Positions 1-37,521 of a stretch of DNA of 37,521 bases are shown here, piece after piece. The notes below the pieces were generated by a model. It was not told where the DNA came from and did not search any database. It was given only the letters and a program-made list of their open reading frames with translations. Positions within the stretch are counted from its first letter, which is position 1. Every line of letters starts with the position of its first letter. The DNA is from Planctomycetaceae bacterium (GTDB lineage Bacteria; Planctomycetota; Planctomycetia; Pirellulales; Pirellulaceae), in NCBI GenBank assembly GCA_005798335.1, contig SYJV01000026.1, forward strand, positions 1 to 37,521, given 5' to 3'. The position numbers and the translations under genes are program-made.

Positions 1-650
1 AGCTTCCTTTAGCAGGATTTGCCAGTCGAGAGCTTGGGAGGCGCGAGTCGATAAATCGAGGTTCAGACCGGCTTCAAGAATTCTACGGTTGTTGCTAACG
101 ATAGCTTTAGCTTTCGCCAAGTGCTTTGACGCCAAATCTGGTTTGTTGAGCTTGGCGTTGCACATGGCAAGTACCAGAAAGGTCAACCAACGCCAGAGCG
201 TGGTATGGCTGAGCGCTGCACAGGTGGATTGTTTGTGAGGTCGCTCGTCTGGCTTGTTCAGGACGGTAGGCTTAGCGGCATGAAAGACAGGTCGTCCATC
301 CGCGTTGGCGACCGCCTTTCTCAGCGGTTGGTTCTGGTCGACTACCCTGCGACAGTATTTGGTGATCTCGAAGGTTAGCGTAACGTTTATGCGGCAGGAC
401 AAAGTCGGGGTAGTCAGTCCACGCGTATCCGCATCGAACGCATGTGAATCGCACCAAAGTAATCTTTAGCGATTGAACGACATGTGCTTGCGAGGCAAGA
501 TCGAAGTCCACGAAACGGACAGATCGCAACCAGCTTCGTTGGCGTTTAAAGGCCTCGGTGGAAGCCTGGCACGACCGACAGGCACAACCATGCGCCGTTC
601 CAGCCCGAGCAATCCGTTCATGTTGCTTGATACGGAGCCAAAGGTGAAGT
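1..650 (-). pseudogene. Frameshifted relic of a DUF6431-like, IS-associated zinc protein (runs off the window edge)
   Basis: No intact frame spans this stretch, but two overlapping minus-strand frames join into one recognisable protein. From about 650 to 375 the frame reads a CACRSC cysteine pair, then CVRCGYAW, then DYPDFVLPHKRY. Near 370 it must shift by one base, and the open frame then continues to the window edge through TKYCRRVV and LSHTTLWRWL. Two CxxC zinc pairs followed by a 'PDFLLP-RRY' block and a 'LSHSTLWRWL' helix is the pattern I associate with DUF6431 proteins carried by insertion sequences. A further CAKCGY pair lies just upstream (about 690-710) in another frame ending in TGA, so a second lesion is likely. 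There is no credible start codon. I call it a decayed mobile-element gene; the family name is from memory of the motif and is moderately sure. Confidence 0.55.
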
Positions 651-734
651 CAGCTCAGCAGTTTGGTCGCAGTATGCGCAAGGTATAACCACACTTGGCG
701 CAACCCACAGACGCTACAACCCTTTGTGGGATAC

Positions 735-764
735 TTTATATGCCCCATTAGTATTGTGTGTCAA
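735..764 (-). promoter_or_regulatory. Near-consensus sigma-70 promoter facing the pseudogene
   Basis: On the minus strand TTGACA (759-764) is followed after 18 bases by TATAAA (735-740). This matches the -35 box fully and the -10 box in five of six positions, in an AT-rich pocket. It points into the decayed zinc-protein gene and lies about 85 bases from its remnant. It probably once drove that gene. Confidence 0.55.
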
Positions 765-867
765 ACAAAAAAATGTCCGATCGATCAAAATACAATTTCG
801 AGGCGGAGTCACTTCGCGATGCTGGCCGCTTTCGAGCAATGGGTAGCAAGCTGCAGGACTGACGCAC

Positions 868-3330
868 CTACTTTGGGGCGCGTTTGTGCACGGACTCAAA
901 TCGTTTTCTCCAAACTTCCGACGACAACTGTTGAGTCAATAGCACGTGTGCGGCGACTTCGCTGGCTTTGTCCGATTGTCCGCTGGCAAGCAACAAACGG
1001 ACATGGAGCCAGCGTGCGCTCAAGAACAGTTCATCAGACTTGTCTGCGCCGGTGGCAACTTGTTGAGCCAGCCGCAACGCTTCGGACTGGCCAGCAGCCC
1101 CTTGTTCTGCCAACATGTGGGCCAGTTCGAGCCGAAGAATGCCATTGCGAGGAGATTGATCAACCATTCGGTTCATGGTTTCAATCGAGGCTGAAGTTCG
1201 TCCGCGCAAGGAAGCAATGCGCAGCAATAGCGTTTGCTGGTGTGGCTCGGCAATCGGTTGCGAGTCTTCTTGCAACTCTGGCCAATTTGCGAATACGATC
1301 GACCATCGCGTGTGTTCAGAAAATGGCGTTTCATCGATGGCGTTCAGAATGTACCGGCCCCAACTGGTTTTAAAATCCGATGAGAGCTTGTCCACAGAAA
1401 ATGTCTTGACCAGGTCTTGCACAGTGTCGAGACTGCCAGCGCGCGCGGCATCGAGCATCTGCAGTGCTAAGTAAATTTGCTGCTCAGTTTCATTCAGGTT
1501 GGCTGACGACAACGATCGCAGGCTTCGTTGCAATTCACTGCGGCCAGCGGCAGTGGGCCATGCTAGCAGCGACTCGGCGGCGACTGCCACCAACTGTGTG
1601 GTCGTGGCAACTGTTCGAGATGCGCGGTAATGATACTCCGATAGCCAACGGAGATCATTCGCCGCCGACGATGCAGTTCGATAGCCTACGATTACGTCAA
1701 GCAACTTGTACAGGCACTGTTGGGCGGTTCGATTCTCTTTAGTGGCGACTAAGCGTTGCTGAATTGACTCGATCAACTCGTCGATTCTCCGTTGGCCAAC
1801 GAACCACTTTTCGAGCCACTCCTGCGCCCGGTCTGCTTCGGGTGAGTCGGGCCAAACACGGACTTGCGATTGAAGTGCGGCAGTAAACAGCTTCGATAAC
1901 TGGGCGTTGCGGGAATCTTGACGAACCGCTTCGACCAGCGCTTCGACAGCCAGCCAGTGTAGCGCCGCGGCTTGGGATTGTTCGGATACTTGCTCCGTCA
2001 GAGACAACAAGTGCGTCGCGGCCTGTTCGAGTTGCCCGCCGCGCTTGCGCAGCGCGAATCCGAGTTTTGCGAACTCGAGTGCGGCGGGATAGCGCTCGGT
2101 CGCCTTGGCAGAATCGCTCGCCGATACCAATTTCTCGATCGCGGCCGTTTCATCGCCTGCGGCGAGTAACTGCCGTACTTCTGCCATCACGATATCGGTC
2201 CCCAAGGAATTCGACGTATCGGCCCCGCGATTTCCCAGCGCCTCGACCAGTAATGCATCGGCTCGGTTTCTCCAATAATCGCCGTATCGTCGGCCGATTT
2301 CTTTAGCACTCGATGCAATGGTCTGTGCCGCAGAATCGTGTTGAGCAGCGGGAACTTGCGCGAGCAACGCAAGTTGTACGCGCATGTCGGCCAGTGCAAC
2401 TTCGGGAGTGTCACCCAGGGCTCGCAACTTGGCCAAAGAACGCTGAGCAATATCGATGTACCGATCGTCGAGCAGAGCGTTGATGAGCACAATCAATGCT
2501 CGAGTCTTTGGTCGAGCATCTACGCTGGTCGATTCCGATATCTCTTTCAATTCCCGCAGTCCTTCTTGACGCGTCCCGAGGTCGAGTTTTGCGGTGGCCC
2601 GCGCGACCAGCAATTGATTTCGAGCTGGCCAAGTCGGCGGTACCCATTCCAGAGATTCTTGGACTGTTGTGGCAATTTGAGTCGACGCGGCAATACGATC
2701 AGGAGATTCAGCGGGATAACACCGAGCCCTGACGAGCATCGATTCACAGCGCAGCAATTTGCTTTCCAATCTCAATTGTTGCAGTTGGACTGAGGGAACT
2801 AGAATGGTCGTGGCTGGAAGATCCGTCGCCAGCGGCAAAAGTCGTTTGAGACTCTCGTCCAAATGGTCCAGCTTGGCCTCGACGGCGCGAATCGATTGTA
2901 AAGCTAGTTCGCGAGTGGCGGAGTTGTTCGGTGCTCCGAGCCAACGGGCCAGTGCATCTTGAGCTCGCAGAAAACCATTCCTTGCCGCTTGCCACTCCAG
3001 CCACGATTGTCGCGGATGGTCCTTGCGGCGAGTTCGAAATTCTTCTAAGATTTGGTTGGCGGCGTCCCAATGTGTTTGAGAATTCTCCGTCGAGTACAGC
3101 GCGGCCTGCGCTTCACATTCCATCAATCGCATTGCCCAGCGGGCGAATTTGTGTGGATCGCTGGCCGCCAATGCCATGCGCGCGCGGCAGTACTGTGCCG
3201 CTGTTGTGCCACCCCCTTTTTCGCAAACGGCCTTCAACCAAAGATCGTCGACATCCGGAGCGACTGCGATCGAGCAATGCGCGCTCGCGATCCAGAAACA
3301 AATGGCAAGTATCAGCCTCCACAGTCTCAT
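868..3330 (-). CDS. Secreted helical-repeat (TPR-like) protein, function unknown
   Basis: A protein of 820 residues with an N-terminal signal peptide (hydrophobic run about residues 4-20, cleavage likely near 22-25), so it is expected in the periplasm or outside. The rest is almost wholly alpha-helical, rich in Ala, Leu, Gln and Arg, with repeated helix pairs of TPR or alpha-solenoid type (for example around residues 390-450 and 690-800). No catalytic motif was found. Its ATG overlaps the TGA of the upstream trmL gene (ATGA, 3327-3330), so the two are translationally coupled. That coupling fixes the start. Such solenoids usually scaffold other proteins, but no partner is evident. The gene is real; its role is unknown. 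Confidence 0.85.
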   Translation of the reverse strand: MRLWRLILAICFWIASAHCSIAVAPDVDDLWLKAVCEKGGGTTAAQYCRARMALAASDPHKFARWAMRLMECEAQAALYSTENSQTHWDAANQILEEFRTRRKDHPRQSWLEWQAARNGFLRAQDALARWLGAPNNSATRELALQSIRAVEAKLDHLDESLKRLLPLATDLPATTILVPSVQLQQLRLESKLLRCESMLVRARCYPAESPDRIAASTQIATTVQESLEWVPPTWPARNQLLVARATAKLDLGTRQEGLRELKEISESTSVDARPKTRALIVLINALLDDRYIDIAQRSLAKLRALGDTPEVALADMRVQLALLAQVPAAQHDSAAQTIASSAKEIGRRYGDYWRNRADALLVEALGNRGADTSNSLGTDIVMAEVRQLLAAGDETAAIEKLVSASDSAKATERYPAALEFAKLGFALRKRGGQLEQAATHLLSLTEQVSEQSQAAALHWLAVEALVEAVRQDSRNAQLSKLFTAALQSQVRVWPDSPEADRAQEWLEKWFVGQRRIDELIESIQQRLVATKENRTAQQCLYKLLDVIVGYRTASSAANDLRWLSEYHYRASRTVATTTQLVAVAAESLLAWPTAAGRSELQRSLRSLSSANLNETEQQIYLALQMLDAARAGSLDTVQDLVKTFSVDKLSSDFKTSWGRYILNAIDETPFSEHTRWSIVFANWPELQEDSQPIAEPHQQTLLLRIASLRGRTSASIETMNRMVDQSPRNGILRLELAHMLAEQGAAGQSEALRLAQQVATGADKSDELFLSARWLHVRLLLASGQSDKASEVAAHVLLTQQLSSEVWRKRFESVHKRAPK

Positions 3331-3812
3331 GGATGCACGTCCGTGGCGATAAGATTCGAAAATCCAAGCTGCCGAGCCGCTTCGTACGACACGATTGCCA
3401 CCGAGTTCGCAAGATTGAGACTACGAGCCTGTTCAGCCATGGGAATTCGCAGTTGGCGTTTCGGGAATTGGTTGCGTATCGTCTCTGGCAAGCCGTTTGT
3501 TTCGCAGCCAAATACGATGACATCGCCTTGCGAGTAGGCAACCTCAGTATAGGATGAGCACCCAAACTTGGTTACCAACCAAATTCGATTTTGTGGGATG
3601 CGCGACAGCAATTGTTCCCAAGAATCGACAGCTTCCCAATCGAGATGTTGCCAATAATCCATGCCCGCTCGCTTGAGCTGGCCCGAATCCATTCGGAAAC
3701 CAGTCGGTCGAACGATCCACAGCTTTGCGGACAACGCCACGCACGTTCTGCCGATGTTTCCCGTGTTTTGCGGGATCTCGGGCTGGTAAAGTACGACGTG
3801 CAAAAATGACAT
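3327..3812 (-). CDS. trmL: tRNA (cytidine(34)-2'-O)-methyltransferase TrmL
   Basis: A SPOUT-class methyltransferase of 161 residues, the usual length for TrmL/YibK. The family methylates the 2'-O of the wobble nucleotide (C34 or cmnm5U34) in tRNA-Leu, using S-adenosylmethionine bound in a C-terminal trefoil knot. All three SPOUT motifs are visible: PEIPQNTGNIGR at residues 11-22, FGCETNGLP at 101-109 with the conserved Glu, and IPMAEQARSLNLANSV at 123-138 followed by a YEA triplet. The second motif has Cys-Glu-Thr where Pro/Arg-Glu-Ser is commoner, a mild variation. A purine-rich AGGGAAAG lies just before the ATG at 3812. The stop overlaps the start of the downstream solenoid gene by four bases. 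Cytoplasmic. Confidence 0.93.
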   Translation of the reverse strand: MSFLHVVLYQPEIPQNTGNIGRTCVALSAKLWIVRPTGFRMDSGQLKRAGMDYWQHLDWEAVDSWEQLLSRIPQNRIWLVTKFGCSSYTEVAYSQGDVIVFGCETNGLPETIRNQFPKRQLRIPMAEQARSLNLANSVAIVSYEAARQLGFSNLIATDVHP

Positions 3813-3868
3813 TTGCTTTCCCTACGCGGTTCATCCCAGTAGCGGTACGGATTAGACTCTTTTATAAA

Positions 3869-3897
3869 TTGAACCTGACAAGAAACGGTCCTGAAAT
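3869..3897 (+). promoter_or_regulatory. Possible sigma-70 promoter for the 3963 gene cluster
   Basis: TTGAAC (3869-3874) and TGAAAT (3892-3897) are separated by 17 bases, about 65 bases upstream of the zinc-ribbon gene that opens the three-gene unit. Each box matches consensus in four of six positions, so this is only a candidate. Confidence 0.3.
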
Positions 3898-3962
3898 AAA
3901 AGGCACGCTGAAAAAGGCTCAGTTTCTTTTTGTTCTACACAACTCATTAACCAGTACAACCC

Positions 3963-4754
3963 ATGGCTATCCAAGTAACTTGCCCAGGCTGCCTCAAGCG
4001 ATTTTCCGTTAGCGAAAAGTTTGCGGGCAAGAGCGGTCCCTGTCCGAGCTGTTCCAAACCGATCAAAATTCCCGAACTGACCGATCAAGTCGTCATTCAT
4101 GGACCTGCCGAAGGACCAGCGGACTCCAAGGGACGTCCCATTTTCAAACCCATTCGGCGCAAGGAATTTAAACTTTCCAAGCTAGCGATGATCGGAATTG
4201 CGGTCGGCACGGTCGTAGTGCTTGCGATCGCTCTGGCCGTTCGGTTTTCGGGGAGCGAGCCGCCGGTACCGCTGTTGGTGTTGGGCTCGATTCTCTTGGC
4301 GCCTCCACTTGTGATGGCTGGCTATACATTTCTGCGCGACGATGAGCTGGAAGGCTACACAGGCCAGGAGTTGCTGGTACGTGGCGGCATAACCTCGCTG
4401 GTGTTTGCGTTGACTTGGGGACTATACGCCTTAATTCCCACTTACCTGCATGGTTACGAGAGTATAGCAGAGATCGCTGCACTGGACCTGGTGATCATGA
4501 TTCCGATCATGGTAGCCATTGGCATGTTCGCTTCGGTGGCCGCGATGGAATTGGAATTCTACCAAGGTGCGATGCACTACCTATCGTATATCATCGTGAC
4601 CTTTGTCTTGGCCCTAATCATGGGAACAAAAATTGCCAGTCCGTTTGCTGGCGACGCTGGCGCGAAAACCAGAGCGCCGGCGGCGCCAACTGCGCCCGCC
4701 AACAGCGGCAAATCGGACGGTGAGAAAAAAGCGCCCATCAAGGTTTTTCAATAA
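3963..4754 (+). CDS. Zinc-ribbon membrane protein, function unknown
   Basis: A protein of 263 residues. It opens with a cytoplasmic zinc ribbon of the kind common in planctomycetes: CPGC at residues 7-10 and CPSC about 20 residues later, each followed by a basic or hydrophobic stretch. After a linker there are about five hydrophobic segments: roughly residues 75-95, 100-125, 140-165, 175-200 and 205-225. The C-terminal tail is rich in Ala, Pro and Lys. No enzymatic motif was found. It lacks a clear Shine-Dalgarno sequence. It leads a unit with the PQQ-propeller lipoprotein (start two bases after this stop) and the propeller/LamG protein, so co-transcription is likely. The ribbon may bind protein or nucleic acid at the membrane; that is a guess. 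Confidence 0.8.
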   Translation: MAIQVTCPGCLKRFSVSEKFAGKSGPCPSCSKPIKIPELTDQVVIHGPAEGPADSKGRPIFKPIRRKEFKLSKLAMIGIAVGTVVVLAIALAVRFSGSEPPVPLLVLGSILLAPPLVMAGYTFLRDDELEGYTGQELLVRGGITSLVFALTWGLYALIPTYLHGYESIAEIAALDLVIMIPIMVAIGMFASVAAMELEFYQGAMHYLSYIIVTFVLALIMGTKIASPFAGDAGAKTRAPAAPTAPANSGKSDGEKKAPIKVFQ

Positions 4755-4756
4755 TC

Positions 4757-6193
4757 ATGAGTCATCAGTATCGCTCAGTTTCGAATTGGACGATTCTCGC
4801 GTCGTTGAATGTGCTGTGTGTGGCCAGTGGTTGTTCCACTGCTCAAGACAAGACCACGACCACGCCGCTTGTCAGTGCTGTCGTCGAACAACAGCGAACT
4901 CGGGGCGAGGACTGGCCTGTTTTTTTGGGTCCACGTGGCGACGGGACATCGATCGAGAAGGGACTGGACGAGAAATTGTGGAATCCCATCCCCAAAGTTC
5001 TTTGGACCATTCCGCTTGGCACCAGCTACGGCGGGCCGACGATCAGCCAAGGCAAACTTTTCCAATTCGATCGCCATGGCTTGGCCGAGCGATTGACGTG
5101 TTACGTAGCAGAAACCGGCATTGAAATTTGGCGCTGGGACAGCATCGTCGAGTATGAGGACATGTATGGCTACAACAACGGACCTCGCTGCTGCCCGATC
5201 GTCGATGGCGACCGAGTCTACGTTTACGGAGTGGCAGGGAACTTGGCTTGCATATCGGCCAGCGACGGAAAATTGTTGTGGAAACGCAACCTGGCTAAAG
5301 AGTTTGGAGTCGTGCAAAACTTCTTTGGCGTCGCTAGCGCACCATGTGTCTACGGCCAGCACTTATTTGTTGCAGTCGGAGGCAGTCCCAGCGAATCGCA
5401 CTCGTTGCCGCCGGGGCGACTCGATGGAGTAAAACCCAATGGCTCGGCGATCGTTGCTCTGGACAAAATGACAGGCAAAGATAGTTATAAACTCGGTGAT
5501 GACTTGGCAAGCTACTCGACGCCGATCGTGCGCAAAGTCGGTGAACAAACGCTGGGCTTGGCATACTTGCGCAGCGGGCTGTTGGCTTGGGAACCCGATA
5601 CAGGAAAAGAGTTATTTCGGTTCCCATGGCGAGCCGAAATGCTGGAAAGCGTCAATGCCGCGCAGCCTGTGACAGTGGGTAGTCAGATCCTGCTGTCGGA
5701 GGCTTATGAGATTGGCAGTACCTTAATCGATGCCCAGTCGTTGCCTCCCAAACAAATCTGGCGCGATGGCGATAGTCGAGATGATCAAGCGTTCCGCGCA
5801 CATTGGTCTACACCGGTAGTCATCGATGGTTACCTTTATGGCAGCAGCGGCAGAAATCCACCCGATAGCGATTTTCGCTGTGTGCGATTACACGACCGGC
5901 ATGTGCAATGGGTACATCTAGTGCGCGGTGAACAAGAGCGCAGCAGCGTTTTGCTGGTAGATGGTTATTTGGTCGTACTGGGCGAATCAGGATCGCTGAA
6001 GTTGATCAAACCCAATCCAGAAAAGTACCAAGTGGTTGCGTCCGCTGACCTGAGTAAGATCGACGATACTCGTGACGGAACTCCTTTGTTGGAAAGTCCT
6101 TGCTGGGCTGCACCGGTGCTATCCCATGGACTGCTGTACTTGCGCGGCAACACCAAACTGGTGTGCTTGGAGTTGATTCCCACCGTAGATTGA
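4757..6193 (+). CDS. PQQ-binding-like beta-propeller protein, probable lipoprotein
   Basis: A protein of 478 residues belonging to the BamB/PQQ-like propeller group. The N-terminus is hydrophobic and ends in a lipobox-like VASGC (Cys at about residue 26), suggesting lipid anchoring outside the cytoplasmic membrane. The mature part starts with WPVFLGPRGDGTS, the opening seen in many planctomycete PQQ-like proteins. It continues with repeated strand pairs carrying the 'G-K-L/hydrophobic' blade pattern (for example GDRVYVYGVAGNLACIS and DGKLLWKRNL). Members are usually non-enzymatic scaffolds or quinoprotein-like propellers; no dehydrogenase residues could be assigned here. It starts two bases after the zinc-ribbon gene and ends 22 bases before the next gene, consistent with an operon. 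Confidence 0.85.
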   Translation: MSHQYRSVSNWTILASLNVLCVASGCSTAQDKTTTTPLVSAVVEQQRTRGEDWPVFLGPRGDGTSIEKGLDEKLWNPIPKVLWTIPLGTSYGGPTISQGKLFQFDRHGLAERLTCYVAETGIEIWRWDSIVEYEDMYGYNNGPRCCPIVDGDRVYVYGVAGNLACISASDGKLLWKRNLAKEFGVVQNFFGVASAPCVYGQHLFVAVGGSPSESHSLPPGRLDGVKPNGSAIVALDKMTGKDSYKLGDDLASYSTPIVRKVGEQTLGLAYLRSGLLAWEPDTGKELFRFPWRAEMLESVNAAQPVTVGSQILLSEAYEIGSTLIDAQSLPPKQIWRDGDSRDDQAFRAHWSTPVVIDGYLYGSSGRNPPDSDFRCVRLHDRHVQWVHLVRGEQERSSVLLVDGYLVVLGESGSLKLIKPNPEKYQVVASADLSKIDDTRDGTPLLESPCWAAPVLSHGLLYLRGNTKLVCLELIPTVD

Positions 6194-6215
6194 CGTGCTT
6201 TTTTAGGAACGATCG

Positions 6216-8858
6216 ATGAACAATTTCTATCTAGTTGCTTGTTTTGTTGGACTCAGCGCCATTCAAGGAATTGCTCAGCAGCCTAGTTGGACAAGGGTCA
6301 CGGACCGAGCAGGCTGGCAGCCACGAGACTCGCAGGGAGAAGTGGTTTTCGGCGATCGATTGTGGATCTTAGGCGGTTGGTTCAATTCCTATGAAGCTCC
6401 ACCGCGAGATGTTTGGAGTTCTACCGACGGGCGGGCATGGAATTTGGTCGAGAAATCCGCTCCGTGGTTGCACAGCGACTTGCCAATGACGATCGCCTTC
6501 GATAAACGCATGTGGATGATGGGCGGTTGGTACAACGGCAGATTGCCAGGTCACTCGGCCAGCAATCAAGTTTGGTCTAGCATTGATGGCGTGCAATGGG
6601 ATCAGGTGACAGCGTCCGCCGGTTGGTCGCCTCGCATAGCTGCGGCTTTGGTTGAATTTCAAGGCAAAATGTTCATGCTCGGTGGCACGGAGAACTACTA
6701 CTTCGGCAATTCGCACAGCCTCAAGAATGACGTGTGGCACTCGACCGACGGTAAAAACTGGACTATGGCCACCGCTAAAGCACCTTGGTCGCCGCGCGCC
6801 TATCATCAGGCTGCTGTGCTCGACGGAAAAATCTACGTGTTTGGAGGCGGCAATTACGTTCCGGAATATCAAGCGCTGAATGATGTGTGGTGTTCTGAGG
6901 ATGGGACCCATTGGACCGAAGTAACAAAATCCGCGCCCTGGCATCCGCGACTGTGGTTTTCTTCCGCCGTCTATCGCGATCACCTTTGGGTGCTTGGGGG
7001 ATGGTCCAACAATCCGAGCAAGAATTGGGGCGACGCGTGGTACTCCAAGAATGGTCGAGATTGGAAACAACTCGTTACACCGGTAAATTGGAAGGAACGT
7101 CACGAACATTCAGCGTTCGTTTTTCAGGACAAGTTATGGATCGCCGGTGGTCACGCTCAACCTCTGAGCAGCGAAGTCTGGTCGCTCGACTTACCGATCG
7201 GCTGGCAGGGCGACGCAACATCGGCAACGAACTCGGCCAGCGAATCGAAATCAAGTAGCGAATCGTCAAAGTTGATAGGTCACTGGCCACTCGAGATCGA
7301 TGCACTAGATCATGCGGAGTCCAAACTCGCGACAGTGGCCCGAGGAGTTACGTTCGCTGAGGAAAAATCGACGACCGTGCGACGCGGGGCGGCATTCAAT
7401 GGCCGAGACTCGGTGGTCGAAGTCGAAGACGCAACGGCAGTGCAGCTTGGCTCACAAGAGTTCACGGTATCGTTGTGGGCCTATACAAACAGCGAACTGG
7501 ACGACGTTCTGGGGGACTTAGTCAGCCAATTCGATCCGGCTACGCGAACTGGGTTCAATTTAGGAATCTATAACCATGGAGGCGTTACGAATGGCCAACC
7601 CAATTCACGGCAACTTCATTTCGGAATCGATGCCGCACAAATCGAGGAACGGTTCGTCGATCACGGTAGGTTGGGTAACTCAGTCTTCGTATTCTCGCTT
7701 TGTGTTCACGATCAAAAACTGTACGCCTCGACATGCTACGCGGGCGCCGGTGAAGCGGGTCACGTTTTTCGTTTCGAGGGTAACGATCGTTGGACGGACT
7801 TGGGCAGCCCCGACAAAGCCAACGCGATCTCCGCGATGGCAGTCTACGACGGCAGCCTCTATGTGGCATCGTCCAAGTACCGCTTGGCAGGTTCCGGCTT
7901 GAACGAGTCCGAGAATAAACATTTTGGCGGCAATGTATACCGATTGGGCGGTGACAATACTTGGGAATATTGCGGTAACGTGTCGCCAGAAACCGAAGGA
8001 ATTGCGGCGATGGTAGTTTACCGCGGCAAACTGTACGCCAGTTCGCTGTATCGGCCCGCGGGTTTTTTTCGATTCGATGGTGGCCAAAAATGGACGGCCT
8101 GCGCCACTCCCGAGGGAAAGCGGGTCGAAGCGCTTACCGTACATAATGGTTCCATTTTCGCCACGTGTTACGACGAAGGCTCGGTATTTCGATTCGATGG
8201 CCAAAGTTGGGAGAACGTGGGTAAGATTCCTGATGCGACGCAAACGTACGGCTTTGGGGTTTATCGCGGTGAGTTGTATGTCAGCGAATGGCCAAGTGCG
8301 CACGTATTTCGCTACGCAGGTGGAACCAAATGGACCGATACTGGCAAACTGGGCAGCGAACTCGAAGCGATGCCATTGCTGGTGTACAACGGCAAGATGT
8401 ATGGAGGCACATTGCCGCTGGCCGAAGTATATCGATTCGACGGCGATCAACATTGGACTCGGCTGGCCCAAGTCGACAACACCCCTGACGTGAAGTATCG
8501 TCGAGCTTGGTCGATGGCAGTGTTTCAAGGTCGTTTGTTCGTTGGTACGCTTCCGTCGGGTCGAGTGCTGTCGATCGAAGCTGGCAAGAACGCCACGTAC
8601 GATCGCGAGCTGACACCGGGCTGGCATCATATTGCTGCTGTACGAACTACGCATGAATTGCAATTGTGGGTCGATGGTGAAATTGTCGCTCGGTCGACTC
8701 GCTTTGAACCCGCATCCTACAATCTCTCCAATGCGGGCAAGCTGCGCATCGGCTTTGGTGCACAAGATTACTTTCGAGGTGAAATTTCCGACGTGCGATT
8801 GATTCGCGGGGCGTTGTCGGCTGAGCAGATTCGGGTGCTCGGACAAACAAAACCTTGA
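6216..8858 (+). CDS. Exported double beta-propeller protein with a LamG fold split by the second propeller
   Basis: A protein of 880 residues with a signal peptide (about residues 1-20, AQQ following). Residues about 25-335 hold five Kelch/galactose-oxidase-like repeats, each marked by a W-S-S-x-D-G-x-x-W block, such as WSSTDGRAWNLV and WHSTDGKNWTMA. After a Ser-rich linker, residues about 353-475 give the first half of a concanavalin-like LamG domain (IGHWPLE, then FTVSLWAY). Residues about 488-785 form another propeller of six blades of the form V-F-R-F-x-G-x-x-W. The LamG fold then resumes at about 798-876 with GWHHIAAVR, LWVDGEIV and FRGEISDVRLIRGALS. The likely role is carbohydrate or surface binding; no active site was recognised. 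Last gene of the 3963-8858 unit, 22 bases after the PQQ-like gene. Confidence 0.85.
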   Translation: MNNFYLVACFVGLSAIQGIAQQPSWTRVTDRAGWQPRDSQGEVVFGDRLWILGGWFNSYEAPPRDVWSSTDGRAWNLVEKSAPWLHSDLPMTIAFDKRMWMMGGWYNGRLPGHSASNQVWSSIDGVQWDQVTASAGWSPRIAAALVEFQGKMFMLGGTENYYFGNSHSLKNDVWHSTDGKNWTMATAKAPWSPRAYHQAAVLDGKIYVFGGGNYVPEYQALNDVWCSEDGTHWTEVTKSAPWHPRLWFSSAVYRDHLWVLGGWSNNPSKNWGDAWYSKNGRDWKQLVTPVNWKERHEHSAFVFQDKLWIAGGHAQPLSSEVWSLDLPIGWQGDATSATNSASESKSSSESSKLIGHWPLEIDALDHAESKLATVARGVTFAEEKSTTVRRGAAFNGRDSVVEVEDATAVQLGSQEFTVSLWAYTNSELDDVLGDLVSQFDPATRTGFNLGIYNHGGVTNGQPNSRQLHFGIDAAQIEERFVDHGRLGNSVFVFSLCVHDQKLYASTCYAGAGEAGHVFRFEGNDRWTDLGSPDKANAISAMAVYDGSLYVASSKYRLAGSGLNESENKHFGGNVYRLGGDNTWEYCGNVSPETEGIAAMVVYRGKLYASSLYRPAGFFRFDGGQKWTACATPEGKRVEALTVHNGSIFATCYDEGSVFRFDGQSWENVGKIPDATQTYGFGVYRGELYVSEWPSAHVFRYAGGTKWTDTGKLGSELEAMPLLVYNGKMYGGTLPLAEVYRFDGDQHWTRLAQVDNTPDVKYRRAWSMAVFQGRLFVGTLPSGRVLSIEAGKNATYDRELTPGWHHIAAVRTTHELQLWVDGEIVARSTRFEPASYNLSNAGKLRIGFGAQDYFRGEISDVRLIRGALSAEQIRVLGQTKP

Positions 8859-8872
8859 GCGTCGATGATGTT

Positions 8873-9014
8873 TGTTTAGGCGCAATACCGTTCAACGAAC
8901 GTGGGATAAGCTTCCAGCTTGTCAATATCTTGTGCAATCAATGGCGAAACTCCGCTACAGGTTGACAAGCTGGAAGCTTATCCCACGTTCGTTGAACGGT
9001 ATTGTGTTTAGGCG
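8873..9014. mobile_element. MITE-like element with perfect 43-bp inverted ends and 10-bp target duplication
   Basis: Bases 8883-8925 and 8962-9004 are exact reverse complements (43 of 43), separated by a 36-base spacer. The 122-bp unit is bounded by exact 10-base direct repeats, TGTTTAGGCG, at 8873-8882 and 9005-9014, which is what transposition into a target leaves behind. It has no coding capacity, so it would depend on a transposase encoded elsewhere. It sits between the convergent ends of the LamG/propeller gene and the methyltransferase gene, where its hairpin may also separate the two transcripts. The perfect arms suggest a recent insertion. Confidence 0.85.
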
Positions 9015-9146
9015 AGCGGCGGCTGGATTTCAATCGGGCTCGTCCTGGAGCTACGATTGGCAGGCTGGACGCCATGAAACTACATGCAGTTGATCCTGCG
9101 CATAATTTCCAAATTCTCAAACTCGGAAATTATTTCGGGACTATTC

Positions 9147-10094
9147 CTAGACGATTTGCAGCACGTGAGCGCGTACGACTGCACCCATGTCCAGTGCGCG
9201 ATGGTGAGAGTCATGGATTGTCATGCGAGTTGCTTCGGGCACAAACTCGCTGTCGAGCTCTAGACTATCAACCAACAGGTCCGACAATTCGTTACATCCA
9301 AAATGCTCGCTGTGACAACTTAGTACGATCAGCGACCAGGAGTCGTTGAGCAATTGGGCGCACGCGCGCATTAAGTCGGGTAGATCTCGTTGAATTTCCC
9401 AGCTCTTGCCTGATGTGCCGTGGCCATAAGAGGGTGGATCGAGCACGATGGCGTGGTATTTGTTGCCGCGTCGCATCTCGCGACCAACGAACTTGCGCAC
9501 GTCGTCAACGATCCAGCGAATAGGCGCCTCAGCTAGTCCAGATAACTCGGCATTACGGCGAGCCCACGCAACGGTCGGTGCCGAAGCGTCGACGTGCGTA
9601 ACGCGACATCCTGAGGCTGCACAGACAAGCGTCATTCCGCCCGTATATCCGAACAAATTCAGAATTTGCGGTGGCTGCGGTGGGTACGATGTTTCGCCCC
9701 CGGCGCCAGACTCGAGCGGCCGGTGCGTCGCGGCCATTGCTTGACGAAGTTGGGCGTCGATCCACAACCAATTGGTTGCTTGTTCCGGAAAAACTCCGAT
9801 GTGGCCGAATGGGGTCAAGTTGAGCGAGAGCTTAATCGTACTGAAGGTTATGTTCCATGCTTCGTCAAATATCCCGCCTTGAATAACCTGGCCTTCTCGA
9901 GCAACCACTACCATGGCGGATTTCCACTGGTCGAGCGACGCACGATTTTCATGAATCGCCGCTGGACAAGGACGATCGAGTATCCAGCGGCCAAATTTTT
10001 CCAGTTTGCGTCCGTCGCCAAAGTCGAGCAGCGCATATTCCGCCTCATTCCAGCAGCGCCCCGCATCTTCGACCAGCAACTTGTGTTTGCGCAA
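9147..10094 (-). CDS. RlmI-like SAM-dependent methyltransferase (COG1092 family)
   Basis: A protein of 315 residues that aligns by motif with class I methyltransferases of the RlmI/RlmK type, which make m5C or m7G in 23S rRNA. Visible are the SAM-binding motif I NLFGYTGGMTLVCAASG, the acidic motif VTHVDAS followed by ARRNAELSG, the VDDVRKFV motif, and the catalytic-type motif DPPSYGHG. It lacks the PUA domain of full-length RlmI, so the substrate may differ and no symbol is given. The start is a TTG at 10094 preceded by AAGG; no ATG or GTG is available before the upstream stop. Cytoplasmic. It stands alone, convergent with the propeller gene and divergent from the MFS gene. Confidence 0.82.
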   Translation of the reverse strand: MRKHKLLVEDAGRCWNEAEYALLDFGDGRKLEKFGRWILDRPCPAAIHENRASLDQWKSAMVVVAREGQVIQGGIFDEAWNITFSTIKLSLNLTPFGHIGVFPEQATNWLWIDAQLRQAMAATHRPLESGAGGETSYPPQPPQILNLFGYTGGMTLVCAASGCRVTHVDASAPTVAWARRNAELSGLAEAPIRWIVDDVRKFVGREMRRGNKYHAIVLDPPSYGHGTSGKSWEIQRDLPDLMRACAQLLNDSWSLIVLSCHSEHFGCNELSDLLVDSLELDSEFVPEATRMTIHDSHHRALDMGAVVRAHVLQIV

Positions 10095-10164
10095 GTTTCG
10101 TACCTTATTTATGTGAACTTATTACGCTAGTATATGCTCTCTCGCAGTATCGATCGTCAAACTT

Positions 10165-10295
10165 GCCTGGCCGAAATTTCGTTTAACCCGCAGCCACAGG
10201 CGAGGGTTGCGTTGAGTATTTCCCCCCTTGATTGAAATCTAGCCCTACCCCAATCCTCGCCTACGGCTGCGGGTTAAACGAAGTTTCGGCCAGGC
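10165..10295. repeat. Long imperfect inverted repeat between divergent genes
   Basis: Bases 10165-10205 and 10255-10295 are reverse complements in 38 of 41 positions, with a 49-base spacer. The arms carry the core TTTAACCCGCAGCC. It lies between the divergently read methyltransferase and MFS genes and ends 12 bases before the MFS start used here. No flanking direct repeat was found. The structure resembles a palindromic intergenic repeat rather than a terminator, since no T-run follows. Confidence 0.8.
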
Positions 10296-10307
10296 CATCA
10301 CCCATCC

Positions 10308-11603
10308 TTGCCTATCAGTTACGAGCTAACGTTGGCCTCAACCGAAATATCTAATCAGATTTCCGAAACAGGATTCGCACAGGGCAATTCGGGCGAGGTC
10401 GATCTGGAGCATCACGGTTACGATCGCATATTTTGGTTGGCGTACCTTTCTAACGGATTGACAACGCTGGCCAATGGGATGCTGGTACGGTATGCCGATT
10501 TCGTGCATCTTTACGGCGGTGATGAACTGCAACTGGGACTAATTGTTGGATGTGGGATGGTCGGAAGTATCATTTTCCGCATGGCCCAAGGCGAAGCGGT
10601 CGATCGATATGGTGCGTCGCGAGTTTGGTTGTGGTCGATCGCAATTTACTCACTCAGTTTGCTGGCGCACCTCATGCTAACCAGCGCCAATGGACCGGCG
10701 GTTTTCATCGCTCGAGCGGTGATGCAAGCGAGCTTGGCGGGCGTATTCAGTTCGTCGATAACGTTTGTAGCACTGAGGGCGCGTCCGGAACGCATGGCGG
10801 AAGTTGTGGGGACCTTGGGGACCAGCGGCTTTATTGGCTTGATGATCGGGCCAGTCATCAGCGATTGGTTGGGACGCGATGGAAATGTTGGGCCACAAAT
10901 GGTGCAGCAAATGTTTGGAACTGCGCTGTCTTTGGCGGTCGCATCCACGTTTGCAATGTGGCTTGGTTCGCACGGATCGACAGTCCCGATACGGCACGCT
11001 AGACCAAAGCCTTGGAGCGTGGTCTGGCAATATCAACCGTGGTTACTATCCATTACTGCTGCGGCGATGGGGGCGGGATTTTCGATCCCGATGATTTTCC
11101 TGCGCCCGTTTGCTATTGAAACAAACATGAACGGCGTAGGATTGTTCTTTTTTGTGTACGCCTCCACCGGATTCATTACTCGCATCGCTTCGCGGTCGCT
11201 GTTCGCGCGCTACGGCAATCGACCTTGGATTTGTTTGGGGCTGGGGCTGCTAACGCTCAGCTATGTGAGTTTCATTCCAGTCTCCCAGGCGTGGCATTTG
11301 GTGATCCCAGCTTTTATTGCCGGTGCAGCCCACGCGCTGCTATTTCCGTCGGTGATGTCCGAGGGAACGCGAGCTTTTCCTAGGAAATATCTCGGTGTAG
11401 CAACAGCATTGACGCTGACCATGTTTGATATCGGAACTTTCATTTCCGCACCATTGATCGGCTGGTTTTTGGATATTGCCAAGGTGCATACGAACAATGC
11501 ATATACATGGCTATTTTGTGCTATTGCCGTGCTATTTGCGATTACCACGGTGGTTTACTGCACCAAATCTTCTCCGACTATTGCCGAAGCGAACGCAAGC
11601 TGA
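10308..11603 (+). CDS. MFS transporter
   Basis: A protein of 431 residues with about twelve hydrophobic segments and the two-bundle layout of the major facilitator superfamily. A cytoplasmic loop carrying GEAVDRYGASRVW (residues about 93-105) matches the family's loop 2-3 signature (G-x-x-x-D-R-x-G). The second half begins near residue 240 after a charged central loop (RHARPKPW). The substrate cannot be told from sequence. No ATG or GTG lies upstream of the first membrane segment, so the start must be a TTG: 10308 or 10332. Neither has a strong ribosome binding site. The reading frame is open back into the adjoining inverted repeat. Inner membrane. Confidence 0.8.
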   Translation: MPISYELTLASTEISNQISETGFAQGNSGEVDLEHHGYDRIFWLAYLSNGLTTLANGMLVRYADFVHLYGGDELQLGLIVGCGMVGSIIFRMAQGEAVDRYGASRVWLWSIAIYSLSLLAHLMLTSANGPAVFIARAVMQASLAGVFSSSITFVALRARPERMAEVVGTLGTSGFIGLMIGPVISDWLGRDGNVGPQMVQQMFGTALSLAVASTFAMWLGSHGSTVPIRHARPKPWSVVWQYQPWLLSITAAAMGAGFSIPMIFLRPFAIETNMNGVGLFFFVYASTGFITRIASRSLFARYGNRPWICLGLGLLTLSYVSFIPVSQAWHLVIPAFIAGAAHALLFPSVMSEGTRAFPRKYLGVATALTLTMFDIGTFISAPLIGWFLDIAKVHTNNAYTWLFCAIAVLFAITTVVYCTKSSPTIAEANAS

Positions 11604-11702
11604 ACCTGTGATCTGCATGTGTTATGATAACGCAACTTGTTTGGGCATTGTTCTATGGAACTTGAAGTAATATTCTCTGAGTGAAAATTGAGGTGTCGAT
11701 CG

Positions 11703-13097
11703 ATGCGCACTAATTATGTTTTACAAGTCTGCTGGCTGATTGGCACGTGGGCAGTGACAAGCATGTTGAACGTGCCAGGGCGCGGTGACGAGCCAACGAA
11801 TTGGCGCGCTGGAGTGGCGGATGTCGTAATTACTCCGCAAGAGTCGATTTGGATGGCGGGATTTGGTGGCCGCACTAAGACTTCGGCAGGCGTATTGAAC
11901 GATCTGCATGCCAAAGCGTTGGCGCTGGAGGACAGCACTGGAACTCGACTTGTGATTCTGACCACCGATATTGTTGCGTTTCCCAGATTTCTGCGAGACG
12001 AAATCGCGCAGCAATTGAGGGAAAAACACCAAGTTACCGATGCTGGGTTCTTGATGAACTGCTCGCATACCCACGGAGGCCCCGTAATCGTCGACGATTT
12101 CGAGATGGACGTCATCTATCCGCTGACTGCGGATCAAAAGGAAGTCGTCGTACGTTACTTTGCGACGTTGAGAGAAAAGCTCAAGCAAGTCACCGATGCC
12201 GCCGTGCGCGATTTGCGGCCAGCCAAGATTGGATACTCGTCGGCGCGCTGTGGATTTGCCATGAACCGCCGCTTGCCGACCAAGAATGGATATTCGAACA
12301 GTCCCTATCCGGCCGGACCAGTTGATCATACGGTACCAGTCTTGCGTATTGATGATCCCAACGGAACACTGCGCGCCGTCTTGTTCGGTTACGCTTGCCA
12401 CAACACGTCCATGGTCAGCGATAATTATCGCATCACCAGCGATTACGCAGGATTCGCGCAGGATTATTTCGAAGCAGGTCACCCCGGAGTCAAAGCCCTG
12501 TTCATGATCGGCTGCGGTGGTGATCAGAACGCCTATCCACGCGGAACCGAAGAACTATCGAGCCTACACGGGCGGGCACTGGCCACCGCAGTGGATGCGG
12601 CCTTGTTACCAGCCGCTCAAAGCGTAACGGGGCCTTTGCGTTTGGCGCTGACGGACGTGTCGATAGCATTCGATCGTATGAGCAAAGAACAACTGCTGGC
12701 CGATCAAGCTGGAAAGGACCCTTTCTCGGCTCGCCGGGCCAAGATCTTGCTCAAGATTCTCGAAGAGAAAGGCGAACTGCGCGCGGCTTACCAATTTCCG
12801 TTGCAAGTGATTCGGTTTGGCAACTCGTTGACGATGGTCGCGTTTGCGGGTGAGACCGTCGTTGATTATTCACGGCGCACTCAACGAGAATTCGGCAATA
12901 CTCCGGTGTGGGTTGCAGGATATTGCAATGATGTGTTTGCTTACATTCCATCGGATCGCGTGTTGGCCGAAGGAGGCTACGAAGGGGGCGGCGCGATGCG
13001 CTATAGCGTGCACCCAGGCACGTTCGCCAAGGGAATCGAGCAGAGTATCTTCGACCAAGTCAAGCTGCTGATGCGTCAGACCGATCCCGCAAAGTAG
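11703..13097 (+). CDS. Neutral/alkaline ceramidase-family exported protein (first copy)
   Basis: A protein of 464 residues with a signal peptide (about residues 1-27). The N-terminus of the mature part, WRAGVADVVITPQE followed by MAGFGGR, is the opening of the neutral/alkaline non-lysosomal ceramidase domain. The zinc-site region NCSHTHGGP and the GCGGDQNAYPRG block are both present. True ceramidases are longer (650-700 residues) and carry a C-terminal immunoglobulin-like domain that is absent here. Planctomycete members of this short type are uncharacterised, so the substrate is open. The ATG at 11703 follows a GAGG eight to nine bases upstream; a TTG at 11688 is a weaker alternative. Probably monocistronic, convergent with the methyltransferase at 13129. 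Confidence 0.83.
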   Translation: MRTNYVLQVCWLIGTWAVTSMLNVPGRGDEPTNWRAGVADVVITPQESIWMAGFGGRTKTSAGVLNDLHAKALALEDSTGTRLVILTTDIVAFPRFLRDEIAQQLREKHQVTDAGFLMNCSHTHGGPVIVDDFEMDVIYPLTADQKEVVVRYFATLREKLKQVTDAAVRDLRPAKIGYSSARCGFAMNRRLPTKNGYSNSPYPAGPVDHTVPVLRIDDPNGTLRAVLFGYACHNTSMVSDNYRITSDYAGFAQDYFEAGHPGVKALFMIGCGGDQNAYPRGTEELSSLHGRALATAVDAALLPAAQSVTGPLRLALTDVSIAFDRMSKEQLLADQAGKDPFSARRAKILLKILEEKGELRAAYQFPLQVIRFGNSLTMVAFAGETVVDYSRRTQREFGNTPVWVAGYCNDVFAYIPSDRVLAEGGYEGGGAMRYSVHPGTFAKGIEQSIFDQVKLLMRQTDPAK

Positions 13098-13128
13098 CAG
13101 GCGCTTGGTGCGTGCTGCCTGTGGCAGG

Positions 13129-13947
13129 TCAACTAGCTTCACAGATTGCAAAATATCCACCAGCGCGGAGTTCTTGGAAGCGTAAATTAGCTTTCAAGAT
13201 TTGGTCGCCGGTCCGATTGATGGGAAAAAGTTCCACATTGGTGAAACCAGCGTGCTTCAAATCGGACAACAGCTCCGTGCGACTGTAGATGTGCAGGAAC
13301 ATCGTGGGCAGGCCGCGATAGGTGTAGACTCGGTCTCCCATTTCGATATTCCGATCGAAACAACTGCGCAACCATGTACTGATCAACCACCATGGTCCGT
13401 GTGGATCTAACCAACTGTGATAACGATTGTGAACATGCAGAATGAATTTGGCTTCGGGCTTGAGCGAGTGGCGAACTTGCCTGAGGAAAGTTCTTCGATG
13501 TTCGCAACCGCGAATCATGCCGACGCTGCTAAAAAGACATACCGCCATGTCGAGCGTCTGGGAGCGCAGCCACTGGAGCTGGACCAAGTTGCCGTGGACA
13601 AACGCGGCACTGTTGACCGCAGGTTCGAATTTGGATCGAGCTACCGTCAACATATGTTGACTGAGATCCACGTTCAGCGTGCGATAGCCCAGCGGACAGA
13701 TCTGTGCGGCAACGCGCCCGGTGCCACAACCAAAATCAGCCACCAGCGGACGAGAATCACCATGCTGCCCGCTACGTGATTCTAAAGGGATAGGCGGTAG
13801 ATGCCGCTGGACGATCTGCATGTCCAGCAACATCAATGGATGATTCTCAAAGTACCGATCGTAGTCGCTGGCTATGGATGTCGTCTGGACATAATTCCAA
13901 GTTCCACGGCTGACTCCGCGCGGCAATTGCCAAGCGGCTCGCGACAA
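13129..13947 (-). CDS. Class I SAM-dependent methyltransferase, substrate unknown
   Basis: A protein of 272 residues. The Rossmann-fold SAM site is clear: motif I VADFGCGTGRVAAQI, then LNVDLSQHML with the acidic residue that binds the ribose, then LDMAVCLFSSVGMI, and later a helix with LRQVRHSLKPEAKFILHVHN. It resembles small-molecule or ubiquinone-type methyltransferases (methyltransferase_11/25). The start is a TTG at 13947 with a strong AGGAG ten bases before it. It is the last of three minus-strand genes after the DUF4105 lipoprotein and rimI, 48 bases from rimI. Nothing in the sequence identifies the acceptor. Confidence 0.8.
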   Translation of the reverse strand: MSRAAWQLPRGVSRGTWNYVQTTSIASDYDRYFENHPLMLLDMQIVQRHLPPIPLESRSGQHGDSRPLVADFGCGTGRVAAQICPLGYRTLNVDLSQHMLTVARSKFEPAVNSAAFVHGNLVQLQWLRSQTLDMAVCLFSSVGMIRGCEHRRTFLRQVRHSLKPEAKFILHVHNRYHSWLDPHGPWWLISTWLRSCFDRNIEMGDRVYTYRGLPTMFLHIYSRTELLSDLKHAGFTNVELFPINRTGDQILKANLRFQELRAGGYFAICEAS

Positions 13948-13995
13948 GACTTCGGTACTCCTAAATCAAACCAGGCGCGCGGTGTTTCGCTCAGA

Positions 13996-14517
13996 TCACC
14001 CAGCCATGCGGCGACCACGGTTGCTTTCTGGTGTCAGTTCTTCGGCGCTGGCTCGATGTCGATACTGCATTAGGTATGCGTCCTCGGGAGTGTCTTCGTA
14101 GAACTCGCGCAATACCGAGACGGCTTTGAATCCCAGTTGCCTAAAGAACAACTGAGCGACCAAATTCGTCTCACGCACTTCCAGCATAATGCGATTGCGT
14201 CGGTCTAGCGACAGTTTGCTGGCCAGTTTTTCGATCATCGCTCGACCGACTCCTTTGCGGCGATAGTGAGTTGCTACCGCGAAGTTCAGTAAGTGAAGAC
14301 GATTCTTATGGAGTTCATAGATCATAAAACCAACGACCTCGTCTTCATGCTCAGCCACCATGCCAATGCAATTGCGTTGTCGCAAGCAGCGCACGAATTC
14401 CTCTTCACTCCATGGATATTCGAAACTCTTCTCTTCGATATCCAGCACGTTCGCCATGTCGCGACGAATCATCCAGCGGATATGAAAACAAGATACTTGG
14501 TTGTCCGTGGCGGGCAT
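13996..14517 (-). CDS. rimI: Ribosomal protein S18-alanine N-acetyltransferase RimI
   Basis: A GNAT-fold acetyltransferase of 173 residues. The family acetylates the N-terminal alanine of ribosomal protein S18 using acetyl-CoA. Diagnostic features are the CoA-pyrophosphate loop YRRKGVGRAMI in motif A, preceded by LLNFAVATHY, and the RimI-type motif B EVRETNLVAQLFFRQLGF followed by YYED-like residues (REFYEDTPEDAYLM). The length is slightly above the 150 typical of E. coli RimI because of a short N-terminal extension and an Arg-rich tail. AAGGAA lies seven bases before the ATG at 14517. It sits between the DUF4105 lipoprotein gene (58 bases upstream) and a methyltransferase gene. Confidence 0.85.
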   Translation of the reverse strand: MPATDNQVSCFHIRWMIRRDMANVLDIEEKSFEYPWSEEEFVRCLRQRNCIGMVAEHEDEVVGFMIYELHKNRLHLLNFAVATHYRRKGVGRAMIEKLASKLSLDRRNRIMLEVRETNLVAQLFFRQLGFKAVSVLREFYEDTPEDAYLMQYRHRASAEELTPESNRGRRMAG

Positions 14518-14575
14518 AGTTTTGTTCCTTCAAATCTGGCATCCAATGATGGGCAGTAAGTTAACAAATCACTTG

Positions 14576-15544
14576 CTACCAGCCAATACCAATGGCACCA
14601 ACTTTGGGATCGAGTCCGCGCAAGCGAGCTGAAAAGTCGACAGCGTCAGCGTTTAATCGGGCCACTAGGTTGATTTTACTGGCCGCTTTGATGGGCTCGA
14701 ACGGTCCTTGCGCAGCCAACAAACCGAGATCGTAAGCCAATCGATCCGAGTGCCCGGGCAACAATACGCGAATATCGTTGGGGACAGTCCCGGGACGCAG
14801 TTGGTTAATGTGTTTGACAATATTGGTCGTACAGTTATTCGTCAACACGTCGTAAAATTCCGGTCGGCGAGCCAATTCGTTGACTCGCCCCAACATCGCT
14901 AGCATCAGCCGCTGCGATTGTTCAGGCGTCACTCGGGTACGATACAAATAGACGTCTACTTTGCGAACTTCGGTCCGCAATCGAATCAGATCGCGCTCCG
15001 TACCGACCAAATAAATCAGTTCGAAATCATCTAGTGCGCCGGCGATCGCCGAATAACTTTCGCCCTGCTCTAAACGTGCTTCAACGGAGATTACGATGTG
15101 CTGGCCATCGGCTAATCCAAAACTCAACATCGTGTGGGCAAGTAGCGGTGCATTTTGGAAAGGGACCACGATGAAATCCACGGTCCGCACGTCAGACAGC
15201 GCGAATTCTCGATCAAAATGACGCACGTCGTAATCTTCTTCAGTGCGGTACTGACAGTCGCGAATGTTGTAGATCTTAATTCGATCAACGCCTATGTCCG
15301 CAAGCGGCAGCACAAGGAGATCAGGACGCCAATTTCGCGCGTGCAAAGGGAGCTTCGCTCGACGATCACTGGCCAGTGTGAAGCGGCTCGATCGATCGTC
15401 GCGGACTTGGCTCGAACTGTCATCCGACTTGCGCGATGACCATCGGGCCGGTCGAAAAAACGAACAACCCGCACAAGCACCTACGATCAAGATCGCCAGG
15501 CAAGTATTCAGGCGATAGGTAACTCGGTTAGCACTGCCGAGCAC
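14576..15544 (-). CDS. DUF4105 (Lnb N-terminal-like) lipoprotein
   Basis: A protein of 322 residues matching the DUF4105/Lnb N-terminal periplasmic domain. The signatures are HTMLSFGLADGQHIVISVEA, then RLEQGE, LIYLVGTERDL, and the conserved TNNCTTNI with the Asn-Cys pair expected to be catalytic in this papain-like fold. Lnb acts on lipoprotein N-termini in Firmicutes; in Gram-negatives the domain is of unknown but presumably similar hydrolytic function. The N-terminus ends in a lipobox-like VGAC (CAGC is a possible alternative), giving a membrane-anchored protein. The start is GTG at 15544. It heads the minus-strand cluster with rimI and the 13129 methyltransferase. Confidence 0.82.
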   Translation of the reverse strand: MLGSANRVTYRLNTCLAILIVGACAGCSFFRPARWSSRKSDDSSSQVRDDRSSRFTLASDRRAKLPLHARNWRPDLLVLPLADIGVDRIKIYNIRDCQYRTEEDYDVRHFDREFALSDVRTVDFIVVPFQNAPLLAHTMLSFGLADGQHIVISVEARLEQGESYSAIAGALDDFELIYLVGTERDLIRLRTEVRKVDVYLYRTRVTPEQSQRLMLAMLGRVNELARRPEFYDVLTNNCTTNIVKHINQLRPGTVPNDIRVLLPGHSDRLAYDLGLLAAQGPFEPIKAASKINLVARLNADAVDFSARLRGLDPKVGAIGIGW

Positions 15545-15590
15545 GGAAATCTCACTTCTTGTTCAAAAGTCGTCTCTTCTGGCCTACTCG

Positions 15591-15714
15591 GGCAAGCGGC
15601 AGAGTGATTCTTACCAATACAAGCCCGATGCGCAAGCGAGTGGGGCAATCCTGGCACGTACGCATTCGCTTGCGCATCGGGCTTGTATTGGTAAAAATCA
15701 TTCTGCCGCTCGCC
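15591..15714. repeat. Palindromic intergenic repeat, family with core AAGCCCGATGCGCAAGCGA, copy 1
   Basis: Bases 15591-15642 and 15663-15714 are reverse complements in 48 of 52 positions around a 20-base spacer. The core AAGCCCGATGCGCAAGCGA recurs in the element at 23491-23623. It lies in the 271-base gap between the lipoprotein start and the end of the ceramidase-family gene, which otherwise holds nothing I recognise. Confidence 0.85.
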
Positions 15715-15815
15715 TAGTAACTCGAAGCGTCAGCGAGGAACTGCTACAGAGACTTAGCCTGAGCTGATCGCCAATCCGAAAGAATCCACATCTCAGTAGA
15801 TAGCAATTTCGTTAT

Positions 15816-17288
15816 TCAAGGGCTAGATCGACGCGCTCGAGATTCTCGCAGCAATTCGATTGCCGCTTCGACCAGCATTTCGCCGGAACCAGGCTTGACG
15901 GTAGAATTGGTGACTTCGTAGCTGCCACCGGCGCATGCAGCTCGTGTCGGTATGTAGACGGTCTCCACGCAAGTGCACAACTCGATCACTAGAGTTGTGC
16001 GGTATGGGGACGCTCTTTTGATAGCTAAACCTAGGTCAACAAAAACCTCTCCGGGCAAACACACAATGGCTAGGTCATCGCCGATCGACAGCGTCTGAAC
16101 TTCGACTGGCAAATGGCTGCCGATTCCCGACCATTGCTTGGATATTCCCCAATTGATCAATCCCGTAAGGTTGGTACTAGGTGTTTGATTGCGCAGCATA
16201 TCGACCATCGCGATTTTGTAAGCCGTCACCTGCTCGAGAAAGTCAACTTTCGTTCCGTCTTTGACGGCTTGCAACACGCCAGCCGCGCGAGCCACCTCAG
16301 TGCCCGAAAATTCCTGCAAGGGCAGTTGAACCGTTCGCTGTTGGAATGTTAGCCGATCGCTGGTCAATGCTGGCAAATCCTTGACCGATCCGCGAATGGT
16401 CTTGCCCAGTGAACCACCGATAAAGTCGGTCTTATTTCGCTCGCGACGGTTCGGATCAGCATGATTGATGTCGCCGCAGCAACCGGTGCCGAATACCGAA
16501 ATCAGTCCGCTGCCCAATTCACTGCGCAATTCTTGTTCGACAAAGAACGGATAATCCGCGCTCCACCGCGTACCACCCACGGTGTCCAAGTGTAGTGCAA
16601 AGTTAGAAAGGACGGCGAGTGGCTGATTGGTATCCGACGCGCGTAGTGCCACCAAACCTATTTCTGGATCGATTGGTCCAGCCGCACGAACAACTTCTTT
16701 GTTCTCGTAGTTCATCCAAGTTCTGACGCTGCCATCGCGCATGACAAAACGACGATTGAATGATACTGGCGTCGTTTGGGTTGCCGAACCCGAAAACACT
16801 TTGACAGATGCCAGAGATTTATGGGCTGCAACTATCGAATCGGAAATGCTTTGTATCAAATTCTCCGCATACTGTAGGCGTTCGGGTTGGGCGCGCGCTG
16901 ATTTTTCGCCTTGCAGCAATTGATAGACACTAAGGTAGTATTCCGGTGCCGTGTGCGAGTGGGTTGCCGATAGCACGATGTTGCTGGCCGGGATTCCCGT
17001 CAGCTTCGAAGCTCGCTGGCGAACTGCGGTCGTAAGATCGATCGAGATTCCCGTCAGGTCGTTCACTACCAAAGCTGCTTGTAGCGAACCCTGGCGAAAG
17101 ACGATCGCTTTGGCTTTCAGTCGATCGATCGCCCCAGTCGCCAAACGTTCGTGATAGTATCCCGCCATCGGAAAACCGTTGGGCGGCGTGATATCCACTT
17201 CCGCAGCCCCAACTTGCAAATCGTCCGCTGCGAGCCCGATGCGAACATGACAAACAAAACAGAGTATGACTATTAGAATTCGCGACAT
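15816..17288 (-). CDS. Neutral/alkaline ceramidase-family exported protein (second copy)
   Basis: A protein of 490 residues with a signal peptide (about 1-20, AAD following). The mature start LQVGAAEVDITPPNGFPMAGYYHER and the blocks SATHSHTAPE (zinc ligands) and GTGCCGDINHADPN are ceramidase-domain hallmarks. It is clearly a paralogue of the protein at 11703, but the aligned blocks differ widely, so the duplication is old. Like that copy it lacks the C-terminal domain of true ceramidases. GAGG lies about ten bases before the ATG at 17288. It is the third gene of a minus-strand cluster after a DUF1501 protein and a small membrane protein, 22 bases after the latter. Likely periplasmic hydrolase; substrate not proven. 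Confidence 0.85.
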   Translation of the reverse strand: MSRILIVILCFVCHVRIGLAADDLQVGAAEVDITPPNGFPMAGYYHERLATGAIDRLKAKAIVFRQGSLQAALVVNDLTGISIDLTTAVRQRASKLTGIPASNIVLSATHSHTAPEYYLSVYQLLQGEKSARAQPERLQYAENLIQSISDSIVAAHKSLASVKVFSGSATQTTPVSFNRRFVMRDGSVRTWMNYENKEVVRAAGPIDPEIGLVALRASDTNQPLAVLSNFALHLDTVGGTRWSADYPFFVEQELRSELGSGLISVFGTGCCGDINHADPNRRERNKTDFIGGSLGKTIRGSVKDLPALTSDRLTFQQRTVQLPLQEFSGTEVARAAGVLQAVKDGTKVDFLEQVTAYKIAMVDMLRNQTPSTNLTGLINWGISKQWSGIGSHLPVEVQTLSIGDDLAIVCLPGEVFVDLGLAIKRASPYRTTLVIELCTCVETVYIPTRAACAGGSYEVTNSTVKPGSGEMLVEAAIELLRESRARRSSP

Positions 17289-17310
17289 AGATTTAATCCT
17301 CGTACGTCGA

Positions 17311-17664
17311 TTATGGAACCGCTGGGATGCCCATGATCACCGGCACCCTACCACGCGCGAAGGCCATCGACCCAATCACAACCAGTGCGAGGATTACCAG
17401 CGACCAGCCATGCCATGCGCATTGAAGTAGCGGGATCGTGAATCCTGCCAACTGTACTTGAGTTCGATCACCGGACACGATCGCTGGAATTCCGAAAATC
17501 TCAATCGAGGAATCGTGTACATGGCGATCAAGATTTGCGCTGCTGTACGCTTTAGGTAAGGCCGCACCGGGAAGTACGTCCTGGAATAAGTGTGAAATCG
17601 CGAGCGAAGCGAAGCCAAAGGCCAAGCACATGATCGCGCCGCATAAGACCAAGTTTCTCAACAT
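17311..17664 (-). CDS. Small two-segment membrane protein, unknown
   Basis: A protein of 117 residues with hydrophobic segments at about 5-27 and 85-104, separated by a loop of some 55 residues that would face the periplasm if both ends are cytoplasmic. No family was recognised. It is held to be real because it lies 36 bases after the DUF1501 gene and 22 bases before the ceramidase-family gene on the same strand, and no competing frame is better. It might couple or anchor the two exported proteins, which is conjecture. Confidence 0.6.
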   Translation of the reverse strand: MLRNLVLCGAIMCLAFGFASLAISHLFQDVLPGAALPKAYSSANLDRHVHDSSIEIFGIPAIVSGDRTQVQLAGFTIPLLQCAWHGWSLVILALVVIGSMAFARGRVPVIMGIPAVP

Positions 17665-17700
17665 TGTGGCCAGAAATTACGTCGTAGTTATGGAGCGCAA

Positions 17701-19074
17701 TCACAAGAGTTCGTGAATCGGAGTGGGATCATCGAGCACCGACGTTGGGCGACCTTGATGGTCGAGGATTTGCAACGTCGGATCGATTCCCAGGCAATGG
17801 TAGATCGTGGCATGGATATGTTCAGGGCGGACTGCGCGATTGACCGGCGCGGTTCCTTTGGAATCGGTTGCGCCAACTATGGTGCCACCTCGAATACCGC
17901 CGCCACCTAACAAGCAAAACATGGATGATCCCCAGTGGTCGCGTCCTGGCGTCCCCATGCTCATTGGTGCGCCGCCATTGCCGCCATCGTTCATACGCGG
18001 CGTACGACTGAACTCGCCACACAGAATTACCAACGTACTATCGAGTAAGCCTCTTTGATCCAGATCCTCTAGGAGTGTCGCTACGGCACTGTCGACTCGC
18101 GGCAAGTAGTTTTCCATACCTGCCTTGAGATCCCAGTGGTGGTCCCATCCGCCGAAATGGACCGTGACAAATCTGGCGCCCGCTTCAACCAACCGCCGCG
18201 CGAGCAAAGTGCTTTGTCCCCAAGATTGTCTGCCGTATCGTTCGCGCAGTTTTTCGTCTTCGCTACTGAGGTCAAATGCTTCGCGCGCTCGTTTGCCAGT
18301 CACAAATTGGTAAGCATCATCATCGAACTTGTCCATTGCCGCGGTCGAGGCTCGGGCCTCGATCGTGCGCGTGACGTGGTCGAGATCTGCCAGTAACGTC
18401 CGTCGATCACCCAGTCGCTCGACCGTCATTCCTGTCTGTAGATTCAAATTCTGAACTTTGAAATCCTTATTGTTGGGATCGCCACCGGTTTGAAACGGAT
18501 CGTATTGTGCCCCAATCATATTGCCGGCAAAGTAACCGGGACTGAGGCCGATACTACTGGCGACAGGCACACTAGCATATGCGGGCATGCAACGATCGCG
18601 CGGTCCCAATTGGCGGGCGACGATTGAGCCCAGCGACGGGAATTTTCCCGCCGTATTGCCACCGCTAACTCCCATGTCTTTAGCAGTTAACATGCGATGC
18701 CCACCGGCAAAATGATCGCCGGTGCCATGATAGAGCGATCGCACGATGGAAAACTTGTCCGCCACTTTCGCTTGCAGCGGAAACAGCTCGCTGATCTCAA
18801 TTCCGGAAACGTTGGTACGTATTGGTCGCCAGATGCCTCGGTACTCAGCGGGAGCTTCGGGCTTTAAGTCGTACAAGTCCATATGGCTTGGGCCACCGTC
18901 CAGCCAAATCAAGATCGCCGAATTCGCTCGCCTGGCACCCGTCGGTGTCGCAGAAGCACGCAACACATCGGCCAAACCAACACTTGCCATGCCCGCAACA
19001 CCGAGCTGCACGAAGCTTCGGCGGCTGAGCCCATCACAATAAGCGCGCGTCTTATCGGCATCGATTCGTAGCAT
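17701..19074 (-). CDS. DUF1501 (sulfatase-like) Tat-exported protein, cluster with ceramidase-family gene
   Basis: A protein of 457 residues from the ATG at 19074, chosen because GGAG lies seven bases upstream and because it puts a twin-arginine signal (SRRSFVQLGVAG) at residues 17-28. An open extension to 19143 has no such support. The body matches DUF1501, an alkaline-phosphatase-superfamily group found in huge numbers in planctomycetes: ILIWLDGGPSHMDLYDLKP, then VTVHFGGWDHHWDL, then LVILCGEFSRTPRMN and GRDHWGSSMF. These carry the Asp/His metal ligands typical of sulfatase-like folds. Enzymatic activity for DUF1501 has not been settled to my knowledge. Unlike the copy at 19378, it has no DUF1549/1553 partner and instead precedes a membrane protein and a ceramidase-family gene. 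Confidence 0.87.
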   Translation of the reverse strand: MLRIDADKTRAYCDGLSRRSFVQLGVAGMASVGLADVLRASATPTGARRANSAILIWLDGGPSHMDLYDLKPEAPAEYRGIWRPIRTNVSGIEISELFPLQAKVADKFSIVRSLYHGTGDHFAGGHRMLTAKDMGVSGGNTAGKFPSLGSIVARQLGPRDRCMPAYASVPVASSIGLSPGYFAGNMIGAQYDPFQTGGDPNNKDFKVQNLNLQTGMTVERLGDRRTLLADLDHVTRTIEARASTAAMDKFDDDAYQFVTGKRAREAFDLSSEDEKLRERYGRQSWGQSTLLARRLVEAGARFVTVHFGGWDHHWDLKAGMENYLPRVDSAVATLLEDLDQRGLLDSTLVILCGEFSRTPRMNDGGNGGAPMSMGTPGRDHWGSSMFCLLGGGGIRGGTIVGATDSKGTAPVNRAVRPEHIHATIYHCLGIDPTLQILDHQGRPTSVLDDPTPIHELL

Positions 19075-19154
19075 CAAAAAGCTCCATCCAAAGTTAGAAA
19101 GCGAAAAGACTTTTATACTATAATTGCAGAAAATTCTCAACAACGGTGTAGCTA

Positions 19155-19301
19155 TTGGAATATGCCAGCACGTCCTCGGCCAACAATTCTGCGCTCATCG
19201 TTGGCGACAAAGGACGTTTACTCGATCCGCTGAATGATGGAGTTTATCCGAACGTACTGATCGTGGCCTCGGACGACTGGCAGGGCAAGCCCAAGCAATA
19301 A
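19155..19301 (+). pseudogene. Possible relic of an oxidoreductase C-terminus
   Basis: A 48-codon plus-strand frame in the gap between the two DUF1501 genes ends ALIVGDKGRLLDP, then PNVLIVASDDWQGKPKQ and a stop. The 'IVGDKG' element followed by an acidic Pro-rich tail resembles the C-terminal part of some Gfo/Idh/MocA-family proteins. There is no start codon other than TTG and no upstream domain. It may be a gene remnant or chance; nothing else was recognised in 19075-19377. Confidence 0.22.
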
Positions 19302-19377
19302 AGCAGCTCCCTTCAATCTGATTTTGTACCGCCGAATACTGGCGACTAGCGATAGAAGGTCGCGCTTTGCAAGAGCT

Positions 19378-20844
19378 TTAGATTATTTCGCGAATTGGGT
19401 CGATGTGTTCTACGCCTACCAGTTTTTGGTTTAGGCCACCATGAAAGTATGCTAGTCGGTTGGGATCGAGTCCTAGTTGCTGTAATATCGTGGCGTGCAA
19501 GTTCTTGACGTGAAGTGGCCGTTCGACGGCGGCTGAACCGAGTTCATCTGTGGCGCCGATGGTCAAGCCACCTTGGATGCCACCGCCGGCCATCCACATG
19601 GTGAATCCGTAGGAGTTGTGATCGCGGCCTGATCCCTGCTGATATTCCGCTGTGGGTTGCCGACCAAACTCGCCTCCCCAGACGACCAAAGTTGAATCGA
19701 GCATGCCTCGCCGTTTGAGATCTTTCAGCAATGCGGCGATTGGCTGGTCCGTAGCTCCGGCATGTTTGTTGTGATTGATTTCCAGATCGCCGTGCGCATC
19801 CCAGTTGTCATCGTTGTGAGCACCGCCGCTGTACAACTGAACGCAGCGAACACCGCGTTCGACCAAACGTCTGGCGAGCAAGCAGCGGCGACCGAAGTCC
19901 TGCGTTTTTGGCTGATTTACTCCGTACAGCTCAAGAGTCGCAGCGTCTTCTTGCGTCAAATCGACGGACTCCGGTGCATGTTCTTGCATTTTGTACGCCA
20001 ATTCGTAGCTGGCGATGCGCGCGGCCAAATCATGGTGGTCGGCTCGGTCGGCCAAATGCCGCTGGTTCATCGTGCGCAACGTGTCGAGTATCTCGCGCTG
20101 AACCGCACGTCCGGTTTGGGCCGGTGGCTGGAGGTCGAGTAGGGGCGAGCCCTGACTTTTAAGTACATTGCCTTGATAAATCGCCGGCATAAATCCACTG
20201 GACCAGTTCTTGGCTCCACTGATCGGTCCGCCGGTCGGGTCGAGCATCACCACGAATCCTGGCAAGTTTTCGTTGACGGTCCCCAATCCGTAATTGACCC
20301 ACGAACCGAGCGCGGGCGAACCGCTGAGGATTCTTCCCGAGTTCATCATCAGCATGGCGGAACCGTGGATCGGTGAATCTGCGGTCATAGATTGGAGGAA
20401 CGCGATATCGTCGACGCAGCCAGCCAAGTGCGGAAACAGCTCGCTGACCCACTTGCCACATTCACCGTACTGTTTGAATTTCCAGCGAGGTTCGACGATT
20501 CGCCCCTGATTCCTGTGGCCTCCTCGCCCAAACGTTTTTACTTGCGTGGTCTTACCGTCCATACCGACCATGCCCGGTTTGTAATCGAAGGTGTCGATAT
20601 GACTTGGTCCGCCATACATGAACAAGAAGATGATGCTCTTGGCCTTGGGGGCAAAATGAGGCGGCTTGGGCGCTAGTGGGTTAGCTGTTGCCGGCGCGGT
20701 CTCGGCGGCTGAACAGTTCCCAAAGAATCCGTCCTTTTCCAACAAGGAGGTCAAGGCGACTGCGCCGAAGCCAGCGCCCGATTGCCACAGAAATTCGCGG
20801 CGAACCCGACGGCAAAACGATCCAGTACGTTTTAGTTGTGGCAT
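19378..20844 (-). CDS. DUF1501 Tat-exported protein, partner of the DUF1549/DUF1553 cytochrome protein
   Basis: A protein of 488 residues from the ATG at 20844, which places a twin-arginine motif (RRVRREFLWQSGAGFG) near residue 15; an open extension to 20943 would overlap the upstream gene by 23 bases. Domain hallmarks are IIFLFMYGGPSHIDTFDYKP, VQLYSGGAHNDDNWDAHGD, LVVWGGEFGRQPTAE and GRDHNSYGFTMWMAGGG. These preserve the Asp and His ligands of the sulfatase-like fold. The gene follows the cytochrome/DUF1549/DUF1553 gene, a pairing repeated dozens of times in planctomycete genomes and thought, without proof to my knowledge, to act on polysaccharides. The two likely form a bicistronic transcript. 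Confidence 0.88.
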   Translation of the reverse strand: MPQLKRTGSFCRRVRREFLWQSGAGFGAVALTSLLEKDGFFGNCSAAETAPATANPLAPKPPHFAPKAKSIIFLFMYGGPSHIDTFDYKPGMVGMDGKTTQVKTFGRGGHRNQGRIVEPRWKFKQYGECGKWVSELFPHLAGCVDDIAFLQSMTADSPIHGSAMLMMNSGRILSGSPALGSWVNYGLGTVNENLPGFVVMLDPTGGPISGAKNWSSGFMPAIYQGNVLKSQGSPLLDLQPPAQTGRAVQREILDTLRTMNQRHLADRADHHDLAARIASYELAYKMQEHAPESVDLTQEDAATLELYGVNQPKTQDFGRRCLLARRLVERGVRCVQLYSGGAHNDDNWDAHGDLEINHNKHAGATDQPIAALLKDLKRRGMLDSTLVVWGGEFGRQPTAEYQQGSGRDHNSYGFTMWMAGGGIQGGLTIGATDELGSAAVERPLHVKNLHATILQQLGLDPNRLAYFHGGLNQKLVGVEHIDPIREII

Positions 20845-20920
20845 AAGCTTGATTCCCAGAAGATTCTTCCCGTGCCTAAATTTGGTCCATTCGTGCCGAT
20901 TAGTTTCCAAGGCGAGCTTT

Positions 20921-23404
20921 TCAATCGATATACGCGAACTCATTCAGGTTAAGTGCTACTAGCGCCATGGCAGTGCTGGTCGATACGTCGTCCAATTTGT
21001 GCTGCTCCTTGAGTCGACTCGTCAGACTCAACAAGTCTGCAATATCTTGCGCGTGCGGCAAGCGAACTTGCACCAACTCCAACATGCGTCTGGCTTGCGA
21101 TTCCAGGCGATCACCAACTTCGCGTCGAACTCGATTTGCGAGAGCTTGCGATTGTTGTTGCATCCAAGCGCTGTTGAGCATGCCCAGTGCTTGCGCTGGT
21201 TGGGTCGTCAAGAATCTTGCTTCACAGCTAATATCGGTTTCGGGAAAATCGAATGCGGCGAGCATCGGGACTGGCAGCGATCGCTTGACATGGATGTACA
21301 CGCTTCGTCGAGCTTGCTCGGCTGGCGATGACTGCCCCCAACCGCTGCCGGGTCGCGACTGGCTGGCGAGGACCTCAGCGGATAACGTCGGGTAAATGCT
21401 TTCGCCGAATTGTTGTTCATTCAGTTCTCCGGTAACAGCCAGTATGGAATCCCGCAGTTGTTCAGCGCTCAAGCGTCGCACGGTCTGATGTGATAGCAAA
21501 CGATTATCAGGATCTTTGGCTTGATAATCGGCTGAAGACGACGAACTCATGCGATACGTGCTCGATAGTAAGATAGCCCGATGTACAGCTTTCAGACTCC
21601 AATCATGGGCCACTAATTCTTGAGCTAGATAATCGAGAATTTCTGGATGCGTCGGCGAATCGCCCATCAATCCAAAGTTATTCGCCGAGCGAACCAAACC
21701 GCGACCGAAGTAGTATTGCCAGATGCGATTGACGATCACTCGCGAGGCCAGCCAGTTATCGGGCGACGCAATCCAATCTGCCAGCGCGCGACGCCTGCCT
21801 GCACTGCGAGCATTATCGGCCGGCGGCTGAACACGTGGCGATCCGCCGCCGAGGATGGTGGGAAATGCAGGGCCGACGTCGGGGCCAGGGTTATGCGGAT
21901 TGCCGCGCAGCAAAACGTGCGTGGTGGGCGGAATGGGATCGCATTTGGCAAGCCCGAGCACAAACTCGATCGGTGGCAGTTGGCGCAACTCAGCTTGAGC
22001 GGTTTCTAGCTCGGCCTGCAATGACGTGTACTTCGTCCAATCGTCGTCCTCCATGAACTGCCGCAGTTTTTCTTTGAGCACTCGCTTGCGCTGCGGTCCT
22101 TCGGTGGCGCGTTGGTCGGGGGCCGGCATCTTGGCGATCGCATTCTGCTCGCGTCGTCTCAGTTCTCGTGTAATCGATTTAGTTTGATCGGTAAGTCTTT
22201 CGAAATTCTCGGTCAGATGCTTGGGCGAAACGCTCAGTTGATTATTTTCTCGCTGGTCTGAGCGCGAAGCATAACTGGTGACGTCGCGAAAGAAAGACAC
22301 GAGACTATAGTAGTCCTTCTGCGTAATCGGATCGATTTTGTGATCGTGGCAACGTGCGCAGTTGAAGGTCAATGCCAAGAAGCTTTGGCCGGCCGTACTG
22401 ACGATGTCGTCGTATTCGTCAAAACGAGCTTGCAATGGATCGGCGGGCTCGTCATCCCAAATTCCCAAGCGATAGAATCCAGTGGCGGTCAACGTTTCGG
22501 GAGTAACCTGATCGAGTTCGTCGCCGGCGAGTTGCTCGCGAATGAATTCATCGTAGCCTTTGTCAGATGTAAACGAGGCGATTACGTAATCGCGATACTT
22601 CCAAGCGTTAGGTTTGCCACCATCGCGTTCAAAACTGTTGGTCTCTGCGAATCGCACAACGTCCAACCAATTGCGAGCCCAACGTTCGCCCAGCGCCGGA
22701 TCGGCCAGCAGTTGATCGATCAATCTTTCGTAAGTCGCATCGCTCCAACTGGCCGCCAGTTCGCGCGCGGTTTCGGGGGACGGTGGCAAGCCAATCACAT
22801 CCAAATAAGCGCGCCGGATGAGAACTTCTGCACGCGCTGGCTCAGCAGGACTGAGACCCTGGTCGCGAAGTTGCTTGAGTACAAAGGCATCGATGGGGTG
22901 CCGAGTCCAAGCGTCTTCGTCAATCACTGGCGGCAGCGGTTTGCGGATCGGCTGAAACGACCAATGGGCAGAAAACTCGGCCCCCTCGTCGATCCACCGA
23001 CGCAGCAGCGACACTTCAGCTTCGGTGAGCGCCTTGCCCTCAGGCGGCATACGTATGGAATCGTCCTCGGATGACACTCTGCGAATCAATTCACTGGTCG
23101 ACGATTCCTTGGGCACGATTGCCCGAGCACCGCTTTCCGCGCTAGCGATTACCGAATCGCGATTGTCAAAACGCAAGTTGCTCTCATGTTTATCCGGACC
23201 ATGGCAAGCAAAGCAGCGTCGTGCCAAAATCGGTTGAATGTCTTTAGAAAAATCTACTTTCCCAGCTCCGAACGCACCAACCAATAGAAATGGTTCGACG
23301 CACAACATCAGGACACCGGTGCTGAGCCAGGTCACAAGACGTCCAGCTCGGTATTTCGTTCGCAATCGTTCGGGGTTTTGCCTCATCGGGAACTTCAACT
23401 TCAT
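20921..23404 (-). CDS. Planctomycete cytochrome C / DUF1549 / DUF1553 fusion protein
   Basis: A protein of 827 residues. After a signal anchor (about 22-46) comes a short c-type cytochrome domain with the haem motif CFACH at residues 64-68 (PSCyt1). Then follows the DUF1549 domain (about 145-360) with HPIDAFVLKQL, GLPPSPETA and NCARCHDHKIDPITQKDYY; that CARCH is a second haem-type motif. The DUF1553 domain (about 510-790) starts near RRALADWI and contains VNRIWQYYFGRGLV and FDFPETDI. This is the standard architecture of the planctomycete-specific cytochrome fusions, located in the periplasm. Its function is not established. The DUF1501 gene follows it. The start at 23404 has no Shine-Dalgarno; an internal ATG seven codons in is possible. 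Confidence 0.9.
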   Translation of the reverse strand: MKLKFPMRQNPERLRTKYRAGRLVTWLSTGVLMLCVEPFLLVGAFGAGKVDFSKDIQPILARRCFACHGPDKHESNLRFDNRDSVIASAESGARAIVPKESSTSELIRRVSSEDDSIRMPPEGKALTEAEVSLLRRWIDEGAEFSAHWSFQPIRKPLPPVIDEDAWTRHPIDAFVLKQLRDQGLSPAEPARAEVLIRRAYLDVIGLPPSPETARELAASWSDATYERLIDQLLADPALGERWARNWLDVVRFAETNSFERDGGKPNAWKYRDYVIASFTSDKGYDEFIREQLAGDELDQVTPETLTATGFYRLGIWDDEPADPLQARFDEYDDIVSTAGQSFLALTFNCARCHDHKIDPITQKDYYSLVSFFRDVTSYASRSDQRENNQLSVSPKHLTENFERLTDQTKSITRELRRREQNAIAKMPAPDQRATEGPQRKRVLKEKLRQFMEDDDWTKYTSLQAELETAQAELRQLPPIEFVLGLAKCDPIPPTTHVLLRGNPHNPGPDVGPAFPTILGGGSPRVQPPADNARSAGRRRALADWIASPDNWLASRVIVNRIWQYYFGRGLVRSANNFGLMGDSPTHPEILDYLAQELVAHDWSLKAVHRAILLSSTYRMSSSSSADYQAKDPDNRLLSHQTVRRLSAEQLRDSILAVTGELNEQQFGESIYPTLSAEVLASQSRPGSGWGQSSPAEQARRSVYIHVKRSLPVPMLAAFDFPETDISCEARFLTTQPAQALGMLNSAWMQQQSQALANRVRREVGDRLESQARRMLELVQVRLPHAQDIADLLSLTSRLKEQHKLDDVSTSTAMALVALNLNEFAYID

Positions 23405-23490
23405 TGGAGGAAGTGTATTACGTGATCGTCGAAATTTCCAAGCTTACATGATAACACGAATCGCCCAAATGTGATCGGCTCTGCCTTAGG

Positions 23491-23623
23491 GGTCGCGCGG
23501 CAGATAGTTTCTTACCAATACAAGCCCGAGGCGCAAGCGAGTGTATGCCAGGATTGACGCACTTGCTTGCGCATCGGGCTTGTATTCGCATAGGCCTTGG
23601 TAAATTCCCATCTGCCGCTCGCC
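23491..23623. repeat. Palindromic intergenic repeat, same family as 15591-15714, copy 2
   Basis: The left arm (23491-23543) and right arm (23560-23623) pair through the shared core AAGCCCGA(T/G)GCGCAAGC. The right arm carries an extra stretch of about ten bases (around 23587-23598) that breaks the symmetry. It lies in the 448-base gap upstream of the DUF3604 gene and the divergent cytochrome gene. That gap holds this repeat, the one at 23751 and no gene I can support. Confidence 0.82.
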
Positions 23624-23750
23624 CTAGTGCCTTGCTTGAAGCACATAAAGTGGATAGTTTTTCTAAATCGACACTAGACGTCGACGAATGGTCCAGGTGT
23701 TACCACAGTTGTGAATCCACGATTATCCCACTAAGGAATAGCCGAGAATT

Positions 23751-23817
23751 AAGTGTCAGGTACCTTTTGTGCGAAGCACCTGAAGGGCGAGTTCCGCGCA
23801 AAAGGTACCTGACACTT
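23751..23817. repeat. Palindromic repeat with GTGTCAGGTACCTTTT arms
   Basis: Bases 23751-23773 and 23795-23817 pair in 22 of 23 positions around a 21-base loop. The arm core GTGTCAGGTACCTTTT recalls the palindromes that accompany REP-associated tyrosine transposases, though none is encoded here. It ends 36 bases before the DUF3604 start, so it would lie in the leader if transcription begins upstream. Confidence 0.8.
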
Positions 23818-23852
23818 ATTTCTCGAGCGATACTAAGCGGATCGGAGAAAGC

Positions 23853-26516
23853 ATGTTCAATCTAGTCGTGCTGGTGCTGACGATAGGCATTGCCAATGAA
23901 GCGAACCAATTGGTTCCCGAGATCGCGTCCTTGCGGCATCGAGAACACCAATCTGATTTCCCTGCAATGGCGGTCGATTCGCGCGGCACCCCGTGGGTGG
24001 CCTACGTTGAATGGGATGGCAAGCACGATTCTCTATGCCTTGCCAAGCAGAGCAACGCCTCATTGGAAAAAGTTCTTGTCTTGGGCCAGCCAGGAATAAT
24101 TCACCAGCCATCAATCGCGACGGATCGCTCGGGAACGATTGTAGTCGTCTGGTCACAAGTAAATGACAAGAACTTGATGGACCTGCGGTCGCAACGCGTG
24201 CGCGATGGCAAGCTGGATGGCGAAGAGATGATATTGGCAGCTTCGCCCAACGGCGGCAATGTATTCGCCCACGCAGCGACGGATCGATCGGGGCGCGTCT
24301 GGGTCGCTTGGCAGTCGATGCGCGGCGGCTTAGGAGATATCTTCTGCCGCGTATTCGATCCAAGCCGGTCGCAGTGGACAGCGGAGATACAAGTTACGCA
24401 GAATCCTGCCGGCGATTGGGAGCCATGCTTGGCATTTGATGATCGCGACGGCGCCTGGGTAATTTTCGACTCGTCAAGCGGAAACGAATTCAACGTCTAT
24501 GCCTGTCGAGTTGAATCTAGTGGTCAAGTCGGCCAGCGAAAGACGTTGATTCAAACCGATCGATACGAAGGGCGTGCAAGCGCTGTCGCGACCGATGATG
24601 GTCGAGGAATTTGGATAACCTGCGAACGAGGCAATCAACAATGGGGCTTGGATATGCGAGCCCACGGAGCTCAGCAAGGATTGAACGGACGTAAACAGAG
24701 CGTCCTGGCGTTCTGGGATTTGGCTAGCGATAAAGTTGAGGAAATGCCTCCCGTGGACATGTTGCTGGCCGATCTTCCCGGTCCAGTACCCAACGTTGAT
24801 CGACCTGCTCAAGCGGCGAATAAGGCAAAAGCGAACGCCAAGAAGAAAGCTCAGGCCAAACAAGCCAACGACTCGCAGAAGTCCGCCGGCGAGCAGGCTG
24901 AGTCGGCTCCCAAGAATACCGCCCAGGCAAAGGCGAAGAGCAATCAACCCGCTCCTGGAGTTGTGGCGGCCGTAAACCTTCCTCAAGTAATGCTCGATCG
25001 CGCTGGCCGACCATGGATCACCATCCGCTATTTCAAGAACTACTGTTGGCGCATCGCGCTGGCGCGGTATGACGAAAAAACTCGGCAATGGACGACGCCC
25101 TGTGCGCTGTCCGATTCAGTTTACGGACAAGATCGGCGAACCTGTTCGGCGCTCAGCGCCGATGGCGACTTGTGGTTGTGCTGGATCAGCGACCTGCGCA
25201 ATTCTAAGCTGCACAAAGTAACTGGCCTTCAACTTGCCAAGATTTCGACGGAAACGGATTTGCTGCTGGTTGATGCCCCAAGCCCCAAGCCGGTGAAACA
25301 GTTCGGCAACTATATCAACCCAGAAACCCCAGAACGACCTCGCGAAGATCGGCATACTTGGAGACACGGTGGTGTTACCTACAAACTGTATTGGGGCGAC
25401 TTTCACCGTCATACGGACGTATCCAATTGCATTACCGCCAACGATGGCTGCGTGCACGAACAATTCCGCTATGCACTCGATATGGGCAAACTGGATATGC
25501 TGGGAACCAGCGATCACACGGACATCGCCAAGATCTACCATCCGTACGAATGGTGGCTGAATCAGAAGATGGTGGATGTTTTTTACGCGCCCGAATTTTT
25601 CAACTCGATGTACGCTTACGAACGAGAACAGCGCTGGCCCTTCGGTCATCGCAATATCGTATTTGCGCAGCGCGGTGGTCCAGTCGTCTACATTCAGCGT
25701 GCAAACTATCTCGCTTCGCCTTGGCAAAAGATTTATCCTGTCAATCCCGACGGTGAAAAGGAACTTAGTCCACAAGAGTTGTGGGATGTGCTGACTCGCT
25801 ACGGCCAGCCCGTTACTGCGATCACGCATACCGGTGCGACTGGGATGGGAACCGACTGGAACATTTTCGAGAGCATCGATCACCGAGTTGAGAATGTTGT
25901 CGAAATTTATCAAGGTGCTCGGGTCAGTTACGAAGGGCGCAACGCGCCGCAGCCGACAGTAGGGCTGCGTGATGGCGAACGATACAATCCAGCCGCGACC
26001 GTGGCCGGTGATCCGCTGCCCGGCGATCCCATTCGCAGCTTTACCGACAAGGACAATGGCCTGTATCAGAACGCGCTCAGTCGCGGCCACAAGCTGGGTG
26101 TGTGGGCTAACAGCGATCACATTTCAACTCACACTAGTTTTGGCGGAGTATACGTGAAAGAGTTCACGCGCGAAGGCATTATCGAAGGTCTGAACGCTCG
26201 CCGCACCATCGCCGCAACCGATAAGATTTTTGTTGAGCTAAGCTGCAACGGCCAGTTGTTGGGCAGTGAAATTGAGATCCGGGGCAAGCCGTTGCTGGAG
26301 TTCCAAGTTGACGGTACGGCTGATATTGAACAGATTACGCTTGTCCGCAACGAAGAGAATTATCGCCAGTGGCAACCAGGCAAGCAGAAGTTTGCTCATC
26401 AGATCACTGACGACTCTCCGCTGGCCGGCGAAAACCGATACTATCTTCGCGTCGAACAAATCGACGGGAACATGGCCTGGAGTTCGCCGGTTTGGGTTCA
26501 AGTAAGCACCGAGTGA
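23853..26516 (+). CDS. Exported propeller plus DUF3604 (PHP-like) protein
   Basis: A protein of 887 residues with a short signal peptide (about 1-16). Residues about 25-300 form a sialidase-type propeller with recurring blades such as VAVDSRGTPWVAY, ATDRSGRVWVAW and AFDDRDGAWVIF. An Ala/Lys/Gln-rich disordered linker occupies about 312-370, and further blades run to about 480. From about 510 comes the DUF3604 domain, related to PHP phosphoesterases: GDFHRHTDVS (residues 515-524), GTSDHTD near 550, HTGATGMGTDW near 659 and NSDHIST near 753. These give the His/Asp cluster for metals. Proteins of this type are exported in planctomycetes but have no proven substrate. GGAG seven to eight bases before the ATG sets the start. 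Apparently monocistronic. Confidence 0.87.
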   Translation: MFNLVVLVLTIGIANEANQLVPEIASLRHREHQSDFPAMAVDSRGTPWVAYVEWDGKHDSLCLAKQSNASLEKVLVLGQPGIIHQPSIATDRSGTIVVVWSQVNDKNLMDLRSQRVRDGKLDGEEMILAASPNGGNVFAHAATDRSGRVWVAWQSMRGGLGDIFCRVFDPSRSQWTAEIQVTQNPAGDWEPCLAFDDRDGAWVIFDSSSGNEFNVYACRVESSGQVGQRKTLIQTDRYEGRASAVATDDGRGIWITCERGNQQWGLDMRAHGAQQGLNGRKQSVLAFWDLASDKVEEMPPVDMLLADLPGPVPNVDRPAQAANKAKANAKKKAQAKQANDSQKSAGEQAESAPKNTAQAKAKSNQPAPGVVAAVNLPQVMLDRAGRPWITIRYFKNYCWRIALARYDEKTRQWTTPCALSDSVYGQDRRTCSALSADGDLWLCWISDLRNSKLHKVTGLQLAKISTETDLLLVDAPSPKPVKQFGNYINPETPERPREDRHTWRHGGVTYKLYWGDFHRHTDVSNCITANDGCVHEQFRYALDMGKLDMLGTSDHTDIAKIYHPYEWWLNQKMVDVFYAPEFFNSMYAYEREQRWPFGHRNIVFAQRGGPVVYIQRANYLASPWQKIYPVNPDGEKELSPQELWDVLTRYGQPVTAITHTGATGMGTDWNIFESIDHRVENVVEIYQGARVSYEGRNAPQPTVGLRDGERYNPAATVAGDPLPGDPIRSFTDKDNGLYQNALSRGHKLGVWANSDHISTHTSFGGVYVKEFTREGIIEGLNARRTIAATDKIFVELSCNGQLLGSEIEIRGKPLLEFQVDGTADIEQITLVRNEENYRQWQPGKQKFAHQITDDSPLAGENRYYLRVEQIDGNMAWSSPVWVQVSTE

Positions 26517-26534
26517 ATAAGTAATTGTGCGAAT

Positions 26535-26596
26535 CACGTAGGCGAGTCTCTCCGAGACTCGCCGCAATCAGCGTCTCGGAGAGACGCTACTACGTG
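26535..26596. repeat. Double-hairpin repeat between convergent genes
   Basis: Two adjacent short hairpins, 26541-26563 (GGCGAGTCTC arms) and 26570-26588 (AGCGTCTC arms), are also complementary to each other and are enclosed by CACGTAG and CTACGTG. So the unit can fold either as two hairpins or as one long one. It sits 18 bases after the DUF3604 stop and 70 bases before the end of the convergent VWA gene. It may stop transcription from both sides, but no T-run is present. Confidence 0.75.
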
Positions 26597-26666
26597 GAAT
26601 AGCAAGGAACTTATGCTCCTCGGGCGCTTAGTCAAGTAATGTCATCTGAGCGAACGTGCAATCGGC

Positions 26667-29222
26667 CTAACGCAGTGGTCGCTTGGTAAACAACTCGCCG
26701 GCGATCTCGATCATCTCGAGGCATTCCTGTCGAGCGGCATCGGGATCGTCGCCAGCGGCGGCTGTCGCGGTCGAGAGCAACTTTTCCCAAGTCGTTTGTG
26801 CTTGTTCGCTACGACGCAACAACATGCCAAACTGAGCTACGCTGGCCGCCCAGCGAAAATCCTGATCCGCTTGCTGAAACGCGGTATCGTTGTCTTCGAG
26901 CGGAAAGGTTAGCAGCTTGCTGGTATTCCCTTCGGGTTCCTGGTAGCGCAGATTCACGGCGAGCAGTTCGCTGCTGAACGATTCTTCCTGGCCGCTGGCC
27001 GAGTCTTTGCCGGAAGGCTGTGCCAGCACAGTTCGGTTGGGTTGGTAACGCAATTTGTCACCTGGCGAGCCGCTGGCAGGCGCATCGACAGGAATGATTT
27101 CATAGAGTGCCGTCACGCGATGCCCGGCCCCAATTTCGCCCGCGTCCTTTTGGTCGTTATCAAAGTCCGCCGTCTCCAACAAACGATTTTCATAGCCAAT
27201 CAGACGATACTCGCGCACTCGATTGGGGTTAAATTCGACTTGAATTTTTACATCCTTGGCAACCGTCATCAAATTGCTAGCAAGCTGTTTGACCATTTGG
27301 CGTTTGGCCTCGCGACGTGAATCGACAAAGCCATAAACTCCATTGCCACGATCGGCGATCTGTTCCATCATCGCATCGTTAGTATTACCGGTTCCATATC
27401 CGAGAACCGTCAAAAAGATCTTGCTCTTGGCGTTGGTTGCCACCATCTCGACCAAAGCGTTGGTGCTGGTGACCCCGACATTAAAATCACCGTCGGTGCA
27501 CAAGATCACACGATTGATGCCGCCAGCGATGAAGTGATCGCGAGCGATATCATACGCTAGTTGAATTCCCTGACCGCCATTGGTGGAACCACCGGCATTC
27601 AAGCGATTCAGTGCCGCAAGAATAGTCGGCTTTTGATCGCCGCGAGTACTCTCCAAAACGCAACCGGCGGCGCCAGCATACACCACCATAGCAATGCGAT
27701 CGTTCTCGCCCAGTTGCTCAATCATCATCCTCATCGATTCCTTAACCAACGGCAACTTGTTGGCATCCGCCATCGACCCAGATACATCCAGCAGGAACAC
27801 GATGTTCGCCTGCGGACGCGCCGACATGTCAACCTTCTTCGCTTGCAAGGCAATGCGCACCAACTGCCGCTCTTTGTTCCACGGCGAACGTGCAACGGCC
27901 AGCTTGGCGATAAACGGGTCGTCAAATCGACCTTGACGATCGATGACGTATTGGTAATCGAAGTAGTTGATCAATTCCTCAATCCGCACCGCGTCAGCAG
28001 GTGGTAAGGTACGCGCCTCCTTCAAGTATTGACGGACTTTCGAATACGATGCGGTATCGACGTCGATCGAGAATGTGCTGAGCGGCTGGTCAGCGACCGC
28101 GATATAACGATTCTCTTGAATCGGTGCGTACTTGTCGTTTGTCTGCCGCTCAGCGTCAGACCGCCTGAATCGCCACGACCTCCGCTGTTCAAGCGCTGCT
28201 TCGTCAGTAGCAACTGACAATCCTTCGCCACCAGCACGTGATCTGGTGGACACAGCGGGCCTCCCGCCGGATCTGGCCTCCATTCCCATACCTCCCATAC
28301 CTCCCATACCACTTCCCATTTCCATTCCCATTCCACCTTCCGTTCCCGGTAGGCCCATACCACCTCCCATTCCCGGCATACCACCTCCCATTCCCATACC
28401 CATACCCGTTCCACCATCCATACCCGGCATGCCACCCGTACCCATTCCCATACGCGGTATGCCGCTTGCGAGGCGATCGGCAAGTTCACGATTGGGTGCG
28501 CCTGGCAGAGGATTTTCGATGTACTTTGCCTCACTTCCCGCGAGCTCTCCCAACTCCAAAATCGATTCTGAACCTGGTAGCGAAGTTGCCGGAGGCGCAG
28601 CGGACGCATCACCAGGAGCTATGCTCACAAGATTCGAACCTGGACCGTTCACAAGAGTCTCATCGGTGGTCGGTTTAATTGCTGCACCCGAAGCGGACGA
28701 GGCGCTGGCAACCGGCATAGAATCAATGTTGGCGGTGGTGACAACCTCACCGGCTTCATGTACTGCCTTGTCTTTCGTCAGATTTGTGTGAGTTGCGTCT
28801 GGCGTGCCATGAGAGATACCCCAATTCGAAACGATGGGGGCGGACGCCATTACAGCCACCAAGAAGCAAGCTGCGGTTGCCAGCAATCCCATGAACATCA
28901 GCCTTCGTCCAGAGGCCGGACTGGAAGGCTGCTTCGATCCAATCGATTCGACAACAACATCATGCGTCAGTGAAGCTGAGTTCTTGGCGATATCGATGGC
29001 GGCCTGAACGGTCGATCGGCGTTGGCCACCCAGCGAATCCTTGGGCTCCTGTTTCAGCACCAGGCTGACTTGCTCCAGGGTACTGCGCAAGGATTGAATC
29101 TCACACGCAAGCTGCGGATCGTTCGCCTGAGCGCTCGTAATTCGGCTCGCTAAATCCGGTTCCAACTCTTCCAATACATAGGCAGTCAACTGCCAATCTT
29201 GCCATGGGTGTTTATTAGTCAT
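26667..29222 (-). CDS. YfbK-like VWA protein with anti-sigma-like N-terminus and Gly/Met-rich repeats
   Basis: A protein of 851 residues from the ATG at 29222; upstream in-frame GTG (29240) and ATG (29231) are possible. The N-terminal 60 residues begin HPWQDWQLTAYVLEELEPD, a planctomycete pattern resembling the anti-sigma zinc-finger leader but lacking its Cys/His set. One membrane segment follows at about 108-130. A Gly/Met-rich repeat region lies at about 255-320. Then come a YfbK-type N-terminal domain (FSIDVDTASYSKVRQYL), the VWA domain with MIDAS motif DVSGSM (near residue 478) and the C-terminal DUF3520 domain with WAASVAQFGMLLR. The VWA fold binds metal and protein partners outside the membrane. 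It follows the ECF sigma gene by about 75 bases, so it probably senses a signal and controls that sigma factor, an inference from context. Confidence 0.87.
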   Translation of the reverse strand: MTNKHPWQDWQLTAYVLEELEPDLASRITSAQANDPQLACEIQSLRSTLEQVSLVLKQEPKDSLGGQRRSTVQAAIDIAKNSASLTHDVVVESIGSKQPSSPASGRRLMFMGLLATAACFLVAVMASAPIVSNWGISHGTPDATHTNLTKDKAVHEAGEVVTTANIDSMPVASASSASGAAIKPTTDETLVNGPGSNLVSIAPGDASAAPPATSLPGSESILELGELAGSEAKYIENPLPGAPNRELADRLASGIPRMGMGTGGMPGMDGGTGMGMGMGGGMPGMGGGMGLPGTEGGMGMEMGSGMGGMGGMGMEARSGGRPAVSTRSRAGGEGLSVATDEAALEQRRSWRFRRSDAERQTNDKYAPIQENRYIAVADQPLSTFSIDVDTASYSKVRQYLKEARTLPPADAVRIEELINYFDYQYVIDRQGRFDDPFIAKLAVARSPWNKERQLVRIALQAKKVDMSARPQANIVFLLDVSGSMADANKLPLVKESMRMMIEQLGENDRIAMVVYAGAAGCVLESTRGDQKPTILAALNRLNAGGSTNGGQGIQLAYDIARDHFIAGGINRVILCTDGDFNVGVTSTNALVEMVATNAKSKIFLTVLGYGTGNTNDAMMEQIADRGNGVYGFVDSRREAKRQMVKQLASNLMTVAKDVKIQVEFNPNRVREYRLIGYENRLLETADFDNDQKDAGEIGAGHRVTALYEIIPVDAPASGSPGDKLRYQPNRTVLAQPSGKDSASGQEESFSSELLAVNLRYQEPEGNTSKLLTFPLEDNDTAFQQADQDFRWAASVAQFGMLLRRSEQAQTTWEKLLSTATAAAGDDPDAARQECLEMIEIAGELFTKRPLR
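28270..28465 (-). repeat. Gly/Met-rich tandem repeat inside the VWA gene
   Basis: About 195 bases of short repeats of the type GG(T/A)ATGGG and variants encode alternating Gly and Met with inserted Pro and Glu. The units are similar enough at DNA level to allow slippage, so the length may vary between strains without breaking the frame if units are multiples of three. Confidence 0.7.
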
Positions 29223-29296
29223 CGCAAACATGAACTCCACAAGAAATACGAGAAACGAACAAAAGGAAAACAGATATTTTGGGATACTAAGTTACT

Positions 29297-29827
29297 TCAC
29301 ACCTGGTGCTTCAGCGTTTCTCGCAATCGCAAGATGGCTTGATGCAGGTGGTAGCCCACGTTGGATGTGGACAATCCAGTAACTTCGGATATTTGCTTGT
29401 AAGACAATCCGTCATGCATGCGCAATCGCAAGACTTCTTGTTGCTGCGCGGGTAGTCCCTTGATTTGCAATTTGAGCTGGTCGACTTGCTCGCCATCGCT
29501 GAGATTTTCGCTGGGGCCGATCGAAGTCCGATCCTCGACGGTAGCCACATCGGTATTGCCGTGAACTGCTCGCATACGTCCCTCTCGTCGAATAATGTCG
29601 ATCGCTTGATTGCGACACGTGCGATACAGCCAAGCCGTTGCGTGCCCACCAATCTTTGGCCAGGATTCCTGGCACAGTCGCACGAACGCTTCTTGCACGA
29701 TGTCGCGGGCGGTTTCCAAGTCCCCTCCAATCTGCCGCTTTACATACGAGACTAACGGAGTCTCTAGGCGCGCAAACATCTCCTCAAGCCATTCGCGCGG
29801 CGGTTTTCCATTGTCAGACGAGGGCAT
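29297..29827 (-). CDS. ECF-type RNA polymerase sigma factor
   Basis: A protein of 176 residues with the two-domain layout of extracytoplasmic-function sigma factors. Region 2 (about 20-85) has DIVQEAFVRLC and TAWLYRTCRNQAIDIIRRE, which melt and read the -10 element. Region 4 (about 117-172) has LPAQQQEVLRLRMHDGLSYK and ISEVTGLSTSNVGYHLHQAI, the helix-turn-helix for the -35 element. GGAG lies six to seven bases before the ATG at 29827. It is the first gene of a pair with the VWA protein, whose N-terminus resembles an anti-sigma leader. Its target promoters are not known; no ECF-type motif was confirmed upstream. Confidence 0.92.
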   Translation of the reverse strand: MPSSDNGKPPREWLEEMFARLETPLVSYVKRQIGGDLETARDIVQEAFVRLCQESWPKIGGHATAWLYRTCRNQAIDIIRREGRMRAVHGNTDVATVEDRTSIGPSENLSDGEQVDQLKLQIKGLPAQQQEVLRLRMHDGLSYKQISEVTGLSTSNVGYHLHQAILRLRETLKHQV

Positions 29828-29902
29828 GGGTCACTCCATGCGTGGAAGAGCTAATTCTTGTTGCCCACTGAAATCAACGACCGTCGAGACTTTTTATTAG
29901 GG

Positions 29903-29932
29903 ATTAGATTCGAGAAAATTGAAAATGAGCAA
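29903..29932 (-). promoter_or_regulatory. Possible promoter of the sigma factor/VWA pair
   Basis: On the minus strand TTGCTC (29927-29932) and TCTAAT (29903-29908) are 18 bases apart in an AT-rich tract some 75 bases upstream of the sigma-factor ATG. The -10 box matches five of six consensus positions, the -35 only partly. The remainder of the gap 29828-30097 holds nothing else I recognise. Confidence 0.35.
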
Positions 29933-30097
29933 ATAAGATAATGGATTAGGGGGTTGCAGAACTTGGATCGCTTAACGGATGTTGAGTAAGCTTGTGGTAT
30001 TACTAATTCGGACTTGACACAAGATTTGAACGCACCAGTCTTGTTCCGCGACTGTCATCGAATGCTGAGGGAGTTGTTCCCTTAGAGCGATTAACGC

Positions 30098-30580
30098 TTA
30101 TTCTCTGGGCCGAACCTGTAATTGTGTTACCACAATCAGGCATTCTTCGTTAAGTAAGCGACGGTAAAGTTTCGGCAGTGGCACGACATCACCTGCAAAA
30201 TTATCGAAGAAGAACACCGGTTGCATGATACCGAGAATTTCTCCCGCCGCTGGACGAGAAAGCTCGGTGCCATCGAGCTTATAAAATCGCACAGCCTCAA
30301 GTTCGAGTGCAATCGGTTTGCGTCCTGGGGGGAAACTGACTGCCCCGCGCGCGTCCACCTTGACAATTTTGCTCGACGAAAGTGCGTCCACCAAGACAAC
30401 CAACCGCGGACCGCCGGGCGACGAATTCAGTTTCGCGCGCGCTAAGTAGAGCAGCAGAGGCGATTGTTCAAGCGCAGGCAAATCCTGTTTGCGAGCATCC
30501 TGAGCCGTTGTCGATGCGGCCAAGCAGTGCCAGCACAGACCAATGATTCCAATTCGTGATAAGGCTCTGCAATCTAACAT
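30098..30580 (-). CDS. Small exported protein, unknown
   Basis: A protein of 160 residues with a signal peptide (about residues 8-27, ending near TTAQD). The mature part is mixed alpha/beta with no recognised family; a stretch of hydrophobic strands (RLVVLVDALSS, ELEAVRFYKLDG) suggests a small beta-rich fold. It follows the glycosyltransferase gene by about 95 bases on the same strand. The ATG at 30580 is the first in frame. I cannot assign a role. Confidence 0.65.
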   Translation of the reverse strand: MLDCRALSRIGIIGLCWHCLAASTTAQDARKQDLPALEQSPLLLYLARAKLNSSPGGPRLVVLVDALSSSKIVKVDARGAVSFPPGRKPIALELEAVRFYKLDGTELSRPAAGEILGIMQPVFFFDNFAGDVVPLPKLYRRLLNEECLIVVTQLQVRPRE

Positions 30581-30675
30581 ACTGCTCGCACCATCCGTTA
30601 CAAACTTCGGCTCGTCATCGGACTAATTGTAACTGTTGGCGAGAGCGAAAACAGCGCATGTACTGGTGATGCTGG

Positions 30676-31920
30676 TCACGACGGGCAAATGGGGACGAAG
30701 TTTCTCAGAACTCTGCGATAGGCTCGCGCGACTTTGCGTGCCATTTCGACGTCGCTAAAACGACTGCGGTGGCGCAGCAGCGCGTGTTGGCCCATTTCCG
30801 CCCAACGCATTCGATTCTCGGTCAATTGAGCGATTTTCCGCGCCAAATCTTGCGAGTCCCGTGGCTGAGCCAGCAAGCCTTCGATGCCATCGCGGACAAC
30901 TTCGGGCGTACCTTCGACGCGAGTCGCGATGACTGGTACTCCGGCAGCTAGAGCTTCCAGGACTACCATGGGCATGCCTTCGCCAAACAGGCTGGGCAGC
31001 ACCAGCGCATCCAAACGACCGATGGCAGATTGGACATCTGCGGTGAATCCAGTCCAACGCACGGTTTCATGCAGATTCAGAGCATCGATCTGCCCAAGAA
31101 TTTTGCGTTGGTATTCTTCGGTTTCAAAGCCACCGATCAATTCCAAAGTGACCGGCAGGTTTCGCCCGCGCAATTGTGCCATCGCATCGAGCGCAACTTC
31201 GATTCCCTTGCGCGGTCGCATCAGCGCTAATAACCCCAATCGCCATGTCGACTGTGTTAGCCGTCCGCGATGATCGATGGGCGGTGCAGCTTGTACGCCA
31301 TTAGGAATACAGACCAAGCGATTACGCGGATATCCTCGCGAGAGCATCTCGTGACGCAAACTCTTGCTGACAGTAATCAGACATTGGCAGTTGCGAATGG
31401 AAAGTCGTTCCACGAGATCGTTGATGCGATTGATCAGGCCGCGAGTGCTGTCGCGTGCTGTTGGGCTATGTACGTGGTAGATCCAAGCTACGCCTGCCCG
31501 TTTGGCGGTAATGGCTGCTATCAAAGCCGTTCGTGGCGTGTGAGCGTGTAGCAATTCGACACGAGACGAGCGAACCAATTTCGCTAACTTGCGAGTCAAT
31601 TTCAAGTCGAAGCGTCCGTTCATCGGCGTATCAAACACGATATCATCCGGTAGACCGCAATGCTCTCGAAACTTTCCGGGCTTCACGCATGCGAACTGCG
31701 GAGAAAAACCGAACTCGGGCAACCCTAACCCCAAAAGCTGTTGAACTCGCTCAGCTCCAGAAAAATACTCGCCGTTAATCAGGTGCAGCACTCGAATGGC
31801 TCGTACCGGCGCAGAGTTGCCGCGCGTCGTTTTCAAGACCGGGACTATGGCACCGCAGTTGCCCACAGTGCCACCTGTTGGTTGCAATTGAACTGGACTG
31901 TCAATGAATGTTGCTGACAT
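30676..31920 (-). CDS. GT4-family glycosyltransferase
   Basis: A protein of 414 residues from the ATG at 31920 (MSATFIDSP), chosen because the GT-B fold starts soon after at IRVLHLINGEYFSGAERV. The frame remains open upstream to 32139 and other starts, for example an ATG at 31992, cannot be excluded. The N-terminal half binds acceptor (SSRVELLHAHTPRTALIA). The C-terminal half has LGLLALMRPRKGIEVALDAM and the nucleotide-sugar motif FGEGMPMVVLEALAAGVPVI with the two Glu residues of the E-x7-E signature. It transfers a sugar from a nucleotide donor, probably to a polysaccharide or glycolipid precursor at the cytoplasmic face. Neighbouring genes do not indicate which. Confidence 0.87.
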   Translation of the reverse strand: MSATFIDSPVQLQPTGGTVGNCGAIVPVLKTTRGNSAPVRAIRVLHLINGEYFSGAERVQQLLGLGLPEFGFSPQFACVKPGKFREHCGLPDDIVFDTPMNGRFDLKLTRKLAKLVRSSRVELLHAHTPRTALIAAITAKRAGVAWIYHVHSPTARDSTRGLINRINDLVERLSIRNCQCLITVSKSLRHEMLSRGYPRNRLVCIPNGVQAAPPIDHRGRLTQSTWRLGLLALMRPRKGIEVALDAMAQLRGRNLPVTLELIGGFETEEYQRKILGQIDALNLHETVRWTGFTADVQSAIGRLDALVLPSLFGEGMPMVVLEALAAGVPVIATRVEGTPEVVRDGIEGLLAQPRDSQDLARKIAQLTENRMRWAEMGQHALLRHRSRFSDVEMARKVARAYRRVLRNFVPICPS

Positions 31921-32444
31921 GGCTAAGCGCTCGCACGAAAGTAACAGTTTGAAATTCTGACGGTCAGACAAACATACGTTATGAAAGCGCATGCTTTCGA
32001 TCAAACTTTCATTACAACCGCGCAAACTGATGCCGAACCATTTGTAGGGGTCAAACGTTTGAGATTCAGAGTGGATGAGCGTTAAAGGAAATCTTCGCCA
32101 AGGCGTATCGTCTGCCAATAGTGAATTTTGAGCGCGCAACCCGCAGCGTAAGAACTAACGATCAGGAGATCGCGAAATTGTCGTTGCACAAGTCCTAATT
32201 TCGGAAACTTTTACCGGTAGGCTGCGATAACCGTAGTCAGAAACGCGGAGGAAGTGCCGTCGGAAAGGTGTTCCCCACAGGCCGTGTTGGCGCCCGCAAC
32301 GATTCTGTGGGTGGTAACGATCAAACCGGCTGTCTGGTTTCGGGCGAATAAAAAGCATACGGTTTGCCCGAGCGAGAACCCCTGCGGGTCCAGGATTCAA
32401 CTAGCAATTGTTGAATCGATTGCGGGTTGGACAGAATTTTTCTC
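31921..32444. other. Gap without a supported gene
   Basis: Between the chosen glycosyltransferase start and the promoter at 32445 there is an in-frame upstream extension of the glycosyltransferase gene (to 32139) that may belong to its leader or its N-terminus. From 32140 on I see no credible frame, repeat or RNA structure. Confidence 0.4.
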
Positions 32445-32474
32445 TTGACAGCTATCGATTTCAGTAATTAATTT
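32445..32474 (+). promoter_or_regulatory. Candidate sigma-70 promoter for the 32516 gene
   Basis: A perfect TTGACA (32445-32450) is followed after 18 bases by TAATTT (32469-32474), or by TTAATT after 17. It lies about 40 bases upstream of the start of the conserved hypothetical gene. Confidence 0.5.
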
Positions 32475-32515
32475 TGATGGGTGGGGTAGGGTGAGCAACG
32501 CGAATGGGGTTGCCT

Positions 32516-33055
32516 ATGAACAGCGAACCGTCACGATCCACATTAGAGCGTTACTTTTCTGGAATCAGCGAGTACGTGTTCTTCACGCATTTGGGCGTGG
32601 CTGATGCCAATTTGGTCGATTACATCAGTCGGCTGTTGGTCGAGTTCACGCGCACGGATTCGATCTATCGCGTCCGCAGAATCGATGGCAGTCGCGCCAC
32701 CGAGGTCGTCGCGATGGCTGTTGAAGCGGAGAAACGCATCGGAGAGGCCCGTCGCGAAGTTCATCGTCATATTGGCGATTACACTTTATTTTGGACAGGT
32801 GTTTTTCCCGAGGCCTTTCGCGCTACAGAAGGTAACGACAAGTCCGACCAATTTGTCGCATTCTGCGCTCACGGCAAACGATCTTACAAAATAGCCAGTC
32901 GAATCGAATCGGAGAGTGCGCAAGCCTCGAGCGATTTGCTGGAACGACTGAGCCAGAATTTCGAACTGTGCGCTTACGGATTACGTGAAATTCGTCGCGA
33001 ATGGGAACATCGTGAAGATCGCGGCGAATCTGGGCCTCCATTTCTCCTAATGTAG
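32516..33055 (+). CDS. Conserved-looking hypothetical protein
   Basis: A soluble protein of 179 residues (183 if the ATG at 32504 is used) with no signal peptide or membrane segment. It is mostly helical with charged faces: HLGVADANLVDYISRLLVEF, then VAMAVEAEKRIGEARREV, then a C-terminal helix ending in acidic and basic residues. No family was recognised. GGGG lies about six bases before the ATG at 32516 and a good promoter lies upstream, so the gene is likely real. It ends in TAG at 33053-33055, two bases from the stop of the convergent DJ-1/PfpI gene. Confidence 0.7.
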   Translation: MNSEPSRSTLERYFSGISEYVFFTHLGVADANLVDYISRLLVEFTRTDSIYRVRRIDGSRATEVVAMAVEAEKRIGEARREVHRHIGDYTLFWTGVFPEAFRATEGNDKSDQFVAFCAHGKRSYKIASRIESESAQASSDLLERLSQNFELCAYGLREIRREWEHREDRGESGPPFLLM

Positions 33056-33062
33056 CGCTACA
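33051..33062. other. Perfect palindrome containing both stop codons of convergent genes
   Basis: TGTAGCGCTACA reads the same on both strands and carries TAG for the 32516 gene on the plus strand and TAG for the DJ-1/PfpI gene on the minus strand, with two bases between the codons. It leaves no room for a classical terminator between the two transcripts. Confidence 0.7.
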
Positions 33063-33645
33063 GCTCAATTTTGGTCCCCAACAGTTCCAAGAACTGACGC
33101 ATCCACGCGGGGTGAGCCGGCCATGCTGGCGCGCTAACTAAATTACCGTCCGTGTGCGCTGAGTCGAATCCTGCCGATGGTGGCACGTAAGTTCCGCCGA
33201 CTGCGGAAACTTCTGGACTAACCGCAGGATAACAACTGCAGTGCTTGCCCGCGAGCGCGCCGACTGCGACCAGGATCTGCGGTCCATGGCAAATCGCGGC
33301 AATTGGTTTCTTAGCGTCGACAAAGTGCTTCACGATGGCCAGCACTTGCGGGTTCAGTCGCAAGTACTCCGGGGCTCGACCGCCCGGCAGGACCAGAGCA
33401 TCGAAATCGTCAGCCTGCAATCCCGACCAATCCGCTGTGATGCGAAATCGGTGCCCCGGCTTTTCCGAGTAGGTTTGGTGTCCTTCAAAATCGTGAATGG
33501 CCGTCGCCACGAACTCGCCGGCACGCTTATCAGGGCAGACTGCTTCACACGCATGCCCGACCATTAACATCATTTGAAACGGGACCATGATTTCGTAGTC
33601 TTCGACAAAGTCGCCTACCAAGAACAGAATTTTCTTTTTTGCCAT
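33058..33645 (-). CDS. DJ-1/PfpI-family protein
   Basis: A protein of 195 residues with the flavodoxin-like DJ-1/PfpI fold. It opens [17 protein letters not shown] with the conserved Glu of the active site, has [15 protein letters not shown], and the nucleophile elbow AAICHGP with Cys119 and His120. Members are cysteine peptidases, glyoxalases or chaperones, and the sequence does not decide among these. The length fits the PfpI/YajL size class. Cytoplasmic. Its stop lies two bases from that of the convergent 32516 gene; upstream of its start the nearest gene is the GT-C-like protein, whose 3' end is 125 bases away. Confidence 0.88.
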
Positions 33646-33770
33646 GAATGTCTCGAGTTTGCGTCGTGATTCGATGTTTCAGCTTTACGGCGGTCAGTGA
33701 GTAAGAATTATCCCATTTGGTGCACTATGTGCAACTGCACGGATTACCGCGGATATCCTTCGCTGTTCAA

Positions 33771-35960
33771 CTAATTCGCGGCTGCATTCTGAAATTCGGC
33801 AATCATTAGGAGTTGTAAGTTCGGATCGTCGATCGACCAACGTACTGGCACCACAACTCGCGAATCGATCATCGCCTGAATATCGGATTGCGTCGGCCAA
33901 ACGCTAAAGCCGTAGTTGCCGGGACTTCGATAACGAGCAATCTCCGTCCAATTGATCAACAAGTGCGTAACTCCTGCTTCGTGCAATCGCTCCGATTGCT
34001 GCTGTGGTGTACGACCTCGGACCAGAGTTTCGATCGGATTGGTGTCAAAGCAAGTACTGTACACCGTGGCAGGACGAAAATCGAAGACTCGAGCTTCACC
34101 GATCAAGCCAATACGAGCTTGATCGATTTCTAAGTTCTGATTGATCCAACCTACCGCCGGAGGAATCCTTCCTGCAACTTCACCTGGAACTCCCACATCA
34201 TTTCTCAGTGCCGAGAGACTTACGAAAAATCGATTATCGCCAACAACCGGCGAGCCGACCATCAATGCTCCATACACCAATCCCGTTAGGGCGATAACGC
34301 AGAGTAACCCTGGCGACAATTTTCGGCGCAGCCAATCCGCACCCAGCGAGGCAACTCCCGACCACAGCGGCAGGACCGGCAACCAAAATCGATCGATGCG
34401 ATGTGTTGCTAACCACCACACCGTCAAGATCCAGTTGGCGACTAGAAACCAACTCCAACCATCGCTACGATCCCGAAAGCAAAGTGGTACCGCAATCGCC
34501 AGCAGTACCATCACGGCTGGTTGCAACACCGGAGATCGAACTGCGATTTGCTCAAGTGAACTCAGCATACTGCCAATCGTATATGGCGTCGCGGCATCCG
34601 ACTGTGTGGGAATTCGATGGGCGCTTGCCCATTGTCCTGCTTTGGCATCATTCAACGAGCGTCCACCAAACACCGAATACGCCAGAGGATAAACCGGATT
34701 ACCCGTGAACGCTAAATTCTTCGCGTACCAAGCACCACAGGTAATGCCCAGCCCGGCAAGACACGCGAGGCTCCACTGAAAAAAATTCTTGGAATTCGGG
34801 ACGCGCATCCATTGGACGATGGAGAAAAACCCAAGCGGCACAACAGCGTACAGTAATCCCGGGTATTTGCACGCCGCCGCGGCTCCGGCCAAAACGCTCG
34901 CCAAAAACAACCTGCCGGTGCTCCAGCGTGAGCATGCCACAACAGTCGCCAAGATGTATGCCCCAAGAGCAGAATCGACTAGGCCCGCCATCGCGACTTG
35001 GCCATTTCCTGGACAAGCCAACAGCAGACCCGCTGCCACCCAACCGATCCAAACACAAGTTCGCTGCGCGACATAACTGCCCAACAACCAGGCTGCCAAA
35101 AGCGAATGGCAACCGATGATCAACTTGCCGATCAGGCCGCCAGTCCACCATGCGTCGGCACCTCCGATAATGGTCATGGCCGCGAGCGCATGCATCTCTG
35201 CTCCCAAGGGCATATTCGCATAGATGTTGTGAGGTAGGAATGCAATGGTTCCATTGAGATAGAATTCTTTGGGAGCTTGCAGATGGTATTCGACAACGTC
35301 GAACTCCCACGGCGGCATCGACGAACCCAAGACATAAATCGTTGCAATTGCCACACACAGAACAACAACCAACTTCGATGCCCACATCGTAGCGAGCGAA
35401 CGACCAACTTCGTCCCTACGTTCGGCCGGCCAACTCGGTAAAACAAGAAAGTACGCGAAGTTCAGTAACTGCAACCGTTGAAGTGCGATCAACGCCCCAA
35501 GAATCTGCGCAGCAATTGCCGCCAATATCGTCCAGCGCGTTGTGAGCTGCCCAGCCAAGCCAACAACCAGCGTCGTCGTCGAAAGAAGCGCCAGTCCGAC
35601 TAGAGTTGCCAGCGGACCGCGCTGGCCTCGCGTAAACGTGTTCGTTCGGTCTGCCAGCGCGACGACTGCCGATCCGATCCAGAATGCAACACCTAACCAA
35701 AGTGCCGCACCTGCTAGTATCGGCAACCTGTCCAAGACACTGGTTTGCATTTTTCCGTCACCGAACCATCCCTGAACTATCAGGTCCGGCAGTAGCAGAA
35801 CTGATACAACGTACCTGCTGCGGGTTTCGGTTGTTCCCTCGATGAGCGGATACGCGAGGAAAAACAAAAGGTATCCGAACGCTAAAATCGCGAGCCCAGC
35901 GATTCCAGCAACTCGCGAAGTGCCGATCTGAATGTTAGGTTTAGAGCGATTGTTGGGCAT
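33771..35960 (-). CDS. GT-C-like polytopic membrane protein (ArnT/PMT type)
   Basis: A protein of 729 residues with about eleven to thirteen hydrophobic segments from residue 15 to about 560, followed by a soluble C-terminal part of about 160 residues that would lie outside. After an early membrane segment comes the loop PPWEFDVVEYHLQAPKEFY, the position where GT-C enzymes keep an acidic catalytic residue. Such enzymes take sugars from polyprenyl-phosphate donors and act on lipids or proteins in the periplasm. The acceptor is unknown. The N-terminus has no cleaved signal. ATG at 35960 is the only start before upstream stops. Solitary gene. Confidence 0.75.
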   Translation of the reverse strand: MPNNRSKPNIQIGTSRVAGIAGLAILAFGYLLFFLAYPLIEGTTETRSRYVVSVLLLPDLIVQGWFGDGKMQTSVLDRLPILAGAALWLGVAFWIGSAVVALADRTNTFTRGQRGPLATLVGLALLSTTTLVVGLAGQLTTRWTILAAIAAQILGALIALQRLQLLNFAYFLVLPSWPAERRDEVGRSLATMWASKLVVVLCVAIATIYVLGSSMPPWEFDVVEYHLQAPKEFYLNGTIAFLPHNIYANMPLGAEMHALAAMTIIGGADAWWTGGLIGKLIIGCHSLLAAWLLGSYVAQRTCVWIGWVAAGLLLACPGNGQVAMAGLVDSALGAYILATVVACSRWSTGRLFLASVLAGAAAACKYPGLLYAVVPLGFFSIVQWMRVPNSKNFFQWSLACLAGLGITCGAWYAKNLAFTGNPVYPLAYSVFGGRSLNDAKAGQWASAHRIPTQSDAATPYTIGSMLSSLEQIAVRSPVLQPAVMVLLAIAVPLCFRDRSDGWSWFLVANWILTVWWLATHRIDRFWLPVLPLWSGVASLGADWLRRKLSPGLLCVIALTGLVYGALMVGSPVVGDNRFFVSLSALRNDVGVPGEVAGRIPPAVGWINQNLEIDQARIGLIGEARVFDFRPATVYSTCFDTNPIETLVRGRTPQQQSERLHEAGVTHLLINWTEIARYRSPGNYGFSVWPTQSDIQAMIDSRVVVPVRWSIDDPNLQLLMIAEFQNAAAN

Positions 35961-36181
35961 AGCTTGAGTTTATCAACTCGAAAGGTTCAAAGATCGCAAT
36001 TGCTGCTGTTGGCGTGATCGCACTCAGAGGTCATAAATTACAATGAGACGACAACTTTTGCGCCTGGGCAATCTTTTACTTTTCGCTAGATTGCTCCGGT
36101 GCTGGTTATGAAGCTCGCGAATTGCTTCGCCCGTTTCACACAGCCCTGATCGACGCGACCAGAAAAACATGTGAGTTTGCC

Positions 36182-37207
36182 ATGACCGCTGAACCAATGA
36201 ATGGAATTTATACGCCGAACATTACTCCCGTGAACGCTCGCGGCCAAGTGGACGAGGACAAACTTTGCGCGTACGTCGATTGGTTGATCGAGCGAGGTGT
36301 TCACGGTTTGTATCCTAACGGCAGTACTGGCGAATTCACTCGTTTTACCGCTGCCGAGCGACGCCGCATTATCGAAGTGTTGATGAAACACGTGCGCGGG
36401 CGAGTTCCCATTCTAGCTGGTGCTGCAGAAGCCAATGTGCGGGAAACCATCGATGCTTGCGAAACCTACGGTGGCATGGGAGTTCGCGCCGTCGCAATCG
36501 TTGCTCCCTTTTATTACAAACTCGGCGCTGAGGCAGTTTATCAGTACTTCAAGCAGATCGGTGACAGCGTCAGCGTGGATGTGACGCTGTACAATATTCC
36601 TCTCTTTGCATCTCCGATCGATGTTCCCACCGTGCGACGATTGGCACTGGAATGTCCGCGCATCGTTGGTATCAAAGACAGTTCCGGCGACTTGCCGCAT
36701 ATGATGCGAATGATCGCGGCCGTGCGCCCTCATCGACCGGAGTTCTCATTCTTGACCGGTTGGGATGCTTCGCTCACTCCCATGTTAATGGTCGGTTGCA
36801 ACGGCGGCACGAATGCTACCAGCGGAGTTGTTCCTGAATTGACGCGCGCTATCTATGAAGCTGCACAGCGTGGTCAGTGGGATCGAGCGATGCAGTTGCA
36901 ATATCGATTGGTGCCGCTGTTTGATGCGATGATTTCAACGCCTGAATTCCCGGAAGGATTTCGCCGCGGCGCGTTGACTCGTGGTTGGGATTTAGGTCAA
37001 AGTCGCCAGCCGCTATCCGAAGAACAACTTGCCGCTGCCAAGAAAACTCAAACGCAGTTATCGCAAATGCTCAGCGAACTTGGGCAATGGCTGCCGGACA
37101 TCGCTCCGGCAGCCAACAATCCAACAATGCCATCCGTAGCCAGCGACCAATTCATCGAGAAGATTGTTCGCGAAGTCATGCAACAACTGAGACAGGGTGT
37201 TGCCTAA
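36182..37207 (+). CDS. DapA/NanA-family aldolase with C-terminal encapsulation-peptide-like helix
   Basis: A TIM-barrel protein of 341 residues in the dihydrodipicolinate synthase/N-acetylneuraminate lyase family, which forms a Schiff base between a lysine and a 2-oxo acid. Lys165 in GIKDSSG, Tyr137 in YNIP and the NGSTGE motif (46-51, for the usual GTTGE) are in place. The core ends near residue 300, and a Pro/Ala linker leads to a helix at 323-338 ([16 protein letters not shown]). Its hydrophobic face (Phe324, Ile325, Ile328, Val329, Val332, Met333, Leu336) resembles peptides that send enzymes into bacterial microcompartments. The exact reaction is not determinable. The ATG at 36182 fits the family start; an open extension upstream lacks support. 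Convergent with the cytochrome-type gene at the window edge. Confidence 0.88.
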
Positions 37208-37231
37208 CTTAAATAACTGCTGCAACGCGAC

Positions 37232-37260
37232 AGCCGTGGTTCGCTCCGTGAATCACGACT
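37232..37260. repeat. REP-like hairpin between convergent genes
   Basis: Two 13-base arms (AGCCGTGGTTCGC and GTGAATCACGACT) pair in ten positions around a three-base loop, partly through G-T pairs. It lies 24 bases after the aldolase stop and 20 bases before the end of the opposite gene. A terminator role for both strands is possible although no T-run follows. Confidence 0.6.
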
Positions 37261-37280
37261 AACTTTGATCCAGTTTGCGG

Positions 37281-37521
37281 TTACGGAATCGCACCTGGTG
37301 GTAGAGCTACTTGCTCGGGACTAGCCAAATATGCGACCAGGTCGCGTATTTGGCTGGGCGTCAGATTCTGCAGCACTCCGTCAGGCATCATTGAGGCTGT
37401 GGACAGCATGCGCTGTTCGATTTCGGGCTTGGGCAACGCTATTCGCTCGTTGGCAGTTTGGATCACTACGGCTTGTTGAGTCTCGTCCACGACTAATCCG
37501 GTAATTACTCGACCAGTATCC
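37281..37521 (-). CDS. C-terminal fragment of a PVC-type haem-binding (cytochrome) protein
   Basis: Only the last 79 residues are inside the window; the frame is open to the edge. The sequence DTGRVITGLVVDE, then IALPKPEIEQ, then MMPDGVLQNLTPSQIRDLVAYL matches the C-terminal tail of the large planctomycete/verrucomicrobial membrane-bound dehydrogenase or haem-binding-domain proteins, whose CxxCH motif lies before this part and is therefore not seen. It reads leftward toward the aldolase gene and stops at TAA (37281-37283). Periplasmic in the complete protein. Confidence 0.8.
   Translation of the reverse strand, partial: DTGRVITGLVVDETQQAVVIQTANERIALPKPEIEQRMLSTASMMPDGVLQNLTPSQIRDLVAYLASPEQVALPPGAIP

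Follow-up and report, generated by a model that had tools for sequence, protein, structure and literature searches.

The 122-bp unit at positions 8883-9004 of the window, by which we mean the whole stretch of 37,521 nt of Planctomycetaceae bacterium DNA that was analysed, is best read as a MITE of the IS4 family (IS4 subgroup) with an inverted pair of REP-like hairpins inside it, a reading to which, its proposed origin included, we give a probability of about 0.78. Comparison between sequences shows the ends of the unit, its 10-bp duplication, a paralogous empty site, the IS of relatives and the presence of the core both with and without tips, and the core itself is probably a REP of the tyrosine-transposase kind. 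The unit and its flanks divide as follows:

8873-8882, forward strand: left copy of the target-site duplication, TGTTTAGGCG, 10 bp; other insertion sites have other sequences
8883-8900, forward strand: left tip, CAATACCGTTCAACGAAC, an IS4-type terminal inverted repeat; its first 17 bases match the ends of IS4 remnants L128, L132 and L138 and MITEs elsewhere
8901-8925, forward strand: left REP-like unit, GTGG plus the 8-pair hairpin GATAAGCT-TCC-AGCTTGTC (+AA); tip-less in six related genomes
8926-8961, no strand: spacer of 36 nt separating the two inverted arms
8962-8986, reverse strand: right REP-like unit, inverted (from the comparison of arms)
8987-9004, reverse strand: right tip, the inverted copy of the left tip (from the comparison of arms)
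9005-9014, forward strand: right copy of the target-site duplication, TGTTTAGGCG, 10 bp

As is characteristic of MITEs, the unit is non-coding, contains no transposase gene and has perfect inverted ends. Its arms (8883-8925 and 8962-9004) are 43 nt each, 100% complementary and 36 nt apart, and the perfect 43-bp arms, 36-base spacer and TGTTTAGGCG on both sides that a sequence-only reading had described were exact on re-measurement. It sits between convergent genes: on one side an ORF that matches kelch and laminin-G ends at 8858, and on the other a methyltransferase-like ORF of the opposite strand ends at 9147. The folding energy of the single DNA strand is -56.3 kcal/mol (z -16.6 relative to 200 shuffled sequences), and in the bacterium's own genome (8.46 Mb, 558 contigs) the 43-nt arm has 159 forward and 148 reverse matches with at most 3 mismatches, against 0 for the reversed-pattern control. 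The strong fold, together with arm matches that the control lacks, indicates that the inverted arms are not due to chance. The 18-base tip, allowed at most 1 mismatch, gives 179 + 170 = 349 matches, or about 175 copies; the fetched loci hold 44 distinct copies, of which 41 are 122 bp long, two 131 bp and one 118 bp.

Duplications were read in these 44 of about 175 copies, a non-random sample skewed to the best-scoring copies and to sites catalogued as single arms. Both 10-bp flanks are present in 41 of the 44; the pair is perfect in 23, agrees at 9/10 bases in seven and at 8/10 in four, and seven copies are without a good duplication (2-6/10). Agreement at at least 8/10 is thus seen in 34 of 41 copies, compared with 4.0% of left/right cross-pairings between different copies. 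Insertion targets are centred on TTAA and show a palindromic preference with TA at the centre, position 5 being T and position 6 being A in 32 each of the 34 copies that agree at at least 8/10. The 23 perfect duplications are 23 different sequences, so the 10-base repeats are not conserved parts of the element, the one outcome that the sequence-only reading had regarded as fatal to its claim of a non-autonomous mobile element with exact ends and an intact 10-bp target duplication. That claim, which was to be followed through the arm matches across the genome, is borne out by 23 perfect pairs among 41 that all differ from site to site, and by the empty site described below.

Base 56 of the element is T in the window copy, G in 28 of 30 compared copies and C in L009. 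The 30 best-scoring own copies are identical save for this base, yet the 10-bp flanks are mismatched in 12 of the 27 that have both in full; homogenisation between copies or assembly consensus could account for this identity. In the own-genome copy at 306-427 of L040 each 10-bp flank is the exact reverse complement of the other and not a direct repeat, and the same holds for the 10-bp flanks of an IS copy in a relative (L149, G242), as if the element plus one flank had been inverted.

An empty site is provided by copy L004, which sits inside a second palindromic repeat in the arrangement CGCTTAGGCC-element-CGCTTAGGCC. In loci L045 and L215 this repeat is uninterrupted and CGCTTAGGCC occurs once; at the corresponding position the copy of the repeat in the window has CGCATAGGCC. 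The site is paralogous, not orthologous; relatives of the methyltransferase neighbour in named genomes (10 loci, best identity 45%, in a Pirellulaceae bacterium) gave no orthologous empty site because none of them is a close locus. Two copies of the second repeat lie in the window (15594-15711 and 23495-23620), with ends GAGCGGCAG.., inner arms resembling TACAAGCCCGAAGCGCAAGCGAGTG and, by eye, TTA/TAA-like triplets at their flanks. The inner arm surrounds a weak Y1-transposase-like ORF in the own genome (L220; 22.2 bits, Pfam cut-off 23); taken singly, the repeat forms no hairpin. A second MITE-like family may thus be present, with repeats that belong to a tyrosine-transposase system.

Following the tip into relatives brought up transposase remnants that end just inside it (L084, L093). 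A 42-aa query taken from one transposase remnant and searched in 241 genomes of the family matched in 18, with stop-free frames of at least 455 aa at nine places and a frame with a stop at one (L136). Ten IS copies can be read at both ends; they measure 1448-1476 bp (about 1.47 kb), and their ends, written CAATACC.., start with CAATAC, or in one case TAATAC. Their duplications are 10 bp long, perfect in five copies (L129, L133, L137, L145 and L154), 9/10 in L136 and L143, 8/10 in L149, 6/10 in L148 and 5/10 in L131, so that eight of ten agree at at least 8/10 bases. ORFs of 458-477 aa are present in L129, L131, L133, L137 and L145, and the four scanned proteins (L129, L131, L137 and L145) match NF033592 transpos_IS4_1 above the cut-off (E 9.5e-46 to 6.9e-52) as well as PF13006 Nterm_IS4 and DDE_Tnp_1; the YREK pattern Y..R...E......K is present in L129, the one protein checked. 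IS with matching ends therefore exist in relatives (L129, L131 and L133), along with remnants that carry the first 17 bases of the MITE exactly (L128, L132 and L138). Table 1 of PMC2266710 describes the IS4 subgroup as 1400-1650 bp long with ends of the form -AATR--------WTW and duplications of 10-13 bp. The partner IS agrees with the published size and duplication length, and the likeness extends to ends made of a variable base, AAT and a purine, to YREK and to duplications of about one helix turn. The 122-bp unit differs from that description in being gene-less and in having CGA, as do the three remnants, in place of WTW at tip positions 14-16, with AATA in agreement. An IS4-subgroup mover of the MITE would be expected to have CAATACCGTTCAACGAA ends.

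The sequence-only reading had expected a transposase that makes 10-bp duplications and recognises these ends elsewhere in the same genome. IS4-family IS in relatives answer to this description, but the own assembly has 0 matches to an IS4-subgroup transposase with either the 42-aa or a 460-aa query, and for this reason we infer that the mover is lost, unassembled or elsewhere. The Nterm_IS4 domain is absent from the proteins at all five DDE_Tnp_1 (PF01609) places of the own genome, one of which (L051) is cut by a contig end. In the genus relative G004 the 460-aa query matches eight times, always partially; four of the matches are C-terminal pieces whose first base is base 3 of a contig, which is what assembly would leave of a repeated IS.

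Two candidates were rejected. L055 is not the autonomous partner, since it is a Tn5-like IS inside the REP of a MITE copy and has different ends of its own, and a 1083-bp arm pair at C22 turned out to be two separate copies instead of an IS. Tn5-like IS4-family ends lie within the REP-like hairpin at L055 (G000:C54), L095, L096, L108, L117, L248, L256 and L205; all but one of these insertions are in MITE copies, the exception being in a free REP, and their position is constant within each genome group. Tn5-like transposases were scanned from L055 and L108 only (NF033590, PF14706 and PF02281), and the 9-bp flanks of L055 are reverse complements, not direct repeats.

The 43-bp arm, which the sequence-only reading had taken for a single terminal repeat, consists instead of an 18-bp (17-18 bp) IS4-type tip joined to a separate 25-bp REP-like hairpin (GTGG plus stem-loop); inside the tip, the own arm runs on as GTGGGATAAGCTTCCAGCTTGTCAA. 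A GTGG tag and an 8-pair stem, arranged as an inverted pair, give the core the tag-and-hairpin form of REPs and REPINs, and seven of eight tested REP-like units fold as a tag plus a hairpin of 7-9 pairs. The own-type unit, single-stranded sequence GTGGGATAAGCTTCCAGCTTGTC, also occurs tip-less in six genomes (G001, G002, G011, G023, G027 and G030; 23-mer, at most 4 mismatches), in none of which a tip match was found, and these units carry changes on both sides of the stem, from AAGCT/AGCTT to AGGCT/AGCCT. In the own genome, the C that precedes the unit in the MITE is absent at four REP-like unit places only; L204, L206 and L207 are free units, and L205 has a REP next to an IS end. The tip without a REP occurs once in the own genome under the exact pattern, as a deletion variant.

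The tip was matched in 21 of 241 genomes, 12 with a single match and nine with at least two; the reversed-pattern control matched once in each of eight genomes, so single tip matches may be chance. The same tips enclose other cores:

G004, G020, G196 and G197: pairs of core GTAGTGGACGAGGTTACGAGTCC
G126: core GTAGTGGATCTTGCCAAAGATCC with partners of the GTAGTGGAAGTTGCC.. type
G003: core GTAGGCGAGTCTCTCCGAGACTCGC
G169: core GTGGCATAGGCCTCTGGCCTGTG

With one representative each, the tip-free interiors of the own element, G003, G126, G169 and the G004/G020/G196/G197 group have mutual scores not above the best of 50 shuffles, and within that group the four interiors resemble one another well above shuffles. 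The own and G100 interiors reach a score of 24, where shuffles reach at most 21, and have the short stretch TTGTGCAAGC in common. Tip-bearing copies with other cores, taken from eight genomes, have perfect duplications in 7 of 26 and agreement at at least 8/10 in 18 of 26 (cross-pair control 11.4%). The comparison of interiors and flanks left out L240, L241, L244, L245, L248, L249, L252, L253, L256 and L257, loci with no genome assignment, as well as G029, whose right end is too far from the tip. Most examined copies of the G196 core lie inside a MITE. Among 20 places of G196 picked for their absence from a partial tip list, 13 are, by eye, MITEs with decayed tips (L284 being doubtful) and L282, L288 and L292 are free clusters; L286, L295, L296 and L297 have a different outer sequence in common (by eye), perhaps a second carrier. 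L116 (G196:C1:3940500-3943500) is a tandem array of a REP-bearing MITE unit with a 167-bp period.

The strongest alternative, which we nevertheless consider improbable, is an ordinary IS4-derived MITE with long arms, in which the inner 25 bp are arbitrary, were made symmetric by template switching and resemble a REP by chance. Template switching can keep perfect palindromes perfect, the core of the G196 group (G004/G196) folds weakly as a single hairpin (4 pairs, z -0.65), and the own-type repeat is without a linked tyrosine transposase at the Y1 places read. Two MITEs with the same tips, L082 (G100) and L101 (G029), have by eye no clear REP pair, which likewise fits an arbitrary interior and implies that the REP core is not required. 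An arbitrary interior would, however, hardly be found as the tip-less 23-mer with paired stem changes in six genomes that have no tip match, nor would four further unrelated cores be expected to begin with GTAG or GTGG followed by an outward-facing hairpin or imperfect hairpin. The core repeats of G196 are also found free, in the three clusters named above.

It is far less likely that a RAYT moves the entire 122-bp unit as one large REPIN, with the 10-bp flanking repeats reflecting target preference. The own genome does have 17 Y1_Tnp matches, and a GTAG-tagged hairpin, one of those that fold, lies about 145 bp downstream of a Y1 ORF (L208). No own-type REP was found beside Y1 genes at the 17 own places, several of them at contig ends with cut flanks, or at 25 Y1 places of G001, G027, G030 and G126; G011 has no Y1 match, though it has free own-type REPs. 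Since no own-type REP is near any Y1 gene read, the core is termed REP-like and not REPIN. Two REP pairs near Y1 genes were rejected as linkage, that at L222 (G196) because the pair lies inside a MITE and that at L162 (G169) because about 370 bp, filled by other sequence, separate it from the gene. Against movement of the whole unit by a RAYT, the identical flank pairs differ at each site and the paralogous site that lacks the unit shows the 10-mer once, which is what movement by a DDE transposase would leave, and the same kind of tips and duplication is seen on IS4 copies with open transposase genes. The suggestion that the unit is an immobile functional palindrome (a terminator or mRNA stabiliser) with flanks that by chance look duplicated draws on a very stable RNA hairpin (-86.9 kcal/mol), on the convergent genes around the window copy and on the location of 21 of 22 copies with full flanks (from 31 loci) outside ORFs of at least 150 aa, but as a sole explanation it is already refuted by the 23 different perfect duplications and the empty site, and convergent ORFs flank just 3 of the 22. 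The unit may still influence transcript ends as a secondary effect.

For the IS4-subgroup MITE with its REP-like pair, we suggest mobilisation in trans: an IS4-type DDE transposase would act on the 17-18 bp tips, excise the unit and reinsert it, the target cut being staggered by 10 bp. The REP pair would be a passenger of a minimal IS4 derivative, brought in probably by a tyrosine (RAYT-type) transposase, and different lineages would have acquired different REP pairs; in the own genome the transposase may have been lost or left unassembled. Against this reading weigh the 0 matches to an IS4-subgroup transposase in the own assembly, the Y1 genes read without an own-type REP beside them, the weak hairpin of the G196 group, the two tip-bearing MITEs with no clear REP pair and the position of most examined G196 core copies inside a MITE. 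There is perhaps an even chance that this represents a modular hybrid of Pirellulaceae type, in which minimal IS4 ends repeatedly capture the REPIN of the lineage, mobilised by a DDE transposase and loaded by a tyrosine transposase, with the REP pair swapped in each lineage.

MITEs are in general short and non-coding, with terminal inverted repeats and a target duplication, high-copy and mostly intergenic. The 122-bp unit has these general features in common with the bacterial MITEs Nezha, Chunjie and MITEAba12, which are named in PMC3733652 and PMC10969869, but inside it lies a REP-like inverted pair, one that is found free as well and that varies by lineage while the tips are constant. With GTAG-type REPs and REPINs, as presented in PMC3733652 and PMC3116915, the core shares a GTAG/GTGG tag and a short hairpin in an inverted pair; PMC3733652 mentions GTGG variants in O. 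terrae and, separately, REP families of R. baltica. It differs from them in being enclosed by DDE-transposon tips with 10-bp duplications and in that no linked tyrosine transposase was found. Titles and abstract openings among the matches listed include no published hybrid of a MITE and a REP pair. Two kinds of bacterial mobile repeat appear to be joined in one unit. The spread of REPs is described as poorly understood in PMC8266576, and a MITE that carries REPs is a possible route for it, in which a common cut-and-paste transposase does the moving and insertion scars are left behind. With cores that differ from genus to genus while the ends stay the same, one could ask how often MITE interiors are swapped and whether hairpins are preferred as cargo.
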